Source of the DNA: Pseudarthrobacter sp. NIBRBAC000502770
GTDB lineage: Bacteria > Actinomycetota > Actinomycetes > Actinomycetales > Micrococcaceae
Reading direction: 5' to 3'
DNA: 64,000 nt
Assembly: GCF_006517815.1 (NCBI RefSeq)
Contig: NZ_CP041198.1
Coordinates: forward strand, 4,154,001-4,218,000
The notes under the pieces were generated by a model. It searched no databases. It was not told where the DNA came from and saw nothing but the letters and a program-made list of their open reading frames with translations. A program made the position numbers and the translations under genes. Positions 1 to 64,000 of the stretch are shown here, piece by piece (position 1 is the first letter of the stretch; the number at the start of each line of letters is the position of its first letter).

Positions 1-234
1 CCCGGGAAGAAGGTACGCAGGCGGCCCCACCTGGCAGTCGTCCAGGTACCACATGGTGGATCCCCGCTTGCCCGGCGGCATCATGCTGCCCTCGAAGACA
101 AACACCGGATCCGAGGCAGCGCCGTCCTCGGCCCGCCAGAAACCATTGGTAGGGCAATGCGAACCGGTGCTGGCCTTAAGCTGGATCCTTCGTTCCGAGG
201 ATTTCCGGTATTGCAGGCTGGTGATCTTTTTCAT
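1..234 (-). CDS. Small TGSHCP-motif protein, C-terminus beyond window edge
   Basis: The reading frame on the minus strand begins at the ATG at 234, with GGAG six bases upstream, and runs open to the window edge, giving the first 78 residues. An in-frame ATG at 255 is less well supported. The N-terminus is basic (MKKITSLQYRK), followed by a TGSHCP box, G-x-W, an FEG box, MPPGKRG and a Trp. The same order of motifs is found in the 68-residue protein at 33636-33842, so the two are paralogues. Small proteins with this Cys-Pro/Gly-Trp layout occur in several bacteria without a firmly assigned role. I do not assign a function. It shares its strand with the LysR gene to its right, 123 bp away. Confidence 0.6.
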   Translation of the reverse strand, partial: MKKITSLQYRKSSERRIQLKASTGSHCPTNGFWRAEDGAASDPVFVFEGSMMPPGKRGSTMWYLDDCQVGPPAYLLPG

Positions 235-357
235 GCTGGGCTCCAAGGGAATCATTTGTGCCGGGTAAACGCCGTTGGCGAACCTTTATGGCTTTTATCC
301 TAGGACGCAGCAAAATCTATGGATAAGACTAATGGAGCGTGACCTGATAAGGCCCGC

Positions 358-1320
358 TTATGATGCATCCGCGCCAGCTGAGGGTGTTCCGCTGGAAAGC
401 GGCTGGTATTTGCTGCGCAGCATTTCCTGGAGCATTTCCTTCAGTACCAGCAGAACGGCGGAACCGGCCTCGGAGAGCGGTTCGTGGTCCGGAGTGCACA
501 GCGCGATCTTGCTCTGCAGTGCAGGTCCGGTGATCCGGAGGACCCGGAAGTCCTCCTCATGGAACAGGGCATCCGCGGCCGACTTGGGCAGGATGGTCGC
601 ACCCAGGTCGCTGCGCAGCAGCCTGGTCAGGGACGGCACGGATTCCACTTCCCCCACCAGGTGCAGCGTGAGGCCCCTGCTGTCGAAGCCCGCCTCCACC
701 ACCTGGCGCAGGGTGTGGATCCGTTCGGGCAGGAACAGGCCCAGCGTGGCCGCCGCTTCCAGGGCGATGGTGCCGGCCCCGGGGTCCACCGGAAGCTCCC
801 GCGCGGCGTTGACCACCAAGTACAGGTCCTCGACGATGAGGGTGGTGAATTGCACACCCCGAATGGGCCCCGGTTCATAGATGAGGGCCATGTCCAGCCG
901 CCCGTTCTTGATGGCCTCGCTGAGTACGCCGCCGTAAATCTCGGTCAGGTGCAGCACGATGTCGGGATAGCGCCGCCCTACTTCGCGGATAATCCGAGGG
1001 GTAAGGCTTGAGGCCATGCTGTAGGGGGCGATTGCTATGGAGACGCGCCCGGAAGGTGCCGCTCCTGAAGCTGCCACATCGATCCTTGCCTGCTCCACTT
1101 GGCGCAGGATGGTCTGGGCATGCCGGTAGAGGGTATGGCCCGCCGCAGTGGGCTCCACGCCCTGCTTGCTCCGGATCAGGAGCCGCTGCTTCAGGTCCGT
1201 TTCCAGCGCCGACACCTGCTGGCTCAGCGCCGGCTGGGCGACGTGGAGGGCGGCGGCCGCCTTCGTGATGCTTCCTGAGTCGACGATCTTCACGAAGTAC
1301 GCCAGCTTCCGGGTGTCCAT
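358..1320 (-). CDS. LysR-family transcriptional regulator
   Basis: 320 residues, a normal LTTR length. The N-terminal 60 residues form the winged helix-turn-helix (MDTRKLAYFVKIVDSGSIT, AAALHVAQPALSQQVSALE), followed by a periplasmic-binding-like effector domain from about residue 90. The N-terminus resembles the Nac/cyn-type branch. It is divergent from the pxpABC-dehydrogenase operon across a 392-bp gap, the classic LTTR arrangement, so it most likely controls that operon and itself in response to a metabolite of the pathway. The C-terminal 25 residues are Ser/Ala-rich and poorly conserved. Family call is firm; target and ligand are inferred from position. Confidence 0.9.
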   Translation of the reverse strand: MDTRKLAYFVKIVDSGSITKAAAALHVAQPALSQQVSALETDLKQRLLIRSKQGVEPTAAGHTLYRHAQTILRQVEQARIDVAASGAAPSGRVSIAIAPYSMASSLTPRIIREVGRRYPDIVLHLTEIYGGVLSEAIKNGRLDMALIYEPGPIRGVQFTTLIVEDLYLVVNAARELPVDPGAGTIALEAAATLGLFLPERIHTLRQVVEAGFDSRGLTLHLVGEVESVPSLTRLLRSDLGATILPKSAADALFHEEDFRVLRITGPALQSKIALCTPDHEPLSEAGSAVLLVLKEMLQEMLRSKYQPLSSGTPSAGADAS

Positions 1321-1712
1321 AGCGCTCCTCTTTTCCAGCCGGGGACGGCACAGCCTGCGGGGTCATACGTTGGCGCTATGGCGGGACAGGCAATACGTCT
1401 TTGTGTGATCCGAGTCTCGGGCATAGGTTAATTGCAGATGACTTTCCAATGACCAGAGCATTCTATCCCGACCTAAGCCATCGCCGGTTTTGATGCCGGC
1501 ATATGTTTTGTGCATAAGCAGGGAAACAATTTATTGGAAAAGCCAGTCTTGTTGTCACGAAATAAGGGCCGTTTGCATTTTTTGGGTCACCAATAGCGCC
1601 TCTAAAGGTCATAACTGTTCCCTATAGCGTGATACCGCATTCGTCTTTGTGTGGCTCCAATCCCGATGCCACACTGATTTACACCCGCAGCACCAGCAGA
1701 GGAAGGCCCGCA
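1321..1712. promoter_or_regulatory. Divergent control region, LysR / pxpA
   Basis: This 392-bp gap holds no credible gene. It is richer in A/T than its flanks, as expected for two promoters. ATAGCGC or its complement occurs at 1319-1325, 1372-1379 (GGCGCTAT) and 1593-1600 (ATAGCGCC), and ATAGCG again near 1624. The last two eight-base copies form an inverted pair 214 bp apart. An exact 12-base direct repeat, CGTCTTTGTGTG, lies at 1396-1407 and 1642-1653. These are candidate LysR binding sequences; nothing in the sequence proves it. Confidence 0.5.
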
Positions 1713-2498
1713 ATGCCCACAGTTGATCTCGTAGCGGATCTTGGTGAAGGTTTTGGCGCCTACTCGATCGGCGACGACAACGCCCTCCTGGACATCGTGT
1801 CCAGCGCCAACATCGCCTGCGGCTTCCACGCAGGGGACCCTGACATCATGGACGCCACCGTGGCTGAATGTGTCAGGACGGGAGTCGGCATCGGCGCCCA
1901 TCCGAGCTTCCCGGATCTTCGCGGCTTCGGCCGCCGGGCCATGGACCTCACGGCTGACGAAGTCCGCAACGATGTCATCTACCAGCTGGGTGCCCTGTCG
2001 GCGTTTGCCGCCTACCACGGCGGTACCGTCTCCCACCTGGCTCCCCACGGCCGCCTGGGCAACCTGGTGGCCACCCGCGCGGACTACGCCCGAGCCGTAG
2101 CGGATGCCGCCGCCCGGGTGGACCCGAAACTGATCATCCTGGCGCAGGACGGTGAACTCGCCACTGCGGCGGCGGAGCGCGGCCTGCGGGTGGCCATCGT
2201 TGGCATCGCGGACCGCGCCTACCAGGATGACGGGACCCTGGTGCCGCGCAGCCGGCCCGGCGCCGTGATCCACGACCCCTCCGTCATTGTCCGGCGCACT
2301 GTGCGGATGGTGACCGAAGGACTCATCGAAACAGTCTCCGGCAGCGACATCGCCGTCCATGCCGACACGGTGCTGCTCCACGGCGACAATCCGGGCGCCG
2401 TCGAACTTGCCCGCCTGGTTCGCAGCGAACTGATCGCCGCGGGCGTCACCATTGCCCCGCTGGCGCAAGTGCTCGCCGCAAAGCAAAAGGTTTCCTGA
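1713..2498 (+). CDS. pxpA: 5-oxoprolinase subunit A (LamB/YcsF family)
   Basis: 261 residues. The LamB/YcsF family works with PxpB and PxpC to hydrolyse 5-oxoproline (pyroglutamate) to glutamate with ATP. The N-terminus DLVADLGEGFGAYSIGDD and the following ANIACGFHAGDP are family hallmarks, as are SHLAPHGRLGN and the C-terminal LLHGDNPGAVELA. The start is set at 1713, where AGAGGAAGG lies just upstream and the protein begins with the conserved strand; an in-frame ATG at 1629 would add 28 atypical residues. It is the first gene of the operon, with pxpB two bases downstream. Cytoplasmic. Confidence 0.92.
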   Translation: MPTVDLVADLGEGFGAYSIGDDNALLDIVSSANIACGFHAGDPDIMDATVAECVRTGVGIGAHPSFPDLRGFGRRAMDLTADEVRNDVIYQLGALSAFAAYHGGTVSHLAPHGRLGNLVATRADYARAVADAAARVDPKLIILAQDGELATAAAERGLRVAIVGIADRAYQDDGTLVPRSRPGAVIHDPSVIVRRTVRMVTEGLIETVSGSDIAVHADTVLLHGDNPGAVELARLVRSELIAAGVTIAPLAQVLAAKQKVS

Positions 2499-2500
2499 CC

Positions 2501-3232
2501 ATGGCCGCCCCAACGACAACCAGCCGGACAATGCTGGACATCTACGAGTCGGGCGACGCCGCCCTGCGCGTGGTGGCACAGTCCGGTGACGCAGAAGCCA
2601 ACTGGGCCACGGTCCACGCCCTGGCCGGCTGGCTGGCGACCGTCGGTGTCGAAGGCATCCACGGCGCCGTTCCCACCTACGACTCCGTCCTGGTCGAATA
2701 CGACCCCTACCTCACCTCCGCCCGCCAGGTCAGGGCGTTCATCCTCCTGGGGATGCGCCAGCTGGACTTCGTGGGCACCACCCTGCGCGAGCCGCGCCGC
2801 TTCGAAGTACCCGTCGTCTACGGGGGCAGCTACGGGCCGGACCTGGAAAGCGTGGCAGACCACCAGGGCCTGGATGTCCAGGACGTGATCACCCGGCACA
2901 CGGCCAAGACCTACGTCATCCGCTGCCTCGGAGCGCCGGCAGGCTCGCCCATGATGGACGGACCAGACTTCCCGGTCCCCGTCCCCCGGCTCAAGGACCC
3001 GCGGCTGTCCGTACCCGCCGGTGCAGTATCCGTGGCCGGACGCCAAGCCGTGATCGCGCCCGCCGTCGCACCAGGAGGCTGGTGCGTCATCGGCCAGACC
3101 CCCCTGACGGTCCTGGACGCAGCACGCGAACCCCTGGTGCCCTACGTCCCCGGCGATGAACTGCGCTTCTACCGCATTCCTCAGGAGGACTTCGGAAAGT
3201 ACGAGGGGCAGTTCCTGGAGGCCCGGCCATGA
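2501..3232 (+). CDS. pxpB: 5-oxoprolinase subunit B (KipI/allophanate hydrolase subunit 1 family)
   Basis: 243 residues. Family landmarks are HGAVPTYDSVLVEYDP, the GGSYGPDLESVA loop and the C-terminal GWCVIGQTPL, in the expected order. Proteins of this family form the B/C heterodimer that activates 5-oxoproline by phosphorylation. The gene starts two bases after pxpA and overlaps pxpC by four bases (ATGA), so the three subunits are translationally coupled in the normal A-B-C order. The alternative name KipI (kinase inhibitor) applies to the Bacillus homologue and is less likely here given the intact pxpABC set. Confidence 0.92.
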   Translation: MAAPTTTSRTMLDIYESGDAALRVVAQSGDAEANWATVHALAGWLATVGVEGIHGAVPTYDSVLVEYDPYLTSARQVRAFILLGMRQLDFVGTTLREPRRFEVPVVYGGSYGPDLESVADHQGLDVQDVITRHTAKTYVIRCLGAPAGSPMMDGPDFPVPVPRLKDPRLSVPAGAVSVAGRQAVIAPAVAPGGWCVIGQTPLTVLDAAREPLVPYVPGDELRFYRIPQEDFGKYEGQFLEARP

Positions 3233-4242
3233 CCGGGTCACTCATCGTCCTTCAGCCCGGACACTCCGTCGTCACCGACCTTGGCCGGACGAAGGGTCCT
3301 GCATTCGGACTTCCCGTCAACGGCGCCCTGGACCAGTTTTCGGCCAAGGCCGCGAACATCCTGGCCGGCAACGGCGACAACGATCCGCTGCTGGAACTCA
3401 CCGCCCTGGACTTCAGGATGCGCGCCACCACGGACCTGCTGATCGCCGTGACCGGCGCGCCGCTGGACCTCTCTGTGGGCGGCCGCGGCTGCCCCCAGTG
3501 GGAGCCCGTCTCCGTCCGGGCCGGCGAAACAGTGACGGTCCGCGGAATCCGCACCGGTCTCCGCGCCTACATCGCCGTCCGCGGATCCTTCACTGTCCCC
3601 ACGCTGCTGGGCAGTTGCGCACCGGACACGGTGGTGGGCTTCGGACTGAAACTTGTTGAGGGCACCCGGCTTGCAACGCAAAAGACCACCGCACCCCTCA
3701 CCCAGCCATACTTCGGCCTGCCCCTGTTCCGGCTGGGGCTGGCAAAGCCGGAATTCACCACCCACCCGGTCATCGACGTCACCGACGGGCCGGACGTAGC
3801 CGAATTCGGCGACACCGCAGGCCTGCTTTTCACCTCGCAGTACACCGTGAGCCCCCGAAGCAACCACATAGGACTCCGGCTCGGCGGCGCACTGCCCGAA
3901 CGCCAGCTCACCTCCGAGGTCCTGTCCCGCGGTGTCCCGGTGGGGGCCATCGAGGTTCCGTCCCGGGACGAACTGCTGGTCCTGCACCGGGGACGCGGCG
4001 TTACCGCGGGCTATCCGGTCCTGGGAGTCGTTACGAGCCGCTCCCTGGATGTCCTGGCACAGTCCAGGCCTGGACACACCGTCACCTTCAGAAAGACAAC
4101 CGTGGCTGAAGCAACAGCCATGCACCGCACTGCCTGCCTGGAGCTGGACAGACTCCGGAAGACGATCAACACAGTCTTCGGACTCCTCGGGGTCGGCGCC
4201 GGCGAGCGCTGGTACGAACTCAGCCCGGCGTCAGGAGCCTGA
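3229..4242 (+). CDS. pxpC: 5-oxoprolinase subunit C (KipA/allophanate hydrolase subunit 2 family)
   Basis: 337 residues. The N-terminus VLQPGHSVVTDLGRTKGPAF, GLPVNGALDQFSAKAAN and the central SPRSNHIGLRLGG stretch are typical of the biotin-dependent carboxylase-like domain 2 that also occurs in PxpC. Start ATG overlaps the pxpB stop by four bases. With PxpA and PxpB it should form the ATP-dependent 5-oxoprolinase. The following gene lies 134 bp away with a Shine-Dalgarno of its own, so the operon may continue by read-through or from an internal promoter. Confidence 0.92.
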   Translation: MTGSLIVLQPGHSVVTDLGRTKGPAFGLPVNGALDQFSAKAANILAGNGDNDPLLELTALDFRMRATTDLLIAVTGAPLDLSVGGRGCPQWEPVSVRAGETVTVRGIRTGLRAYIAVRGSFTVPTLLGSCAPDTVVGFGLKLVEGTRLATQKTTAPLTQPYFGLPLFRLGLAKPEFTTHPVIDVTDGPDVAEFGDTAGLLFTSQYTVSPRSNHIGLRLGGALPERQLTSEVLSRGVPVGAIEVPSRDELLVLHRGRGVTAGYPVLGVVTSRSLDVLAQSRPGHTVTFRKTTVAEATAMHRTACLELDRLRKTINTVFGLLGVGAGERWYELSPASGA

Positions 4243-4376
4243 ACGTCATGAATGCCCGTCCCACCGCCCAGGACCGCACCCACAAAGTGCTGCGCGATCC
4301 CTAACCCCCTGCCCACCACTGCGTCCAGCCCATTGCCGGACGCAAGAGCCTGTCCATTCCCACTTTGGAGTATCAA

Positions 4377-5138
4377 ATGCCTTTTTCCGACTACACCACA
4401 GCCCTGGTCACCGGAGCCTCCACCGGCATGGGCGCCGCCATCGCCGAACGGCTTGCCAAGCGGGGCCTCACCGTCCACGCGGTGGCCCGCAACGAGGAAC
4501 GCCTCGCCGAACTGGCCGACCGCACGGGAGCAGTCCCGCACGTGGTGGACCTGACAGACACTGCTGCGCTCGCCGCCGTCGTCCGCGACCTCAAGGTGGA
4601 CGTCCTGGTGAACTGTGCCGGCGTGTCCCGGCCCGGCAACATCCTAGACTCCTCCGAACAGGACATCGACGAACTGGTGGACGTGAACCTCCGCGGGCTG
4701 CTGCAGCTCACCCGGCTGGTGCTGCCCGGAATGGTGGAGCGGGACCTGGGCCACGTGGTGAACATCAGCTCGATCGCGGGCGTGTACAACTTCTACGGCC
4801 ACACCGTGTACCACGCCACCAAGGCCGCGGTGCACCAGATCTCGCGCCAGCTCCGCAACGACACCGTGGGCAAGCGCATCCGCGTCACCGAAATCTGCCC
4901 CGGCCGGGTGGAAACCGAAATCTTCGGCCGCAACATGGGTGGCAGCCCCGCAGCCATGGAAGAAGCCTGGAAGACGTTCTACGAAGGCTACGAGTCGCTC
5001 ACTACCGACGACATTGTCAACGCCCTTGATTACGCCATTGAGACCCCGCGGCACGTGAATGTTGGCATGCTTGAGCTTATGCCCACGTTCCAGGTCCCGG
5101 GCGGCCTGACCTTCGACCGCCGCGAGCCCACCGCCTGA
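4377..5138 (+). CDS. Short-chain dehydrogenase/reductase (3-hydroxy acid dehydrogenase-like)
   Basis: 253 residues, classical SDR. The Rossmann glycine motif is TGASTGMG near residue 15, then NCAG near 85, the catalytic Ser in NISS and the Tyr-x-x-x-Lys in YHATKAA. The pattern with ICPGRVETEIFGRN resembles the YdfG/serine 3-dehydrogenase group acting on beta-hydroxy acids. The start is the ATG at 4377, with GGAG seven bases upstream; a TTG at 4365 is in frame but lacks a ribosome site. It sits between pxpC and a hydroxyacid dehydrogenase. The substrate is unknown. Confidence 0.85.
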   Translation: MPFSDYTTALVTGASTGMGAAIAERLAKRGLTVHAVARNEERLAELADRTGAVPHVVDLTDTAALAAVVRDLKVDVLVNCAGVSRPGNILDSSEQDIDELVDVNLRGLLQLTRLVLPGMVERDLGHVVNISSIAGVYNFYGHTVYHATKAAVHQISRQLRNDTVGKRIRVTEICPGRVETEIFGRNMGGSPAAMEEAWKTFYEGYESLTTDDIVNALDYAIETPRHVNVGMLELMPTFQVPGGLTFDRREPTA

Positions 5139-5181
5139 CACCCGCCCCGTCCACCTACCACCAACCGATAGGTCCCCACCA

Positions 5182-6135
5182 ATGCAGCACGTGCACACCG
5201 TCAGCTTTCCCGATTCCCAGCTCCTGGCCGACCTGTCGCCGCTTCCCGGCAGCCTGCGCGGGGTGGTCTGGGACATGAAGGAGGCACCCGGCGTGGACCT
5301 GGGCGGCATCGACGGCGTCATCCTGCCCTACCTCAACGCCGGGGCAGTGCTGGGCTCCCTGGGCAAGGTCCCGGACCTCAAGTTCGTGCAGACGCAGTCA
5401 ACAGGGTACGACGGCGTCTGCGAGGCCGCCGGTCCGGGCGCCGCAGTGGCAAACGCCTCGGGCGTCCATGCAGCTGCCACCGCAGAGCTGGCCGTTGGCC
5501 TCATCCTCGCCAAGCTGCGCGGCATCGACCAGGCCGTCAGGGACCAGCAGGTTGAAAGCTGGAAGCCGCAGCGCCGCCAGTCCCTGGCCGACCGCAAGGT
5601 CCTGCTGCTGGGCATCGGCGGAATCGGCAAGGAACTGGCCCGCCGCCTGGCACCCTTCGAAGTCACCATCACCCGGGTGGGAAGCACGGCCCGCACGGAC
5701 GCCGAAGGGCAGGTCCACGGCCCGGACGAACTGGTGGCCCTCGCCGCCAACCACGACATCCTGGTCTCCGTCCTGCCCCTGAACGGTAACACCCACCACC
5801 TGGTGGGCCGGGACGTCCTGGCCGCCCTGCCCGATGGTGCCTTGGTAGTGAACGTAGGCCGCGGCGCCGTCATCAGCACGGAGGCCCTGACCCGCGAAGT
5901 GGTCTCCGGCCGCCTCCAGTGCGCCATCGACGTCGTCGATCCCGAACCGCTTCCCGCCGGCCACCCGCTGTGGTCCGCCGGGAACGCCCTCATCACCCCG
6001 CATGTGGGCGGGAACGCCTCGGCCTTTGAGCCCCGGATCCTGAAACTCCTGAAACAGCAGCTTGAGGCCCTGGCGGCCGGGCAAACCCCGGCCAACCTGG
6101 TGCAGCAGGGACCCTTCGAGCAGGGCTCGGTCTAA
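5182..6135 (+). CDS. D-isomer-specific 2-hydroxyacid dehydrogenase
   Basis: 317 residues. NAD-binding glycine motif GIGGIGKEL near residue 150, the signature VNVGRGAVIS with its Arg, the Glu-containing DVVDPEPLP and the catalytic His in ITPHVGGN are all present in order. Members reduce or oxidise 2-hydroxy or 2-keto acids such as glyoxylate, hydroxypyruvate or 2-ketogluconate. Being placed between two SDR genes and before gluconate/idonate-type enzymes, a sugar-acid substrate is likely. Exact specificity cannot be read from sequence. Confidence 0.85.
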   Translation: MQHVHTVSFPDSQLLADLSPLPGSLRGVVWDMKEAPGVDLGGIDGVILPYLNAGAVLGSLGKVPDLKFVQTQSTGYDGVCEAAGPGAAVANASGVHAAATAELAVGLILAKLRGIDQAVRDQQVESWKPQRRQSLADRKVLLLGIGGIGKELARRLAPFEVTITRVGSTARTDAEGQVHGPDELVALAANHDILVSVLPLNGNTHHLVGRDVLAALPDGALVVNVGRGAVISTEALTREVVSGRLQCAIDVVDPEPLPAGHPLWSAGNALITPHVGGNASAFEPRILKLLKQQLEALAAGQTPANLVQQGPFEQGSV

Positions 6136-6199
6136 ACGGCTGCCGGGATTTAATGCATACGGCGGCACGACACAACAATGAAGAGGAAGTAACCAGGAC

Positions 6200-6970
6200 A
6201 TGACAGGGCTTTTTGATCTCACGGGGCGCGTAGCCCTGGTCACGGGTTCGAGCAGGGGCATCGGTTCGGCCCTTGCCAAGGCATTGGCCGACGCCGGTGC
6301 CACAGTAGTGCTCAACGGCGTAAACCCGGAGCGGCTCAAGGACGCCGAGACGGCCATGGCGGCAGGCTTCCCGCCCGGCCGGATCCACAGTGTGGCCTTC
6401 GACGTCACCGACGACGACGCCGCCGCCCGCAGCATCCGCTGGATCGAGGACAACGTGGGCCCGCTGGAAATCCTGGTGAACAACGCCGGCATCCAGCATC
6501 GGGTCCCCATGCTGGATCTTGATGTGGCGGACTGGGAACGCGTCCTCTCAACGGACCTCACCAGTGCCTTCCTGGTGGGCCGCGAGGCGGCCCGCCACAT
6601 GATCGGCCGGGGCCGCGGAAAGATCATCAACATCTGCTCTGTGCAGACCGACCTGGCCCGCCCCACCATCGCCCCGTACATCGCGGCCAAGGGCGGGCTG
6701 CGGAACCTCACCCGGGCCATGACCGCCGAATGGGCGGCCTCCGGGCTGCAGATCAACGCCGTCGCACCCGGCTACATCCACACCGAGATGACCCAGAACC
6801 TGGTGGACGACGAGGAGTTCAACTCCTGGATCCTCGGCCGGACACCCGCCCACCGCTGGGGCACCGTGGAGGACCTCGCCGGTCCCGTGGTGTGGCTGGC
6901 CTCGGATGGCTCCAACTTCGTGAACGGACAGACCATTTTCATCGATGGCGGAATGACGGTGGTGGTCTGA
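6200..6970 (+). CDS. idnO: SDR oxidoreductase, gluconate 5-dehydrogenase-like
   Basis: 256 residues. SDR hallmarks: TGSSRGIG, NNAGIQHR, the catalytic NICSVQ region and YIAAKGG, plus the C-terminal DGG. The N-terminus FDLTGRVALVTGSSRGIG and the NNAGIQHRVPM stretch closely match IdnO/Gno proteins, which interconvert 5-ketogluconate and gluconate with NADP(H). The stop overlaps the start of the next gene by one base (TGATG), so it is coupled with the idonate dehydrogenase-like gene, the pairing seen in idonate operons. The gene symbol is by similarity. Confidence 0.75.
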   Translation: MTGLFDLTGRVALVTGSSRGIGSALAKALADAGATVVLNGVNPERLKDAETAMAAGFPPGRIHSVAFDVTDDDAAARSIRWIEDNVGPLEILVNNAGIQHRVPMLDLDVADWERVLSTDLTSAFLVGREAARHMIGRGRGKIINICSVQTDLARPTIAPYIAAKGGLRNLTRAMTAEWAASGLQINAVAPGYIHTEMTQNLVDDEEFNSWILGRTPAHRWGTVEDLAGPVVWLASDGSNFVNGQTIFIDGGMTVVV

Positions 6971-8046
6971 TGGCAACGCCCCTTGATATCGCATTGCCGG
7001 CCACGGGTCCTGCGCTGGTGGCCCACGCCGCCGGCGACCTGCGGATCGACGAGGTCCCGGTGCCCCAGCCCGCACCCGACGAAGCGGTGGTCGAGGTCCT
7101 CTACGGCGGCATCTGCGGCTCAGACCTGCACTACTGGCTGCACGGCGCGGCGGGGGAGTCCATCCTCAAAGCGCCTCTGGTCCTGGGCCACGAGATCTCC
7201 GGCACGGTGGTGCGCCAGGCCGCGGACGGCTCAGGGCCGCAGCCAGGAACCGCCGTCGCCGTCCACCCCGCAACGCCCGGTCCAGGCGCCGCCAGGTATC
7301 CCGCGGACCGTCCCAACCTCTCCCCGGGCTGCACGTACCTGGGCAGCGCCGCCCGCTACCCGCATAAGGACGGCGCCTTCAGCCGCTACGTCACGCTGCC
7401 CGTCCGGATGCTCCGCCCGCTCCCGGACAGCCTCAACCTGCGCACTGCAGCACTGATCGAACCCGCATCCGTCGCCTGGCATGCCGTGTCCAGGGCCGGG
7501 GACGTCCGCGGAAAAACCGCGCTGGTCATCGGCTCCGGCCCCATCGGCGCCCTCGCCGTCGCCGTCCTCAAGCGCGCGGGCGCAGCCCATATCACCGCCG
7601 TCGACCTCCATCCCAAACCGCTGGAAATCGCCAAGGCCGTGGGTGCGGACCAGGTGATCAACGCCGCGGACGCCGAAGCCATCGCCGCCGTGGAGGCCGA
7701 CGTCGTGATCGAATCCTCCGGCAACCACCATGGGCTGGCCTCTGCCATCCGCGGCGCGGTGCGCGGGGGCACCGTGGTGATGGTGGGGCTGCTGCCCACC
7801 GGCATGCAGCCGGTGCCCATCTCCCTGGCGATCACCCGCGAACTGCAACTGCTCGGCTCGTTCCGTTTCAACGACGAGATTGATGACGTCATCGCGGCCC
7901 TCGCCGAGGGGTCCCTGCACATCGAGCCCGTCATCACGCACGAATTCCCGCTGGCCGATGCCCTCCGCGCCTTCGAGGTAGCCAAGGACTCCACCCGCTC
8001 CGGCAAAGTGCTCCTCTCCTTCGGCAACGCCGGGCAGGCCCAATAA
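6970..8046 (+). CDS. idnD: Medium-chain dehydrogenase, L-idonate 5-dehydrogenase-like
   Basis: 358 residues. Catalytic zinc site residues are visible: Cys in GGICGSDLHYW and His-Glu in GHEISG, and a Rossmann motif GSGPIGAL near residue 180. The stretch YLGSAARYPHKDGAFSRYV matches L-idonate dehydrogenases. The structural-zinc lobe, usually four cysteines, retains only one (SPGCTY); the others are replaced by a Pro/Gly/Ala-rich loop. It should oxidise L-idonate to 5-ketogluconate for IdnO. No permease gene accompanies it, and the kinase gene that would follow is only a fragment. Confidence 0.78.
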   Translation: MATPLDIALPATGPALVAHAAGDLRIDEVPVPQPAPDEAVVEVLYGGICGSDLHYWLHGAAGESILKAPLVLGHEISGTVVRQAADGSGPQPGTAVAVHPATPGPGAARYPADRPNLSPGCTYLGSAARYPHKDGAFSRYVTLPVRMLRPLPDSLNLRTAALIEPASVAWHAVSRAGDVRGKTALVIGSGPIGALAVAVLKRAGAAHITAVDLHPKPLEIAKAVGADQVINAADAEAIAAVEADVVIESSGNHHGLASAIRGAVRGGTVVMVGLLPTGMQPVPISLAITRELQLLGSFRFNDEIDDVIAALAEGSLHIEPVITHEFPLADALRAFEVAKDSTRSGKVLLSFGNAGQAQ

Positions 8047-8048
8047 GC

Positions 8049-8153
8049 GGGCAACTGCCACCCTTGGTCGTGGTGGGAGTCTCGGGTTGCGGCAAGTCCA
8101 CCGCCGGCGAGCCGGCCGGGACAGGGGTTTCACGCTCGCACATTGGTAGGTAG
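8049..8153 (+). pseudogene. Remnant of a gluconokinase gene (5' end only)
   Basis: Three bases after the idnD stop, an open frame reads LPPLVVVGVSGCGKSTAGE, which is the N-terminal beta strand and Walker A loop of GntK/IdnK gluconokinases. After about 21 codons the similarity stops, the frame continues with unrelated residues and terminates at 8151-8153 inside the palindrome upstream of the tetR gene. The remaining roughly 150 codons of a kinase are missing. This is best read as a deletion that removed most of the kinase gene at the end of the idn pair. Confidence 0.65.
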
Positions 8154-8178
8154 ACTGGTCTACCTACCAACGTGCGAG
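8135..8178. promoter_or_regulatory. 44-bp near-perfect palindrome, TetR operator
   Basis: The arms 8135-8155 and 8158-8178 are complementary over 21 bases with one mismatch (8142/8171), separated by TG. The inner 13 bases, TTGGTAGGTAGAC, pair perfectly. It ends ten bases before the tetR start and covers the Shine-Dalgarno region boundary, the position expected for autorepression by a TetR dimer or pair of dimers. The TAGGTAGAC..GTCTACCTA core resembles operators seen for TetR repressors that control neighbouring exporters. Confidence 0.85.
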
Positions 8179-8187
8179 GAGTGAACC

Positions 8188-8799
8188 ATGGCTGCAGCAG
8201 GCCTCCCAACCCAAGGCCTCCCGGCCCCGGCACGGCGCCCGGCCCGCGAGCTGCTGCTGGAAGCTGCCGCACGGCTTTTCTATGCCAACGGCGTCGCAGC
8301 CACCGGGATCGACACCATCACGGCCGAGGCCGGAGTGGCCAAAAAGAGCCTCTACAACAACTTCAGTTCCAAAGCGGAGTTGGTGGCCGCCTACCTGGAG
8401 GCCAGGCATGAGGAATGGCTGGGCCTGTACCGCCGGCGGCTGGAGACGGCGAAAACGCCGCGGGACCAGGCCCTGGCGGTCTTCGATGCCTACCTGGACC
8501 ACGCCAACTTCGCCTACCGGCACGGCTTCCGGGGATGCGGCCTGCTCAACGCCGCCGCGGAACTCCCGGCCGGCGATCCCGGGAGGGAAGCTGTGCGCCG
8601 CCACAAGGAGGAGGTCCAGGAGCTCCTGGCCGCGCATGTGGCGGGGTTGTTGCCGGGACGGGAAGAGCTGGCCCCCGCCACCGCGGCGCACCTGGCTTTC
8701 CTGCTCGAGGGTGCCATGGCCAGGGCCGGGCTGGAAGGCGATGACGGTCCGCTGAAGGAAGCCAGGAGCATTGCCGGGCACCTGCTGGACGCCCTGTGA
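8188..8799 (+). CDS. TetR/AcrR-family transcriptional regulator
   Basis: 203 residues. The N-terminal helix-turn-helix is clear: ARELLLEAAARLFYANGVAATGIDTI, then AEAGVAKKSLYNNFSSKAEL. The rest is an all-helical ligand domain. ATG at 8188 has GAGGAG seven bases upstream. The palindrome at 8135-8178 immediately precedes it. The stop codon overlaps the GTG start of the EamA transporter by four bases, so repressor and exporter are co-transcribed and probably co-regulated, with the transported compound or a mimic as inducer. Confidence 0.92.
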   Translation: MAAAGLPTQGLPAPARRPARELLLEAAARLFYANGVAATGIDTITAEAGVAKKSLYNNFSSKAELVAAYLEARHEEWLGLYRRRLETAKTPRDQALAVFDAYLDHANFAYRHGFRGCGLLNAAAELPAGDPGREAVRRHKEEVQELLAAHVAGLLPGREELAPATAAHLAFLLEGAMARAGLEGDDGPLKEARSIAGHLLDAL

Positions 8800-9875
8800 A
8801 CGTCACGCACCACCCCAAAGCCCAACTCCGGGGAGCAATGTGCGTGGTGGCGGCCTCCGTCCTTTGGGGCACCACCGGGACCGCGGCCACCTTCGCCCCC
8901 GGCGTGAGCCCGCTCGCCATTGGCGCCGTGGCCATGGGATTGGGCGGCCTGCTGCAGGCACTCTTCGCCGCACGGCACATCGCGGCCCAGGCGGGCAGCC
9001 TGCTCGGCCGGTGGCGCCTTGCGACGCTCGGTGCCGTGGCCGTGGCCGTCTACCCCTTGGCCTTCTACAGCTCCATGCACCTCTCCGGCGTTGCAGTGGG
9101 AACGGTCGTCTCAATCGGTTCCGCCCCTGTGGCGGCAGCCCTGATTGAACGCTTCGCGGACAGGAAACGGCTGGGCCGGCAATGGATCCTTGGGGCACTG
9201 CTGGGAGTCGGCGGCGCTGCGCTGCTCTCCTTCGCCGGGCACACGCCGGCAGGGCCTGCCCCAGCAGCAGCCGCACCGGCTGCTGCGGAAGCAGCCGCGG
9301 ATTGGAGTCCGACGGCGGGAATCCTCCTTGGCCTGCTGGCCGGCACAACCTACGCACTGTACTCCTGGACGGCGCACCGCCTGGCGGCCACCGGGGTCAC
9401 GTCCAGGGCTGCGATGGGGAGCATTTTCGGGCTGGGCGGACTCCTGCTGATGCCCGTCCTTGCGGTGACGGGCGGCCCGCTGCTGGAGTCCTGGGGCAAC
9501 GTCAGTGTGGGTGCCTACATGGCTGTGGTCCCCATGTTTGCCGGGTACCTCCTGTTCGGCTGGGGCTTGGCCCGGGTGGGGGCAAGCACCGCCACCGGCA
9601 TCTCCCTGCTGGAAACCGCGGTGGCAGCCGTCCTGGCCGTGCTGGTGGTGGGCGAAAGGCTCCCGGCACCCGGGTGGCTTGGCGCCGCCGTCGTCCTGGC
9701 CAGCCTGTTCATCCTGGCGCCGCGCCCCCGCCCGGCAAAAGTTCCAGCGGGGCAGCCGCGTGCTGCAGGACCTCCGGCGGCAGAATCAACCGGTGTGCTG
9801 CCGCCGGGCGCTCCGGGCCAGTACCGTGGGCCCCAGCAGCAGGCATGCCCCCAGCCCCAGCAGCAAAATCCCTAG
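8796..9875 (+). CDS. EamA/DMT-family membrane transporter
   Basis: 359 residues with two EamA repeats and about ten hydrophobic segments; SVLWGTTGTAATF near the N-terminus and LLETAVAAVLAVLVVGERLP near the C-terminus are the typical drug/metabolite transporter signatures. A Pro/Ala-rich insertion lies between the two halves around residues 150-168. The start is GTG, overlapping the tetR stop. The extreme C-terminus (Pro/Gln-rich, last 30 residues) overlaps the convergent DUF3040 gene by 90 bases. Predicted exporter in the cytoplasmic membrane; substrate unknown. Confidence 0.9.
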   Translation: MNVTHHPKAQLRGAMCVVAASVLWGTTGTAATFAPGVSPLAIGAVAMGLGGLLQALFAARHIAAQAGSLLGRWRLATLGAVAVAVYPLAFYSSMHLSGVAVGTVVSIGSAPVAAALIERFADRKRLGRQWILGALLGVGGAALLSFAGHTPAGPAPAAAAPAAAEAAADWSPTAGILLGLLAGTTYALYSWTAHRLAATGVTSRAAMGSIFGLGGLLLMPVLAVTGGPLLESWGNVSVGAYMAVVPMFAGYLLFGWGLARVGASTATGISLLETAVAAVLAVLVVGERLPAPGWLGAAVVLASLFILAPRPRPAKVPAGQPRAAGPPAAESTGVLPPGAPGQYRGPQQQACPQPQQQNP

Positions 9876-10082
9876 CACCACTGCCCCCGGCGCGGGGATC
9901 CCGGCCCCGGCGAGGATGAGCACCACGCCGATCAGGGCCGCCGCCATGCCCGGGAACAGGCCTGCAGGAAGACGACGTGCCGGATAGCCGGAGAGCAGTT
10001 CCATGGCCAGGTGGGGATCATCCACGATCAGCCCCATTTCCAGCTCCTTGAGCAGGCGTCGCTCCTCGTCGGACATTGGCAT
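9786..10082 (-). CDS. DUF3040 domain membrane protein
   Basis: 98 residues. The N-terminus MSDEERRLLKELEMGLIVDDP is the DUF3040 signature, a short amphipathic region that precedes two hydrophobic segments (about residues 44-62 and 66-84). The family is widespread in actinobacteria and unstudied. A Shine-Dalgarno-like AGGGG lies upstream of the ATG at 10082. Its 3' end overlaps that of the EamA gene tail to tail by 90 bases. Confidence 0.85.
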   Translation of the reverse strand: MPMSDEERRLLKELEMGLIVDDPHLAMELLSGYPARRLPAGLFPGMAAALIGVVLILAGAGIPAPGAVVLGILLLGLGACLLLGPTVLARSARRQHTG

Positions 10083-10177
10083 GGCAGGCCCCTGCTTCCC
10101 TGGGAGGCGGTTTCGGTATCAAACCGTAGGAGCCTTCTACCACTTAGTCAATAGTTTCAGCCGCCCCCGGGCTGCCC

Positions 10178-10714
10178 TCATGCCGGGACGTCGTAGCGCA
10201 GCTCATCGCCCACAACCCGGACTCCATGGGTGGGTACGTGGGGTACGGCCTTGCCGGGTGGCATGAGGTGTTTAACGGGCAGCCCGGCCAGCAGCACGCA
10301 ATGATCGGCGATGAGGCGGCGGTGGCAGCGCCACCAGAGGGTTTCGCTGCACATGATCGCTGTCCGGGCCACCTGGGATCCGGCCGCCAGTTCTGCAGCT
10401 GCCGCCAGGAAGTCTTCACTGCGCATGTAGCCGGCATAGGCTCGGAAAGAGTCATTCCGGAGGGCCGTGTCCGGGGAGTCCGGGAGCAGTTTGCGGAAGC
10501 CGCCCAGCCGTTTCTCCCAGCGGTAGCCGATCCCCGCCTCCGGAAGCCACACCGACAGGCGGTCCTTTCCGAAATGCGGATACTTGCGGCTGCCCGGGCC
10601 TATCCGGACATCTACCAGGGACGTCACGCCGGCGGTCTGCAGCAGCGCTGTGAAGTCCTCCTGGGATCCAGTGCCGTGGCCGATCGTGAACAGCGTCTCC
10701 ATCCCGGCCATCAT
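10178..10714 (-). CDS. DUF488 family protein
   Basis: 178 residues from the first of three close in-frame ATGs (10714, 10711, 10702); the conserved domain starts right after the third with ETLFTIGHGT. Hallmarks are LVDVRIGPGSRKYPHF, the aromatic WLPEAGI loop, and CSETLWWRCHRRLIAD, whose Cys, Glu and His residues are conserved across DUF488. The biochemical role of the family is not settled. It lies alone between DUF3040 and an aldo/keto reductase gene on the same strand. Confidence 0.85.
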   Translation of the reverse strand: MMAGMETLFTIGHGTGSQEDFTALLQTAGVTSLVDVRIGPGSRKYPHFGKDRLSVWLPEAGIGYRWEKRLGGFRKLLPDSPDTALRNDSFRAYAGYMRSEDFLAAAAELAAGSQVARTAIMCSETLWWRCHRRLIADHCVLLAGLPVKHLMPPGKAVPHVPTHGVRVVGDELRYDVPA

Positions 10715-10779
10715 AGGCAGGTGCGGCGCCGCCGTACCCGGCGCCGCCGCGTGGCGGGCGCCTGGCTCCGGGAAGCCGG

Positions 10780-11826
10780 CTAACGTCGTCGTAACTCCGC
10801 GAACTCGATGGATGGCACGATGGCGCCCGCGTCCCGCTCCACGAAGTTGGTACCCGGGGGCACCAGGTCGTCGATGGCGTCGAGTACCGTCTCGCCCAGC
10901 TGGACGTCGGCGGCGCGAAGGTACGCCTGGAGGTGTTCTTCGCTCCGCGGACCGATGATCACGCTGCTGATGGCGGGATGCGTCAGGGCAAACCCTACGG
11001 CCAGGTCCACCAGGGACAGCTCCAGCTTGTCTGCCAGGCGGGCCAGCGAATCCTTGGCCAGCAGCTTGCGCTCGCTGGTGGGCCCGGACATGTCGTACCG
11101 GCCGGGAAGCGTGTGCACCCGGGTGGCGGGCTGGCCGGATTCCAGGACGAAGCTGCCGGAAAGCCAGCCGCCTGCCAGGGGGCCGTACGCGAGGACACCC
11201 ACGCCATACTGTTGGGCAATCGGCAGTACGTCGCGCTCGTTGCCGCGGACCAGCATGGAATACGGAACCTGGTTGCCCATCGGCGGGATCAGGTGGTTGG
11301 TGGTGGCCAGCCACTGTGCTTCCACCAGTTGGGCCGGCGTGAACACCGAGGTGCCGTAGTACAGGATCTTGCCCTGGCGGATCAGGTCGTTCAAGGTGGT
11401 GATGGTTTCCAGGACGTCGGTGTTGTAGTCAGGCCGGTGTGCCTGGTAGAGGTCGATCCGGTCTGTCTGCAGCCGGCGGAGGCTGCCTTCCACGGCCTGG
11501 GTGATCCAGCGCCGCGAGTTGCCGGAGTGGGCCGGGTTGGGGCTCATCTGGCCATGGAACTTGGTGGCCAGGAAGACGTCGTCCCTGCGTCCCCGGAGTG
11601 CCCGCCCCACCACCTGCTCCGATTCGCCCTGCGAGTAGACGTCGGCGGTATCAACCGCGGTGATGCCGGCGTCCAGCGCCGCATGGATGATCCGGATGCT
11701 TTCCTCCGCGCCGGTAGGGGCACCCTGGCCGTTGCCGGTCCCCTCGCCGAAGTTCATGGTCCCCAAAGTGAGGGGGCTGATGGGGGTTCCCGACCGCCCG
11801 AACACGCGCAGTTCACTCAGGCTCAT
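10780..11826 (-). CDS. Aldo/keto reductase
   Basis: 348 residues, TIM-barrel AKR. FGRSGTPISPLTLGTMNFGEG at the N-terminus, catalytic Asp/Tyr in DTADVYSQGESE, Lys in FLATKFHG and His in YQAHRPD (where many relatives have H-H/R-P-D) are present. The start is ATG 11826 with GGAGGAGACC upstream; an ORF extension to 11868 begins with unlikely residues. NADPH-dependent reduction of aldehydes or ketones is inferred; the natural substrate is unknown. Confidence 0.88.
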   Translation of the reverse strand: MSLSELRVFGRSGTPISPLTLGTMNFGEGTGNGQGAPTGAEESIRIIHAALDAGITAVDTADVYSQGESEQVVGRALRGRRDDVFLATKFHGQMSPNPAHSGNSRRWITQAVEGSLRRLQTDRIDLYQAHRPDYNTDVLETITTLNDLIRQGKILYYGTSVFTPAQLVEAQWLATTNHLIPPMGNQVPYSMLVRGNERDVLPIAQQYGVGVLAYGPLAGGWLSGSFVLESGQPATRVHTLPGRYDMSGPTSERKLLAKDSLARLADKLELSLVDLAVGFALTHPAISSVIIGPRSEEHLQAYLRAADVQLGETVLDAIDDLVPPGTNFVERDAGAIVPSIEFAELRRR

Positions 11827-12003
11827 CTCCGGTCTCCTCCATTCAGTGGCCATGCCCTGGATCGTCACGACGCTACACAGATTCGGCAGGCCGGCACAGA
11901 TTTCCGTTTTAGTCCTTCTCTTTTCGTCGCACGGAGTAACCAGAGCAGCGGGGATGACGAATTGTGGCGCCCAAACAGCCGGAAACAGCGCTTATATTGA
12001 GGC

Positions 12004-12738
12004 ATGGGCACCCTCAATAACGATGAACCGTTCGTCCAGTTGCACGACCTCATCATCGGCAGCAGCAACGTTGCTGACTTCCTGTCCGAACTCTCGGCTG
12101 TTGCCGCGTCAACGCTCAGCGATGCCGCAGGCGTCTTCATCGAATGCGGGGTTACGCTCCGCCGCCGCAAGCGCAGCGCCACCATTGCCGGCAGCAGTGA
12201 ACGGGCAGCCGTGCTGGACAAACTGGAGCAGGTCCTCGGGGAGGGGCCGTGCATCGCATCCCTGGACGCCATGCAGCCAATGATCCTGTCCGACGTTGAG
12301 ACCGATACCCGGTGGCCCGAATACCAGAAAGTGCTGGCTGACAACGGGTGCCGCAGCGTGCTGGGAGTTCCCCTGGCGCTGGACGCCGACCAGGCCGCCG
12401 CGCTGAACTTCTTTGCCGCGGAACCCGGCGTCTTTGCCCCCAACGTCCTCCGCACGGCGGAGGGGTTTGCCGACCTCGCCGGCAGGGCGTTGAGGCTGGC
12501 CCTGCGGATCGCCGACGCCCAAAACCTGGCGGATGACCTGAAGGCCGCCATGGCGAACCGCACCACGATCGACCTGGCGTGCGGGGTGATCATGGCGCAG
12601 AACCGGTGTACCCAGGATGAAGCCATGGCCCTGCTCACCAAGGCCTCCAGCCACCGGAACCAGAAGCTGCGGGACCTGGCCGCTGAAGTCCTTGGCCGGG
12701 TGAGCGACGGGCCGGTGACCACGCACTTCGATCCGTAG
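12004..12738 (+). CDS. GAF and ANTAR domain-containing protein
   Basis: 244 residues. A GAF sensor domain occupies about residues 15-165 (LGEGPCIASLDAMQPMILSD, GCRSVLGVPLAL), followed by an ANTAR domain at about 175-235 (LKAAMANRTTIDLACGVIMA, QDEAMALLTKAS). ANTAR domains bind paired RNA hairpins to prevent transcription termination, and GAF-ANTAR proteins are common in Arthrobacter and mycobacteria. No ANTAR-type tandem hairpin was seen adjacent, so its RNA targets are elsewhere. It stands alone, upstream of malQ by 171 bp. Confidence 0.9.
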   Translation: MGTLNNDEPFVQLHDLIIGSSNVADFLSELSAVAASTLSDAAGVFIECGVTLRRRKRSATIAGSSERAAVLDKLEQVLGEGPCIASLDAMQPMILSDVETDTRWPEYQKVLADNGCRSVLGVPLALDADQAAALNFFAAEPGVFAPNVLRTAEGFADLAGRALRLALRIADAQNLADDLKAAMANRTTIDLACGVIMAQNRCTQDEAMALLTKASSHRNQKLRDLAAEVLGRVSDGPVTTHFDP

Positions 12739-12909
12739 CCGGCCGGATCCGCCCTCAAGCTTTTCCCCGCCCCGCTGCATGCTGCGTGGCTTTCGCCCCT
12801 GCGCCGCCCTGCAATAATCTGAACCAACGGTTGTGCGCGGGGGTGTGAGCGCCCGGCACGACAGGCAGCACTGTAAGTTCCGGGACCATCACAGACGAGG
12901 CGGACACCC

Positions 12910-15132
12910 ATGACGGAAGCAGACCAGCAGCACGCAGCACGGCCAACGATGCCCGAAGATCCTCCTGCCGCTGTCCCCGGGACGGTGGATCCGCACCTGC
13001 TGCAGCAGCTGGCCGACGCGCATGGCGTGGGTACGTCCTTCCAGGGCTGGGACGGCCTGCCGCACTCCGTCGCCGAGGGCACGCTGATCAAGGTACTTGC
13101 CGCGCTGGGGGTGGAGGCCCACACCAACCAGCACATCGAAGCCGCCCTCGCCGAGGTGGAACTGGCGCCCTGGCGGCGGATGCTGCCGGCCGCCGTCGTC
13201 ATCAAGCAGGGCGAACCGGCCCAGGTTCCGGTCCACGTGCGGGACGGTGCCACCGCGAGCCTCACCATCACCCTTGAAGGGGGAACCGGATCGCGGGAGG
13301 CGCTCCAGCAGGACATCTGGATCCAGCCCCGGGAGGTGGACGGCGTTTCCACCGGGCGTGCCACGTTCTCCCTGCCCGAGGACCTGCCTTTGGGGTGGCA
13401 CACCCTGCACGCGGAGTCGGAGGGTGCCGCGGCCACTGCCGCGCTGGTGGTCACGCCTGCCAGGCTGGACACGACCAAGCCCCTTGAGGACCGCCGCGGC
13501 TGGGGGCTGGCCACGCAGCTTTATTCGGTCCGGTCCAAGCGGTCATGGGGCATCGGCGACTTTGCGGATCTTGCGGACCTGGCGGCCGTCAGCGGCGCAC
13601 GCGGGGCCGACTATGTGCTGGTCAACCCGCTGCACGCCGCGGAGCCCGTCCCGCCCGTCCAGCCCTCGCCCTACTCGCCGTCCACCCGCCGGTTCTTCAA
13701 CCCCCTCTACATCCGGATCGAGGCTATCCCCGAGCTGGCATACCTCCGGCCACGGAAGCGCGCGGCCCTGGAAAAGCTGCACGAGGAGGTGGCCGGCCTG
13801 AACAGGGACGGCACCCGGCTGGACCGTGACGCCGTCTACGCGGCCAAGCTGCAGGCACTGGAGATGCTCTACCACACCCGGCGTTCGCCCTCCCGGCAGG
13901 CCGCCTTCGAGGAGTTTTGCCGCGTCTCCGGCCCCGGCCTGGACGATTTTGCGCTCTGGTCCGCCATCCGCGAAGACCTTGCTCCCGCCGATCCGTTGTG
14001 GACGGATCCGGAGTGCGCCATCGGAACACCGGCCGCGGAGGCATTGCGGGAGCAATTGGCGGACCGGATCGGGTTCCACCGCTGGCTGCAGTGGATCTGC
14101 GACGAGCAGCTGGAAAGCGCGCAGCAGGCGGCGCTCCGCTCCGGCATGCGGCTGGGCGTGGTGCACGACCTCGCAGTCGGCGTGGACCACAACAGTGCCG
14201 ACGCGTGGACACTGGGCCGTGTACTGGCCCCAAACACCAGCGTGGGCGCGCCGCCGGACATGTACAACCAACAGGGCCAGGACTGGGGCCAGCCGCCGTG
14301 GCACCCGGCCCGCCTGGCCGAAGCCGGCTACGAACCGTTCCGCAACATGCTGTCCAACGTGCTGCGCCACGCCGGCGGCATCCGCGTGGACCACATCCTG
14401 GGCCTGTTCCGGCTGTGGTGGATCCCCATCGGAAATGCGCCGGGGGACGGTGCCTACGTCCGGTACGACCACGAGGCCCTGATCGGCATCCTGGCCCTTG
14501 AGGCGCACCGTGCCGGCGCCGTGGTGATCGGGGAGGACCTGGGCACCTTCGAGCCCTGGGTGCGTGACTACCTCGCGGACCGCGGCATCCTGGGCACGTC
14601 CATCCTATGGTTCGAGTACGACGGCGATTCGCCCCTTGCGCCGGAAAAGTACCGTACACAGGCGCTCGCCAGCGTAAATACCCATGATCTTCCGCCCACG
14701 GCCGGCTACCTTGCCGGCGACCATGTGGGCCTGCGGAGCCGTCTTGGCCTGCTCGAGCGGTCCGAAGAGGAAGAGCGGGCCGAGCACAACGCATCCCTGG
14801 AGAAAATGTTCGCCATGCTGCGTGAACGGGGCTACCTCTCCGAGGGGACTGCTGCCGGGGCCGGCCAGCAGTCCGCGGAGGAGCACACCATCGAGGCGCT
14901 GCACCTCCTGCTGGCCCAGTCGCCGTCGGTATTGCTGGGCGTGGCGTTGGTGGACGCGGTGGGGGAGCGGCGGCTCCAGAACCAGCCCGGTACCACGGAA
15001 GCCCTGTATCCCAACTGGCAGGTTCCGCTGGGCGGCCCGGACGGCAGGCCGGTTTACCTTGACGACCTTCCCGGCAACAAGCGGTTCAACGCGCTGCTCG
15101 CCGCGGTGGAGGGATCCCTGCACGGATCCTGA
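12910..15132 (+). CDS. malQ: 4-alpha-glucanotransferase (amylomaltase)
   Basis: 740 residues, GH77. Actinobacterial MalQ carries an N-terminal extension of about 160 residues, as here, before the catalytic barrel beginning at RGWGLATQLYSVRSKRSWG. The nucleophile Asp is in GIRVDHILGLFRLWWIP, the acid/base Glu in VVIGEDLGTFEPWV and the third Asp in NTHDLPPTAGYL. It transfers maltodextrin chains between alpha-glucans in the cytoplasm and complements the secreted amylase encoded convergently next to it. It ends 18 bp before a strong hairpin. Confidence 0.95.
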   Translation: MTEADQQHAARPTMPEDPPAAVPGTVDPHLLQQLADAHGVGTSFQGWDGLPHSVAEGTLIKVLAALGVEAHTNQHIEAALAEVELAPWRRMLPAAVVIKQGEPAQVPVHVRDGATASLTITLEGGTGSREALQQDIWIQPREVDGVSTGRATFSLPEDLPLGWHTLHAESEGAAATAALVVTPARLDTTKPLEDRRGWGLATQLYSVRSKRSWGIGDFADLADLAAVSGARGADYVLVNPLHAAEPVPPVQPSPYSPSTRRFFNPLYIRIEAIPELAYLRPRKRAALEKLHEEVAGLNRDGTRLDRDAVYAAKLQALEMLYHTRRSPSRQAAFEEFCRVSGPGLDDFALWSAIREDLAPADPLWTDPECAIGTPAAEALREQLADRIGFHRWLQWICDEQLESAQQAALRSGMRLGVVHDLAVGVDHNSADAWTLGRVLAPNTSVGAPPDMYNQQGQDWGQPPWHPARLAEAGYEPFRNMLSNVLRHAGGIRVDHILGLFRLWWIPIGNAPGDGAYVRYDHEALIGILALEAHRAGAVVIGEDLGTFEPWVRDYLADRGILGTSILWFEYDGDSPLAPEKYRTQALASVNTHDLPPTAGYLAGDHVGLRSRLGLLERSEEEERAEHNASLEKMFAMLRERGYLSEGTAAGAGQQSAEEHTIEALHLLLAQSPSVLLGVALVDAVGERRLQNQPGTTEALYPNWQVPLGGPDGRPVYLDDLPGNKRFNALLAAVEGSLHGS

Positions 15133-15150
15133 GCAGCTGGTCAGGGAACG

Positions 15151-15190
15151 ATGGCCCCGCCACTTCCTCAAGCGGCGGGGCCATGGTGCT
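15151..15190. terminator. Hairpin terminator between malQ and the amylase gene
   Basis: Arms ATGGCCCCGCC (15151-15161) and GGCGGGGCCAT (15174-15184) pair perfectly around a 12-base loop and are followed on the plus strand by GGTGCTTTTT. It serves malQ and, read from the other side, may also end the convergent amylase transcript. Confidence 0.85.
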
Positions 15191-15202
15191 TTTTCCGCTG
15201 GC

Positions 15203-18200
15203 CTAGCCTGCGGTGATCACGTGGGTGACGTGGTCGTACCGGAAGGTGACCGGGCCGCCGTCGTGCTCAAACACGATGTTGGCCCCTGGCGTTGCGCCGC
15301 CGGCCCCGTAACTGGCGTCCCAGGACTTGTTGAGGGCCGCCTTGAACTCGTAGCTCCCTGCCGGCAGGTCCGGTACGGTGAGCTTCCAGACGAGGTCTGC
15401 CGGGTCCAGGGCCAGCTGGGCTTGCTGGCAGGCCGGCTCCCAGTCGGTGGCGCAGCCCAGCTCGCTGTCCATGCTTCCCGCCGCCGCCACGGCGGACGGC
15501 TGCTGTGAGGCGTAGACGGCGCTGAGCAGGTGCGTGCTGTTGTCGTAGCGGAAGGTGACTGGTCCGCCGGGATGGTCCAGCACGATGTTCTGGCCATTGA
15601 ACTGGCCGTCGGCACCGTAGTTTTCGTCCCAGCCGCCGTTGAGCGCTGCCTTGTATTCGTACTTCCCGGCCGGCAGGTCGGCGGTCAGCCGCCAGATGCG
15701 GTCCGCCGGGTCCAGGACCATCTTTGCCTGCTGGCATGTGGGATCCCACTGCGCCGTACAGCCCATGGCCTGGTTCAGTGATCCGGCCACAGTGACCGAA
15801 TCGGGTTGCGGGGCCTGGCCCACGGTGACGGTCCGGGTGCCGCTGGTGACGTTGAAGCCCGTGCCGGCCATGACGGCCCGGTATTGGACTTTCGTGCCGT
15901 CAGCCAGCGCGGAGACATCGTCGGTTGCCGAGTACACGGGCGACGACGAATCCGTGCCCACCGCCTTCCAGTTCCCGCCATTGACGCTGCGCTCGAAGGA
16001 CACGACGTTGCTCGCCTTCTCGGGATCGGCGGTGGCGCTCAGCTCAACTTTGCCTTCCACGCTGGTGCCTTCGGCGGGCTTCTGCAGGGTCAGGACGGGC
16101 GCGGGGACGCTGGCTTGGCGGCTCTGGCTGGTGGCGGTGTGGCCGCCGTTGTCCAGCACAGTGGCGCGGTACTCCAGGGGAGTGCCGGCGTCCAGGGCCG
16201 CGACGTCGTGGAACACCTGGTACGGGGCGGTGTCATCCGTGCCGATCGGCTGCCATTGGCCGCCGGCCGTCCGTGCTTCGAAGGTGACCTCATTGAACGA
16301 AGAACCGTCGACGTCGGCCGTCACGTTGATGCGCCCGTTGTCGCCCGGGGCTGCGGCCGGCTGCTGGAGGGCGACGGCGGGCGCAGCCTTCGAGTGCGGG
16401 ATCCGGCCTGCGGATTCGTAGACGACGGCGGAGAGCGGCGGCACGGTGACCGTCAGCTTGGCATCCTCCGAGGTTTTGGCCTCGTCGGGTCCTTCGCCGT
16501 AGATCCGCGTGTAGCTGCGCTTGGCGATGTAGGTGGGGATGGGGGCTGTCTGCGGCTGGGCGCTGTTGTTCAGCGCGACAACGTATTCGCGCTGGTCCTG
16601 GGCGTCCGTGCGGGAGAAGGCGTAGATACCGGGGCCATCCGAGGCGTAGCGGTGCTGGTGGGCGCCGTTCCGCAGTGCGGGGTGCTCCTTGGTCAGGGCA
16701 GCCAGCTCACGGATTTTGGCGTACAGCGGGTGGCTCGGGTTGAAGTTGTCCGTGGCGTGTGTGGCATCGGTGCCCAGCAGGTCGTCGTCAAGGTACTCCG
16801 GCACCTTGCTGGCGAAGAGCGTCTGGCGGGCGTCCTGGTCCCCGCCGGGGCCGGTGAAGCCCTGTTCATCGCCGTAGTAGACCACCGGGTTGCCGCGGGA
16901 GAAGTACATCAGCTCGTGGGCCAGTTCGTCGCGGGCAACCTTCTCGGCGTCGCTGGCTGCCGGGTTGTCCTGGCTGATGAAGCTGCCGATGCGGCCCATG
17001 TCATGGTTGCCCAGGAAAGTGGGGAGCTCGTAGACGTTTGAGTCGGCGTCGGTGTACCAGTCGTCTCCGGCGAAGAAGGTTTGCAGGGCCCCCGCGTCCT
17101 GGCTCTTGGATGCGAAGTTGCGGGCCGCGTCCTGGAAGGGGAAATCCAGGACTGCCTGCATCTTGTTGCGGGTGGTGAACTGCGAGGTGAAGCTCTTGCT
17201 TGTATCGAAGACCTCGCCGAACATGAAGAAATCGTCCTTGCCGTGCTCCTTGGCGTAGGTGAGGACATTGGGGCCGAATTCCTGCCAAAACTCGTTGTTC
17301 ACATGCTTCATGGTGTCGATGCGGAAGCCGTCCACGCCGAAATCGCCGATCCAGGACTTGTAGATGTCCTCCATGCCGTGCACCACTTTGGGGTTTTCGG
17401 TGAACAGGTCATCGAGGCCGAAGAAGTCCCCGTACATGGAGTCCTCGCCGGTAAAGGTGGTGTCGCCACGGTTGTGGTACAGGGTGGGGTCGTTCAGCCA
17501 GGCCGGGACTTTGAGGTTTTCTTCGCCCGGTGCCAGGACGGGCCTGTAGGGGAACGAGGTGTTCGCGTCCAGTTGGGGGAAGGCACCGGTGCCGGCGTAA
17601 TCGCGGTCGTCGAAGGGTTCGCCGGAAGCTGTTTTGTAGGGGACGGTGTCCTTGGACACGTAGCCCTTGCGGTCGCCTTCCTGGTAGCCGATGACGTCAG
17701 CGGTGTGGTTGGTGATGATGTCGAAGTACACCTTCATGCCGCGTGCATGGGCCTCGTTGATGAGGCCCTTCAGTTCGTCATTGGTTCCCAGGTGCGGATC
17801 GATCTGGGTGAAGTCGGTGACCCAGTAGCCGTGGTAGCCGGCAGACTTGTCCTCCGGCTGGACTGCCTTGTTCTTGAAGCTGGGGGTCAGCCAGATCGAT
17901 GTGGTGCCCAGGCCCTGGATGTAGTCGATCTTATTGCGGAGGCCGGCCAGGTCGCCGCCGTTGTAGAAGCCCTTCTTCGTGGGATCGAAACCGGAGACCA
18001 TGGGGTCGGGTCCCAGGCCGCCCTGGTCGTTTGCGGTGCTGCCGTTGCTGAAGCGGTCCGCCATGACGAAGTAGAAGTTTTCGTCGGTAACGGGACCGCG
18101 GAGCGAATGCAGGGCTCCTGCAGAGCCTTGGTTCTTGGTGCCGGGGTCCTTGGAACCCGGGCCGTTAGGGGCGGCATGGGCGGGGAGGACTGCAGCGGAG

Positions 18201-18283
18201 ACGGCGACGGCGGCTGCAAGAAGACCGGCCGCGGAGCGGGATGCAACGCGTTTCCGGGTTGGCTTGGTTGTTGAGGGGTGCAT
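15203..18283 (-). CDS. Secreted multidomain alpha-amylase (GH13) with two C-terminal X25-type modules
   Basis: 1026 residues from ATG 18283. A basic n-region (TKPTRKRVASR), hydrophobic core and AHA-A cleavage site near residue 37 form a secretion signal. The GH13 barrel spans about 65-600 with region I DIITNHT, region II GFRIDTMKH (nucleophile Asp), region III GEVFD (acid/base Glu) and region IV FLGNHDM. Two Ig-like domains of about 90 residues follow (starting near AVALQQP and PVLTLQKP), then two tandem, clearly homologous modules (VTVAGSLNQAMGC and VAAAGSMDSELGC) of the X25/pullulanase-associated starch-binding type. It should degrade starch outside the cell. A TTG at 18349 in the same frame lacks a ribosome site. 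Confidence 0.92.
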   Translation of the reverse strand: MHPSTTKPTRKRVASRSAAGLLAAAVAVSAAVLPAHAAPNGPGSKDPGTKNQGSAGALHSLRGPVTDENFYFVMADRFSNGSTANDQGGLGPDPMVSGFDPTKKGFYNGGDLAGLRNKIDYIQGLGTTSIWLTPSFKNKAVQPEDKSAGYHGYWVTDFTQIDPHLGTNDELKGLINEAHARGMKVYFDIITNHTADVIGYQEGDRKGYVSKDTVPYKTASGEPFDDRDYAGTGAFPQLDANTSFPYRPVLAPGEENLKVPAWLNDPTLYHNRGDTTFTGEDSMYGDFFGLDDLFTENPKVVHGMEDIYKSWIGDFGVDGFRIDTMKHVNNEFWQEFGPNVLTYAKEHGKDDFFMFGEVFDTSKSFTSQFTTRNKMQAVLDFPFQDAARNFASKSQDAGALQTFFAGDDWYTDADSNVYELPTFLGNHDMGRIGSFISQDNPAASDAEKVARDELAHELMYFSRGNPVVYYGDEQGFTGPGGDQDARQTLFASKVPEYLDDDLLGTDATHATDNFNPSHPLYAKIRELAALTKEHPALRNGAHQHRYASDGPGIYAFSRTDAQDQREYVVALNNSAQPQTAPIPTYIAKRSYTRIYGEGPDEAKTSEDAKLTVTVPPLSAVVYESAGRIPHSKAAPAVALQQPAAAPGDNGRINVTADVDGSSFNEVTFEARTAGGQWQPIGTDDTAPYQVFHDVAALDAGTPLEYRATVLDNGGHTATSQSRQASVPAPVLTLQKPAEGTSVEGKVELSATADPEKASNVVSFERSVNGGNWKAVGTDSSSPVYSATDDVSALADGTKVQYRAVMAGTGFNVTSGTRTVTVGQAPQPDSVTVAGSLNQAMGCTAQWDPTCQQAKMVLDPADRIWRLTADLPAGKYEYKAALNGGWDENYGADGQFNGQNIVLDHPGGPVTFRYDNSTHLLSAVYASQQPSAVAAAGSMDSELGCATDWEPACQQAQLALDPADLVWKLTVPDLPAGSYEFKAALNKSWDASYGAGGATPGANIVFEHDGGPVTFRYDHVTHVITAG

Positions 18284-18459
18284 TGTTCCGGCTGGACTGG
18301 CTGGCTGGTGGGCGCGTGGGGGAGCGCCGGTAGGGGTGCGGAATAGCAAGGGTGAGACCTTCCTGGGAAGCAGCGCTGCTGTACAGGCTTGCCGTTGACA
18401 TGGGGATGCGGCAGGAGGGTTCGAAGGACAGCATGCTGCCCTGTGAACCGAGTCACAAC

Positions 18460-18473
18460 TGTAAGCGCTTGCA
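18460..18473 (-). promoter_or_regulatory. LacI-family-type operator upstream of the amylase gene
   Basis: Read along the amylase gene this is TGCAAGCGCTTACA, an imperfect palindrome centred on CG with the TG..A.CG.T..CA layout of LacI/GalR operators. It lies 177-190 bp upstream of the amylase ATG. The identical 14 bases in the same orientation occur upstream of the phosphoglucomutase/GH65 pair at 58398-58411. Confidence 0.7.
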
Positions 18474-18532
18474 CTGAATTACTCCAGTGTTTAGGGAAGG
18501 GGCCTTTGGGTGGATCCGCCGGGGCAGAAGCG

Positions 18533-19594
18533 CTATCCCGCGGCTACCACTGCGGTGGGCGACGGGACGTGAACGGTGTGCCTGATTGGTCCGGGGAGGC
18601 CGGTGATGGGATCCAGCTCAAACGTGGCGATGTTGTGTGAGCGTTCATGCGCCACGTGGAGCAAGTTCCCGCGGATCATGTGGTGGCGCGGCCAGTTCCC
18701 GCCGCTGTCAAAGTCCTTGACGGGAATCAGTTCGGTGCCGTCCCCGGCGACTTCCAGGACACTGATGAGGTTGGACCCGCGCACGCCGGCATAGGCGAAG
18801 GTTCCTTGCGGGCCCAGGCAGATCTCGGCTGCGGAGTCGCCTTGCTGGCTTCCGCCCGCCGTCGCGGGTCCGCGGAATACCAGCTCGTAGGTGCCGGCCT
18901 CGGGGCGGACTACGAAGACTTCCACGGAGTACTCCGAAACTATGAAGACGTTCCCGTTCGGGTGCTGCACCAGGTGCCGCGGGCCACTGCCATAGGGGAG
19001 GACGACCTCGTGGTCCGCCACCAGTCCGGCGCCTGCCTGGTAGGTCCAGATACGGAGGGTGTCGTGGCCCAGGTCGGTGGTCATGATGCGTCCGTCCAAC
19101 AGCATCAGGCTGGCGTGGGCACGGCTTTGCCTGGGGCTTCCGGGCGGGAGGGCGGCGTGGGGATCAACCGATGGTGCGGCGGGAAACCGCCGGGTCATGC
19201 CGCCGTCGGAATCCAGCTCGTAGAGGAGGACCTGCCCGTCGCGCCAGCAGGCGGCAGTAACAAAGCGGCCGTGCGGGTCAACGGCAACATGGCAGGTCGC
19301 CTCGCCGGCAAGCTGCGGTTCCCCGTGGGCCTCCAAAGCGGCTTCGCCCTGCCGGCGGTACGCCTGGACCTTCCCGCGCTGTTCGGCCGCCGCGTACACC
19401 ACCGGCAGGGTTGGGTGTACGGCAACGAACGACGGCGATTGTGCTTCGACGGCCGTTCCCAACCATTCCAGGCTGCCGTCCAGGTGCGCGCGGACGGCGC
19501 CGATACCGTCCGCGCGGCCGCCGCCGTCGGGCGTGTACGCGCCGATCCACAGGATATTGGTGGCTGGACTGTTGTTGGCTGCGCCGTTGGTCAT
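18533..19594 (-). CDS. Lactonase family beta-propeller protein (YbhE/Pgl-like)
   Basis: 353 residues from ATG 19594 (AGGA ten bases upstream). Seven-bladed propeller repeats are visible as regularly spaced hydrophobic strands; ILWIGAYTPDGGG at the N-terminus, PSFVAVHPTLPVVYAAAE, CHVAVDPHGRFVTAACW, GSGPRHLVQHPNGNVFIVSE and NWPRHHMIRGNLLHVAHE match the lactonase (6-phosphogluconolactonase-like) family. It may hydrolyse sugar lactones in the cytoplasm. It lies behind the amylase gene on the same strand but is separated by the amylase control region, so it is probably a separate unit. Confidence 0.82.
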   Translation of the reverse strand: MTNGAANNSPATNILWIGAYTPDGGGRADGIGAVRAHLDGSLEWLGTAVEAQSPSFVAVHPTLPVVYAAAEQRGKVQAYRRQGEAALEAHGEPQLAGEATCHVAVDPHGRFVTAACWRDGQVLLYELDSDGGMTRRFPAAPSVDPHAALPPGSPRQSRAHASLMLLDGRIMTTDLGHDTLRIWTYQAGAGLVADHEVVLPYGSGPRHLVQHPNGNVFIVSEYSVEVFVVRPEAGTYELVFRGPATAGGSQQGDSAAEICLGPQGTFAYAGVRGSNLISVLEVAGDGTELIPVKDFDSGGNWPRHHMIRGNLLHVAHERSHNIATFELDPITGLPGPIRHTVHVPSPTAVVAAG

Positions 19595-19766
19595 GGTCCA
19601 ATCCTGCCAAGGTTTCACCCCCTATTCCCGTACCCCGGGCGGCCGATTAGCATGGGGTTTCCGGCAGTGTAAGAGCGGAGGCGGGCGTGGTTCAGGCTGA
19701 ATTGATGTCGATTGTCCGCACCGGGCGCTCTCCGGAGCCCTGGGCCTGACCGGCGTGGAGGTGACC

Positions 19767-20654
19767 ATGGGCTGCCCGGAGGGCGGTGTTCAGCCTCCTC
19801 CCGGCTCGCGCGCTGTCCATGGCCAGTCCGCGCCGCTGGGCTTCAACCAGATCGTGTCCCGGTTGCGGTCTGCCGGCTGTGTGTTCGCCGAAGATGAGGC
19901 CCGGCTCCTCCTCGCTGGGCGCGCCGGCCCCGCGGAACTTTCACTCAGTGTCCAGCGGCGGGTGGAAGGCGTCCCCTTGGAGCACATCCTTGGATGGGCT
20001 GAGTTTGCCGGCGGCCGTGTTGTGGTTGAGCCCGGCGTTTTCGTGCCGCGGCGACGCACGGAACTTCTGGTCAGCGAGGCCCTGGATCTGCTGCTTGGCG
20101 AGGCCTTGGGCCTGCCGCCGGACGCCGCACTGCCGGCGCCTCCGGTAGTGGTGGATCTCTGTTGTGGATCCGGGGCCGTGGGAACGGCCATCCTGCGAAG
20201 CGCCCCGCACGTGGAACTGCATGCAGCGGATATCGAGCCTGCTGCCGTAAGGTGCGCCCGGCGGAACCTGGAGCCCCTGGGTGGCCAGGTTCATGCGGGT
20301 GACCTGTTCGCAGCCCTGCCGCGTGAACTGCGTGGCCGAATCCGGGTGCTCGTGGTCAATGCTCCCTACGTGCCCACGGAGGCAATCCGAACCATGCCCC
20401 CCGAAGCGCGGTTGTACGAACCTGCGGCATCCCTCGATGGCGGTCCTGACGGACTGGACTTCCACCGACGCGTCGCCGCCGGGGGCATTGGATGGCTGGC
20501 TGCCGGCGGGCACCTGATCATCGAAACCAGCCAGCGGCAAGCTGCCGGCACCTCCGCAATCCTGGCCGCCGCCGGGTTCGGCACACGGACAGTCCATTCG
20601 GAGGAAGTGGACGGCACCGTGGTCGTCGGGCGCGTGGCGGCAGGAACCCACTGA
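19767..20654 (+). CDS. PrmC-related protein N5-glutamine methyltransferase
   Basis: 295 residues. The C-terminal SAM-dependent domain has VVDLCCGSGAVGTAIL (motif I), HAADIEPAAVRCARRNL and the target-amide loop as NAPYVPT instead of the canonical N/D-P-P-Y. LEHILGWAEFAGGRVVVEPGVFVPR is the usual PrmC/HemK linker. A separate subfamily of putative N5-glutamine methyltransferases shows this NAPY variant, so this is not the release-factor enzyme itself. The ATG at 19767 follows GGAGGTGACC; a GTG at 19755 is in frame but overlaps that ribosome site. Confidence 0.82.
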   Translation: MGCPEGGVQPPPGSRAVHGQSAPLGFNQIVSRLRSAGCVFAEDEARLLLAGRAGPAELSLSVQRRVEGVPLEHILGWAEFAGGRVVVEPGVFVPRRRTELLVSEALDLLLGEALGLPPDAALPAPPVVVDLCCGSGAVGTAILRSAPHVELHAADIEPAAVRCARRNLEPLGGQVHAGDLFAALPRELRGRIRVLVVNAPYVPTEAIRTMPPEARLYEPAASLDGGPDGLDFHRRVAAGGIGWLAAGGHLIIETSQRQAAGTSAILAAAGFGTRTVHSEEVDGTVVVGRVAAGTH

Positions 20655-20801
20655 CACCGTCCTCCCCCTCCCCAGTATCCGGCCTGCCGCCTGGAGGATC
20701 GAGCCAACCAGGCACAGCAGCCGTGGACCGCACGTAGCGATCCTTCTAAACCGTCCGGAAAACCCCAGTTCGCCAGGCTGCGCCCTACCAGGCTGCGTTC
20801 C

Positions 20802-22445
20802 CTATTCGTGTTGATGGGGTGGTGGTGGGGGTTTGAAGTAGTGGTTTTGTTGGGGTTTTTGGGTGGGGTCGAGGTGGCGTGGGGGGATGAAGGCGGGTGT
20901 GCCGGTGGTGGTGATGGTCCATTGTTCTTTGTGGATGAGGTGGTGGTGGTGGCTGCAGAGCAGGACGCCGTTGTGGGTGGTGGTGGGTCCGCCGTGTGAC
21001 CAGTAGGTGATGTGGTGGGCTTCGCACCAGGGTGCGGGGATGGTGCAGTTGGGGAAGGCGCAGCCTTGGTCGCGGGCGGTGAGGGCGGTGCGTTGGGCGG
21101 GGGTGAAGAGGCGGGTTTTGCGGCCGAGGTCGAGGATTTCGCCGTTGGTGCCCAGGAGGGCGGGGATGATGTCGGCGTCGCAGGCGATTTTGCGCAGGGT
21201 GGCCGCGGCGACGGGGCCGGTGAACGCGAAGGTTCCTGTCCCTGTTTCCGCGCTGTGGTCTTTTCTTGCGGAGGTGGCGGCGTGGGTGGGGAAGAGGTCC
21301 CGGTAGTGGATGGTGGCGATGATTTGGGGTCGGTTGCCGCCGGTGGTGGGCAGGGTGTTGGTGGCGAGGGCGGTTTTGGCGGCGGTGATGAGGCCGTCGA
21401 GTTGTTGTTGGGCGCGGGTGCGCCGGTCCAGGTCAGGCAGGTCGGGCAGGGCTGCTGTTTCGGCTGTTCGCCTGCTGTGTTCGGTGCCGGTGCCGGGCGA
21501 GTCGCCGGTGCTGGTGGCTGGGGTGGTGGTGCGGGGGTTGGTGGCGGTGTTCATGACGGTGAGGAGGTGTTCGTATTGGTCGGTGGTGGCGAAGATTTCG
21601 AGGTGGTGCAGGCCGTGGCGGGGTTTGCGGATGAAGGCGCCTTGGGTGTTGCGGAGGGCTTCTTCGGTGGGTTCGGTGCCGTCGGCGTCGATGGTGTCGG
21701 TCCAGCGTTGGGCCAGGCGGGTGAGGAAGTCGGGGTCGGTGGTGGTGGCTGCGGTGGTGAGGTGCTCTTCGATCCGGTCCAGGGTCTCTGGGGTGGTGTG
21801 GTGTTGGAGCCGGTCCAGGGTGGCGGTGATGAGGGTCGCGTCGTGGGAGGACACGGCGGTGCCCTGAATCATCCGGGAAGGGTCGATGGAGTCCGTGCCG
21901 GGTGTGAGGGCGGCGGCGAGGTGGGGCCGGGGTGGTGGGAGTGGTTCGCCGGTCAGTGTGGTGCCGGGGAGGGTGTGCTGTGCGAGGGTGAGTCGGCGGC
22001 GGGCTTCGCGGATGGGGATCCGAAGCCGGAGGCGGAGGAACTCTGCGGTGTTCCGGCACCCGTCATCGGCCGGTGAGGGCACGGTAGCGTGGGTGGTCCG
22101 GGCCGCGGCCTGGGTGATGGCCTGGGTACGGGTCCGCTCCACGGCACCGGCGGCCAGGAGCTGAAGATACTCCACGGTGCGGGCCAGTTCCTCGGCGTGG
22201 CCGGCGTAATCGGCCGCCTCGCTGTAGGTGGCGATGGCCAGCAGGCCGGGGGCGGCCAGGGCGGCGGTGGCGAGTTCTTCGGCAAGCGCCCCGAGGATGG
22301 CAGGGCCGGATCCCTCCCCGCCGGGGACGGCGCGAAGGCGGGCCGGACCCGTCCGCCGGCTGCCGGCGTCGTCCGCGTTCCCGCTGAACAGCCCGCCGTA
22401 CAACACACCGAACGACTCATCCAGCTGCTCCCCAACTGCCTCCAT
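20802..22445 (-). CDS. DUF222 / HNH endonuclease domain protein (13E12 repeat family)
   Basis: 547 residues from ATG 22445; GTG 22466 and TTG 22472 are alternatives without better ribosome sites. DUF222 covers about 60-330 (long helices, KPRHGLHHLEIFA), followed by RTALTARDQGCAFPNC and the HNH core CEAHHITYWSHGGPTTTHNGVLLC, HHHLIH. The C-terminal 30 residues are Pro/His-rich. These proteins occur in many copies in Arthrobacter and mycobacteria and are suspected mobile or selfish DNA; no terminal repeats are seen here. The nuclease residues look intact. The gene uses strongly repetitive GTGGTG/CACCAC codons. Confidence 0.88.
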   Translation of the reverse strand: MEAVGEQLDESFGVLYGGLFSGNADDAGSRRTGPARLRAVPGGEGSGPAILGALAEELATAALAAPGLLAIATYSEAADYAGHAEELARTVEYLQLLAAGAVERTRTQAITQAAARTTHATVPSPADDGCRNTAEFLRLRLRIPIREARRRLTLAQHTLPGTTLTGEPLPPPRPHLAAALTPGTDSIDPSRMIQGTAVSSHDATLITATLDRLQHHTTPETLDRIEEHLTTAATTTDPDFLTRLAQRWTDTIDADGTEPTEEALRNTQGAFIRKPRHGLHHLEIFATTDQYEHLLTVMNTATNPRTTTPATSTGDSPGTGTEHSRRTAETAALPDLPDLDRRTRAQQQLDGLITAAKTALATNTLPTTGGNRPQIIATIHYRDLFPTHAATSARKDHSAETGTGTFAFTGPVAAATLRKIACDADIIPALLGTNGEILDLGRKTRLFTPAQRTALTARDQGCAFPNCTIPAPWCEAHHITYWSHGGPTTTHNGVLLCSHHHHLIHKEQWTITTTGTPAFIPPRHLDPTQKPQQNHYFKPPPPPHQHE

Positions 22446-22531
22446 GACCACACTGCCAGCCGCCACTGACAATGAAGAGACCCCACAACCCCTATGTGGA
22501 AAACGGGGAAACTGCGATGGGTGTGCCAGTT

Positions 22532-22576
22532 AAAAACCGCCGGCCGCCGCGTCCCCCAAGGATCGCGACGGCCGGC
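22532..22576 (-). terminator. Intrinsic terminator of the YtxH-like gene
   Basis: Arms 22539-22551 and 22564-22576 pair over 13 bases with one mismatch around a 12-base loop. On the minus strand the stem is followed, after GG, by TTTTT (22532-22536), a textbook intrinsic terminator for the gene ending at 22662. Confidence 0.85.
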
Positions 22577-22661
22577 AAGGCGATTCAGTTGTAGCACAAA
22601 GGCTGGTCATTCCCATGTCATGCGGCGGGACCAGCGTCATGGATGACCGGTGAAGCGTCGA

Positions 22662-23063
22662 TTAGGACTTCGTGGCGGTCCCATCGGAGGTACCAAAGTT
22701 GGTGGTCTCCGGGTGGGTGCTGTGGGCGGGGATGTGGTCTTCGCCCAGGGCGTCGGCGGTGCCGGTACCCGTTGAAGGCCCGGCAGAAGTGCCTGCTGCA
22801 GCATGGCCCGCAGAAGTGTCGCGGTGCATTGCAGAGCCGATCACTGTGCCTGCCCTGCGGGCGGCTTCCCCAAGCTGGTCGGCCACTTCAGGTGCTTTTT
22901 CCTTGATGGTTTCCGTCGCTACCGAGACCTTGTCCTGCACCGGCTTGCTGTCCCAGATGCCAGCCGCGCGGGCCTTCAGCTTGTCGTAGGCAGCACGGCC
23001 TGACCGCGATCCGAGGACGTAGCCCACGGCAACGCCTACACCCAAAAGAAGCTTGTTTTTCAC
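22662..23063 (-). CDS. YtxH-like small membrane-associated protein
   Basis: 133 residues. Start GTG 23063 with GGAGA six bases upstream; the longer frame to 23267 would run through a terminator and is rejected. The N-terminal KNKLLLGVGVAVGYVLGSRSGRAAYDKL is the YtxH-type hydrophobic helix with GSRSGR, followed by an amphipathic helical stretch (DSKPVQDKVSVATETIKEKA) and a low-complexity Gly/Ser/Thr/His tail. Proteins of this kind are general-stress related in Gram-positives. It sits 126 bp downstream of glsB on the same strand, separated by a terminator. Confidence 0.75.
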   Translation of the reverse strand: MKNKLLLGVGVAVGYVLGSRSGRAAYDKLKARAAGIWDSKPVQDKVSVATETIKEKAPEVADQLGEAARRAGTVIGSAMHRDTSAGHAAAGTSAGPSTGTGTADALGEDHIPAHSTHPETTNFGTSDGTATKS

Positions 23064-23126
23064 GATGATCTCCTGCTCTGCGAGAAGGTTGTCAGTCCCG
23101 GCAAGGGGCGTGACGCCAGTTGCCGG

Positions 23127-23170
23127 GGAAAATGAAAGCCGGCCCGGGGATGATGTCCCCAGGCCGGCTT
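23127..23170 (-). terminator. Hairpin terminator after the GlsB-like gene
   Basis: Outer arms AAGCCGGCC (23136-23144) and GGCCGGCTT (23162-23170) and inner arms GGGGA/TCCCC (23146-23150, 23156-23160) form a long stem with one C/A mismatch and a TGATG loop. On the minus strand it is followed by TTTCATTTT. Confidence 0.85.
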
Positions 23171-23188
23171 CCTGGCGTGCCCGTGCAG

Positions 23189-23455
23189 TTATCCGCGGGC
23201 GCTGCGCTTGGTGACCATGCCGTAAATGGCAAGGACGATCAGCGAGCCGACGATCGCCAGCAGCCACGTCTGGATCGAGAAGAACTCCTGCAGTCCACTG
23301 CCGAAGATCATCCCGCCCAGCCAGCCACCGAGGAAAGCGCCGACGACGCCCAGCACCATGGTGATGATCCAGCCGCCACCCTGGCGTCCCGGGAGGATCG
23401 CCTTAGCGATCGCACCGGCAATAAGTCCGAGAATCAGAAATGCAATAAATCCCAT
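23189..23455 (-). CDS. GlsB/YeaQ/YmgE family stress-response membrane protein
   Basis: 88 residues, almost entirely hydrophobic: MGFIAFLILGLIAGAIAKAI, LPGRQGGGWIITMVLGVVGA, FLGGWLGGMIFG and a last membrane segment near residues 60-80. The Gly-rich spacing in the first two membrane segments and the LPGRQGGG loop are diagnostic of the family (transglycosylase-associated protein-like). Start ATG 23455 with GGAAGAGAG upstream. Its upstream region carries a hairpin and a palindrome that recurs elsewhere in the window. Confidence 0.9.
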   Translation of the reverse strand: MGFIAFLILGLIAGAIAKAILPGRQGGGWIITMVLGVVGAFLGGWLGGMIFGSGLQEFFSIQTWLLAIVGSLIVLAIYGMVTKRSARG

Positions 23456-23482
23456 TTGAAGCTCTCTTCCTAAGTAAAGGAG

Positions 23483-23540
23483 GCCTCCGGGTCCCGGAGG
23501 CACTTCATCCTTCTGGCTCAATAGTAATCATGCTTACTAT
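23483..23540 (-). promoter_or_regulatory. Upstream region of the GlsB-like gene: palindrome and leader hairpin
   Basis: ATAGTAATCATGCTTACTAT at 23521-23540 is a palindrome centred on CATG with one mismatched pair. Between it and the start codon, GCCTCCGGG-T-CCCGGAGGC (23483-23501) can fold into a hairpin in the leader. The palindrome is in the position of a promoter-linked operator. A related sequence, CATGCTTATTAT, lies upstream of the gene at 42268-42591. Confidence 0.5.
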
Positions 23541-23587
23541 CTTTTTGCCAACCCCGTTTCTGGAAAAAAGTGCAGTTCAGGACGGTT

Positions 23588-24421
23588 TTAGTGCCCCGTC
23601 GTGTCCGAGTCATTGCCTGCCCCTGGGCCCTCGTCCAGGGCCGCTAAATCAGCGAGATCCTGCGGGTCAAGGACGAAATCGAACACGTCCAGATTGTCGG
23701 CCATCCGGGTGGGGGAAGCCGTCTTGGGAATCGTTACCAATCCGTTTTGTACGTGCCACCGCAGGACCACTTGGCCAGGGGCTTTGCCATGCTTTTCCGC
23801 CAGCCGGGAGAGGATGGGAGCAGCCAATAAACCTGCCCCCGACCCGCCCAGCGGACTGTAGGACTCTGTCACAATGCCATGCCGGTCATGGAATTCCCGT
23901 TCCGCGCGCCGCGTGATAGCCGGGCTCAGCTGGATCTGGTTCACCGCCGGCACCACGTCAGTCTCCGCCATCAGTCGTTCCAGGTGCGCCGGCTTGAAGT
24001 TGGACACGCCGATGGAGCGGACCTTCCCTTCAGCCTGCAGGCGTTCGAACGTCTGCCACGTGGAAACATACTGGTCCCTGCCGGGAAGCGGCCAGTGGAT
24101 CAACAACAGGTCCACGTAATCCAGGCCCAGGCGCCCCAGTGACCCTTCCAGGCCGGCCACCGCGCGGTCGAGGCCCTGAAACTCGCCGTCGAGCTTGGTG
24201 GTGATGAAGAGCTCGCCACGATCCACGCCGCAGGCCCGGATGCCGTTCCCCACGCCGCGCTCGTTGCCGTACTTCACGGCCGTGTCGATGTGCCGGTACC
24301 CGGCTTCAACAGCCTGCAAGACGGCGGCGGCCACCTGTTCGTCGTCCAGCGGCCAGGTGCCAAGCCCCAGCTGCGGAATCCTGTTGCCGTCATTGAGGTC
24401 GATGAGCGGTGCAAGTGTCAT
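23588..24421 (-). CDS. Aldo/keto reductase, 2,5-diketo-D-gluconate reductase type
   Basis: 277 residues, short AKR5-type. GLGTWPLDDEQVAAAVLQAV at the N-terminus, catalytic GYRHIDTAVKYGNE (Asp, Tyr), ITTKLDG (Lys), LLLIHWPLP (His), IGVSNF and IPKTASPTRM (cofactor phosphate loop) all appear in order. It reduces small carbonyls with NADPH. Transcribed alone between the GlsB gene and the CoA ligase gene. Confidence 0.88.
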   Translation of the reverse strand: MTLAPLIDLNDGNRIPQLGLGTWPLDDEQVAAAVLQAVEAGYRHIDTAVKYGNERGVGNGIRACGVDRGELFITTKLDGEFQGLDRAVAGLEGSLGRLGLDYVDLLLIHWPLPGRDQYVSTWQTFERLQAEGKVRSIGVSNFKPAHLERLMAETDVVPAVNQIQLSPAITRRAEREFHDRHGIVTESYSPLGGSGAGLLAAPILSRLAEKHGKAPGQVVLRWHVQNGLVTIPKTASPTRMADNLDVFDFVLDPQDLADLAALDEGPGAGNDSDTTGH

Positions 24422-24437
24422 GCGACCAGTCTGCCCC

Positions 24438-24486
24438 CTGCGGGCCGTCCCGGCTCCCGGTGCCCGCGATTCGGGACGGCCCGCAG
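24438..24486 (-). terminator. Hairpin after the CoA-ligase operon
   Basis: Perfect 15-base arms at 24438-24452 and 24472-24486 flank a 19-base loop, 18 bp past the ligase stop codon. There is no T-run after it, as is common for terminators in high-GC actinobacteria. Confidence 0.7.
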
Positions 24487-24503
24487 GTTACTGCCGGTGG
24501 AGC

Positions 24504-26060
24504 CTAAACCGGTTCCTCCGCCAGTTTCCGCTTCAGGATCTTGCCGCTGGGCCCCAGCGGGAGTTCGGAAAGTATCCTGACCACGCGCGGGTACTTGTAG
24601 GCCGCGAGCCGGGCGCTGGCGAAGTCCATCAGCTCGGTCTCGGTGACTGTCGCCCCCGCGTCCAGGACGATGGCGGCCGCGATTTCCTGGCCGTGGACGT
24701 CGTGCGGGACGCCGTACACGGCCGCGCTGACCACGGCGGGATGGGTCAGCAGGACTTCCTCCACCTCCCGCGGGTACACGTTGTAGCCGTTCCGGATGAT
24801 CATGTCCTTCTTGCGGTCCACGATGGTGAGGTAGCCGTCGTCGTCCTTGGTGCCAAGGTCGCCGCTGCGGAACCAGCCGTCCACCACGGCCTCGGCGGTG
24901 GCATCGGGCCGGTTGAGGTAGCCCTTCATCAGCAGGTGCCCCCGGATTACCAGCTCGCCGAGTTCCCCGTTGGGCAGCAGCTCGATCCGCTCGGTCACCT
25001 CGGGACGGGCGATCTCGATGTCGACGCCCCAAATGGGAATCCCGATGGTGCCCGGCCTCGGCTGCATGCCCACGTGGTTGAAGGCCGCCACCGGCGAAGT
25101 TTCCGTCAGGCCATACCCTTCATGGATTTCCACGCCGAAGACGTCGCGGAAACGGTCCATCACGGCGAGTGGAAGGGATGCGCCGCCGGAGATGCCGTAC
25201 CGCAGCGCGGTGGGCCGTTCCGCCACGGTCTTGGCAGCTTCCAGGAGCGCCACATACATGGTGGGCACGCCAAGGAAGATGTTGACGTTGTGCCGTGCCA
25301 GCAGCTTCAGGGCATCCGGGCCCGTGAACCGGGGCATCAGGACGATGGTGGCCCCGGCGCGCAGGCCCGTGTTCAGCACCACCGTCTGGCCGAAGGTGTG
25401 GAAGAGCGGCAGCCCGCCGAAGAGGGTGTCGCCCGGCCGGAAGTCCATCACGCTGGTCAGCAGGACCGACGTCTGCTCCACCAGGGCGAAGTGCGTCCCC
25501 AGCGCACCCTTCGGTTTGCCGGTAGTGCCGGACGTGTACAGGATGGTGGCCGTGTCCGATGGGCGGCAGGGTTCGTACGTCCGGATCGGCTCCGCGGCGG
25601 CCGCCTCCGCTTCCAGCCGTGGAAACCCGCCGTCGTCGGGCGCCATGACCGTCAGCACATCGACCCCGCTGGCCGAAGCACCGGCAGCGCCCTCCGTGAG
25701 CAGGGGAGCGGCGCAGATGAGCAGCCGGGCGCCACTGTCCTGCAGGACGTATTCGATTTCGCGGGCCTTCAGCAGGGCGTGCACCGGGACGACGATGGCG
25801 CCGAGCGAGAGGATGGCGTAATACACCCGCGCGAAGTCCGGCACATTGGGGATCAGGACGGCGACGGCGTCTCCCGGACCAACGCCGCGGGCGCGCAGCG
25901 CACCGGCGTAGGCGCGGGTCTGGCGCCAGAGGTCGCCGTAGCTGACCTGGTCTTCACCGACAACCAGGGCGATGCTGCCGGGAGTCCTCTTGGCTGATTC
26001 AGCGAGGATCGCTGCGACGGAGATGGTGGCGAAGCCGTCGGCGGAGTTGGTGTTGGTCAT
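24504..26060 (-). CDS. AMP-dependent acyl-CoA synthetase/ligase
   Basis: 518 residues from ATG 26060. Adenylate-forming enzyme hallmarks: ILYTSGTTGKPKGALGTH (phosphate loop), EGYGLTETSP, the hinge Asp in GWFRSGDLGTKDDDGYLTI, DRKKDMIIRNGYNVYPREVEE and the C-terminal catalytic Lys in PSGKILKRKL. Converts a carboxylic acid to its CoA ester with ATP. It is the third gene of an operon with a thiolase (23 bp upstream) and an acyl-CoA dehydrogenase, so it supplies the substrate for a short beta-oxidation route. Chain length preference is not evident; medium or long chain is the default guess. Confidence 0.9.
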   Translation of the reverse strand: MTNTNSADGFATISVAAILAESAKRTPGSIALVVGEDQVSYGDLWRQTRAYAGALRARGVGPGDAVAVLIPNVPDFARVYYAILSLGAIVVPVHALLKAREIEYVLQDSGARLLICAAPLLTEGAAGASASGVDVLTVMAPDDGGFPRLEAEAAAAEPIRTYEPCRPSDTATILYTSGTTGKPKGALGTHFALVEQTSVLLTSVMDFRPGDTLFGGLPLFHTFGQTVVLNTGLRAGATIVLMPRFTGPDALKLLARHNVNIFLGVPTMYVALLEAAKTVAERPTALRYGISGGASLPLAVMDRFRDVFGVEIHEGYGLTETSPVAAFNHVGMQPRPGTIGIPIWGVDIEIARPEVTERIELLPNGELGELVIRGHLLMKGYLNRPDATAEAVVDGWFRSGDLGTKDDDGYLTIVDRKKDMIIRNGYNVYPREVEEVLLTHPAVVSAAVYGVPHDVHGQEIAAAIVLDAGATVTETELMDFASARLAAYKYPRVVRILSELPLGPSGKILKRKLAEEPV

Positions 26061-26083
26061 GTCCTGCTTCTTCGTTGGGATGG

Positions 26084-27280
26084 TTACGCGGTGAGGATGA
26101 GGGCGTCGCCTTGGCCGCCGCCCCCGCAGAGGGCCACGACGCCGATGCCTCCGCCGCGGCGTTTCAGCGCCAGCGCCTGGTGCAGCACCAGGCGCGCGCC
26201 CGAGGCGCCCACGGGGTGGCCCAGCGCAATGGCGCCCCCTTCGGCGTTGACGGTTTCGGCGTCGATGCCGAGATCGTTGGCGGACTGGATGAGGACTGAC
26301 GCGAAGGCCTCGTTGATTTCCACCAGGTCCAGCTCCTGGACGGTCAGCCCCTGGTCCTTGAGCGCGCGTTCGATGGCCCGCGCCGGCTGGGAGTGCAGGG
26401 AGCCGTCGGGGCCTGCGGTCTGGCCGTGGGCGCCGATCTCGGCAATCCACTCCAGGCCTGCTGCTTCCGCGGCTGCCTTGCTGGCAATGACCAGCGCCGC
26501 GGCGCCGTCGGAAAGGGGCGACGACGACCCTGCCGTGATGGTGGCGGTGTCGGCCTTGGAGAACGCAGGGCGGAGTTGGGCCAGGGATTCCGCTGTCGTG
26601 TCCGGACGGATGCCCTCGTCGTGTTCGAGCGTCACGGCAGGTCCCTTGCGCTGCGGGATGTCGATTGGTGCGATCTCCTCCGCCATGATCCCGGCCGCGC
26701 GGGCGGCTTCGGCGCGCTGGTGGGACCGGGCCGCCACGGCGTCCTGTTCTTCGCGCGTGATTCCGCGTTCGGCGTTGCCGGAATCGGTGGCCTCACCCAT
26801 CAGCTTCCCGCTGACCGGGTCCTGCAGTCCGTCGTGGTTCAGGGAGTCAAGCATGGGGGCATCGCCGATGACGACGCCGGCGCGCAGCCCGGGGACCAGG
26901 TGCGGTGCGTTGGTCATCGATTCCTGGCCGGCGGCTACGATGAAGTCGGCTTCCCCCGTGCGGATCATCCGGGCAGCGTCGATGACGGCGGTGAGTCCGG
27001 ACAGGCAGAGCTTGTTGATGGTGATGGTGGGGACGTCCCAACCGATTCCGGCGGCCAGGCTGGCTTGGCGTGCGGGGCCCTGGCCCGCCCCGGCCTGGAT
27101 CACCTGGCCGACGATGACGGCCCCGATCTGCTCCGGCGCCACGCCCGTGCGTTCCAGCGCAGCACGGATGGCATGGGCGCCCAGTTCGCTGGAGGAAAAG
27201 GGTGTGAGGCCGCCGCGGAACCTGCCGAACGGGGTGCGGGCGCCGCCCAGGATGACGGGGATGTTGGCGTTCTGGTTCAA
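26084..27280 (-). CDS. Acetyl-CoA acetyltransferase (thiolase)
   Basis: 398 residues, normal thiolase length. Nucleophile Cys in INKLCLSGLTAV near residue 90, NEAFASV near 318, the catalytic His in GHPVGASGARLV near 350 and the second Cys in VALCGGGGQGDA near 382. The start is TTG 27280 with AAGGA eight bases upstream, just before MNQNANIPVILGGARTPFG. It cleaves 3-ketoacyl-CoA or forms acetoacetyl-CoA; in this operon cleavage is more likely. Confidence 0.92.
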   Translation of the reverse strand: MNQNANIPVILGGARTPFGRFRGGLTPFSSSELGAHAIRAALERTGVAPEQIGAVIVGQVIQAGAGQGPARQASLAAGIGWDVPTITINKLCLSGLTAVIDAARMIRTGEADFIVAAGQESMTNAPHLVPGLRAGVVIGDAPMLDSLNHDGLQDPVSGKLMGEATDSGNAERGITREEQDAVAARSHQRAEAARAAGIMAEEIAPIDIPQRKGPAVTLEHDEGIRPDTTAESLAQLRPAFSKADTATITAGSSSPLSDGAAALVIASKAAAEAAGLEWIAEIGAHGQTAGPDGSLHSQPARAIERALKDQGLTVQELDLVEINEAFASVLIQSANDLGIDAETVNAEGGAIALGHPVGASGARLVLHQALALKRRGGGIGVVALCGGGGQGDALILTA

Positions 27281-27330
27281 GAACAGTCCTTTCGGGGGGA
27301 TGGCGGGTGGCGGAGCCGGGTGGTCAAGGC

Positions 27331-28587
27331 TCAGGCGAAGGCGGAGGTACCGGTGATGCCGCGGCCGATGATGAGCGCCTGCATGGTTTCGGTGCCTTCG
27401 TAGGTGTGGATGGCTTCAATGTCGGCAAGGTGCCTGGCAACCCGGTTTTCCAGCAGGATGCCGTTGCCGCCCAGCAGGTCACGGGCGTTGGAGGCGATAC
27501 CGCGCGCGGTCCGGGTGCAGGTGTACTTCACCAGCGATGCCTGCTCGGGCGTGAGCGTCCCGGCCTCATCCAGGCGCGTCATCTGCACCACCATCAGCTG
27601 CATGGTTGCCAGTTCGCTGAGCATCCGGGCCAGCCGTTCCTGGACGATCTGGGACGCGGCCAGCGGACGGCCGAACTGCTTGCGTTGCCTGGCGTACTGG
27701 ACGGCCGTTTCGTAGCAGGCCGTGGCGTGGCCGACGGCGGACCAGGCGACGCCCAGGCGGGTCGCCAGCAGGACCCGGGCTGTGTCTTTGAAGGTACGTG
27801 CGCCCGGCAGGACGTTTTCTTCCGGGACGAAGACGGCCTCCAGGCGGATGTGGGCCTGCCAGATGGCGCGGAGGGCAAGTTTGCCCTCGATTTTCCTGGC
27901 GGTGTAGCCGGGGGAGTCCTGTGGAACCAGGTAGCCGTGGACCTGGCCGTCGTCGCCCCGGGCCCAGACGACGCTGACGCCGCCCACGGAACCATTGCCG
28001 ATCCATTTCTTTTCGCCGTTGAGCAGGAAGCCGCCCTCCGTGCGGGTGGCAGTGGTTTCCAGGGCCACCGAGTCGGAGCCATGGGTTGGTTCCGTGAGGG
28101 CGAACGCCGCGTATTCCGTGCCTTTGGCGATCGCGGGCAGCCAACGCTCCTGCTGTGCCGCGGATCCGCACTCGGCAACCGACCGAAGGGCCAGGCCGCC
28201 CTGGACCGCAATCATGGTGGCCACGGATCCGTCGCCCCGGCTGATTTCCATGTTCACCAGGCCGGCGGCCATGCTGCTCATGGGCGCGAAGCCCTCCACC
28301 GTGATGCCGTCGCGGAGCAGGTCCAGTTCGCCCAGGCGGCGGAGGAGGTGCAGCGGGTATTCCCCGCGCTCCCAGTAGCCGTCAATGACAGGGAGGACCT
28401 CATCCTGGACGAAGCTGCGGGCTCGGTCCCAGTACCTGCGGTCCTCGTCGCTGACGCCGGCCAGGATGGATGCGGGGTCCGTCCCGAGGGCTTCGGTCAG
28501 GACATACTCCGGCTCTACCGTCCCGGACGGGAAGCCGGCAGGGTCTCCGGTGCCGGTGGGCGCGAGGCTGGGTGACGACGTCGTCAT
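27331..28587 (-). CDS. Acyl-CoA dehydrogenase (glutaryl-CoA dehydrogenase-like)
   Basis: 418 residues. FAD-dependent ACAD fold: middle domain AFALTEPTHGSDSVALETTA, GEKKWIGNG, C-terminal helical domain with RKQFGRPLAASQIVQERLARM and the catalytic Glu in AIHTYEGTETMQALIIGRGI. This pattern and the lack of a longer tail resemble glutaryl-CoA dehydrogenases more than short-chain enzymes. ATG 28587 has AAAGGA nine bases upstream. First gene of the operon and directly downstream of the TetR gene. Confidence 0.9.
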   Translation of the reverse strand: MTTSSPSLAPTGTGDPAGFPSGTVEPEYVLTEALGTDPASILAGVSDEDRRYWDRARSFVQDEVLPVIDGYWERGEYPLHLLRRLGELDLLRDGITVEGFAPMSSMAAGLVNMEISRGDGSVATMIAVQGGLALRSVAECGSAAQQERWLPAIAKGTEYAAFALTEPTHGSDSVALETTATRTEGGFLLNGEKKWIGNGSVGGVSVVWARGDDGQVHGYLVPQDSPGYTARKIEGKLALRAIWQAHIRLEAVFVPEENVLPGARTFKDTARVLLATRLGVAWSAVGHATACYETAVQYARQRKQFGRPLAASQIVQERLARMLSELATMQLMVVQMTRLDEAGTLTPEQASLVKYTCTRTARGIASNARDLLGGNGILLENRVARHLADIEAIHTYEGTETMQALIIGRGITGTSAFA

Positions 28588-28658
28588 GTATCTGCATCCT
28601 TTGAATCAGCGGCGGCGCTGGGGCCGGGGCCGTGTGGCGTGCACCACACGGTTCAAGG

Positions 28659-28701
28659 ATGCTATGAAACGCAGTTCCACGTCAAGAAACTGAGTACCAC
28701 G
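28659..28701 (-). promoter_or_regulatory. Promoter and repeated motif upstream of the acyl-CoA operon
   Basis: On the minus strand TTGACG (28685-28680) and TAGCAT (28664-28659) may be -35 and -10 boxes, with a short 15-base spacer. Two 16-base direct repeats flank the -35: GAAACGCAGTTCCACG (28666-28681) and GAAACTGAGTACCACG (28686-28701), three mismatches, exactly 20 bp apart. This is the likely binding site for the TetR protein encoded next door. Confidence 0.5.
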
Positions 28702-28715
28702 GCGGCGGCAGCGAG

Positions 28716-29426
28716 CTAGGGAAGGGCGTCGAGGACGGCCTGGGCGATCGCTTCCCTGCCGGCCTGGCCCGGGAGAACGGTGACGACGACGGTCGGCGTG
28801 GGTTGTGCGGCGGCGGCGGCACCAAGGAGTGCGGGCCGGAAGGTTTCTGCCAGGGTACGAAGTTCGGCGGCGAGGGCTGCGGCCCTTTTCCGGTCCCCAT
28901 CCCCAGCATCCGCGGGGTCGGGCGAGGCGCGGAGCCATTGCCGGAGGAAGGCATTATGCACGGCTACCACGGCTGCGGCGAAGGCCACGGCCTTGTACCC
29001 GCTCCGCCCGTCCTGCGGCAGCCGTTCGTTCAGGTATTGCAGGAATGCCCGCTCGTACCGGTGCGACGTGACCAGTTCCCGGTCCCTGAGGGCCGGAACC
29101 GCCTGCAGGAGCCCATACCGGGCCCGGGACGTATCGCGGTTCCGCACATGGTGTTCGAAGACCAGCAGTGCCGCGTCCGCGACGGCGGCCAGGGGCTCGA
29201 GCCTGGATTCCGCGAGCCGGTCATTCACCTGGCGCAGGATCCGTTCGTGGTCGGCGAAGACCACGTCCTCCTTTGACCCGAAGCGTCGGAAGAACGTGCT
29301 GCGGCTCATGCCCGAGGCTTCGGCAAGTTCCTCAACGGACGTTGCATCGAAACCCTGGCCGGCCAGGAGCGCGATGGCGGCGGCGACAGGTTTGTCGACG
29401 GGCTGTTCTGAAGGGGGCAACGTCAT
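28716..29426 (-). CDS. TetR-family transcriptional regulator
   Basis: 236 residues. N-terminal helix-turn-helix: AAAIALLAGQGFDATSVEEL and ASGMSRSTFFRRFGSKEDV. The long helical remainder has a Pro/Val-rich C-terminal extension (PTPTVVVTVLPGQAGREA). It lies 128 bp upstream of the acyl-CoA dehydrogenase operon on the same strand and probably represses it, with an acyl-CoA as inducer. Start ATG 29426. Confidence 0.9.
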   Translation of the reverse strand: MTLPPSEQPVDKPVAAAIALLAGQGFDATSVEELAEASGMSRSTFFRRFGSKEDVVFADHERILRQVNDRLAESRLEPLAAVADAALLVFEHHVRNRDTSRARYGLLQAVPALRDRELVTSHRYERAFLQYLNERLPQDGRSGYKAVAFAAAVVAVHNAFLRQWLRASPDPADAGDGDRKRAAALAAELRTLAETFRPALLGAAAAAQPTPTVVVTVLPGQAGREAIAQAVLDALP

Positions 29427-29507
29427 GCGCCGAAATTAGCACAGCCGGCAGGCGCCGCCGGGCCACCGCTGGATGCGGGAGGACCCAGCGGTGACTGCAG
29501 CGCAGGC

Positions 29508-30530
29508 TCAGGCGCCCTGCCGCGCCCAGCCGGTGAGCTTGTCCGAGAGCTGCATGAAGGCCTCGTTGACCTGCTGCAGCTCCGGGTGGCTGTCGTACCA
29601 CTCAACAATCTCCCGTGCACCGTCCGCGAACGGGATCGTGGCCGTGTAGTCCGGGACCAGGGACTTGATCTTGGCGTTATCGAAGACCACCGAATGGGAC
29701 CGGTCGCCCAGGAGGTTGGAACCCAGTTCGGAGTCGTGGGCGGCGATGGTTTCGGACGCCACGTGGACCAGTTCGGGTTCCTTGGCGCCGGCCGCCCTCG
29801 CGAAGAGCCGGTAGATCTGGTTCCAGGGCAGGTACTCGTCGGAGGTGATGGTGTAGCTTTCACCGACTGCCTGCGGCCGGCCGAGCAGGCCCACGAACGC
29901 CTTGGCGAAGTCCCTGCTGTGCGTCAGCGTCCACAGGGAAGTGCCGTCGCCGTGGACCATGACCGGCAGCCCGGCGCGCATCCGGTGAATGTCAGTCCAG
30001 CCGCCCACCATGGCGATCTTGGTGCGGTCGTAGGTGTGCGACGGACGCACCACCGTCAGCGGAAAGTCGTCCTCCCGGTAGGCCCTGAAGAGTAGCTCCT
30101 CGCACGCGATCTTGTCCCGGGAGTATTGCCAGAAGGGGTTCTTCAAAGGCGTGGACTCGAGGATCGGGAGCCTGGTGGGCGGCTTCTGGTATGCGGAGGC
30201 CGAACTGATGAACACGTACTGGCCCGTCCGCTCCCGGAACAACTCCATGCTGGTTTGCGCCTGGTCCGGAGTGTAGGAGATGAAGTCCGCCACGGCGTCG
30301 AACTCCCTCCCGCCCAGCACCTCCCGCACAGCCGCTGCGTCACGGACGTCCGCGTGCAGCACTTCCGCGCCTTCAGGGGCAGGCCTGCCTGACTGGCCGC
30401 GGTTCAAAATTGTCAGCCGGTGGCCCAGCGTGGCGGCGCGTTCTGCCGCCGCCGCGCTGATGACCCCGGTGCCGCCGATGAAGAGGATGCTCCTCGGCGC
30501 CACCGTCTCCGTGGCGGTTGGGCTCACCAT
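29508..30530 (-). CDS. NAD-dependent epimerase/dehydratase family protein
   Basis: 340 residues, extended SDR. The cofactor loop is ILFIGGTGVISAAAAERA near residue 15; ISYTPDQAQTSMELF, the FISSASAYQKP active-site Ser/Tyr region, YSRDKIACEELL with Lys and VVRPSHTYD follow, as in chloroplast stem-loop-binding/NmrA-like epimerases. Start ATG 30530 (or GTG 30527, GTGA overlap) overlaps the stop of the aldo/keto reductase gene, so both are translated together. Probably acts on a sugar nucleotide or small sugar; not resolved. Confidence 0.82.
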   Translation of the reverse strand: MVSPTATETVAPRSILFIGGTGVISAAAAERAATLGHRLTILNRGQSGRPAPEGAEVLHADVRDAAAVREVLGGREFDAVADFISYTPDQAQTSMELFRERTGQYVFISSASAYQKPPTRLPILESTPLKNPFWQYSRDKIACEELLFRAYREDDFPLTVVRPSHTYDRTKIAMVGGWTDIHRMRAGLPVMVHGDGTSLWTLTHSRDFAKAFVGLLGRPQAVGESYTITSDEYLPWNQIYRLFARAAGAKEPELVHVASETIAAHDSELGSNLLGDRSHSVVFDNAKIKSLVPDYTATIPFADGAREIVEWYDSHPELQQVNEAFMQLSDKLTGWARQGA

Positions 30531-31495
30531 GCGTAGTCTTCCGGTGCCGTACGGTGCCCGGGGAAGATGTCGTCCAACCGCTTGAGGGCGTCGGCGCCAA
30601 GGGTGACATCCAGTGCGCGGATGGCGGCGTCCAACTGTTCCTGCGTGCGTGGGCCCACGATCGGCGCCGTCACCGCGGGTTGGTGCAGGAGCCACGCCAG
30701 GGCCACGTCGCCGGGTTCGTGGCCCAGTTCGTCCGCGAAGTCCTCGTACTCGCGGATCTGGCCCTCATGCTTCTTCAGCGTTTCCGCGGCCCGTCCTTCG
30801 GTGCGGCGGACGCCCTGGCGTTCCTTCTTCAGTACCCCGCCCAGCAGTCCGCCCTGCAGCGGCGACCAGGGAATGAGGCCCAGCCCGTACTGCTGTGCCG
30901 CCGGGATGACTTCCAGTTCCACCTGGCGCATGAACAGGTTGTAGATGGACTGCTCGCTGACCAGGCCGGTGTAGTTACGTCGGCGCGCTGCTTCCTGGGC
31001 CTGGGCGATGTGCCAGCCGGCGAAGTTGCTGCTCCCCGAGTACAGGATCTTGCCCTGCTGCACTGCCACCTCGATGGCTTGCCAGATCTCATCCCACGGG
31101 GTGTCGCGGTCAATGTGGTGGAACTGGTAGACATCGATGTAGTCAGTCTGCAGGCGCTTGAGGCTGGCATCGAGGGCGCGGCGGATGTTCAGCGCGGAGA
31201 GCTTCGACTCATTGGGGCGGTCCGTCATGGTGCCGTAGAGCTTGGTGGCCAGGACGGTGTGCTCCCGGCGCTCGCCGCCCTTGGCGAACCACCGCCCGAT
31301 GATTTCTTCGGTCCAGCCGCGGTGGTCGGCTCCGACGTAGACGTTGGCGGTGTCGAAGAAGTTGATGCCTGCTTCATGGGCCGAGTCCATGATGCTGTGG
31401 GCGTCCGCTTCCTCCGTCTGCGGTCCGAAGTTCATGGTGCCCAGGCAGAGGCGGGAGACTTTCAGGCCGGAGCGGCCCAGATGGGTGTACTGCAT
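30524..31495 (-). CDS. Aldo/keto reductase
   Basis: 323 residues. MQYTHLGRSGLKVSRLCLGT, NFFDTANVYVGADHRGWTEE (Asp, Tyr), LATKLYG (Lys), YQFHHIDRDTPWDE (His) and VGPRTQEQLDAAIRALDV match the AKR YajO/potassium-channel-beta-like branch. ATG 31495 has AAAGGA seven bases upstream; the longer frame is rejected. Middle gene of a three-gene run with another AKR upstream and an epimerase overlapping its 3' end. Confidence 0.9.
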   Translation of the reverse strand: MQYTHLGRSGLKVSRLCLGTMNFGPQTEEADAHSIMDSAHEAGINFFDTANVYVGADHRGWTEEIIGRWFAKGGERREHTVLATKLYGTMTDRPNESKLSALNIRRALDASLKRLQTDYIDVYQFHHIDRDTPWDEIWQAIEVAVQQGKILYSGSSNFAGWHIAQAQEAARRRNYTGLVSEQSIYNLFMRQVELEVIPAAQQYGLGLIPWSPLQGGLLGGVLKKERQGVRRTEGRAAETLKKHEGQIREYEDFADELGHEPGDVALAWLLHQPAVTAPIVGPRTQEQLDAAIRALDVTLGADALKRLDDIFPGHRTAPEDYAW

Positions 31496-31550
31496 GGAAA
31501 ATCCTTTCAACGGGTAAGCCTGCCAAGCCGGTGGTTGGGCAGGCTGGAAC

Positions 31551-32372
31551 CTACATCTGGGTGAAGGAGGCGACGGCGGGATCGGAGCCAATGCGCGCGC
31601 CGGTCTCCAGTGCGGTGATGGCGGAGATTTCGTCCGCGGACAGCTTCAGGGACGAAGCCGCGAAGTTTTCCCGGATGCGGGCAGGGTTCGCGGACTTGGG
31701 AATGACGATGTTGCCGCTGGCCAGGTGCCAGGCGAGCACCACCTGGGCGGTGGTGGCATCGTGGGCGGCGGCGATCGCGGTGACGGCGTTTCCATTGAGG
31801 TCCCCGCCCTGCCCCAGGGGGCTGTACGCCTCGACGGCGATTCCCAAATCGCGGCATTTGGCGGCAAGGTCTGCCTGCTGGTAGCTGGGGTGCAGCTCGA
31901 ATTGGTTGACGGCCGGCACGGTTTCGGTGGATTGCAGCAGGGTGTCCAGGTGGTCGGAGAGGAAGTTGGAGACTCCGATGGCGCGGATTTCCTTGTTCTC
32001 GTAAAGCCGTTCCATCTCCTTCCATGCCTGGACGAAGAGGCCCTGCGACGGAACCGGCCAGTGGATGAGGTAGAGGTCGATGAAGTCCAGGCCCAGTGCC
32101 TTGCGGCTGTTCTGGAATGCCTCCTGCGCCCTGCCCTGTTCGCCGTTGCGCAACTTGGTGGTGACGAAGATGTCCTCGCGTGCGATGCCTGTGGCGGCGA
32201 GGGCTGCCCCGACTCCTGCTTCGTTCCGGTAGGCGGCTGCGGTATCGATGTGGCGGTAGCCCGCTTCCAGGGCGTCCTCCACGGTCCGCTGGGTATCTTC
32301 CGGCGGGACCTGGAAAACACCGAAGCCAAGCTGGGGGATGGTGACGCCGTTGTTGAGTGTCAGCTCTGACAT
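31551..32372 (-). CDS. Aldo/keto reductase, 2,5-diketo-D-gluconate reductase type
   Basis: 273 residues. TLNNGVTIPQLGFGVFQVPP, GYRHIDTAAAYRNEAGVG (catalytic Asp/Tyr), VTTKLRNGEQG (Lys), LYLIHWPVP (His), IGVSNFLSDHL and IPKSANPARIREN are the standard AKR5 landmarks. ATG 32372 has AAAGGAGC upstream. First gene of the operon that faces the MmyB-like regulator; an inverted repeat lies in the gap. Confidence 0.92.
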   Translation of the reverse strand: MSELTLNNGVTIPQLGFGVFQVPPEDTQRTVEDALEAGYRHIDTAAAYRNEAGVGAALAATGIAREDIFVTTKLRNGEQGRAQEAFQNSRKALGLDFIDLYLIHWPVPSQGLFVQAWKEMERLYENKEIRAIGVSNFLSDHLDTLLQSTETVPAVNQFELHPSYQQADLAAKCRDLGIAVEAYSPLGQGGDLNGNAVTAIAAAHDATTAQVVLAWHLASGNIVIPKSANPARIRENFAASSLKLSADEISAITALETGARIGSDPAVASFTQM

Positions 32373-32512
32373 GGGAGTGCTCCTTTTGGAAGGTGGTGCC
32401 GGAGTTTGCTGCCGGCTGCCCCGCGGAAGAGAAATCGGTTTCCACTGGCTCATTCCTGAGCCTATGCATTTCGGTCCAGCAAGTCAGCAGGCAAGGCTGT
32501 TCCTGTTTTTCC

Positions 32513-32529
32513 TAGGACTGCCAGTCCTA
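32513..32529. promoter_or_regulatory. Palindrome between AKR operon and MmyB-like regulator
   Basis: TAGGACTG-C-CAGTCCTA is a perfect inverted repeat with eight-base arms and a one-base centre. It lies 141 bp from the AKR start and 37 bp from the regulator start, a good position for autoregulation and control of the divergent oxidoreductase genes. Confidence 0.75.
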
Positions 32530-32565
32530 CCTTCGTGGTAGAGCGCGCCGTCCCACGCAGGCACA

Positions 32566-33474
32566 ATGGTCTGCATGGGTCAAAGCGCCGAGTTCGGAAA
32601 ATTCCTCAAAGCCATGCGGTCCCGGCTGAGCCCGGATGTCGCCGGGACGGGACCCACCACAGGGGCACGCAGGGTTCCGGGCCTGCGGCGGGAGGAAGTG
32701 GCGCGGCTTGCCGGCGTCAGCACCGACTACTACGTCCGGCTGGAGCAAGGCCGGAACATCCACCCGTCCCGCACGGTCCTGGACGCCGTAGCCAGGGCCC
32801 TCCGGCTGGACAGCAGCGAGCACGCGCACATGCTGGACCTGCTCGAGAACTGCGCCGGTGCTCCCCGCGAGCCCGGTGCCAACGCTGCTCAGGGTGTCCG
32901 GCCCGCGCTGCGCCAGCTCCTGGACGCGGTGGGGGAGGTTCCCGCCATGGTGCTGGGCCGCCGGAACGATGTCCTGGCCGGCAACCGGATGGCCTTCCTC
33001 CTGTTCACCGACTTCCCTTCGTTGCCCCCCGCAGAGCGCAACCTGACCCGCTGGACCATCCTGGACCCCGCGGCGCGGGAGCTGTTCAGGGACTGGAAGA
33101 CGGTTGCCGCCGAAGCGGCAGGATCCCTGCGGCTGGACGTGGGCCGGCACCCCAATGATCCCCAGGCCAGCCATCTGGTGGGCGAACTGGCTGTCCACAG
33201 CGAACACTTCCGCCAGTGGTGGGCGGGGCACCGTGTGGCCACGCGGGCTGCCGGGACCATCCGGCTGCATCATCCGTCCGTGGGGGACCTGGAACTGAAC
33301 TTTGAAAACCTGGTCCTGCCGGAGGATCCCGACCAGACGCTGAGGGTGTATTCCGCCCGGCCGGGGTCGCCGTCGTCGGACGCGCTGGCCCTGCTGGGAA
33401 GCCTCGGCGCCGGGCCGGACCTGGACCCGGAACGGGACGCCGCTGCCGCCACCCAGGCCGAAGCCGCGGGCTGA
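32566..33474 (+). CDS. Helix-turn-helix regulator, MmyB-like
   Basis: 302 residues (ATG 32575 is a second possible start). N-terminal XRE-type HTH with the typical RRVPGLRREEVARLAGVSTD, YYVRLEQGRNIHPS and VLDAVARALRLD, followed by a PAS-like MmyB ligand domain (DVLAGNRMAFLLFTDFP, HWxxGH-like WWAGHRV, HPSVGDLELNFENLVLPEDP). MmyB-like regulators are a large actinobacterial family usually divergent from short-chain or aldo/keto oxidoreductases, and a fatty-acid-like ligand was found in one structure. The same arrangement is present here. It ends at a terminator. Confidence 0.92.
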   Translation: MVCMGQSAEFGKFLKAMRSRLSPDVAGTGPTTGARRVPGLRREEVARLAGVSTDYYVRLEQGRNIHPSRTVLDAVARALRLDSSEHAHMLDLLENCAGAPREPGANAAQGVRPALRQLLDAVGEVPAMVLGRRNDVLAGNRMAFLLFTDFPSLPPAERNLTRWTILDPAARELFRDWKTVAAEAAGSLRLDVGRHPNDPQASHLVGELAVHSEHFRQWWAGHRVATRAAGTIRLHHPSVGDLELNFENLVLPEDPDQTLRVYSARPGSPSSDALALLGSLGAGPDLDPERDAAAATQAEAAG

Positions 33475-33541
33475 GCGGTCCGTCCTGGCGGGACCCGGGT
33501 GTGGGCCACTGTACATTCGTCCATCGAAGTGGGTTGATTCT

Positions 33542-33575
33542 GGCCAGCCGCCCATTGGTGGGCGGCCGGCCTTTT
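33542..33575 (+). terminator. Intrinsic terminator after the MmyB-like gene
   Basis: Arms GCCGCCCA (33547-33554) and TGGGCGGC (33559-33566) enclose TTGG; GGCC/GGCC extend the stem past one mismatch. CTTTTCCT follows on the plus strand. Confidence 0.85.
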
Positions 33576-33635
33576 CCTAGGGTGGGAGTACATGCTTACC
33601 CACGCCCATTTTTTACACCCAGGATGGTCTCAACG

Positions 33636-33842
33636 ATGAAACGCATCGCCCTGCTGAAGGAACGCCAGGCATCCGCCGGCGCCGCGTCCACCGCTACCGG
33701 TTCGCACTGCCCGGCTTCGGGTCTTTGGAGCCCGGACCTGGACCCACACACCGTCCTGTCCTTCTTCGAAGGCCATGTCTTTCCGGCGTTTGACGGCGTG
33801 CCCACCGTATGGCGGCGGCGCAGCCCGGGCACCGCGAACTAG
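33636..33842 (+). CDS. Small TGSHCP-motif protein
   Basis: 68 residues. ATG 33636 has AGGATGG nine bases upstream; an upstream ATG at 33624 has none. The N-terminus is basic (MKRIALLKERQ), then TATGSHCPASGLWSP, FFEGHVFPAFDGVP and W near residue 60. The order TGSHCP, G-x-W, F-x-EG, P-x-x-x-G, W is the same as in the partial gene at 1-234. No membrane segment or secretion signal. Alone between two terminators, so it has its own transcript. Function unknown. Confidence 0.75.
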   Translation: MKRIALLKERQASAGAASTATGSHCPASGLWSPDLDPHTVLSFFEGHVFPAFDGVPTVWRRRSPGTAN

Positions 33843-33858
33843 GGGCGCCTGAAACAGG

Positions 33859-33903
33859 ACTGACCCGCAGCCGGCGCTGGAAAGGTGCCGGCTGCGGGTC
33901 AGT
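33859..33903. terminator. Bidirectional hairpin between small protein and dodecin genes
   Basis: Perfect 17-base arms at 33859-33875 and 33887-33903 enclose an 11-base loop. It lies 16 bp after the plus-strand gene and 9 bp after the minus-strand dodecin stop, so it serves both. Confidence 0.9.
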
Positions 33904-33912
33904 TTGCGTGGC

Positions 33913-34125
33913 CTAGTGTTCTTCCAGCCGGAAACCGATTTTGATGGTCACCTGCCAGTCCGCGATCTTCCCGTCCTCAAGGTGGCCGCGGACCTCCTTC
34001 ACCTCGAACCAGTCGAGGTTCCGCAAGGTCTTGGAGGCTTGGGCAATCCCGTTGCGGACGGCGTCGTCCACTCCCTGGGTAGAGGTGCCGACAATTTCAG
34101 AAATGCTGTAAGTGTGGTTGGACAA
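33913..34125 (-). CDS. Dodecin family protein
   Basis: 70 residues, full length. SNHTYSISEIVGTSTQGVDDAVRN, ASKTLRNLDWFEVKEVRGHL with the flavin-stacking Trp, and the closing beta strand IADWQVTIKIGFRLEE are typical. Dodecins assemble as twelve subunits and store FAD/FMN or CoA. Monocistronic. Confidence 0.95.
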   Translation of the reverse strand: MSNHTYSISEIVGTSTQGVDDAVRNGIAQASKTLRNLDWFEVKEVRGHLEDGKIADWQVTIKIGFRLEEH

Positions 34126-34238
34126 CTTCGCTCCTCGTGATCGTCGATGCTCCCGGTTGCGGGCCGTCCCTGAAGCCTAGTGGGCCTGCGGGAGCGTTGA
34201 ACAGGGTCCCATGGCAACGGGAACCGCGGGCACAGCGG

Positions 34239-34943
34239 CTACTTGGCGTCCAGGACCAGCTGCTTCAGGTCATCGAGCGTTTGCTGCATGTGCGCATCCA
34301 TGGCCTGGCGTGAGCGGGCGGCATCGCGGGACTCCAGCGCTTCGGCGATGTTCTGGTGGTGGCCGATTGCGTGCTCCTGGATTGCCGGAACGGCGGAGGT
34401 CTCGGCCCTGCGCTTTTCCAGGACGCGGTGCAGCGGCTCGAAGAGGACAGAGACGAACACGTTGCCGGAGGCGCGCAGGATGACGTCGTGGAAGGCGAGG
34501 TCGGCTTCCACGAAGGCTGCGACGTCGTTAATGCCATGGGCGGCCTTCATCGCCGCAATGTAGTTGAAGAGGGATGTGATGTCCTCCTCGACAATCCGTC
34601 CGGCCGCCAGTTCGCAGGCGCCCGTTTCGAGCATCCTGCGCAGCTCGATGAGCTGGATGGAGGCATCGGCGTCGTTCTTGCCCTCCGACGCGGCCCGGAG
34701 TACGGCTTCCAGCGAGGCCCAGCGGCTCAAGGGATTGACGAAGGTACCCCTGCCCCGCTCCACGCTGAGGATGCGCTGGGCCTGCAGTGTCTTCATGGCC
34801 TCGCGCACGGTCATGCGGCTGACTTCGTGGCGGGCGCTCAGCTCATGCTCGCCGGGAACGACGGAACCGGGCGGAAACTCGCCTTCGATGATGCGGTCCA
34901 GCAGCTCATCGGCCACCACGCCCACCAGCGACTTCCTTGCCAT
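34239..34943 (-). CDS. FadR-subfamily GntR regulator
   Basis: 234 residues from ATG 34943 (GGGGGG upstream). N-terminal winged HTH: LLDRIIEGEFPPGSVVPGEH, ELSARHEVSRMTVREAMKTL, ERGRGTFV; the C-terminal FCD domain has the metal-binding Asp/His pattern (ADLAFHDVILRASGN, HHQNIAEALESRD). Divergent from the acid-sugar operon and flanked by two TGTCNGACA sites, so it is the likely repressor, released by a sugar acid or its phosphate. Confidence 0.93.
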   Translation of the reverse strand: MARKSLVGVVADELLDRIIEGEFPPGSVVPGEHELSARHEVSRMTVREAMKTLQAQRILSVERGRGTFVNPLSRWASLEAVLRAASEGKNDADASIQLIELRRMLETGACELAAGRIVEEDITSLFNYIAAMKAAHGINDVAAFVEADLAFHDVILRASGNVFVSVLFEPLHRVLEKRRAETSAVPAIQEHAIGHHQNIAEALESRDAARSRQAMDAHMQQTLDDLKQLVLDAK

Positions 34944-34984
34944 GTTCCCCCCGATCACTCTGTCCGGCCGACTCCTGGCGGATA

Positions 34985-35059
34985 TGTCAGACAAGTGTAC
35001 TTGCGCGTCCGTATGCCGTGTGCCACACTAATTTTCGAATGCAAGATGTCTGACATCTT
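34985..35059. promoter_or_regulatory. Two FadR/GntR-type operators
   Basis: TGTCAGACA (34985-34993) and TGTCTGACA (35047-35055) have the same layout. The second lies in a larger perfect palindrome, AAGATGTC-T-GACATCTT (35043-35059). They are 62 bp apart centre to centre, one near each divergent start (gntR at 34943, kinase at 35116). Confidence 0.85.
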
Positions 35060-35115
35060 ACAGTTTTCTTTACATCAGGATCCGCGAGCCGGATCGCTAC
35101 ACAACGGAGTGCACT

Positions 35116-36612
35116 GTGACGCATGAAGCAGACGTTCTGGCCGCCTATCCGGCAGACCTCGAGATTCCCGCCGGGCTGGTTGCTGCCACGCTGGCCGCTT
35201 CCAACGCGGACGTTCCCCGCGTCCTGGTAGTGCTCGACGACGACCCCACAGGCACGCAGTCCGTGGCTGACCTGCCGGTACTCACCCGCTGGGACGTGGA
35301 AGATTTCACCTGGGCCTTCGGCCAGGGCAAGCCCGCCGTGTATGTCCTGACCAACACCCGCAGCCTCGACCCGGCCGAGGCTGCAGCCCGCAACGAGGAA
35401 GTGGTCCGCAACGCGCTTGAAGCGGCAGGTTCGGCGGAGTCCGCCGGTTCCGGTCTTCGGCTGGGATTCGTCAGCCGGAGCGATTCCACCCTCCGCGGCC
35501 ACTTCCCCCTGGAGCCGGACGTCATCGCAGCCACGGTTGCCGAAGTCAGCGGCGAAAAGACCGACGGCGTCGTCCTGGTCCCCGCCTTCCCCGACGCCGG
35601 CCGGCTCACCATTGGCGGCGTCCATTACATGCGCGGCACCGGTGACGCGGCGGGAACCCTGGTCCCCGTCTCCGAGACGGAGTTCGCCAAGGACGCCTCC
35701 TTCGGCTTCACTACGTCCGTCATGGCCGACTACATCGCAGAGAAGTCACAGGGCCGGTTCCCGGCAGACTCCGTGATCGTCCTGGACCTGAACATCATCC
35801 GTGCAGGTGCCTCCGCGCAGGACCCGGCCATCTCCGCCAAGGCGATCGCCGATGCCATCGAGCCGGCCACCGATTCCACCCCCATCGTCGCGGACATTGT
35901 CACCGAGAACGACTTCCGCGCGCTGGCCCTGGGCCTGGAAGAAGCCGAGCGCCGCGGGAAGAAGCTCCTGTACCGCGTTGGCCCGCCGTTCGTCCGCGGC
36001 CGCATCGGCCAGGAAGTACGCACCGCACTCACGGCCGGGGAGGCCTACGCCGGCAACACCCCGTCCGGGGCCGGCGGCCTGATCGTGGTGGGCTCGCACG
36101 TCGGCGTCACCACGCGCCAGCTCAACGTCCTCACCGCGGAGCACGGCTCCGCGCGGATCATTGAGATCGACGTCGAGAAGCTCCTCGGTGCCGAACCGGA
36201 CGCTAAAGCCCACCTGGACCAGACCGTGGACGCCGTCGTCGAGGCCCTCCACGCCGGGGACGTCATCGTCCACACCAGCCGCCTGCTGATCAAGACCGAC
36301 GACCCCGCCGAAAGCCTGCGGATCGCCCGTACGGTGTCCGCCGCCGTCGTCGCCGTGGTCAACCGGACCCTGAAGACCTTCCCGCCGCGGTTCGTCATCG
36401 CCAAGGGCGGCATCACGTCCTCGGACGTCGCAGCCCACGGACTGGAAATCCGCCACGCGATCGTGCGCGGACCCATGCTGCCCGGCATCGTCAGCCTCTG
36501 GGAGCCCGTGGACGGTCCCGCCAAGGGCATCCCGTACATCGTCTTCGCCGGCAACGTGGGCGACGACGATTCCCTGGCCCAGGTCACCCGCAAGCTCAGC
36601 AGTACTTTCTAG
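35116..36612 (+). CDS. otnK: Four-carbon acid-sugar kinase (DUF1537, OtnK-like)
   Basis: 498 residues. GTG start with GGAG six bases upstream. N-terminal domain contains VLVVLDDDPTGTQSVADLPV and the SRSDSTLRGHFPLE substrate loop; the C-terminal nucleotide domain contains GLIVVGSHVGVTTRQLN and KGGITSSDVAAHGL with the glycine loop of the DUF1537 family. Enzymes of this group phosphorylate 2- or 3-oxo-tetronates at C4 with ATP. First gene of an operon with an LtnD-type dehydrogenase, GntP permease and class II aldolase. The gene symbol is by family; substrate may differ because the usual OtnC/OtnI partners are absent. Confidence 0.87.
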   Translation: MTHEADVLAAYPADLEIPAGLVAATLAASNADVPRVLVVLDDDPTGTQSVADLPVLTRWDVEDFTWAFGQGKPAVYVLTNTRSLDPAEAAARNEEVVRNALEAAGSAESAGSGLRLGFVSRSDSTLRGHFPLEPDVIAATVAEVSGEKTDGVVLVPAFPDAGRLTIGGVHYMRGTGDAAGTLVPVSETEFAKDASFGFTTSVMADYIAEKSQGRFPADSVIVLDLNIIRAGASAQDPAISAKAIADAIEPATDSTPIVADIVTENDFRALALGLEEAERRGKKLLYRVGPPFVRGRIGQEVRTALTAGEAYAGNTPSGAGGLIVVGSHVGVTTRQLNVLTAEHGSARIIEIDVEKLLGAEPDAKAHLDQTVDAVVEALHAGDVIVHTSRLLIKTDDPAESLRIARTVSAAVVAVVNRTLKTFPPRFVIAKGGITSSDVAAHGLEIRHAIVRGPMLPGIVSLWEPVDGPAKGIPYIVFAGNVGDDDSLAQVTRKLSSTF

Positions 36613-36642
36613 AAGCCCCGCAAGAATTCAATGGAGAACACC

Positions 36643-37542
36643 ATGACCAGCAACTACACCGTCACCGTCCTAGGCCTCGGGGCCATGGGCCTGCCCATGG
36701 CCACCCGCCTGGCTTCCCAGCTGACCGTCCACGGCTTCGACATCGCCGAGCCCCGCCTGGAGCTGGCCCGGGAAGCCGGGATTGCCACCTTCACCACAGC
36801 CCGGGAAGCCGCCAAGGGTGCCGACGCCGTCCTCCTGGCAGTCCGCAACGGCGAGCAGCTCAACGACGTCCTCTTCGGCGAGAACGGCGTGGCCTCCGTG
36901 CTGGAGCCCGGCGCCGTGGTGATCCTTGGCAGCACGGTGGGCACCGACGCCATCCCCGCCACCGTGGCCAAGCTGGCCGAATACGGCGTGGACCTGGTGG
37001 ATGCCCCGCTCTCCGGCGGTCCCAAGCGCGCCGGTGAAGGCGACCTGCTGATCGTCGTGGGTGCTTCCCCCGAAGCCCGGGAAAAGGCCGCGCCCGCCCT
37101 GGACCTGCTCGCCTCCACGCTTACCGTGGTGGGCGACAACCCCGGCGACGGCCAAGCGCTGAAGACGGTCAACCAGCTCCTGTGCGGCGTCCACATTGCC
37201 GCCGCTGCCGAGGCCCTGGCCCTTGCCGACGCCCTGGGGCTGGACCAGGCCAAGACCCTCGCCGCCCTGGAAGCAGGCGCGGCAGGTTCCTTCATGCTCT
37301 CCAACCGCGGCCCGCGCATCCTCGAGGCCTACGACGAGGAAGGCGCCGAGGTGCTGTCCCGCCTGGACATCTTCGTCAAGGACATGGGCATCGTGGGCAA
37401 GGCCACCCGCGCCGCAGGCCTGGCAGCCCCCGTTGCCGCCGCCGCCGAACAGCTCTACCTGCTGGGCCAGGCCCAGGGCCTCGCCGCCGCCGATGACTCC
37501 GCCGTCATCAAGGTGGTCGCGCCGGCAAAGCGCACCAAGTAG
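36643..37542 (+). CDS. ltnD: NAD(P)-dependent 3-hydroxyisobutyrate/L-threonate dehydrogenase-like
   Basis: 299 residues; ATG 36643 is preceded by GGAG, and an ATG at 36631 is in frame but less suitable. Rossmann loop VLGLGAMGLPMATRL, substrate loop DAPLSGGPKRAGEGDLLIVVG and the catalytic Lys in KTVNQLLCGVHIAAAAEAL identify the beta-hydroxyacid dehydrogenase family, LtnD branch. In threonate pathways LtnD makes the 2-oxo-tetronate used by the kinase. A 184-bp gap with a long hairpin separates it from gntP. Confidence 0.85.
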   Translation: MTSNYTVTVLGLGAMGLPMATRLASQLTVHGFDIAEPRLELAREAGIATFTTAREAAKGADAVLLAVRNGEQLNDVLFGENGVASVLEPGAVVILGSTVGTDAIPATVAKLAEYGVDLVDAPLSGGPKRAGEGDLLIVVGASPEAREKAAPALDLLASTLTVVGDNPGDGQALKTVNQLLCGVHIAAAAEALALADALGLDQAKTLAALEAGAAGSFMLSNRGPRILEAYDEEGAEVLSRLDIFVKDMGIVGKATRAAGLAAPVAAAAEQLYLLGQAQGLAAADDSAVIKVVAPAKRTK

Positions 37543-37588
37543 CCCAGCGCACCTGATAAGCCACCCTCCTGCCCTTGCGGCAAAAGGT

Positions 37589-37622
37589 ACGACGACGGCG
37601 GTCCCCCCTCCGCCGTCGTCGT
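37589..37622 (+). terminator. Strong hairpin in the ltnD-gntP gap
   Basis: Perfect 13-base arms ACGACGACGGCGG (37589-37601) and CCGCCGTCGTCGT (37610-37622) enclose TCCCCCCT. No T-run follows. It may stop or slow part of the transcription, or protect the upstream mRNA from 3' decay, so kinase/dehydrogenase and permease/aldolase could be made in different amounts. Confidence 0.7.
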
Positions 37623-37726
37623 CCCTCCCAGCGCTGCCGGCGCAGTCCCGCAACGTTTATCCCCACCCCACCATTCCCTGATGCCGCCCTGCCCCGGGAC
37701 CGGCACGTCAAAGGAGACATCCCCCT

Positions 37727-39193
37727 GTGAACCACCTGATGAACCCGCTGCTGCAGCGGGCGGCCGATGCCCCGGCCATCAAGCCCGCCGTTGAGCTGGG
37801 CACCCCGGTACTGCTCACCATCGCAGCGGTGGGCATCGCCATCCTGCTGGTGATGATCATCCGCTTCAAGGTCCAGGCCTTCGTGGCCCTGCTGACGGTC
37901 AGCATTCTGGTGGCCGTCGCCGCCACCATTCCGCTGCAGGACATCTTCACTGTGGTCTCCAGCGGTGTGGGCAGCACCATGGGCAAGGTCGCCATCCTGA
38001 TTGCGCTCGGCGCAGTACTGGGCCGCATGATCGAGGTGTCCGGCGGTGTCCAGTCCCTCGCCGACCATTTCACCCGCAAGCTCGGGGCCCGCCGCGTGGC
38101 CGTGGCGCTGACCGCCGTCGGCTTCCTGGTGGCCATTCCCGTCTTCTTCGAGGTGGGCATCATCGTGCTGGTGCCTATCGTGTACGCCTTCGCCAAGATC
38201 GCCAAGGTGCACCCGGTCAAGTTTGGGCTGCCCATGGCCGGCATCATGCTCTCCATCCACGTGGCTGTCCCGCCGCACCCGGGAATCGTTGCCGGCGCGG
38301 GCGTCCTCGGCGCCGACATCGGACTGATCGCGCTGATCTCGCTCCTGATCTGCGTGCCGCTGGGCTTCCTGTCCTACTGGGTGGCTTCCATCATGAACCG
38401 CAAGGACTACGAACTGCTGCCCGCGGTGAAGACCCAGATTGAAGAGTTCGGTTCCAAGTCACTGGTCAAGGTAGGCCACGACGGTCCCGGCGCCGCCGCC
38501 GTCGCACCGCCGCGCCCCGGCCTGATTATCTTCCTGATCGCAGCGCCCATCGTGCAGATCCTGCTTGGCACCGTGGGCACGCTCGTCATCCCCAAGTCCG
38601 ATCCGCTGTACGGCCTCGCTTCCTTCATCGGCAACCCCTTCCTGGCCCTGCTGGTGGCCGTGGCGCTGTCCTTCTTCCTGCTGGCTGTCCGCCGCGGCTG
38701 GTCCTTCAAGGAAACCGGCGAAATCTTCGAGGGCTCCCTGCCCCCCATCGCCTCGATCCTGATGGTGGTGGCCGCCGGCGGCGTGTTCGGCAACGTCCTG
38801 CAGGTTTCCGGCATCGGCGGCGCCCTCTCCAAGACCCTGGACACCCTCGGTGTGCCGCTGCTGCTCCTTGGCTTCATCATCTCGCTGGCCCTTCGCGCTG
38901 CCCAGGGTTCAGCCACCGTGGCCATCGTGACCACCACCGGCCTGCTGTCCGCCGCGGTCAGCGGCGGGGGCTACAGCCCGGCCCAGATCGCCGTGATCGT
39001 CATCGCCATCGGTTTCGGTGCCCTTGGCCTGTCCCATGTGACGGACGCCGGCTTCTGGGTCGTAGTCCGGTACTACGGCCTGACGGTGTCCGACGGCCTC
39101 AAGACCTGGACCGTCCTGACCACCATCCTGGGCCTGGCCGGCTTCGCGCTGACCTTCGTGGCCTGGATCCTGGTGGGAGGCCTGGGCGCCTGA
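37727..39193 (+). CDS. GntP-family sugar-acid permease
   Basis: 488 residues with about 12-13 hydrophobic segments. GTG start with AAAGGAGA nine bases upstream. Landmarks are IIRFKVQAFVALLTVS, GSTMGKVAILIALGAVLGRM, GIPVFFEVGIIV-like IPVFFEVGIIVLVPIVYAF, HPGIVAGAGVLGAD and AAQGSATVAIVTTTGLL, all typical of GntP/GntT/YgbN symporters for gluconate and related acids. It imports the substrate of this operon. Overlaps the aldolase start by one base (TGATG). Confidence 0.93.
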   Translation: MNHLMNPLLQRAADAPAIKPAVELGTPVLLTIAAVGIAILLVMIIRFKVQAFVALLTVSILVAVAATIPLQDIFTVVSSGVGSTMGKVAILIALGAVLGRMIEVSGGVQSLADHFTRKLGARRVAVALTAVGFLVAIPVFFEVGIIVLVPIVYAFAKIAKVHPVKFGLPMAGIMLSIHVAVPPHPGIVAGAGVLGADIGLIALISLLICVPLGFLSYWVASIMNRKDYELLPAVKTQIEEFGSKSLVKVGHDGPGAAAVAPPRPGLIIFLIAAPIVQILLGTVGTLVIPKSDPLYGLASFIGNPFLALLVAVALSFFLLAVRRGWSFKETGEIFEGSLPPIASILMVVAAGGVFGNVLQVSGIGGALSKTLDTLGVPLLLLGFIISLALRAAQGSATVAIVTTTGLLSAAVSGGGYSPAQIAVIVIAIGFGALGLSHVTDAGFWVVVRYYGLTVSDGLKTWTVLTTILGLAGFALTFVAWILVGGLGA

Positions 39194-40044
39194 TGCATAC
39201 CCGACTGGACCACTTGGTCACCTCCGCCCTCCAGCAGGGCTCCGCCGTGCCGGCCTTCACCTGCTACGACTTCACCACCGCGCTGGCAGTGGTGGCCGCC
39301 GCCGAGGAATCCGGCCGGGGCGTGATCCTGCTGGTGGCCCCCAAGACTGCCGCCACCCCGAATGGACTCCGCCTTATTGCCGCCCTCCGGGGCCTGGCGG
39401 ATTCTGCCGCCGTGCCGGTCGCCTTGCAGCTGGACCACGCTTCAGACCTGAAAGTCATGGCCGAAGCCGTCGCGGCAGGGGCGGATTCCGTCCTCGCCGA
39501 CGGTTCGTCCCTCCCGTATGAGGACAACATTGCGCTGGTCCGGGCGGCCCGGGCCCTCCTGGGCGCAGACGTGGTGCTCGAGGCGGAGCTGGGCGGCCTG
39601 GCAGGGGACGAGGACCGTGCTTTCGAGCCCGGCCAGTCCGGCGTCGACGTGGCGGGCCTGACCGACTCCGCGCAGGTGGAGGACTTCGTGTCCCGCACCG
39701 GCGCGGAACTGCTGGCCGTCGCCGTGGGCAACGTCCATGGCAAGTACAAGGGCGAGCCCAGGCTGCGCTGGGACGTTCTGCAGGACATCGCGGCGCGGAT
39801 CCACATCCCGCTGGTGCTGCACGGTGCCTCCGGCATCCCGGCCGAAGAACTGGTCAAAGCCGCGGCCATGAACGTGGGCAAGGTCAACTTCAACACCGAA
39901 CTGCGGACCGGCGTGCTGGCCACCCTCCAGGACCAGCTTCCCGCCCACCGCGCCGACGGTGAAAACCTCCAGGGCCTGCTGGCGCTGTGGAACCAGTCGG
40001 CGAAGGGGTTTGCCGGCACCACGCTGGCCACGCTGGCGCGATAG
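39193..40044 (+). CDS. Class II ketose-bisphosphate-type aldolase
   Basis: 283 residues, FbaA/GatY/KbaY family. Zinc ligands are recognisable in VALQLDHASDL, LEAELGGLAGDED, AVGNVHGKYKGEP and LVLHGASGIPAE, and the phosphate/DHAP loop in KVNFNTELRTG. It should cleave a phosphorylated keto compound to dihydroxyacetone phosphate and an aldehyde. Translationally coupled with the permease. Standard tetronate operons use an OtnC-type decarboxylating aldolase instead; this gene suggests a different, perhaps longer, sugar-acid substrate. Confidence 0.88.
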   Translation: MHTRLDHLVTSALQQGSAVPAFTCYDFTTALAVVAAAEESGRGVILLVAPKTAATPNGLRLIAALRGLADSAAVPVALQLDHASDLKVMAEAVAAGADSVLADGSSLPYEDNIALVRAARALLGADVVLEAELGGLAGDEDRAFEPGQSGVDVAGLTDSAQVEDFVSRTGAELLAVAVGNVHGKYKGEPRLRWDVLQDIAARIHIPLVLHGASGIPAEELVKAAAMNVGKVNFNTELRTGVLATLQDQLPAHRADGENLQGLLALWNQSAKGFAGTTLATLAR

Positions 40045-40080
40045 GACAGTCGCGGTGAGGGGGGAGGCTAGGATCGAGCC

Positions 40081-40485
40081 ATGATCCTGGCCTCCCTTCT
40101 TTTTGCCTTCCTCGCCGGCGCGCTGCACGTCTTCATCTTCACCATGGAGTCCCTCACCTGGACCCGGCCCGCCACGTGGAAACGGTTCGGGGTCGCCTCC
40201 CAGCCGGACGCCGAAACCACCAAGTCCCTGGCGTACAACCAAGGCTTCTACAACCTGTTCCTGGCCATTGGGGCCTTGACCGGCGTGGGCCTTGTGGCTT
40301 TCGCCGGTGCCGGATCGGCGCAGGCCGTGGCAGGCTGGACCCTCATCTTCAGCTGCTGCGGCTCCATGCTGCTGGCGGCCGCCGTCCTGGCGCTCACCGG
40401 ACGCAAGTACCTCCGCGCGGCCGCAACCCAAGGCACCACGCCGCTGCTCGCCGTCGTACTCGGACTGCTGGCAGTGCTGCAATAG
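40081..40485 (+). CDS. DUF1304 membrane protein
   Basis: 134 residues with four hydrophobic segments. The N-terminus LASLLFAFLAGALHVFIFTM, ESLTWTRPATWKRFG and AYNQGFYNLFLAIGAL are diagnostic for DUF1304 (EpmC-like small membrane proteins). The function of the family is unknown. It lies 36 bp after the aldolase gene and may be transcribed with it, but it is a common stand-alone gene elsewhere. Confidence 0.88.
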   Translation: MILASLLFAFLAGALHVFIFTMESLTWTRPATWKRFGVASQPDAETTKSLAYNQGFYNLFLAIGALTGVGLVAFAGAGSAQAVAGWTLIFSCCGSMLLAAAVLALTGRKYLRAAATQGTTPLLAVVLGLLAVLQ

Positions 40486-40570
40486 CGGCAGAAGGGACGG
40501 AAGTCCTCAAACCGGGCAGGTAACGGGGGCACAATAGAGCCGTGGGCAGCGTCGAATCGTTGCAGGTCCC

Positions 40571-41890
40571 ATGCGCAGCACCGTAGGGCGGGGGACAGGA
40601 ACCGGGGCGGACACGGCGGACCGTGATCCGGCGATCGACCTTGTCCGCTTCGTCTGCCTGGCATTGGTGGTGGTGGGGCATTCCATGATGGTCAGTCCGG
40701 TCCTCCACCCGGACGGGACCGTGACAACGGAGAACACCCTTGGCGACCAGGACTGGTTTGTCCCGGTCATCTGGATCTTCATGGTGATGCCCCTGTTCTT
40801 CGTTACCGGGGGTGTGACCGGGCTGCAGTCCTGGCGCCGGCTGAAGGCGCGGGGCGGGACGGCGGCCCAGTTCCTCCGTGCACGGCTCCTGCGCCTGGTC
40901 CGTCCGGCCACTGCGCTGCTCGCGGCGATGGTCCTGGGACTGTCCTTGGCCCGTGCCCTCGGGGTGGACCAGCAGGTGGTCCAGCTCATGGCCACCGGCG
41001 CCGGCATGCCGCTGTGGTTCCTGGCGGCGTACCTCGCGGCGCAGTTGAACATTCCGGTCCTGGCGGCGCTCCATGCGCGTTCCCCCTGGCTGGCGCTCGG
41101 TCTGCTCCTCGGCCTCGTGGTTGCCGTGGATTGCCTCCGGGAGGCGCTGCCGAACCTTGCCTACGCGAACCTGGTGTTCGTCTGGTGCGCAGTGCAGCAA
41201 CTGGGCTTCCTGGCGGCCGACGGCTGGACGGCCCGGCTTTCCCGTTCCGGCCTGCTGGCCATCGCGCTGGCAGCAAACCTTGCGTTGGGCTTAGTGACGG
41301 GGCTGGGGCTGTACACCGGCAACATGCTGGTGAACCTCAATCCACCCAACCTCACCCTGGTCCTCTTGGGCGTTTCCCAGCTGGCCGTGATGGAACTGGC
41401 ACGGCCTGTCCTGGCGGCGCTCGCCGAGGTCCGCTGGATTGGCCGCCTCGTGGCCATGGCGGGCAGCCGGTCCCTGACGGTGTACCTGTGGCACCTGCCG
41501 TTGCTGGGCGCAATGTCGGGGTTGCTGCTCCTGGTGCCGTTTCCCAAGCCCGGCGCCGGCACCGCCGCATGGTGGTGGTCACGGCCCCTGGTGGTGCTGG
41601 CGCTGGTCATCCTGCTCCTGCCGGTGGCCGTAGCCTTCGGCCGCCTGGAGGACCGGACGACGCCGGCCGCCACCATCCGCTGCCGGCCCGCCATGGCGGG
41701 GGCCGCCGTCGTGGTGGTCTTCATCCCGGTGGCCGATGCCGCGCTCAGCGGACTGTCGCTGGGACTGCTGGCAGCCGGAACAGTGTGTTTCTCGGTGGCC
41801 CTCCTGTTGCTGCGGGGTTCACCGCTGGGCCGCCGGCGGGCATTCCGGCGCCGCCATGGCCGATGGACCATTGCCAGCGGACTGAAGTAG
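40571..41890 (+). CDS. Acyltransferase 3 family membrane protein
   Basis: 439 residues with ten to eleven hydrophobic segments. AIDLVRFVCLALVVVGHSMM near residue 20 is the AT3 first-helix signature with the conserved Arg and His; YLWHLPLLGAMSG near residue 300 and LDW-like FVPVIWIFMVMPLFFVTGG also fit. Such proteins transfer acyl groups to cell-surface carbohydrates or lipids. The substrate is unknown. Alone, 16 bp before a small GNAT gene on the same strand. Confidence 0.85.
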   Translation: MRSTVGRGTGTGADTADRDPAIDLVRFVCLALVVVGHSMMVSPVLHPDGTVTTENTLGDQDWFVPVIWIFMVMPLFFVTGGVTGLQSWRRLKARGGTAAQFLRARLLRLVRPATALLAAMVLGLSLARALGVDQQVVQLMATGAGMPLWFLAAYLAAQLNIPVLAALHARSPWLALGLLLGLVVAVDCLREALPNLAYANLVFVWCAVQQLGFLAADGWTARLSRSGLLAIALAANLALGLVTGLGLYTGNMLVNLNPPNLTLVLLGVSQLAVMELARPVLAALAEVRWIGRLVAMAGSRSLTVYLWHLPLLGAMSGLLLLVPFPKPGAGTAAWWWSRPLVVLALVILLLPVAVAFGRLEDRTTPAATIRCRPAMAGAAVVVVFIPVADAALSGLSLGLLAAGTVCFSVALLLLRGSPLGRRRAFRRRHGRWTIASGLK

Positions 41891-41905
41891 TGCCAGTGTC
41901 GAAGC

Positions 41906-42235
41906 ATGACCGAGAACACCACGTCCGCGGAGGACAAGTTCACCGCCAACGTCTCGCTGAGGCGCAACGACGAGCAGCATTGGTACGAGCTCCTGGTGGA
42001 CGGACAGCTCGCGGTGCAGGCCTTCTTCCACGACCTTCCAGGGCACATCGACTTCACCCACACCGAAACCGGCCGGGAGTTTGAGGGCCAGGGGCTGGGA
42101 AAGGTCCTGGCGCACTTTGCCCTGGATGACGTGGTGGCCACGGGCAAGCGGATCATCCCGCACTGCCCGTTTATTTCCAGCTACCTTCGCAAGCACGAAG
42201 GCTACGAGCAGTTTGTCGACTGGCCGGAGGGATGA
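41906..42235 (+). CDS. Small GNAT N-acetyltransferase-like protein
   Basis: 109 residues, the minimal Gcn5-related type (PF14542-like). The CoA-binding loop is FEGQGLGKVLAHFALDDV, preceded by the beta strand FTHTETGREF and followed by IIPHCPFISSYLRKHEGY. Too small for its own substrate domain, these proteins are of uncertain role. Closely follows the AT3 gene. Confidence 0.88.
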   Translation: MTENTTSAEDKFTANVSLRRNDEQHWYELLVDGQLAVQAFFHDLPGHIDFTHTETGREFEGQGLGKVLAHFALDDVVATGKRIIPHCPFISSYLRKHEGYEQFVDWPEG

Positions 42236-42243
42236 TCCCAGGA

Positions 42244-42263
42244 CGCCGGCATGAGTGCCGGCG
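42244..42263. terminator. Small hairpin between convergent genes
   Basis: CGCCGGC (42244-42250) and GCCGGCG (42257-42263) enclose ATGAGT. It lies directly after the GNAT stop and before the stop of the minus-strand gene, with no T-run. Confidence 0.55.
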
Positions 42264-42267
42264 GTGG

Positions 42268-42591
42268 TCAGCTTGCCAGGGCCTGGTCGCTGACTGCCGC
42301 TACGGTTCCCGGATCGTCAATGGTGAAGCCGCACGCGCAACGGTAGGTGACGATGCTCTCCGGCACGGAGCCGGGACGCAGGGCAACGACGGTGTTGCCG
42401 TCCACGTAGACGGGCTGCCGGACCGGAAGTTCGTCCGGATCGACGCGCTGCATCGGTGTACGGCAGTGCATGCGCGAGTTCAAGGTCATCAGCAGGCCGG
42501 CGTCCACGGGTACGGTGGTGGACAAGGCCGGGCCAGCTGTTTGGGTGCCTTCCCCGGACGCCGTCAGCTGGTGTTCCATTGCGGTGGTCAT
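42268..42591 (-). CDS. Hypothetical protein with C-terminal cysteine pair
   Basis: 107 residues; AAGGAAGAAC precedes ATG 42591. I do not recognise the family. A variable N-terminus is followed by LMTLNSRMHCRTPMQRVDPDEL and a C-terminal strand with YRCACGFTIDDPG. Three cysteines (M-H-C and C-A-C) could bind a metal as a small ribbon. No membrane segment or signal. A palindrome centred on CATG lies upstream at 42675-42693. Confidence 0.55.
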   Translation of the reverse strand: MTTAMEHQLTASGEGTQTAGPALSTTVPVDAGLLMTLNSRMHCRTPMQRVDPDELPVRQPVYVDGNTVVALRPGSVPESIVTYRCACGFTIDDPGTVAAVSDQALAS

Positions 42592-42674
42592 TATGTTCTT
42601 CCTTGGGCTTCTTCACGGAACCGCCGGCGGTGGCAGTCCCGCCGCGAACTGCTTGCGGAGGTTCATCTGTCACC

Positions 42675-42693
42675 ATAAGCAAAGCATGCTTAT
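42675..42693 (-). promoter_or_regulatory. Palindrome upstream of the 107-residue hypothetical gene
   Basis: ATAAGCA-AAGCA-TGCTTAT, perfect seven-base arms with a five-base centre, 84 bp upstream of the start codon. Its right part, CATGCTTATTAT (42685-42696), resembles CATGCTTACTAT at 23529-23540 upstream of the GlsB-like gene. Confidence 0.45.
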
Positions 42694-42716
42694 TATTTGG
42701 TGCACAAGTCAGGGCC

Positions 42717-43067
42717 TCATCTCCGGTTCCAGCCCCGCCGGCGCTGCCAAGTCCAGGCGTGCCAGAACAGCAGGGCAATCAGGACGGCAATCCCGCCGGA
42801 AATCCCCTGCGGGGCAAAGGCGAACACGAGATAGTCGAACGTGGCCCGGTCTCCCATGGACACGGACATGGGGTTGTTCAGCAGCGCCGACGCTCCGCCG
42901 GCAATCATTGCGGCGCACAGCAGCCACAGCGCCACGATGAACGGGTTGGGCGCCGGCCATGACCTTGGCGTCCCTGCCGGCTCAGCACCGTCTGCTTCAG
43001 GCGCTACGGGTTGTCCGTGTGTGTCCACTTCGCGGAATCCGAGCGCCCCGGAGTGTTGCTGTTCCAT
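42717..43067 (-). CDS. Hypothetical membrane protein
   Basis: 116 residues, not recognised. A soluble, Gly/Pro-rich N-terminus of about 40 residues precedes two hydrophobic segments (about 43-65 and 85-103) and a basic end (WQRRRGWNRR), consistent with a two-pass inner-membrane protein with the C-terminus inside. On the same strand as the 107-residue gene, 125 bp upstream. Codon use is like that of its neighbours. Confidence 0.6.
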   Translation of the reverse strand: MEQQHSGALGFREVDTHGQPVAPEADGAEPAGTPRSWPAPNPFIVALWLLCAAMIAGGASALLNNPMSVSMGDRATFDYLVFAFAPQGISGGIAVLIALLFWHAWTWQRRRGWNRR

Positions 43068-43155
43068 GTTTCCCCCTCACGGCAGCAGCCCGGCCGGCTG
43101 CCGGCGGTACCAGCCTAGCGGCCCACAGCATGCTCCCGCTGGCTAGGCTTGCAGC

Positions 43156-43929
43156 ATGACGCCAACCAGCACCCGAACCACAGCACTCGTCACCGGCGCC
43201 AGCGCCGGCCTGGGCCACGAATTCGCAAAGCAACTCGCCGCGCAGGGGCATGACGTGGTGCTGGTGGCGCGCAACGCCTCCCGGCTTGCGGCAACGGCGG
43301 AGGAATTCCAGCGCAGCTATGGCATCTCAGCTGAGGTGCTCGCCGCGGACCTGACGAAGGATGACGACGTCGCCGCCGTCGTCGAACGCCTGAAGGACCC
43401 TGCGCGGCCGGTGGGGATCCTGGTGAACAACGCCGGGATCGGCCTGCTGCACAACTTCGAGGACAACCACCCGGCGGAGGAGGCGAGCCACCTCAAGCTG
43501 CACGCGGAAACGTCCATGGTACTTACCCACGCGGCCCTCAAGGGCATGCTGGAACGCGGGGACGGCAGGATCATCAATGTGGCCAGCGTGGCGGCATTCC
43601 TGCCGCGCGGCACCTACTCGGCTGCGAAGGCGTGGCTGGTGAGTTTCAGCCGGTGGGCAAACCTGGCCTACCGCAAGCGCGGCGTCAAGGTCACCGCTGT
43701 CTGCCCTGGGTTCACCCACACCGAATTCCACGACCGGATGGGGATGGACAAATCGGTGGCCCCGTCCTGGACGTGGCTGCGGGCGGAGCGGGTGGTCCGG
43801 GAAGGCCTGGCGGACAACGAGCGCGGCAAGGCGGTGTCCATCCCGTCCAAGCGCTACAAAGTGGTGGCAGCGGTGGCCAAGGTGGCTCCGGCGCGGCTAA
43901 TGGCCGGGCCGGCGCGGAAGCCGAAGTAG
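43156..43929 (+). CDS. Short-chain dehydrogenase/reductase
   Basis: 257 residues. ALVTGASAGLGHEFAKQLAA, NNAGIGLLHNF, the Ser in INVASVAAFLP and Tyr-Lys in YSAAKAWL are all present. The GTYSAAKAWLVSFSRWA and CPGFTHTEFHDR pattern is that of the DltE/YdfG-like SDRs. Its last 33 bases overlap the 3' end of the convergent FUSC gene. Substrate unknown. Confidence 0.9.
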   Translation: MTPTSTRTTALVTGASAGLGHEFAKQLAAQGHDVVLVARNASRLAATAEEFQRSYGISAEVLAADLTKDDDVAAVVERLKDPARPVGILVNNAGIGLLHNFEDNHPAEEASHLKLHAETSMVLTHAALKGMLERGDGRIINVASVAAFLPRGTYSAAKAWLVSFSRWANLAYRKRGVKVTAVCPGFTHTEFHDRMGMDKSVAPSWTWLRAERVVREGLADNERGKAVSIPSKRYKVVAAVAKVAPARLMAGPARKPK

Positions 43930-45033
43930 GCCGGAGGTCCTGCCTCGAAGCCGGGGAATCCCCTTCTGCGGCCTCGAACCGGACCTGCGGACGGCCACCA
44001 CCACCAGGATCCCCAGCAGCGCGCCCACCAGCGTCTCCACGGCCCGCTCAAGGATCAGGACCCTCGGTCCAATGGGGGAGGCCAGCTGGGTCATCAGCAG
44101 GATGACAGGGGTGAACCAGACCATGGCCAGGCCGTAGTGCCGGGTCATGAACAGTTCAGTGGCGAACTGGAAGAGGATCACCAGCAGGGCCAGCACCACA
44201 CCCCGGTGCACCGGCTCCTGCAGGGCCGGGTACAGCGCGGACAGGGTCCACGGCCCGGGAATGAGGACGACGGCGGTGACGCCCAGCCCAATGAACGTCC
44301 CCACGATGCGGTGGACACCCCGCCGGACGCTGCTGGGGAGGTCTGCACCGGCGAGCGGTACGGCGGCTGCGGCCATGGCCCAGTGCGGGTGGCCGCTGCC
44401 GCTGATGACGCCCACCGTCCCGGCAGCACCCACCGCCAGGACGTACCGGGCGGCGTGCACCGACAACTCCCGGCGCCCCGCCGCCGAACGGCGCGGAACG
44501 CTCCGGGTGGCCCCTGGCTCCCAGGACCGCCGCCGCACCCAGCCGCTGAATCCAACCAGGATGGAAAACACCGACGATCCCGCTGCGATAAGCAGGGCGG
44601 CGTACCAGGGGACCGCGGTGGGAACGGAAGCGCAGGCACCCAGGGCGAGGATCCCGAAGAAGGGCCCGTTAGGTTTCAGCCGCACCCTGTCCGCGTAGAC
44701 CGAGCCTACGCCGGCCAGTGTGGCTTCCACGGCCACCAGCCACCAGGAATGGATGTGGTTGATGGACAGGGTTACGCCCACGGCCACGCCGGTGAGCAGT
44801 ACCAGGGCACCTTGGCCCTGGTGGCGGAGCCGCAGCTGGTGCGGTTCCTGCCGGCCGTACATGCCGGTCAGCGCGCCGAAGACGGCGTAGATGATGAGGT
44901 CCGCGCGGCCCAGGGCCAGCAGGAGCAACGAGGGGACAGCCACGCTGATGGCCACGCGGAGGGCGGCAAGGTGGTCTCCGTTGGCGGGTTCGAGCCGGTG
45001 CAGTGCGCGCACCTGCTCCTTGACGCGCTTCAT
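43897..45033 (-). CDS. FUSC-family membrane protein
   Basis: 378 residues from ATG 45033. Two sets of hydrophobic segments (LRVAISVAVPSLLLLALG, AVFGALTGMYGR; then YVLAVGAAGTVGVISGSGHP, VVLALLVILFQFATELFM) with the FUSC_2-type HWAMAAAAVPL, SSVRRGVHRIVGTFIGLGV core. Aromatic-acid exporter (AaeB) and fusaric acid resistance proteins belong here. The longer frame to 45114 lacks a start with a ribosome site. Convergent with, and overlapping, the SDR gene. Confidence 0.85.
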   Translation of the reverse strand: MKRVKEQVRALHRLEPANGDHLAALRVAISVAVPSLLLLALGRADLIIYAVFGALTGMYGRQEPHQLRLRHQGQGALVLLTGVAVGVTLSINHIHSWWLVAVEATLAGVGSVYADRVRLKPNGPFFGILALGACASVPTAVPWYAALLIAAGSSVFSILVGFSGWVRRRSWEPGATRSVPRRSAAGRRELSVHAARYVLAVGAAGTVGVISGSGHPHWAMAAAAVPLAGADLPSSVRRGVHRIVGTFIGLGVTAVVLIPGPWTLSALYPALQEPVHRGVVLALLVILFQFATELFMTRHYGLAMVWFTPVILLMTQLASPIGPRVLILERAVETLVGALLGILVVVAVRRSGSRPQKGIPRLRGRTSGLLRLPRRPGH

Positions 45034-45153
45034 GGTCGACCTGTCCTGTTTTGGTGGGGGCACAGCAGCCCGGGGGCCCTTGTGAAAGTACCACCGCGCC
45101 GCGGGCACCGTCATATGCGGTCAGTCATAAGGGGACATCAGGCGGGCACGCAA

Positions 45154-45199
45154 AGGCCCGTCCCGCGTGGTTCCCCAAGGAACCACGCGGGACGGGCCT
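45154..45199 (-). terminator. Strong terminator after the MHS transporter gene
   Basis: Perfect 21-base arms at 45154-45174 and 45179-45199 enclose CCAA, followed on the minus strand by TTTGCG. It lies 41 bp after the stop at 45240. Confidence 0.93.
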
Positions 45200-45239
45200 G
45201 TGAGCGTGGGCTACAAGAATGCCCGGCCGGCCGGCGGGA

Positions 45240-46829
45240 CTACGCCCTGGCCGGGACCCCGCGGTGGGAGTGAGGGTCGGTGCCGTCATGGGTGTCGAAC
45301 GGCAGCTCGTCCAGGTTGATCAGCGGGTTCTCGTCCTGGGTGGCCACCAGTTCCTTCGCCTCGGCCTGGGTGTCGACGCTGGGCATCGATCCCGGGAGCG
45401 GGCGGTTGGCGGATTCCTTCAGGAAGTAGATGGCGATGGCACCGGCCAGGGACGTGGCCATCAGGTAGTATGCGGGCATCATGTCGTTGCCGGTGGCGCC
45501 GATCAGCGCGGCCACGATGAACGGGGTAGTGCCGCCGAAGATGGCTACCGCGAAGTTGTAGGCGATGCCCATGGCACCGTACCGGCTGGACGTGGGGAAC
45601 TGGGCCGGGAGCGCCGAGGCCAGGTTGGCCACGTAGAAGGTCACGGGGAACGCAATGAGCGCCAGTCCGGCAAGGGTGGACCAGATCTGTCCAATACCGA
45701 TCAGCATGAAGGCCGGAATGGCCAGGACGATGGTGCTGACCGCGCCGATCCAGAGCACGGGCCGGCGGCCGATCCGGTCGGAGAGCTTGCCGGTCAGCGG
45801 GATGCAGAGGCTCATGACCACCAGCACGGGGATGGTCAGCAGCGTGCCGTGAACTTCGTCGTAGCCCTTGGAGTCCGTCAGGTACGTGGGCATGTAGGAC
45901 GTCAGCGCGTAACCTGCCGTGTTGGCGGCGGCAACAACCACCATGGCGACGATGATGGGGCGCCAGTGGGCCTTGATGATACCGACGGGGCCCTTGGCCT
46001 GTGCGGTTTCACCTTCGGACGCGGTCCGGGCATGCTCTTCCTGGGCATCAAGGGTGGCCTGGAACTGCGGCGATTCCTCGATCTTGCTCCGGAAGTACAC
46101 GGCGATGATGCCCAGCGGGCCGGCCACGAGGAACGGGATGCGCCATCCCCACTCCTCCATGGTGCCCTGGCCCAGGGTCAGCTGCAGGACTGATACCAGG
46201 GCGGCGCCGATGGCGAAGCCCAGGTAGCTGCCCAGGTCCAGGAAGCTGGCAAAGAAGCCGCGGCGTTTGTCGGCGGCATATTCACTGACGAACGTGGTGG
46301 CGCCGGCGTACTCGCCGCCGGTGGAGAAGCCCTGGATGACCTTGAGGAGGACCAGGAGCGCCGCAGCCCAGAGGCCGATCTGGGCGTATCCGGGAAGGAG
46401 GCCGACGGCGAACGTGCTGGCCGCCATGATCATCAGCGTGGTGGCCAGGATCTTTTGGCGGCCGATCTTGTCGCCCAGCCAGCCGAAGATCACGCCGCCC
46501 AGCGGACGGGCGATGAAGGTGGCGGCAAAGGTCCCCAGCAGGAACAGCGTCTGGGTGGTGGGATCGGATTCGGGGAGGAAGACCGGGCCCATGGTGGTGA
46601 TGAGGTAGCCGAAAACGCCTACGTCGTACCATTCCATGGTGTTGCCAACAATGGTTCCGCCGAGTGCTTTTTTCAGCATCGGCTGGTCAACCACGTTGAC
46701 ATCGGATTCCTTAAGCCGGCGCCGCGGCAGCAGCCTGGGCTTCTTGGCAGCCGTGGGGGCTGCCGGGTCGGTTCCGCGGGCGTTCCCAACGCCGGCTGGA
46801 GAGTGGATACTGCTTCGGTCTGTGGGCAT
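45240..46829 (-). CDS. MFS transporter, metabolite:H+ symporter (ProP-like) family
   Basis: 529 residues from ATG 46829 (AGGAG nine bases upstream; ATG 46853 has none). TIVGNTMEWYDVGVFGYLIT at the first helix, GWLGDKIGRQKILATTLMIM and GKLSDRIGRRPVL loops, and QGFSTGGEYAGATTFVSEYA are the MHS signatures shared with ProP and KgtP. Twelve hydrophobic segments, with a hydrophilic N-terminus of about 50 and a C-terminal tail of about 60 residues. Probably imports a carboxylate or osmolyte by proton symport. Confidence 0.9.
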   Translation of the reverse strand: MPTDRSSIHSPAGVGNARGTDPAAPTAAKKPRLLPRRRLKESDVNVVDQPMLKKALGGTIVGNTMEWYDVGVFGYLITTMGPVFLPESDPTTQTLFLLGTFAATFIARPLGGVIFGWLGDKIGRQKILATTLMIMAASTFAVGLLPGYAQIGLWAAALLVLLKVIQGFSTGGEYAGATTFVSEYAADKRRGFFASFLDLGSYLGFAIGAALVSVLQLTLGQGTMEEWGWRIPFLVAGPLGIIAVYFRSKIEESPQFQATLDAQEEHARTASEGETAQAKGPVGIIKAHWRPIIVAMVVVAAANTAGYALTSYMPTYLTDSKGYDEVHGTLLTIPVLVVMSLCIPLTGKLSDRIGRRPVLWIGAVSTIVLAIPAFMLIGIGQIWSTLAGLALIAFPVTFYVANLASALPAQFPTSSRYGAMGIAYNFAVAIFGGTTPFIVAALIGATGNDMMPAYYLMATSLAGAIAIYFLKESANRPLPGSMPSVDTQAEAKELVATQDENPLINLDELPFDTHDGTDPHSHRGVPARA

Positions 46830-47261
46830 TTGGGCAACTCCTGTGGAGGTCATTTGCTTGCGACTTGTAGCTGCCCCGCTCCGGGCAGGCCTTCAATTTT
46901 ACGGGAAATCAGTACCGTTGGCTCGCCGGATGGCCTAGGATTCGCCCGTTTGAACCTCTGGATCGGGGGTGATCCGAAGATTTTTCCGGCGGTTTTCCCG
47001 CGTGATCATTGGGAAGCAGGCTGACGAAGCGGATTGTTACCGAATTTTTTCGTCGACAGCCGGTTCCGGGGCAGTTTTGGCCGGTGATGCCGCACTAAAA
47101 GTGACCGCCGCCACCGCCTGTGGAGGGGGTTCACAGGAGCCTTTGACGTGCCTATGGTAGAGCGATGAACACACTTCTTTCCGGGCGGTAGTCCACGCGC
47201 CCGGGCGCTTTGGTTGGCGTTTCGTTTCAAGGAAGAACGAGGGAAAGAAGGAAAGCAGACC
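46830..47261. other. Intergenic stretch with a possible promoter, no gene supported
   Basis: 432 bp between the start of the MHS gene and the 85-residue plus-strand gene. The section 46890-47100 is A/T-richer than its surroundings. A promoter-like pair is seen at 47130-47158 (separate entry). A very short frame, MNTLLSGR, lies at 47165-47191; nothing marks it as real. No tRNA-like fold or repeat was recognised. Confidence 0.5.
47130..47158 (+). promoter_or_regulatory. Possible promoter of the 85-residue gene
   Basis: TTCACA (47130-47135) and TATGGT (47153-47158) are spaced by 17 bases and lie 103 bp upstream of the ATG at 47262. The match to sigma-70 consensus is fair, four of six in each box. 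Confidence 0.45.
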
Positions 47262-47519
47262 ATGGAAGAATCCAGCCAGTTCCACATCAAGCCTGAGGTC
47301 GCGGACCACCTTGCCGCAGCCATGGACGCACCGGTGGCCCCCGGACCCGCAGCAACCGGGGCGGGCATCCCCTTGGCAGGGCAGGGCGGTTGGCCGGACG
47401 GCTACGGGAAGCGGCAGCACCCGAAGGACCGCAACGCGGGGCATGGGCGGATGGGCCACGAGGCCGCCGTGGTGGCGGTCCACCGGACCGGCCGGCCGCA
47501 GATGCCGCACTCCTCGTAG
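47262..47519 (+). CDS. Hypothetical protein
   Basis: 85 residues; AAGGAAAG precedes ATG 47262. No recognised domain. Hydrophilic, with MEESSQFHIKPEVADHLAAA at the N-terminus and a Gly/His/Arg-rich second half (PDGYGKRQHPKDRNAGHGR). No signal or membrane segment. It lies before the ligD gene, which faces it, and is separated from it by a 58-bp palindrome. Confidence 0.55.
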   Translation: MEESSQFHIKPEVADHLAAAMDAPVAPGPAATGAGIPLAGQGGWPDGYGKRQHPKDRNAGHGRMGHEAAVVAVHRTGRPQMPHSS

Positions 47520-47540
47520 GCGACACCTGGAACCACTCTC

Positions 47541-47598
47541 GACACGCAAATTACCTGGCGCCCCCGAAATTTGGCGGGCGCCAGGTAATTTGCGCGTC
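47541..47598. repeat. 58-bp near-perfect palindrome
   Basis: Centred on AAATTT at 47567-47572, 26 of 29 base pairs match across the centre. The uninterrupted arms are 47545-47563 and 47576-47594. It lies between the convergent hypothetical and ligD genes and could be a bidirectional terminator. The strange composition (A/T-rich ends and centre in a G/C-rich setting) fits an extragenic palindromic element as well. Confidence 0.75.
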
Positions 47599-47628
47599 GT
47601 GGGATGGTTGGCGCGTCGAAAACCCGGG

Positions 47629-50106
47629 TCAGCTTTCCCGCACCACGTCCGACGGGTCCTTGTCCACGCGCCAGCCCCGCCAGCGAGGATGCCGAAGCCT
47701 GCCGGGCCCCGTCCATTCGCTGTAGGTTACTTCGCCTACCAGCTCCGGTGACACCCAGTGGGCATCGGCGGAATCCGGGCGGGGCACGTCGTGGAAGGGC
47801 GACGTCTTCCGGCCAAGGCGTTCCACCGTCTGCCGCAGTTCCGTAAGCTCCCGGCTGCTGAAACCAGAACCCACGCGGCCCACGTACTGCAGCTTGCCGC
47901 CGTCGGGAATTCCCACCAGCAGCGACCCCACGGTGTCCTGGCGGCCGCCCTTTCCCGGCCGCCAGCCACCCACCACCACCTCCTGGGTTTGCTCCGTCTT
48001 GAGCTTGATCCAGGTCCTGGTCCGCTGCCCGCTCACGTAGCGGCTGTCCGTCCGCTTGGCCATCACCCCTTCAAGGCCAAGCTCCCGGGCGCTGTCGAGG
48101 AGGAGGTCCACGGATTCCTCGAGCACCATGGACAGGTCCACCGGGCAGCCGGAGGGCGCAAAAAAGTCCTCCAGCCGCTGCCTCCGTGTGCTGAGGGGCA
48201 GCCGCCGGAGGTCCTCTCCGTTGTGGAACAGGAGATCGAACAGCATCAGCTGGACCGGGATGGCCGTACGGGCTTTGGCGACGTCGGCCGCCCGGGTGAG
48301 TTTCATCCGCCCCTGCAGCAGGCCAAAGTCAGGCCTTCCGCCAGGCCCGACGGCGATAATCTCACCATCAGCCACGAACGGCTGCTCCGGCCAGCAGGCC
48401 CGGTCCGTGAACTCGGGGTAGGTCCTGGTGACATCATTGCCGTTGCGGGAGAAGATCCGGATCTTTTCGGTGTCCGCTACCAGAAGGGCCCGGACACCGT
48501 CCCACTTGAGCTCGTACTGCCACGCACTTCCCTGAAGGTCTGCCGCCGTCCCGGCGGTAGCCATCATAGGTGCGTAATCCAGGGGGTCCGCGGACGCGCT
48601 GATGGCTGGTGCCGGGGCAACGGCAGGCTCTTTTCCGCTGGTGTCCCGGGACGGTTCCTGTGCCGCCGGAGCCGCATGCCGCCGTCGTCCACCCTGCTTT
48701 TCCTGGTCCATCAGGTGGATGAGCCACTGGCCGCCGTCGTCCGTGCCCTGGCCGCGTCCGGTGTGGATGAGCGCCACTTTCTTCCTGCCGCCCAGGCCGC
48801 CGCCTTCGGATCCGTCCAGCGTGACGATGACTTCCTTGCCGTTGATCCACTTGTGCAGCTGGTATGTGCCGGTGTCCCAGATAGTCATCTCACCTGCCCC
48901 GTACTGCCCCTTGGGAATGGTCCCGTGGAAGGTGAGGTAGTCCATGGGATGGTCCTCGGTCTGGACCGCCAGGTGGTTTTTGTCCCCGGCCTCGGGAATG
49001 CCTTTGGGCAGCGCCCATGACGCCAGGACGCCTTCGTGTTCCAGCCGCAGGTCCCAGTGCAGCCGGCTGGCGTGGTGCTCCTGGATGACAAAGCTGTTGC
49101 CGCCGGAGGGGATCCCCGCAAATGGTTCGGGTGTTTCCCGCGGGTCCCGCATGGAGCGGTACCTGCCCAGGCGCGGGTCGCCGTCGTGCGTGTCCTCCTG
49201 GCCGGCGGCACCTGCCGCAGCGTTGACGACGGCGGCGAACGGGTCCTTGCCGTCGCTCACCCGGCGCAGCACCTCCTGGTAGTCCAGGTGCTTGAGCTTC
49301 GGCGACTGGATTTCCCGCCACGTCCGCGGGGCTGCCACCATGGGCGTAGGCCTGCCGCGCAGCGAGTAGGGGACCACGGTGGTTTTCGCGGCATTGTTCT
49401 GGCTCCAGTCCACCAGCACCTTGCCTTTTCGCAGGGTTTTCTTCATGTCGCTGACGGCAAGGTCCGGGTGGTCCGCTTCAAGGGCGCGTGCCAGTTCCCG
49501 GGCAAAGGCGGAGATCTGTTCCGAGGTCTGGGTCCCGTCCAGCGCCGCGTAGAGGTGGATGCCCTTGCTGCCGCTGGTGACCGGCACCGGGTCCAGCCCC
49601 ACATCCTCCAGGATGGCCCGCGCCAGCAGGGCCACCTCCCGGCATTCCGGCAGTCCGGCGCCCTCTCCCGGGTCCAGGTCCAGCACCAGCCGGTCCGGGT
49701 TGAGCTGGTTGCCGTGCGAATCCACCCGCCACTGGGGCACATGGATTTCGAGCGAATTGATCTGGCCGAACCACGTCAGCGTTGCGGCGTCATTGACCAG
49801 CGGGTAATGGATGGTCCGGTCCTTGTGGGTAATCGCCGCCCGCGGCAACCAGCCGGGCGCCGAATCCTCCAGGTCCTTCTGGAAGAACACCTCGCCGGGT
49901 TTGTCCGCGGTGCCCACTCCGTTGACCCACCGCTTGCGGGTGGCCGGACGGTTGGCCGCGGCCGGGATCAGGACGTGGGCCACCGCGGCATAGTAGGCCA
50001 GCACGTCGGCCTTGGTGGTGCCGGTCTCCGGATAGATGATTTTGTCCAGGTTGGTGAGCGTTAATTCGCGTCCCGCCACCCGGACACGTTCCCTACTGCC
50101 GGCCAC
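47629..50106 (-). CDS. ligD: Multifunctional NHEJ ligase LigD (polymerase, phosphoesterase, ATP-dependent ligase)
   Basis: 825 residues, Pol-PE-Lig order as in mycobacteria. Pol (about 10-300): LTNLDKIIYPETG, metal-binding Asp in LVLDLDPGEG, TSGSKGIHLYAAL. PE (about 320-470): FVIQEHHASRLHWDLRLEHEGV, LPKGIP, GAGEMTIWDTG. Ligase (about 525-820): nucleotidyl Lys in YELKWDGVRALL, FVADGEIIAV, LEGVMAKR, WIKLK. GTG 50106 has GGAGGTGA seven bases upstream. It seals double-strand breaks with Ku, divergent 40 bp away. Confidence 0.95.
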   Translation of the reverse strand: MAGSRERVRVAGRELTLTNLDKIIYPETGTTKADVLAYYAAVAHVLIPAAANRPATRKRWVNGVGTADKPGEVFFQKDLEDSAPGWLPRAAITHKDRTIHYPLVNDAATLTWFGQINSLEIHVPQWRVDSHGNQLNPDRLVLDLDPGEGAGLPECREVALLARAILEDVGLDPVPVTSGSKGIHLYAALDGTQTSEQISAFARELARALEADHPDLAVSDMKKTLRKGKVLVDWSQNNAAKTTVVPYSLRGRPTPMVAAPRTWREIQSPKLKHLDYQEVLRRVSDGKDPFAAVVNAAAGAAGQEDTHDGDPRLGRYRSMRDPRETPEPFAGIPSGGNSFVIQEHHASRLHWDLRLEHEGVLASWALPKGIPEAGDKNHLAVQTEDHPMDYLTFHGTIPKGQYGAGEMTIWDTGTYQLHKWINGKEVIVTLDGSEGGGLGGRKKVALIHTGRGQGTDDGGQWLIHLMDQEKQGGRRRHAAPAAQEPSRDTSGKEPAVAPAPAISASADPLDYAPMMATAGTAADLQGSAWQYELKWDGVRALLVADTEKIRIFSRNGNDVTRTYPEFTDRACWPEQPFVADGEIIAVGPGGRPDFGLLQGRMKLTRAADVAKARTAIPVQLMLFDLLFHNGEDLRRLPLSTRRQRLEDFFAPSGCPVDLSMVLEESVDLLLDSARELGLEGVMAKRTDSRYVSGQRTRTWIKLKTEQTQEVVVGGWRPGKGGRQDTVGSLLVGIPDGGKLQYVGRVGSGFSSRELTELRQTVERLGRKTSPFHDVPRPDSADAHWVSPELVGEVTYSEWTGPGRLRHPRWRGWRVDKDPSDVVRES

Positions 50107-50146
50107 GGGTCTTCACCTCCGGCCCGCACTGATGTTGACTGTATGA

Positions 50147-51270
50147 ATGAGAGCCATCTGGAAAGGTGCCATCGCGTTCGGGCTGGTCAACGTGCCCGTG
50201 AAGGTCTACAGCGCCACTGAAGATCATGACATCAGTCTGCACCAGGTCCACAACGCCGACGGCGGCAGGATCCGTTACCAGCGCCGGTGCGAGGTCTGCG
50301 GGGAGGTGGTGGACTACTCGGACATCGAGAAGGCGTTCGAGGAGGACGGCCGCACGGTGGTGCTGTCCAAGGACGAGCTCAAGTCCATTCCCGCCGAGAA
50401 CAGCCACGAAATCGAGGTGGTGCAGTTCGTGCCATCCGAGCAGCTCGAACCCATGATGTTCGAGAAGAGCTATTACCTGGAGCCCGATTCCAAGTCGCCC
50501 AAGGCCTACGTGCTGCTCCGGCGGGCCCTGGAGGACACGGACCGGGTGGCCATTGTCCAGTTTGCGCTGCGGGAGAAGACGCGGCTGGGTGCCCTGCGGA
50601 TCAAGGACGATGTGCTGGTGCTGCAGTCCCTGCTCTGGCCGGATGAGGTTCGCCAGGCAAGCTTCCCGTCACTGGAGGCGGACATCAGGATTTCCGCGCA
50701 GGAACGTGACATGTCCGCGGCCCTGGTGGAATCCATGGCTGCCGACTTCGAGCCCGGGTCCTTCACCGACGAGTACCAGGTGCAGCTCCGCCAACTGATC
50801 GAGGCCAAGCTGGAACAGGGCGAATCGCTGGATACGGAGGAGACTTTCGGCGTCGAGGCCGGCGAGGGGGCAAGGGCGAGGTCATCGACCTCATGGAGGC
50901 CCTCAAACGCAGCCTGGACCGAAAGCGCGGCGGTGGCGAGGCCGCCTCGGCTGATGGCGCGTCCGACGACGAGGCGGACGCCGGGGACGAAGAGGCTGGG
51001 CCCGCCAAACCGGCACGCAGGACCTCCGGCACCAAGGCGGCCGCGTCCAGGACGGCGGCCGTGAAAACCGGGACGGACGACGCAAAACCTGCCCGGTCAT
51101 CTGCCAAATCGACCTCCGCTTCCGCCAAGTCCACGGCATCGAAGTCTGTTGCGGCCAAGTCAACGGCGTCCAAGTCCGCCGGAGGGAAATCGACGGGCAC
51201 CAAAACGTCCGGGACGAAGGACGCAGCCAAGCCCGCCGCCAAGACCACCAGGGCCCGCAAGCCGGCGTGA
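50147..51270 (+). CDS. ku: Ku protein, frame break near residue 241
   Basis: The uninterrupted frame runs 50147-51064 (305 residues). The Ku core (about 1-240: MRAIWKGAIAFGLVNVPVKV, MMFEKSYYLEPDSKSPKAY, ALREKTRLGALRI, EYQVQLRQLIEAKLEQGE) is intact. After the run of five G at 50866-50870 the expected GKGEVIDLMEALKRSLDRKR continues in the -1 frame to 51270, ending with an AKST/ASKS-rich basic tail. Adding one G gives an exact 374-residue Ku. A sequencing or assembly error is likely; a real mutation would replace the basic tail by unrelated residues. Binds DNA ends and recruits LigD. Confidence 0.85.
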
Positions 51271-51417
51271 CCGGCTGCGCTGGACGGGGTTGCCTGCCGC
51301 CCGGCAACAGCGCCTTTACAGCAGCCTTCATCGCGTCCACAATGAGTCGCATCACGGCCTCCGCTGTGCCAACAGCGTGCTGTCACCGATGAACCGGACA
51401 CGTAGAGGGGCACGGAC

Positions 51418-52266
51418 ATGAGCCAGCAGACCGATGCAGTGGAGGCGGACCGGGAGCTAAAGAAAAAGCACCGGGCCATGTGGGCGTCGGGGGACTACCC
51501 CGCCCTGGCGGACGAGATGCTCCTGGAACTGGGAGCCGTCCTGGTGGAGGCCTGCGGCATCAGATCGCGCCAACGTGTCCTTGACGTAGCGGCAGGAACC
51601 GGCAACGCGGCCATTCCGGCGGCCATGATGGGCGCCAAAGTGGTGGCCAGCGACCTCACCCCGGAGCTTTTCGAGGCGGGACGGCGGGAAGCGGCCAACC
51701 GGGGCGTCAGCCTGGAGTGGCAGGAAGGGGATGCCGAGGCCCTGCCGTTCGGCGATGCGGAATTCGACGCTGTGATGTCCTGCATCGGCGTCATGTTCGC
51801 GCCGCACCACCAGGCGGCGGCCGACGAGCTGCTCCGGGTGTGCAAGCCGGGAGGGTCCATAGGGCTGCTGTGTTGGACGCCGGAAGGATTCATCGGGCAG
51901 ATGTTCGCCGTCCTGAAGCCGTTCGCTCCGCCGCCCCCGCCGGGCGCGCTTCCGGCCACGCTGTGGGGGAGCGAAGAGCACGTCCGGGAACTGCTGGGCG
52001 GGAGGATTACGGACGTCCGCATCCGTAAGCAGAACCTGGCCGTCAGGAGCTTCCACCAGCCCGGGGACTTCGTCAGGTACTTCAAGTCGCACTACGGACC
52101 CATCATCTCCGTGTACAAGTCGCTCGCCGAGGACCAGGAAAAGGCCAAGGCCCTGGACAAGGCCCTGACCGACCTTGCCGATTCCTTCGGTGATGCTCAC
52201 GGCGATTCCCCGTTCCAGATGGAGTGGGAGTACCTGCTCTTCACGGCAAGAAAGGCTGCAGCATGA
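51418..52266 (+). CDS. Class I SAM-dependent methyltransferase
   Basis: 282 residues. VLDVAAGTGNAAIPAAMMGA (motif I), VVASDLTPELFEAG, EWQEGDAEALPFGDAEFDAV and LLRVCKPGGSIGLLCW show the UbiE/COQ5-like methyltransferase fold. The downstream half, with a helical stretch around FKSHYGPIISVYKS, defines an uncharacterised substrate domain. The stop overlaps the start of an SRPBCC gene (ATGA), so the two proteins are coupled. Confidence 0.9.
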   Translation: MSQQTDAVEADRELKKKHRAMWASGDYPALADEMLLELGAVLVEACGIRSRQRVLDVAAGTGNAAIPAAMMGAKVVASDLTPELFEAGRREAANRGVSLEWQEGDAEALPFGDAEFDAVMSCIGVMFAPHHQAAADELLRVCKPGGSIGLLCWTPEGFIGQMFAVLKPFAPPPPPGALPATLWGSEEHVRELLGGRITDVRIRKQNLAVRSFHQPGDFVRYFKSHYGPIISVYKSLAEDQEKAKALDKALTDLADSFGDAHGDSPFQMEWEYLLFTARKAAA

Positions 52267-52694
52267 GCGAAAACCATGTAGCAACGTCCGTCACCACCAT
52301 CGACGCCGCGCCGGAGCGTGTGTGGGAGGTGATCACCGACCCCGCCGCCGTGAAGGAGTTCATGTTCGGGGCCACCCTGCACACTGACTGGAGGGTTGGC
52401 AGCCCGATCACCTGGGAGGGTGAGTGGGAGGGGAAGCCCTTCCAGGACAAGGGCAGGATCCTGGCGGTCGAGCCGGGCCGGAAACTGGTGTACACCCACT
52501 TCAGCCCGTTGTCCGGCCAGGCGGACCAGCCGGAGAACTACCACACGCTCGAATGGACACTGGAGGACCAGGACCGTGCCACAAAGCTTTCGCTGTCGCA
52601 GGACAACAACCCCAGCGAGGAAGCTGCCGCGCACTCCAAGGGCATGTGGGACAAGCTCGTGGCGGACGTAAAGGCGCTCGCCGAGCGCGGCTGA
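52263..52694 (+). CDS. SRPBCC (START/AHSA1-like) domain protein
   Basis: 143 residues. TSVTTIDAAPERVWEVITDPAAV at the N-terminus and WRVGSPITWEGEWEGKPFQDKG, PLSGQ, the helix at GMWDKLVADVKALAE are typical of the AHSA1/SRPBCC fold, which binds small hydrophobic ligands. ATG 52263 overlaps the methyltransferase stop. Role unknown. Confidence 0.92.
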   Translation: MSENHVATSVTTIDAAPERVWEVITDPAAVKEFMFGATLHTDWRVGSPITWEGEWEGKPFQDKGRILAVEPGRKLVYTHFSPLSGQADQPENYHTLEWTLEDQDRATKLSLSQDNNPSEEAAAHSKGMWDKLVADVKALAERG

Positions 52695-52733
52695 CCCACG
52701 CCGCCCCGCCGGGGTGTTTAAGGCTTAAAGCCA

Positions 52734-52786
52734 AGCGGCCGTCGTCGGACGTTTCCCTTTCGGAGGAAAGCCCGACGGCGGCCGCT
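52734..52786. terminator. Compound hairpin between SRPBCC and ptsH genes
   Basis: Arms 52734-52748 and 52772-52786 pair over 15 bases with one mismatch, and an inner TTTCC/GGAAA stem prolongs it. It lies between convergent genes and can serve both. Confidence 0.85.
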
Positions 52787-52816
52787 CGCGTTGCGCTGCC
52801 TGAGGCAGCATGGCTG

Positions 52817-53095
52817 CTACTCGGCGTCGTGGTCCGTTTCCAGGATCTGCACCAGGCGGTCCAGCGCGTCCTCCGCGCCGGCACCTTCGGCGCGGAGGAC
52901 CACCACGTCGCCGTGCGAGGCGCCCAGGCTCATGAGGGACAGGATGCTGGCAGCATCCATGGCCTCATCGGCCGGCTCGCCTTCACGGGCAATGGTGATG
53001 TCCAGGTCGAATTCTCCGGCTGCCTCGGCAAAGATGGCGGCCGGGCGGGCGTGCAGGCCCACGCGGCTGGCAACGGTTGCGGTGCGTTCTGGCAT
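52817..53095 (-). CDS. ptsH: Phosphocarrier protein HPr
   Basis: 92 residues. The active His is in VGLHARPAAIFAEAA and the regulatory-site Ser in AASILSLMSLGASHGD. Carries phosphate from enzyme I to the sugar-specific EIIA domains. Last gene of the fru cluster, 67 bp after fruA on the same strand, probably co-transcribed. Enzyme I is not in the window. Confidence 0.97.
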   Translation of the reverse strand: MPERTATVASRVGLHARPAAIFAEAAGEFDLDITIAREGEPADEAMDAASILSLMSLGASHGDVVVLRAEGAGAEDALDRLVQILETDHDAE

Positions 53096-53162
53096 TTTTG
53101 CTCCTTTTAGTCTTTCGGCGTGCTGATGGTTCAGCGCCGGGAAGGTATGTGGCTAAACCGGA

Positions 53163-55253
53163 TCAGACGGTTACGGGAACCGGTTCAACCGTATCAACGG
53201 TCTTCTTGACTGCCCAGCGCTTCAGGGCGATGACCGAGAGGGCGGTGATTACCGTACCGACGGCGATCGATACGACGAACATCAGGAAGTTGTCGATGGC
53301 GAAGAAGACGAACAGGCCGCCGTGCGGTGCCTTGGATCCGACGCCGGCAGCCATGGAGATGGCGCCGGTCACCGCGCCGCCCAGCATGCTGGCGGGGATG
53401 ACGCGCAGCGGGTCTGCGGCGGCGAACGGGATGGCGCCTTCGGAGATGAAGGACGCACCCAGCAGCCAGGCTGCCTTGCCGTTCTCCTGCTCCGCCAGGC
53501 TGAAGAGCTTCTTGTTCAGGACAGTGGAAGCCAGCGCCATGGCGAGCGGCGGAACCATGCCCGAAGCCATGACGGCGGCCATGATCTGCCACGGTGCCTG
53601 GTTGTCGATGGTTGCTGCACCGAGGCCGGCGACGGCGAAGGAGTAGGCAACCTTGTTGACGGGACCGCCGAGGTCGAAGCACATCATCAGGCCCAGGATC
53701 ACGCCGAGCGCAATGGCGCCGGCACCGGTCAGGCCGGACAGCCAGGCGTTCAGGCCCTTGGTGATGGCAACGATCGGGCCGCCCAGGATCAGGAACATCA
53801 GGCCGGACGCCACCAGCGATGCCAGCAGCGGGATGATCACCACGGGCATCAGGCCACGCAGCCAGCGGGCTACCTGCAGGCGCCCCACCACGTGGGCGAT
53901 GTAACCGGCGAGCAGGCCGCCGACGATGCCGCCGAGGAAGCCGGCTCCCATGAATCCGGCCACGGCACCGGCGACGAAGCCGGGGGCGATGCCCGGGCGG
54001 TCAGCGATTGCATAGGCGATGTAGCCGGCAAGTGCAGGGACCAGGAACCCGAGTGACAGGGCGCCGATCTTGAACAGCACCGCACCCAGGTAGGCGCCCA
54101 GCGGACCCCACGCGTTGTCCGGGAACTCGGTGGGCAGGTTGAACAGGCTGTTCTGGACCACGATGTTGTCCGCGTACTTGGTGATCAGGTAGCCGCCCAT
54201 GAGGAAGCCGAGGGCGATCAGGAGGCCGCCACCTGCCACGAACGGGATCATGTAGCTGACGCCGGTGAGCAGGGCCTTCTTGAGCTTCTGGCCGATGTGC
54301 TCGCCCTTCTCCTCAGCCTCGTGCTCGGCCTGCTCCTCCGCGCCGAAGTGCGGGACGCGGCGGGCGTGGGGGTTGTCGGCTGCGGCGAGTGCTTCCTGGA
54401 CCATCTTGTCCGGCTCGTCGATGCCGCGCTTCACGGGGGCGTTGATGACGGGCTTGCCGGCGAAGCGTTCCTTTCCGCGTACGTCAACGTCCACGGCGAA
54501 GATCACGGCGTCGGCGGCCGCGATGACGGCGGGGTCCAGTGCCTTGGCGCCGGAGGATCCCTGGGTTTCCACCTGCAGGTCGACGCCCACTTCCTTGGCG
54601 GCTGCCACCAGGGAGTCGGCCGCCATGTAGGTGTGGGCGATGCCGGTGGGGCATGCGGTCACGGCCACGAGGCGCTTGGATCCGCGGCCTGCGGAAGCTG
54701 CCGGGGCACCTGAATGGGCGCTGCCGGCGGCGGCACCAACAGCTGCGCCGGCGCCCACGGGCACTGCGTCAGCCGGGGCAGCTGCAGCGTGCGCGGCAGG
54801 CTTGTCCGCCAGTGCGCCGTCCACGAGCTCCACGATCTCCGCCTCGGAGGACGCGTTGCGGAGGGCCGCGGTGAAGTCCTTCTTGATGAGGGAACGGGCC
54901 AGCTTGGAGAGCAGCTTGAGGTGCTCCTGGTCCGCCCCGTCCGGAGCGGCGATGAAGAACACCAGGTCAGCGGGCCCGTCCTTGGCGCCGAAGTCCACCT
55001 TCGGATTCAGGCGGGCCATGGCCAGGGTGGGTACGGTGACGGCGGCGGAGCGGCAGTGCGGGATGGCGATGCCGCCGGGGATGCCCGTGGCGGTCTTCTG
55101 CTCGCGGGCGAACGCATCGGCGAAGAGGCCTTCGACTTCTGATGCGCGTCCGGTGGCAGCTACCTTGCTTGCCAGATGCCGGATCACCGTCTCGGGGGCG
55201 TTGCCCAGGTTCTGGTCGAGCTCGACCAGGTCCGTGGTGATGAGCTGGGTCAC
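53163..55253 (-). CDS. fruA: PTS fructose transporter, EIIABC
   Basis: 696 residues from GTG 55253 (AAAGGA seven bases upstream). EIIA about 1-150 with His in IPGGIAIPHCRS; a Pro/Ala/Gly-rich linker; EIIB about 210-300 with phosphorylated Cys in VTACPTGIAHTYMAA; EIIC about 330-680 with eight or more membrane segments (SYMIPFVAGGGLLIALGF, AFISEGAIPFAAADP-like ASFISEGAIPFAAADPLRV). Imports fructose as fructose 1-phosphate. It starts two bases after the fruK stop. Confidence 0.96.
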   Translation of the reverse strand: MTQLITTDLVELDQNLGNAPETVIRHLASKVAATGRASEVEGLFADAFAREQKTATGIPGGIAIPHCRSAAVTVPTLAMARLNPKVDFGAKDGPADLVFFIAAPDGADQEHLKLLSKLARSLIKKDFTAALRNASSEAEIVELVDGALADKPAAHAAAAPADAVPVGAGAAVGAAAGSAHSGAPAASAGRGSKRLVAVTACPTGIAHTYMAADSLVAAAKEVGVDLQVETQGSSGAKALDPAVIAAADAVIFAVDVDVRGKERFAGKPVINAPVKRGIDEPDKMVQEALAAADNPHARRVPHFGAEEQAEHEAEEKGEHIGQKLKKALLTGVSYMIPFVAGGGLLIALGFLMGGYLITKYADNIVVQNSLFNLPTEFPDNAWGPLGAYLGAVLFKIGALSLGFLVPALAGYIAYAIADRPGIAPGFVAGAVAGFMGAGFLGGIVGGLLAGYIAHVVGRLQVARWLRGLMPVVIIPLLASLVASGLMFLILGGPIVAITKGLNAWLSGLTGAGAIALGVILGLMMCFDLGGPVNKVAYSFAVAGLGAATIDNQAPWQIMAAVMASGMVPPLAMALASTVLNKKLFSLAEQENGKAAWLLGASFISEGAIPFAAADPLRVIPASMLGGAVTGAISMAAGVGSKAPHGGLFVFFAIDNFLMFVVSIAVGTVITALSVIALKRWAVKKTVDTVEPVPVTV

Positions 55254-55255
55254 TG

Positions 55256-56236
55256 TCAATCCTTTCGAAGGGCCGTGATGGTTACGGCATCCGGGGTGGT
55301 TTGGTTTACTGCCGGAACAGTGGAACCCGGCAGCGAGGCAGCGGCGGCACCGTGGGCCACCGCCTGGCGAAGGCAGTCGGCGGGGGCGGCGCCCCGGCCG
55401 TGGGCAAGCAGGTAGCCGGCAAGCGCGGAGTCGCCCGCGCCTACCGTGCTGACTGCGGCGACCGGCGGATGCGTGGCCAACCACGCGCCGTCGGCCGTGA
55501 CGAGGACAGCTCCCTTGGAACCGAGAGTTGCCAGCACAGCACCCACACCGGAACGTACGACGGCGGCTGCGGCGGCTGCGGCAGCCGTTGGGTCCGCTTC
55601 CAGTTCGTCACCGGATGCCGGGGGGAAGCCGGCAGCTGCGGCCAGCTCAGCCAGTTCCTCGGCGTTGGGCTTCAGGAGGTCCGGCATGCCCTCCGCGCCG
55701 CCGGTGAGGGCGGCAGCGAGGGGCAGTCCGGACGAGTCGACGGCGATGCGGGGGGCGGCGCCGTCGGCGGAGGAGCGCAGGCGGTGGGCTACCGTCGCGT
55801 AGAAGTCTGCAGGGAATCCGGGCGGCAGCGAGCCGGCAAGGACCACCCAGCCGGCACCGCGGGAGCTTTCCACCAGGAGCTTGATGAGGGCTTCCTGCTG
55901 GTTCCCATCCAGCGCAGGGCCGGGCTCGTTGATCTTGGTGGTTACGCCGCCGGGCTCGGTGAGGGCCACGTTGGTGCGCAGCGGCTCGTCGATTGGAAGC
56001 GAAACGAAGGGTACCGCGCTTTCGCGCAGGCCGGCCAGGACGGGGTCGCTGTCCGCGCCGGGGAGGACGGCCAGGGATTCCAGTCCGGAGGCCACCAGGG
56101 CACGGGAGACGTTGACGCCCTTGCCGCCGGACTCCTGCCGCACGGAGACGGCCCGCTGGACCTCGCCGCGTTCAAGCGGGCCGGGGAGGGCTACGGTGCG
56201 GTCAAGGCTGGGGTTGGCCGTGAAGGTGACGATCAT
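55256..56236 (-). CDS. fruK: 1-phosphofructokinase
   Basis: 326 residues, PfkB family. MIVTFTANPSLDRTVALPG, SGGKGVNVSRAL, TKINEPGP, and the C-terminal catalytic loop STVGAGDSALAGYLLA with Asp are typical. Makes fructose 1,6-bisphosphate from the fructose 1-phosphate imported by FruA. ATG overlaps the fruR stop by four bases. Confidence 0.95.
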   Translation of the reverse strand: MIVTFTANPSLDRTVALPGPLERGEVQRAVSVRQESGGKGVNVSRALVASGLESLAVLPGADSDPVLAGLRESAVPFVSLPIDEPLRTNVALTEPGGVTTKINEPGPALDGNQQEALIKLLVESSRGAGWVVLAGSLPPGFPADFYATVAHRLRSSADGAAPRIAVDSSGLPLAAALTGGAEGMPDLLKPNAEELAELAAAAGFPPASGDELEADPTAAAAAAAAVVRSGVGAVLATLGSKGAVLVTADGAWLATHPPVAAVSTVGAGDSALAGYLLAHGRGAAPADCLRQAVAHGAAAASLPGSTVPAVNQTTPDAVTITALRKD

Positions 56237-57039
56237 GCGACCACCACATCAACGCCGGCCTCTTCCAGGGCTGCTGCGAGTTCAGGTCCGGGTTCACTGT
56301 CTGTAATCAAGGTGTCCAGATCTTTCAGGGAGGCGAACTGGACCAGGGTTTCCGTGTCCAGCTTGGAGGAGTCGGCCAGCACCACAATGCGGCGTGCCGA
56401 CTGGACGAAGGCTGCCTTCACGGCGGCTTCTTCAGGATCGGGAGTGCTGACGCCGAAGGTGGCGTGGATGCCGTTGGTCCCGATGAACGCGATATCAGGG
56501 CGGATCCGGGCGGCGGCGTTGACCGTTGCCTGCCCTACGGCCACCTGGGTGAGTCCGCGGACCCGGCCGCCCAGGATCTGCAGGGCAACACCGGGAACGT
56601 TGGAGAGTTTGCTGGCAATGGGTACAGCGTGGGTGATGACCACCAGTTCGTGCCGGGGGCCCGTTCCCTCGGAGGGCTCGACGGCGGCGCGGCGGGCCAG
56701 CAGGTCGGCAAGCACCTCTGTGGTGGTTCCGCCGTCCATCAGGACGCTGGCGGATGAGTTCCGGGGTATGAGGGCGAGTGCTGCCTCGGCGATGCGGACC
56801 TTCTGGTCCGGCCGCTGGATGGCCCGTTCGGTGACGCTTTCTTCCGTGGTGCTGAAGCGGTCCGCCGCGACGGCTCCGCCGTGGACGCGGCGCACCGTGC
56901 CGGCGTTTTCCAGGGCGGCGAGGTCCCTGCGCACCGTTTCGGTGGTGATACGGAAGCGCTCAGCCAGCAGGGTCACGCTGACCCGGCCGCTGCCGGCGAC
57001 AAGCTCGGCAATCTGTTGCTGGCGCTCTTCGGCGAACAC
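56233..57039 (-). CDS. fruR: DeoR-family fructose operon regulator
   Basis: 268 residues from GTG 57039, which follows GGAGGG and begins with FAEERQQQIAELV, the normal DeoR N-terminus. An ATG at 57108 would add 23 atypical residues. HTH: RVSVTLLAERFRITTETVRRD, LAALENAGTVRRVHGG; the C-terminal DeoRC sensor has MDGGTTTEVLADLL and FIGTNGIHATFG. First gene of the operon, probably an autorepressor responding to fructose 1-phosphate. Confidence 0.9.
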   Translation of the reverse strand: MFAEERQQQIAELVAGSGRVSVTLLAERFRITTETVRRDLAALENAGTVRRVHGGAVAADRFSTTEESVTERAIQRPDQKVRIAEAALALIPRNSSASVLMDGGTTTEVLADLLARRAAVEPSEGTGPRHELVVITHAVPIASKLSNVPGVALQILGGRVRGLTQVAVGQATVNAAARIRPDIAFIGTNGIHATFGVSTPDPEEAAVKAAFVQSARRIVVLADSSKLDTETLVQFASLKDLDTLITDSEPGPELAAALEEAGVDVVVA

Positions 57040-57130
57040 GTACCCTCCGTTGCGTAGGTCCTGCTGGGTGCCCGCCTCTTCCGTTCCCGGAGTCGGCGTG
57101 ACTGGCATCACATTGATGTTGAGTTACTTG

Positions 57131-57172
57131 ACTTTATCTTTGGTTCTGTTGGTTTGTCAATGGAAACCAACA
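57131..57172 (-). promoter_or_regulatory. Promoter and operator of the fru operon
   Basis: On the minus strand TTGACA (57160-57155) and TAAAGT (57136-57131) are 18 bases apart. An inverted repeat, TGTTGGTTT (57147-57155) and AAACCAACA (57164-57172) with an eight-base centre, overlaps the -35 box. The start of fruR lies about 90 bp downstream. The A/T-rich sequence stands out from the surrounding DNA. Confidence 0.8.
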
Positions 57173-57209
57173 TGAAACAAGATCCGGTGGAATCTTTGCG
57201 GGGGCATGG

Positions 57210-57249
57210 AAAAGCCGGGTTGGACACGTGGTGGTCCAACCCGGCTTTT
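57210..57249 (-). terminator. Terminator after the DUF6458 gene
   Basis: Perfect 16-base arms at 57210-57225 and 57234-57249 enclose eight bases; each end carries four A or T so the stem can end transcripts from either side. It lies 47 bp after the stop at 57297 and upstream of the fru promoter. Confidence 0.88.
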
Positions 57250-57296
57250 CGGGTTCATCAGTGGTGGCCCGGATCCCGTCCTCCGTGGCGGCGTCG

Positions 57297-57554
57297 TTAG
57301 ATACCGCCGTCCCGGCTTTCGTGGCGGGTGATGCGTTCGCCCGTGTTGGGATCGATGACGGAACGCGATTCGCTGACCCGGCGGCTGCGGCCGGGGGAGG
57401 CAAGGATCAGCGATGCGATCAGTCCGATCACGCCCACGGCCATCAGGATGTATCCCACCAGTTGCTGGTCCACAAAGGGGATCAGTCCGGGGGCTACCGC
57501 CCAGGCAAGGATGGCGCCGAGGGCGATGAGGAAGATTGATGAGCCGATTCTCAT
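57297..57554 (-). CDS. DUF6458 family membrane protein
   Basis: 85 residues. MRIGSSIFLIALGAILAWAV, then a second hydrophobic segment (LVGYILMAVGVIGLIASLIL) and a basic C-terminus with PNTGERITRHESRD. This two-helix layout is the actinobacterial DUF6458 family; its role is unknown. ATG 57554 with AAGGAGCAAG upstream. Confidence 0.82.
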   Translation of the reverse strand: MRIGSSIFLIALGAILAWAVAPGLIPFVDQQLVGYILMAVGVIGLIASLILASPGRSRRVSESRSVIDPNTGERITRHESRDGGI

Positions 57555-57728
57555 GACTTGCTCCTTACGGCCGCGGCCTGCGCGGCGCTGGTAGGGCGAT
57601 ACGGGAGGGTGGTGCGTACACTGCCAAAAGCTAAGCCTGCTGTCCGTCAAGCGTCACGCTACCGTCCGGTCGTTGCGGATTCAATGATCCGGGCGGGGCG
57701 TCGGCTTCCGCGTGGTTAGGCTTGACCA

Positions 57729-58346
57729 GTGGAAACAGTTGTGTGGTCCAGGCCGGAAGGCCAGCGAGCCGGCACTCCCTTGCTGGTGATGATGCACGGT
57801 TACGGCACGGATGAGTCGCGGATGGTGCGCCTGTTCGAATACTTGCCACAGGAGTTCACCTTCGCCGCGCTGCGGGCCCCTATGCCCATCGGTGACCACT
57901 GGGGCTGGTTCCTGCTCGACTACTTCCTGGCAAACGATTTTGCTGATGTCATCTCCGCAGCAACTGCGGTCCGGACCTGGATCAACGGAGTGAGGGACCA
58001 GCACAGCAGCGTCACCCTGATGGGGTATTCGCAGGGCATGGCCATGGCCAGCACGCTCCTGCGGCTGCACCCGGACGACTATAAAGCGGTTGTGGGACTG
58101 TCCGGCTTCGTGCTCAACAACGAGCTCCTGTCCGCGATGCACTCCTTCGACACCAAGCCGCCGTTCTTCTGGGGACGGGACAAGGCGGACCTGGTGATTA
58201 ACGAAGACGCCGTTGCCTACACTGCCGGGTGGCTGGCTGCGAACACCTTGCTGACGGCCCGGACCTACCCGGGCATGGGGCACGCCATGTCCAAGGCCGA
58301 AATGGTGGACGTCAGCGCCTTCCTCCGCCACTACGTGCTGCGCTGA
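57729..58346 (+). CDS. Alpha/beta hydrolase, phospholipase/carboxylesterase family
   Basis: 205 residues. LLVMMHGYGTDESRMVRLFE, the nucleophile Ser in LMGYSQGMAMASTLL and the His in YPGMGHAMSKAEM show the PF02230-type serine esterase. The N-terminus has METVVWSRPE from a GTG at 57729. Cytoplasmic, with no signal. Monocistronic. Confidence 0.88.
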   Translation: METVVWSRPEGQRAGTPLLVMMHGYGTDESRMVRLFEYLPQEFTFAALRAPMPIGDHWGWFLLDYFLANDFADVISAATAVRTWINGVRDQHSSVTLMGYSQGMAMASTLLRLHPDDYKAVVGLSGFVLNNELLSAMHSFDTKPPFFWGRDKADLVINEDAVAYTAGWLAANTLLTARTYPGMGHAMSKAEMVDVSAFLRHYVLR

Positions 58347-58397
58347 CCGTGTGCCTGCCCCACGGGTGGGTACGAAAAAACAGTTGCCAGCGAAATT

Positions 58398-58411
58398 TGC
58401 AAGCGCTTACA
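58398..58411 (+). promoter_or_regulatory. LacI-family-type operator upstream of the phosphoglucomutase/GH65 pair
   Basis: TGCAAGCGCTTACA, 138-151 bp upstream of the ATG at 58549. The identical sequence with the same orientation lies upstream of the secreted alpha-amylase gene (18460-18473). Confidence 0.7.
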
Positions 58412-58548
58412 CTCGTCTACGGCCATGATCGGTCCTGCAGTGGGCGGACAAGGAAGTGATGCTGCGCGCATGAGGCGCAGCAGTACCTTCCCTAAGGCTG
58501 TCCCGGCAGGTCCGGCTGTCCACGAACCGAAAGGACACCGCACTGCCG

Positions 58549-59286
58549 ATGACACTGGAAACTGCAGCCAAGCCCGCCGACTGGACCGGCGCGGCGGCAA
58601 TCCTGTTTGACCTGGACGGGGTCCTGACCCCGACGGCCACCGTCCACGAGCGTGCTTGGCAGGAATTGTTCAACGGCTACCTTGCCTCGTACCCGGAGGT
58701 TCCCGGGTACCGGGAAAGCGACTACTTTGACCATATCGACGGCAAACCCCGCTTTGACGGAGTCCGTGATTTCCTGGCGTCCCGGGGAATCGCGCTGCCG
58801 GAAGGCCCCCTCGACGACGATCCGGCCAACGAAACCGTCCAGGGCCTGGGCAACCGCAAGAATGCCATCTTCAATGACATCGTGAGCGCCGGCGTCGAAC
58901 CGTTCGAAGGCTCGGTGCGCTTCCTCGAAGCCGCGCTTGCCCGCGGCCTCAAGGTCGCCGTCGTCTCCTCATCCCGCAATGCCCCCGCCGTCCTGGAAGC
59001 CGCCGGCCTCAGCCGCCACTTCCCGGTCGTGGTGGACGGCGTGGTGGCCGCGGAGCAGGGGCTGCCCGGCAAGCCGAGCCCCGCCACGTACGAGTACGCA
59101 GCCAAACTGCTGGACCTCTCCAGTCCGGAGTGCGTGGTGGTGGAGGACGCAGTGTCAGGGGTCCAGGCCGGACGCGCGGGCTCCTTCCACTCCGTCATCG
59201 GCGTGGACCGGGGCGCGGGCCGCCAGACGCTCCTCGACGCCGGCGCCACCCTGGTGGTCAGCGACCTCCAGGAACTCATCCCCTAA
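58549..59286 (+). CDS. Beta-phosphoglucomutase-type HAD hydrolase
   Basis: 245 residues, HAD superfamily. The nucleophile/acid pair is in AILFDLDGVLTPTATVHERAW, the phosphate loop in VVSSSRNAP, the Lys in GLPGKPSPATYEYAA and the metal-binding acids in VVVEDAVSGVQAG. It should convert beta-glucose 1-phosphate, made by the GH65 enzyme downstream, to glucose 6-phosphate. A longer cap (GYRESDYFDHIDGKPRFDG) agrees with the actinobacterial subfamily. Confidence 0.9.
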   Translation: MTLETAAKPADWTGAAAILFDLDGVLTPTATVHERAWQELFNGYLASYPEVPGYRESDYFDHIDGKPRFDGVRDFLASRGIALPEGPLDDDPANETVQGLGNRKNAIFNDIVSAGVEPFEGSVRFLEAALARGLKVAVVSSSRNAPAVLEAAGLSRHFPVVVDGVVAAEQGLPGKPSPATYEYAAKLLDLSSPECVVVEDAVSGVQAGRAGSFHSVIGVDRGAGRQTLLDAGATLVVSDLQELIP

Positions 59287-59424
59287 AATCCGCAGGACCC
59301 CCGTTGCCTTCCCCGGGGCAACACCGCTGCTTCCCCGGCAGCGCCCATCCCAGTACCGCCCTTCCCCCGAATACTTCGTGCCGGCCAGTCCGGCACCACA
59401 GCAAGGCCAAAAGGACCCCCAACC

Positions 59425-61770
59425 ATGGCACTGATTTCCGCGGACCGCGACCGGTTCCCCGATACTCCCTGGCAGATCGTCGAAACGCGCTACGAAGCCG
59501 ATGCGGCGGGAACCCTGGAGACCCTGTTTGCCCTGGGCAACGGGCACCTGGGCATCCGGGGCGCCCACTGGGCAGTGGCCGATGCCGAACTGCCGGGCAG
59601 CTTCATCAATGGCCTGCACGAGATCTGGGACATCAAGCACGCCGAAAATGCCTTTGGCTTTGCCCGGACGGGGCAGCGCATCCTCTACATCCCGGACGCC
59701 AACAACTTCGCGGTGGTGGTGGATGGCGAAAGCCTGACCCTCGCCGAATCGGAGGTGCAGGAATACCGGCGCAGCGTCGACTTCTCCACCGGGATCTACG
59801 AGTGCCGCATCACGTGGCAGTGCCGGTCCGGGGCCACGGTGACCACCACCGAACGCCGCGCCGTTGGTTATGAGTCCCGTGGCAGCCTGGGCATCTCGCT
59901 GGAGGTGGCCGCGGACCGGCAAATCTCCCTGGACGTCACCTCTGCCGTGATCAACCGCCAGGACCAGCCGGTGGAAGACCACTCCGTGCACGATCCCCGC
60001 CGGGCCGGACGCCACGCCGGCAGGGTGCTGCTCCCTGTGCGGCTCGACGGCGGCGACGGGTCGCTGCGTTTGTCCTGGGAAGCGGCTGAATCCAAGCAGC
60101 GCGTTGGCCTGGCAGTGGACCACTGGACCTCCGCCGGGCAGCAGCCCTTTGAAACCGTGGTGGACCAGGACCACAGCACTGTCCGGTACGTCCTGGCGGT
60201 TGATGCCGGCGAGCCGTTCCGGCTGGAGAAGAGCGTCAGCTACGTGGCCGGGCGCAGCATCCAGGACCCGGACGTGGATGCGGCCGCGGTGGCTGAGGAG
60301 GCCCTCAGCCCGGTGGACAGCATCTTTGCCGAGAGCATGGCCCACTACCGCGCCTACTGGGCTACCTCCGACATCGTGGTGGAGGGCGGCCGGCCCGGGC
60401 TGCAGCAGGCCATCCGCTGGAACCTGTTCCAGCTTGCCCAGGCCACGGCGCGTGCCGATGTGGCCGGTATCCCCGCCAAGGGCGTGACGGGCTCAGGCTA
60501 TGAAGGGCACTACTTCTGGGACCAGGAGGTGTACCTGCTGCCGTACCTCACCTACACCAACCCCGACGGAGCCCGGCAGGTCCTCGAGTTCCGCCACGGC
60601 ATGCTTCCCGAGGCCAGGATCCGGGCGAAGGAACTGAGTGTGGACGGCGCCCTCTTCCCGTGGCGCACCATCAACGGGCTCGAGGCCAGCGCCTACTACG
60701 CGGCCAGTACCGCACAGTTCCACATCGCCGCCGCCATCGCCTTCGCCACCAACAGGTACCTCTGGGCTACCGGGGATGCCGCGTTCCGGGACGGCATGGG
60801 TGCGGAACTGCTGATCGAGACGGCCCGCATGTGGATCTCCCTGGGCTTCTTTGGCAAGGACGGGCTCTTCCATATCCACGGCGTCACCGGCCCTGATGAG
60901 TACACGGCCGTGGTGAACGACAACCTGTACACCAACGTCATGGCCCGCTTCAACCTGCGTGCTGCCGCGGCGCTCGAGCATGCCGGCATCACCCAGGAGG
61001 AGCGCCAGCTGTGGGAGGCTGCCGCCAACCGCATGCAACTGCCGTTCGATGACCGGATGCAGGTGCACTCGCAGGACAACGACTTCATGACCCTGGAAGC
61101 CTGGGACTGGACCACGCCCCGGTCGAAGTATCCGCTGCTCCTGCACTTCCACCCGCTGGTGATCTACCGGCACCAGGTCCTGAAGCAGGCAGACACCGTC
61201 CTGGCCATGTTCCTGCAGTGGCAGGACTTCACCGCAGGGGAAAAGCAGCGGGCCTTCGACTTCTACGACCCCATCACCACCGGTGACTCAACGCTTTCCG
61301 CCTGCGTCCAGGGGATCATGGCGGCAGAAGTGGGCTATTCGAGGGAGGCGCTGGAGCACTTCACCAGTGCCGCGTTAATCGACTTGGATGACACGCATGG
61401 CAATACGATCGACGGCGTGCACATCGCCTCCAGCGGGGGAGTGTGGAGTTCGCTGGTATGCGGGTTCGCGGGAATGCGGGACCAAGGCCCGGTCCCGTAC
61501 TTCGATCCCCGCCTGCCCGCGGAGTGGGAAAGTCTGGCCTTCCACCTGAAGATCCGGGGCCGCCTGCTGTTGGTCCAGCTCGCCTCCGGATCCATCACCT
61601 TGACGGTCCAGGACGGCGCCCCGCTGGAGGTGGATGTCCGCGGCCGGCGGGTGACGGTGGGCAACACGCCCGTGCAGCTGCCGTTGGAGCCAGTCGCAGA
61701 GCCGGAACCCACGGTGTTCCCCAGCGGGCTGCCGACGGCGAGTATCCCCGTGGTGCGCGGCAACAGCTGA
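59425..61770 (+). CDS. GH65 family glycoside phosphorylase (maltose or trehalose phosphorylase-like)
   Basis: 781 residues. N-terminal beta-sandwich from about 10 to 270 (FALGNGHLGIRGAHW), then an (alpha/alpha)6 barrel with GVTGSGYEGHYFWDQEVYLL, the phosphate loop, and the catalytic acid Glu in HGVTGPDEYTAVVNDNLYTN; the C-terminal strand ISSGGVWSS-like IASSGGVWSSLVCGFAG. Inverting phosphorolysis of a disaccharide gives beta-glucose 1-phosphate. Maltose, trehalose or kojibiose cannot be distinguished from sequence; the shared operator with an amylase favours maltose. Two bases of stop codon lie before a pair of hairpins. Confidence 0.9.
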   Translation: MALISADRDRFPDTPWQIVETRYEADAAGTLETLFALGNGHLGIRGAHWAVADAELPGSFINGLHEIWDIKHAENAFGFARTGQRILYIPDANNFAVVVDGESLTLAESEVQEYRRSVDFSTGIYECRITWQCRSGATVTTTERRAVGYESRGSLGISLEVAADRQISLDVTSAVINRQDQPVEDHSVHDPRRAGRHAGRVLLPVRLDGGDGSLRLSWEAAESKQRVGLAVDHWTSAGQQPFETVVDQDHSTVRYVLAVDAGEPFRLEKSVSYVAGRSIQDPDVDAAAVAEEALSPVDSIFAESMAHYRAYWATSDIVVEGGRPGLQQAIRWNLFQLAQATARADVAGIPAKGVTGSGYEGHYFWDQEVYLLPYLTYTNPDGARQVLEFRHGMLPEARIRAKELSVDGALFPWRTINGLEASAYYAASTAQFHIAAAIAFATNRYLWATGDAAFRDGMGAELLIETARMWISLGFFGKDGLFHIHGVTGPDEYTAVVNDNLYTNVMARFNLRAAAALEHAGITQEERQLWEAAANRMQLPFDDRMQVHSQDNDFMTLEAWDWTTPRSKYPLLLHFHPLVIYRHQVLKQADTVLAMFLQWQDFTAGEKQRAFDFYDPITTGDSTLSACVQGIMAAEVGYSREALEHFTSAALIDLDDTHGNTIDGVHIASSGGVWSSLVCGFAGMRDQGPVPYFDPRLPAEWESLAFHLKIRGRLLLVQLASGSITLTVQDGAPLEVDVRGRRVTVGNTPVQLPLEPVAEPEPTVFPSGLPTASIPVVRGNS

Positions 61771-61777
61771 GCGGGTT

Positions 61778-61865
61778 GCCCCGCAGCGCCCCGGGAGCCT
61801 TGCGGGGCCGTGCTGACTTTCCTGCCGACGTCCGGCCTGGTGCCCCCAAAACAGCACCAGGCCGG
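61778..61865. terminator. Two hairpins between the GH65 and lipA genes
   Basis: First: GCCCCGCA (61778-61785) and TGCGGGGC (61801-61808). Second: CCGGCCTGGTGC (61832-61843) and GCACCAGGCCGG (61854-61865) with a ten-base loop. They lie between convergent genes and are a probable bidirectional terminator. Confidence 0.8.
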
Positions 61866-61876
61866 CCCGCCGTCAT

Positions 61877-62890
61877 TCAGCCGGCGAGGAGGGTGGCGGC
61901 TTCCTGGCGGGTGGTGCCGGAGTCCTGGATGCCTTCTGCGATGTGGGCGAGTTCGGCGGGGATGTCGCGGCCTTTTTTGCGCATGGCGGTGGCCCAGAGG
62001 CGGCCGGCGCGGTAGGAGGAGCGGACCAGGGGTCCGGACATGACGCCGAGGAAGCCGATTTCTTCGGCTTCGTGCTGGAGGTCCACGAATTCCTGGGGTT
62101 TGACCCAGCGGTCCACGGGCAGGTGCCGTTCGGAGGGGCGGAGGTATTGGGTGATGGTGATCAGGTCGCAGCCGGCCTGGTGGAGGTCGCGGAGGGCTTC
62201 GCTGATTTCTTCGCGGGTTTCGCCCATGCCCAGGATGAGGTTGGATTTGGTGACCATGCCCAGGTTCCGGCCCTGGGTGATGACGTCCAGGGAGCGTTCG
62301 TAGCGGAACGCGGGGCGGATCCGTTTGAAGATCCGGGGGACGGTTTCGACGTTGTGGGCGAAGACTTCGGGGGCGGAGTCGCAGATCGCCTTGATGTGGT
62401 CGGGGTTGCCGGAGAAGTCGGGGATGAGCAGTTCGACGCCGGTGCCGGGGTTCAGTTCGTGGATCTTGCGGACGGTTTCGGCGTAGAGCCAGACGCCTTC
62501 GTCTTCGAGGTCGTCGCGGGCCACGCCGGTGACGGTGGCGTAGCGCAGCTGCATGGATTGGACGGAGCGGGCCACCTTGGTGGGTTCGAACAGGTCCACG
62601 GGGGAGGGTTTGCCGGTGTCGATCTGGCAGAAGTCGCAGCGGCGGGTGCATTCGGAGCCGCCGATCAGGAAGGTCGCTTCCTTGTCTTCCCAGCATTCGA
62701 AGATGTTGGGGCAGCCGGCTTCTTCGCAGACGGTGTGCAGGCCTTCTTTTTTGACCAGGTTCTTCAGTCCGACGAACTCGGGGCCCATCTGGACCTTGGC
62801 CTTGATCCACTCCGGCTTGCGCTCCACCGGGACCGCAGCGTTGCGCTGCTCGATCCGCAGCATCTTCCGGCCTTCAGGTGCCAGGGTCAT
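61877..62890 (-). CDS. lipA: Lipoyl synthase
   Basis: 337 residues from ATG 62890 (AAAGGA upstream); the longer frame to 62947 overlaps the preceding gene. Auxiliary cluster cysteines in [13 protein letters not shown], radical-SAM cluster in [23 protein letters not shown] and the C-terminal RSSYRAG Ser are present. It inserts sulfur into octanoyl groups on E2 subunits of pyruvate and related dehydrogenases and GcvH. Convergent with GH65 and behind the sdaA gene. Confidence 0.97.
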
Positions 62891-62936
62891 GATCGTGTTT
62901 CCTTTGTCTTCTGGGGGAGTCGGAGTGTGCCGGGTG

Positions 62937-64000
62937 TCAGCATTCAACGACGTTGACGGCGAGGCCGCCCATGGCGGTTTCCTTGTATTTGTCGCTCATG
63001 TCCTTGCCGGTTTCGCGCATGGTGATGATGACTTCGTCGAGGGAGACGCGGTGGGTGCCGTCGCCCCAGAGCGCCATTTTCGCGGCGTTGATCGCTTTCG
63101 CGGCCGCGATCGCGTTCCGTTCGATGCAGGGGACCTGGACCAGCCCGCCGATCGGGTCACAGGTCAGGCCCAGGTTGTGTTCCATCGCGATTTCCGCGGC
63201 GTTCTCCACCTGGGCGGGGGTGCCGCCCATGACTTCGGCCAGGCCCGCGGCGGCCATCGAGGACGCGGAGCCGACCTCGCCCTGGCAGCCGACCTCGGCC
63301 CCGGAGATCGAGGCCTGTTCCTTGTAAAGCACCCCCACGGCGCCGGCCGCGAGCAGGAACCGCACCACCACATCATCCCGGTCCGCCTGCGTTGCCTGGT
63401 CCATGCCCGGGGCGAAATGCAGGGCGTAGAACAACACCGCGGGGATGATCCCGGCCGCCCCGTTCGTGGGCGCGGTGACCACCCGGCCGCCGGAGGCGTT
63501 TTCCTCGTTCACGGCCAACGCCACCAAGTTAACCCACTCCTGCCAGTACCGTGGGTCGTAGTGGTCCTGCCCGTCCTGCCCGTCCTGGCCGGTGTCTTCG
63601 GGGCGGGCGGTTTCCTTCTTCAACCGCTCGTACCAGTCAGGGGCGCGGCGGCGGACCTTCAACCCGCCCGGCAGCACCCCTTCGCGTTTGAGCGAGGTCT
63701 GCACGCAGTTCTCCATCACGGACCAGATGTGCAGCAGCCCCGCACGGATCTCCTCCCCCGAGCGGGAGGCCAACTCGTTCGTGAACATCACGTCGGCGAT
63801 GCCCAGCCCGGTCACCGCGCAGTGCGCCAACAACTCCGCCGCGGTCCGGAACGGCAGCGGCAGCCCGTCCTTGGACGCGTCCAGTTCCTGCTGCGCCGCG
63901 TCCTCCTCCCCCTCCCGGACGATGAACCCGCCACCGACCGAGAAGAACGTCGCCGCGTGCACCACCGAACCCTGCGCGTCGGTGACCGTGAACGTCATCC
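62937..64000 (-). CDS. sdaA: L-serine ammonia-lyase, N-terminus beyond window edge
   Basis: 354 or more residues of the [4Fe-4S] serine dehydratase. The fragment begins inside the N-terminal domain ([20 protein letters not shown] is internal, not a start). Cluster cysteines are in [40 protein letters not shown] and the C-terminal [16 protein letters not shown] and [11 protein letters not shown] are family motifs. It deaminates serine to pyruvate. The acidic linker near residue 140 contains a tandem Gly-Gln-Asp repeat. Ends 46 bp before lipA on the same strand, so the two may be co-transcribed. Confidence 0.95.

Follow-up and report, generated by a model that had tools for sequence, protein, structure and literature searches.

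In Escherichia coli, tetronates are degraded in four steps by LtnD, OtnI, OtnK, and OtnC, encoded by the ygbJKLMN cluster. A three-step route from L-threonate to dihydroxyacetone phosphate (DHAP), which uses LtnD, 2-OtnK, and 2-OtnC, has been reported in Arthrobacter sp. ZBG10 [Guo et al. 2024, BBRC 695:149440, as described in PMC12540250]. According to that description, the 2-OtnC of ZBG10 is an F_bP_aldolase protein, and OtnI is bypassed, with no isomerase involved; the title of Guo et al. covers routes for both L-threonate and D-erythronate. In Arabidopsis, the same domains are fused in one protein, LTD (AT1G18270), which is described as containing LtnD twice, a DUF1537 kinase, and an F_bP_aldolase domain, the last sharing 33.2% identity with the Arthrobacter 2-OtnC [PMC12540250]. 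The ydj cluster of E. coli also combines a class II aldolase (YdjI) with a kinase (YdjH), and is annotated for a different substrate, a sugar-acid (octuluronate) phosphate. YdjH belongs to a kinase family different from that of the DUF1537 kinase.

Here we analysed a stretch of 64,000 nucleotides (the window) from Pseudarthrobacter sp. NIBRBAC000502770, in which four genes on one strand, at positions 35116-40044, encode a kinase, an LtnD-like dehydrogenase, a GntP permease, and a class II aldolase. We compared this locus with 80 related loci of Micrococcaceae, which were anchored on the aldolase.

Layout of the locus and its putative control

The features of the locus are as follows.

34239..34994, minus strand: divergent FadR-type (FCD) GntR regulator (PF00392, 69.5 bits; PF07729, 90.3 bits), present in 78 of the 80 related loci
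34985..34993, no strand assigned: candidate GntR operator 1, TGTCAGACA; TGTC and GACA invariant in 15 aligned regions
35043..35059, no strand assigned: candidate GntR operator 2, a perfect palindrome (AAGATGTC-T-GACATCTT), in which AGATGTC and GACATCTTACA do not vary across the 15 aligned regions
35116..36612, plus strand: DUF1537 acid-sugar kinase (PF07005 and PF17042), proposed 2-oxo-tetronate 4-kinase (2-OtnK)
36631..37542, plus strand: 3-hydroxyisobutyrate/6PGDH-type dehydrogenase, proposed L-threonate dehydrogenase (LtnD)
37727..39193, plus strand: GntP-family permease, proposed to take up threonate
39193..40044, plus strand: class II ketose-bisphosphate-aldolase-type enzyme, proposed 2-OtnC (2-oxo-tetronate 4-phosphate to DHAP and CO2)
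40057..40101, plus strand: candidate operon terminator, a 20-pair stem and T-rich tail directly 3' of the aldolase gene

The stop codon of the permease gene and the start codon of the aldolase gene share one base (TGATG). Two terminator-like sites were found, which is not above the mean of shuffled sequences (2.9). The regulator ORF as listed begins at TTG; translation more probably starts from the ATG at 34943, which would give a protein beginning with MARKS.

The aligned regions used for the operators were the window and 14 regions selected from the 80 loci. The pattern TGTCNGACA has two matches in the window, both in the intergenic stretch between the regulator and kinase genes, and at least two matches were obtained in 13 of 100 shuffles. 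The pattern GATGTCNGACATC has a single match in the whole genome (4.48 Mb), which is candidate operator 2, and the reversed-pattern control likewise has one match. The GntR protein may control the operon through the candidate operators.

Enzyme families and the missing steps

The kinase contains both domains of the DUF1537 kinase of the three-step L-threonate pathway, SBD_N (156 bits) and NBD_C (119.9 bits), as judged by a Pfam profile search. It is the sole PF07005 match in the genome, and each of five other Micrococcaceae genomes with a match also has only one; thus, there is no evident second candidate for the counterpart of the ZBG10 kinase. BLASTP at 1e-3 gave no match of the kinase (498 residues) to the shorter YgbK of E. 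coli (388 residues), and a comparison with the PDB at 1e-3 gave none either.

Both NAD_binding_2 and NAD_binding_11, the domains of LtnD-type enzymes, were found above cut-off in the dehydrogenase. Its best NCBIfam model is L-threonate dehydrogenase (NF043037), with 244.5 bits against a cut-off of 350 bits, and it is the highest of the eight proteins in the genome that match this model. The permease exceeds the cut-off of its model (NF007332, 660 bits against 524), and is proposed to import threonate. The dehydrogenase shares 34% identity with YgbJ and the permease 51% with YgbN, both encoded in the tetronate cluster of E. coli; that cluster likewise includes a DUF1537-type kinase.

In contrast to the E. 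coli cluster, the locus contains neither OtnI nor an OtnC of the Aldolase_II family. None was found among the eight proteins scanned between 31551 and 40485. Across the whole genome, the OtnI model gave three matches, the best of which reaches 145.7 bits where the cut-off is 325; this protein scores higher as hydroxypyruvate isomerase, and its gene adjoins that for tartronate semialdehyde reductase. The OtnC model gave a single match (64.6 bits, cut-off 250), an L-ribulose-5-phosphate 4-epimerase encoded next to an FGGY-family kinase. The fourth protein of the locus belongs instead to F_bP_aldolase (PF01116, 219.5 bits), as 2-OtnC does. The initial annotation had described a kinase, an LtnD-type dehydrogenase, a GntP permease, and a terminal aldolase that stands in place of OtnC and OtnI, in a route distinct from the four-step tetronate pathway, and the coordinates and domain searches bear out this description.

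The catalytic residues of the aldolase are intact. D81, H82, E132, E140, H182, H210, N232, and T235 are invariant in all 82 aligned sequences (the window, the 80 loci, and G134). Position 260, the place of the DPR arginine, is Q in 81 of these and L in one, and R in GatY, KbaY, and FBA. All 11 kinase-linked aldolases that were compared have N at position 234, where YdjI (31% identity to the window aldolase) has H. The arginine of the DPR motif, which we take to correspond to Arg331, the distal-phosphate residue in E. coli FBA, is absent from all 10 readable sequences of this group, in a C-terminal region whose alignment shifts between runs and where the nearby Arg253 is invariant. The missing arginine is thus a modest argument, which falls short of proving that phosphate binding has been lost.

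Proposed route and its substrate

We consider it very probable that the locus is a GntR-controlled operon for the catabolism of a C4 sugar acid, most likely L-threonate. The GntP permease would take up the acid, the LtnD-type dehydrogenase would oxidise C2 to give 2-oxo-tetronate, and the DUF1537 kinase would place a phosphate onto O4. The class II aldolase-type enzyme would then convert 2-oxo-tetronate 4-phosphate to DHAP and CO2, in place of both OtnI and OtnC. In this last step, the metal-bound substrate would lose its C3 proton and pass via an enediolate to the 3-oxo tautomer, which would decarboxylate as a beta-keto acid and leave the DHAP enediolate that is usual for the aldolase fold. 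The proposal combines what was observed here, namely the gene families, their conserved linkage, the intact aldolase residues, and the absence from the genome of any OtnI or OtnC above cut-off, with the three-enzyme route described for ZBG10 [PMC12540250]; the exact acid, its uptake by GntP, control by the GntR protein, the conversion of L-threonate to DHAP, and the mechanism are inferred.

The closest described system is that of ZBG10, also a member of the Micrococcaceae, which is known here through its description in PMC12540250 rather than through sequences, and which has enzymes of these three families, among them a 2-OtnC of F_bP_aldolase type, and no OtnI; at this level the two systems showed no difference. 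The name ZBG10 appears neither among the 80 loci that were retained nor among the 120 proteins shown for each search, and the window enzymes are presumably orthologous to the enzymes assayed in that strain. Our literature search found no paper that linked the kinase with the aldolase, or threonate with a class II aldolase in Arthrobacter. The initial annotation regarded the pathway as undescribed; however, a route with the same domain set has been reported in the same family [PMC12540250], so that a cluster of this kind already has a known acid, the match being one of domains and bacterial family and not of directly compared sequences. The gene set would be an instance of the already published three-step L-threonate pathway, not a new one, and we regard it as a largely ordinary find.

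The same three-step chemistry with D-erythronate, or both C4 acids, as the natural substrate is improbable, but is the strongest of the alternatives. It would agree with the inclusion of both acids in the title of Guo et al. and with the score of the dehydrogenase below the L-threonate cut-off; yet L-threonate dehydrogenase is still the best model for this protein, and the ZBG10 set is described as an L-threonate route [PMC12540250].

Less probable still is the route put forward in the initial annotation, in which an aldonic acid of five or six carbons (C5-C6) is first oxidised and phosphorylated and then split by a true retro-aldol reaction into DHAP and glyoxylate or tartronate semialdehyde. 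The retained class II catalytic set would permit such a cleavage, the annotation of YdjI as a sugar-acid phosphate aldolase suggests that the family is capable of it, and tartronate semialdehyde reductase and the hydroxypyruvate-isomerase-like protein are encoded elsewhere in the genome. However, the dehydrogenase would have to oxidise the carbon adjoining the far end of the longer chain, and we know of no LtnD-family enzyme that does so. The same domain set is also reported to act on L-threonate, a C4 acid [PMC12540250], and a C4 acid converted to DHAP is a simpler course than a longer substrate with an aldehyde-acid product. The C5-C6 route was therefore dropped as the leading reading, and the need for a substrate of that length with an aldehyde-acid co-product is not supported; DHAP as the likely product agrees with the reported ZBG10 route [PMC12540250].

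That a tagatose or fructose bisphosphate aldolase is merely located in an acid-sugar operon is very unlikely, and we rejected it: the best NCBIfam matches of the protein are FBP/TBP aldolases and certain sources label its relatives GatY/KbaY, but it falls below the cut-off of all 20 NCBIfam models listed, it lacks the DPR arginine, its gene is accompanied by the kinase gene in every one of the 80 loci, GatY and KbaY lie outside the kinase-linked group in the aldolase tree with moderate support (85/81), and the genome has a separate FBA above cut-off (ORF end L082:2496). In this tree, the Deinococcus and Rhodococcus sequences form long branches of unsure placement.

Conservation of the gene set and its endings

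Among the 80 loci, with identities of 72-99%, the kinase was present in all and the dehydrogenase in 79. Since nearly every aldolase locus has both, the linkage of the three genes is beyond chance.

Of 37 other Micrococcales loci, 16 (one of which is weak) have the kinase-dehydrogenase pair with no aldolase in the vicinity, which suggests that the product of the pair need not always enter such an aldolase. In Deinococcus, Rhodococcus, and one Pseudarthrobacter, kinase-aldolase pairs are situated close to a gene of the Asp/Glu-racemase family.

As a tentative and rather doubtful extension, the dehydrogenase-kinase pair may be a common opening segment to which different endings can be joined: the aldolase-type 2-OtnC in the case of the window; another finishing enzyme at those loci of other Micrococcales and of Bacilli plasmids that have no such aldolase; and kinase-aldolase sets with an Asp/Glu-racemase-family enzyme, which might interconvert the enantiomers of 2-oxo-tetronate and so join D-erythronate and L-threonate catabolism. 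The aldolase of the first and third endings would be a combined isomerase-decarboxylase on the aldolase fold.

The analysis settles a plausible claim of a new pathway as a case of a published one, and extends the gene set beyond one strain, the operon being conserved across the loci of Arthrobacter, Pseudarthrobacter, and Paenarthrobacter that were compared. As L-threonate is described as a product of plant vitamin C breakdown [PMC12540250], it is likely to be a carbon source in soil.

The operon and its probable three-step L-threonate route

Four genes lie on the forward strand at 35116-40044, between a divergent regulator and a candidate terminator.

34239-34994, divergent from the operon: FCD/GntR regulator
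within 35116-40044, +: DUF1537 kinase, 498 aa
within 35116-40044, +: LtnD-like dehydrogenase, 303 aa
37727-39193, +: GntP permease, 488 aa
within 35116-40044, +: class II aldolase-family protein, 283 aa
40057-40101, 3' of the aldolase: candidate terminator hairpin, 20-pair stem and T-rich tail

The kinase and dehydrogenase genes are 18 bases apart, and the aldolase start and the permease stop share bases (TGATG). Terminator-like sites in the hairpin analysis did not exceed the counts in shuffles. The listed ATG (40081) of a DUF1304 gene sits within the hairpin; thus, the real start of this gene may be further downstream. In the host genome (4.48 Mb, 2 contigs), the window kinase is the sole PF07005 match. 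The nearest relatives among the matches listed are from Pseudarthrobacter and Arthrobacter.

Two ways by which bacteria degrade L-threonate are set out in PMC12540250. One, credited to Zhang et al. 2016, takes four steps (LtnD-OtnI-OtnK-OtnC); the other, credited to Guo et al. 2024, is a bypass of three steps in which LtnD gives 2-oxo-L-threonate and 2-OtnK and 2-OtnC lead to DHAP. According to the same paper, Arthrobacter sp. ZBG10 has a 2-OtnC with an F_bP_aldolase domain, in contrast to 3-OtnC with its Aldolase_II domain, and the three-step route also occurs in cyanobacteria. The window has exactly the domain set of ZBG10, and both organisms belong to Micrococcaceae. No ZBG10 sequence was found; we infer that the window enzymes correspond to those assayed in ZBG10 because the bacterial family and domain set agree and the host has a single DUF1537 gene. 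The initial annotation had proposed a substrate of five or six carbons and a pathway differing from the described tetronate routes. As the same domain set is described in PMC12540250 as an L-threonate route, the substrate is most likely this C4 acid, not a C5-C6 acid, and the pathway is already published.

The gene content described in that annotation, an aldolase-family protein without OtnI or OtnC, was borne out. The OtnI model gave three matches in the host genome (best 145.7 bits, cut-off 325); for the two strongest, the hydroxypyruvate isomerase model gave higher scores, 242.5 and 159.9 bits, which still fall short of that model's cut-off (353), and the top one adjoins a tartronate semialdehyde reductase. 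The host has two Aldolase_II proteins, of which just one matched the OtnC model, at 64.6 bits against a cut-off of 250; it is an L-ribulose-5-phosphate 4-epimerase adjoining an FGGY kinase. The four-step route was rejected for the window operon, as both models stayed below cut-off genome-wide. The window dehydrogenase was the best of the host's eight matches to the L-threonate dehydrogenase model, yet below the cut-off. In comparisons with the E. coli tetronate cluster (ygbJKLMN), identity was 34% between the window dehydrogenase and YgbJ and 51% between the permease and YgbN; the kinase gave no BLASTP match to YgbK at 1e-3.

Conservation and candidate regulation

A search of genome contigs with the window aldolase confirmed 228 loci, of which the best 80 were retained. 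Among these 80, the kinase was found in all, the dehydrogenase in 79, GntR in 78, GntP in 69, and a DUF1304 match in 58. L002, the locus without the dehydrogenase, has 226 bases of contig left upstream of the kinase. GntP was of two kinds, with at least 80% identity in 47 loci, 55-58% in 22, and none between; in some of the 11 loci without a match, such as L045, the aldolase is directly 3' of the dehydrogenase. This pattern is an exchange of transporters within a conserved operon. The complete operon, including GntR, is also present on a 1-Mb plasmid record (StoSoilB13-2) of Arthrobacter sp. StoSoilB13.

Two TGTCNGACA palindromes in the regulator-kinase intergenic stretch are candidate regulatory sites of the operon. 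Both were conserved in all 15 aligned intergenic regions (the window and 14 hand-picked from the 80 loci, none of them with regulator and kinase some 1 kb apart), and at least two matches also occurred in 13 of 100 window shuffles. The extended palindrome GATGTCNGACATC matched the genome once, in this stretch, and its reversed-pattern control also had one match in the genome. Because the first palindrome overlaps the 5' end of the regulator ORF as listed, the ATG at 34943 is the more likely start.

Substrate class of the aldolase

In an alignment of 82 sequences (the window, the 80 loci, and genome G134), D81, H82, E132, E140, H182, H210, N232, and T235 were invariant, and all except E140 were common to GatY, KbaY, YdjI, and the host FBA. 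These are residues of the metal site and of catalysis through the enediolate, so both should be intact.

A 20-sequence alignment and tree included 11 aldolases adjoining a DUF1537 kinase (seven Arthrobacter-group rows, G134, G285, Deinococcus, and Rhodococcus). Position 234 was N in all 11, A in GatY and KbaY, H in YdjI, and D in FBA and four actinobacterial KbaY-like rows. The R of the DPR motif, present in GatY, KbaY, FBA, and the KbaY-like rows, was absent in 10 of the 11; in the eleventh, from G285, a stop interrupts the reading and the position is empty. The alignment of this C-terminal region varied from one run to the next, and the nearby Arg253 is invariant in the 82 sequences. The aldolase of genome G275 has N234 and K at the DPR R position, with no kinase in its 14.7-kb context. 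A moderately supported branch (85/81) separated the kinase-linked rows and G275 from the rest, Deinococcus and Rhodococcus being long branches of unsure placement. Residues and tree speak against a bisphosphate ketose as the substrate. The residue pattern by itself does not tell a C4 from a C5-C6 acid, because YdjI also lacks the Arg.

Kinase loci with other partners

Among 149 genomes of the order, 38 had a kinase match. In the 37 loci other than the window's own, some truncated at contig ends, a dehydrogenase match was nearby in 20 (that of L133 being weak, at 26%) and an aldolase in four (G085, G005, and G024 of the window's genus, and G134). Sixteen had the dehydrogenase without a nearby aldolase, and whole-genome searches of these with the window aldolase gave no match above about 40% identity (in G032, none at all at E 0.001). 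Aldolases at 31-40% identity could still serve there; those beside a kinase in Deinococcus and Rhodococcus share just 42% and 46% identity with the window aldolase across the aligned parts.

Kinase-dehydrogenase clusters, often with GntP, without a nearby FBA-type aldolase were seen in loci L130, L131, L135-L137, L139, L140, L142, L143, L147, L149-L151, L163, L164, L241, L242, and, weakly, L133. L130:40-4367 and L147:9025-12007 additionally encode a dehydrogenase of the 3HCDH type and a TIM-barrel protein of the AP_endonuc_2 family, joined in L130 by an SDR and a member of the triosephosphate isomerase family. On plasmids of Priestia and Ligilactobacillus, GntR, a garR-annotated dehydrogenase, the kinase, and GntP occur together, and the plasmid stretch shown contains no class II aldolase; in Ligilactobacillus, an upstream fructose-6-phosphate aldolase gene apparently belongs to another cluster. 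The UniRef name of one kinase relative (P0120), whose Pfam domains are those of a DUF1537 kinase, begins 'Type III effector', which looks like a legacy misannotation.

At 1e-40, 24 of 396 genomes of the phylum had an aldolase match, 22 outside the genus. Of seven surroundings inspected among these 22, G285 had the kinase and dehydrogenase adjoining, G275 had no kinase nearby, and five were closer to E. coli KbaY or GatY. In G275 (L232), the aldolase relative (38-39%) has an OtnC-like gene, 36% identical to YgbL, in its vicinity.

At three loci, the kinase and aldolase form a pair close to an Asp/Glu-racemase-family gene and to ABC sugar transporters.

L002:227-10412: Pseudarthrobacter
L238:3887-8607: Deinococcus
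L239:4640-13307: Rhodococcus

On the Deinococcus taeanensis and Rhodococcus antarcticus plasmids, the racemase, kinase, and aldolase genes are consecutive and accompanied by ABC transporters and an oxidoreductase. In Pseudarthrobacter phenanthrenivorans SWC37 (L002), a second kinase-aldolase pair is followed by the racemase-family gene on the opposite strand and then by ABC transporter genes; a search with this racemase through the remaining 79 loci and the 37 from the order gave no match. For DUF1537, aldolase, and racemase combined, the one literature match was an E. coli genome study.

The racemase-family gene is possibly a 2-oxo-tetronate racemase. Oxidation of D-erythronate and L-threonate at C2 gives mirror-image 2-oxo-tetronates; thus, such a racemase at the kinase-aldolase pairs would merge the routes of the two acids.
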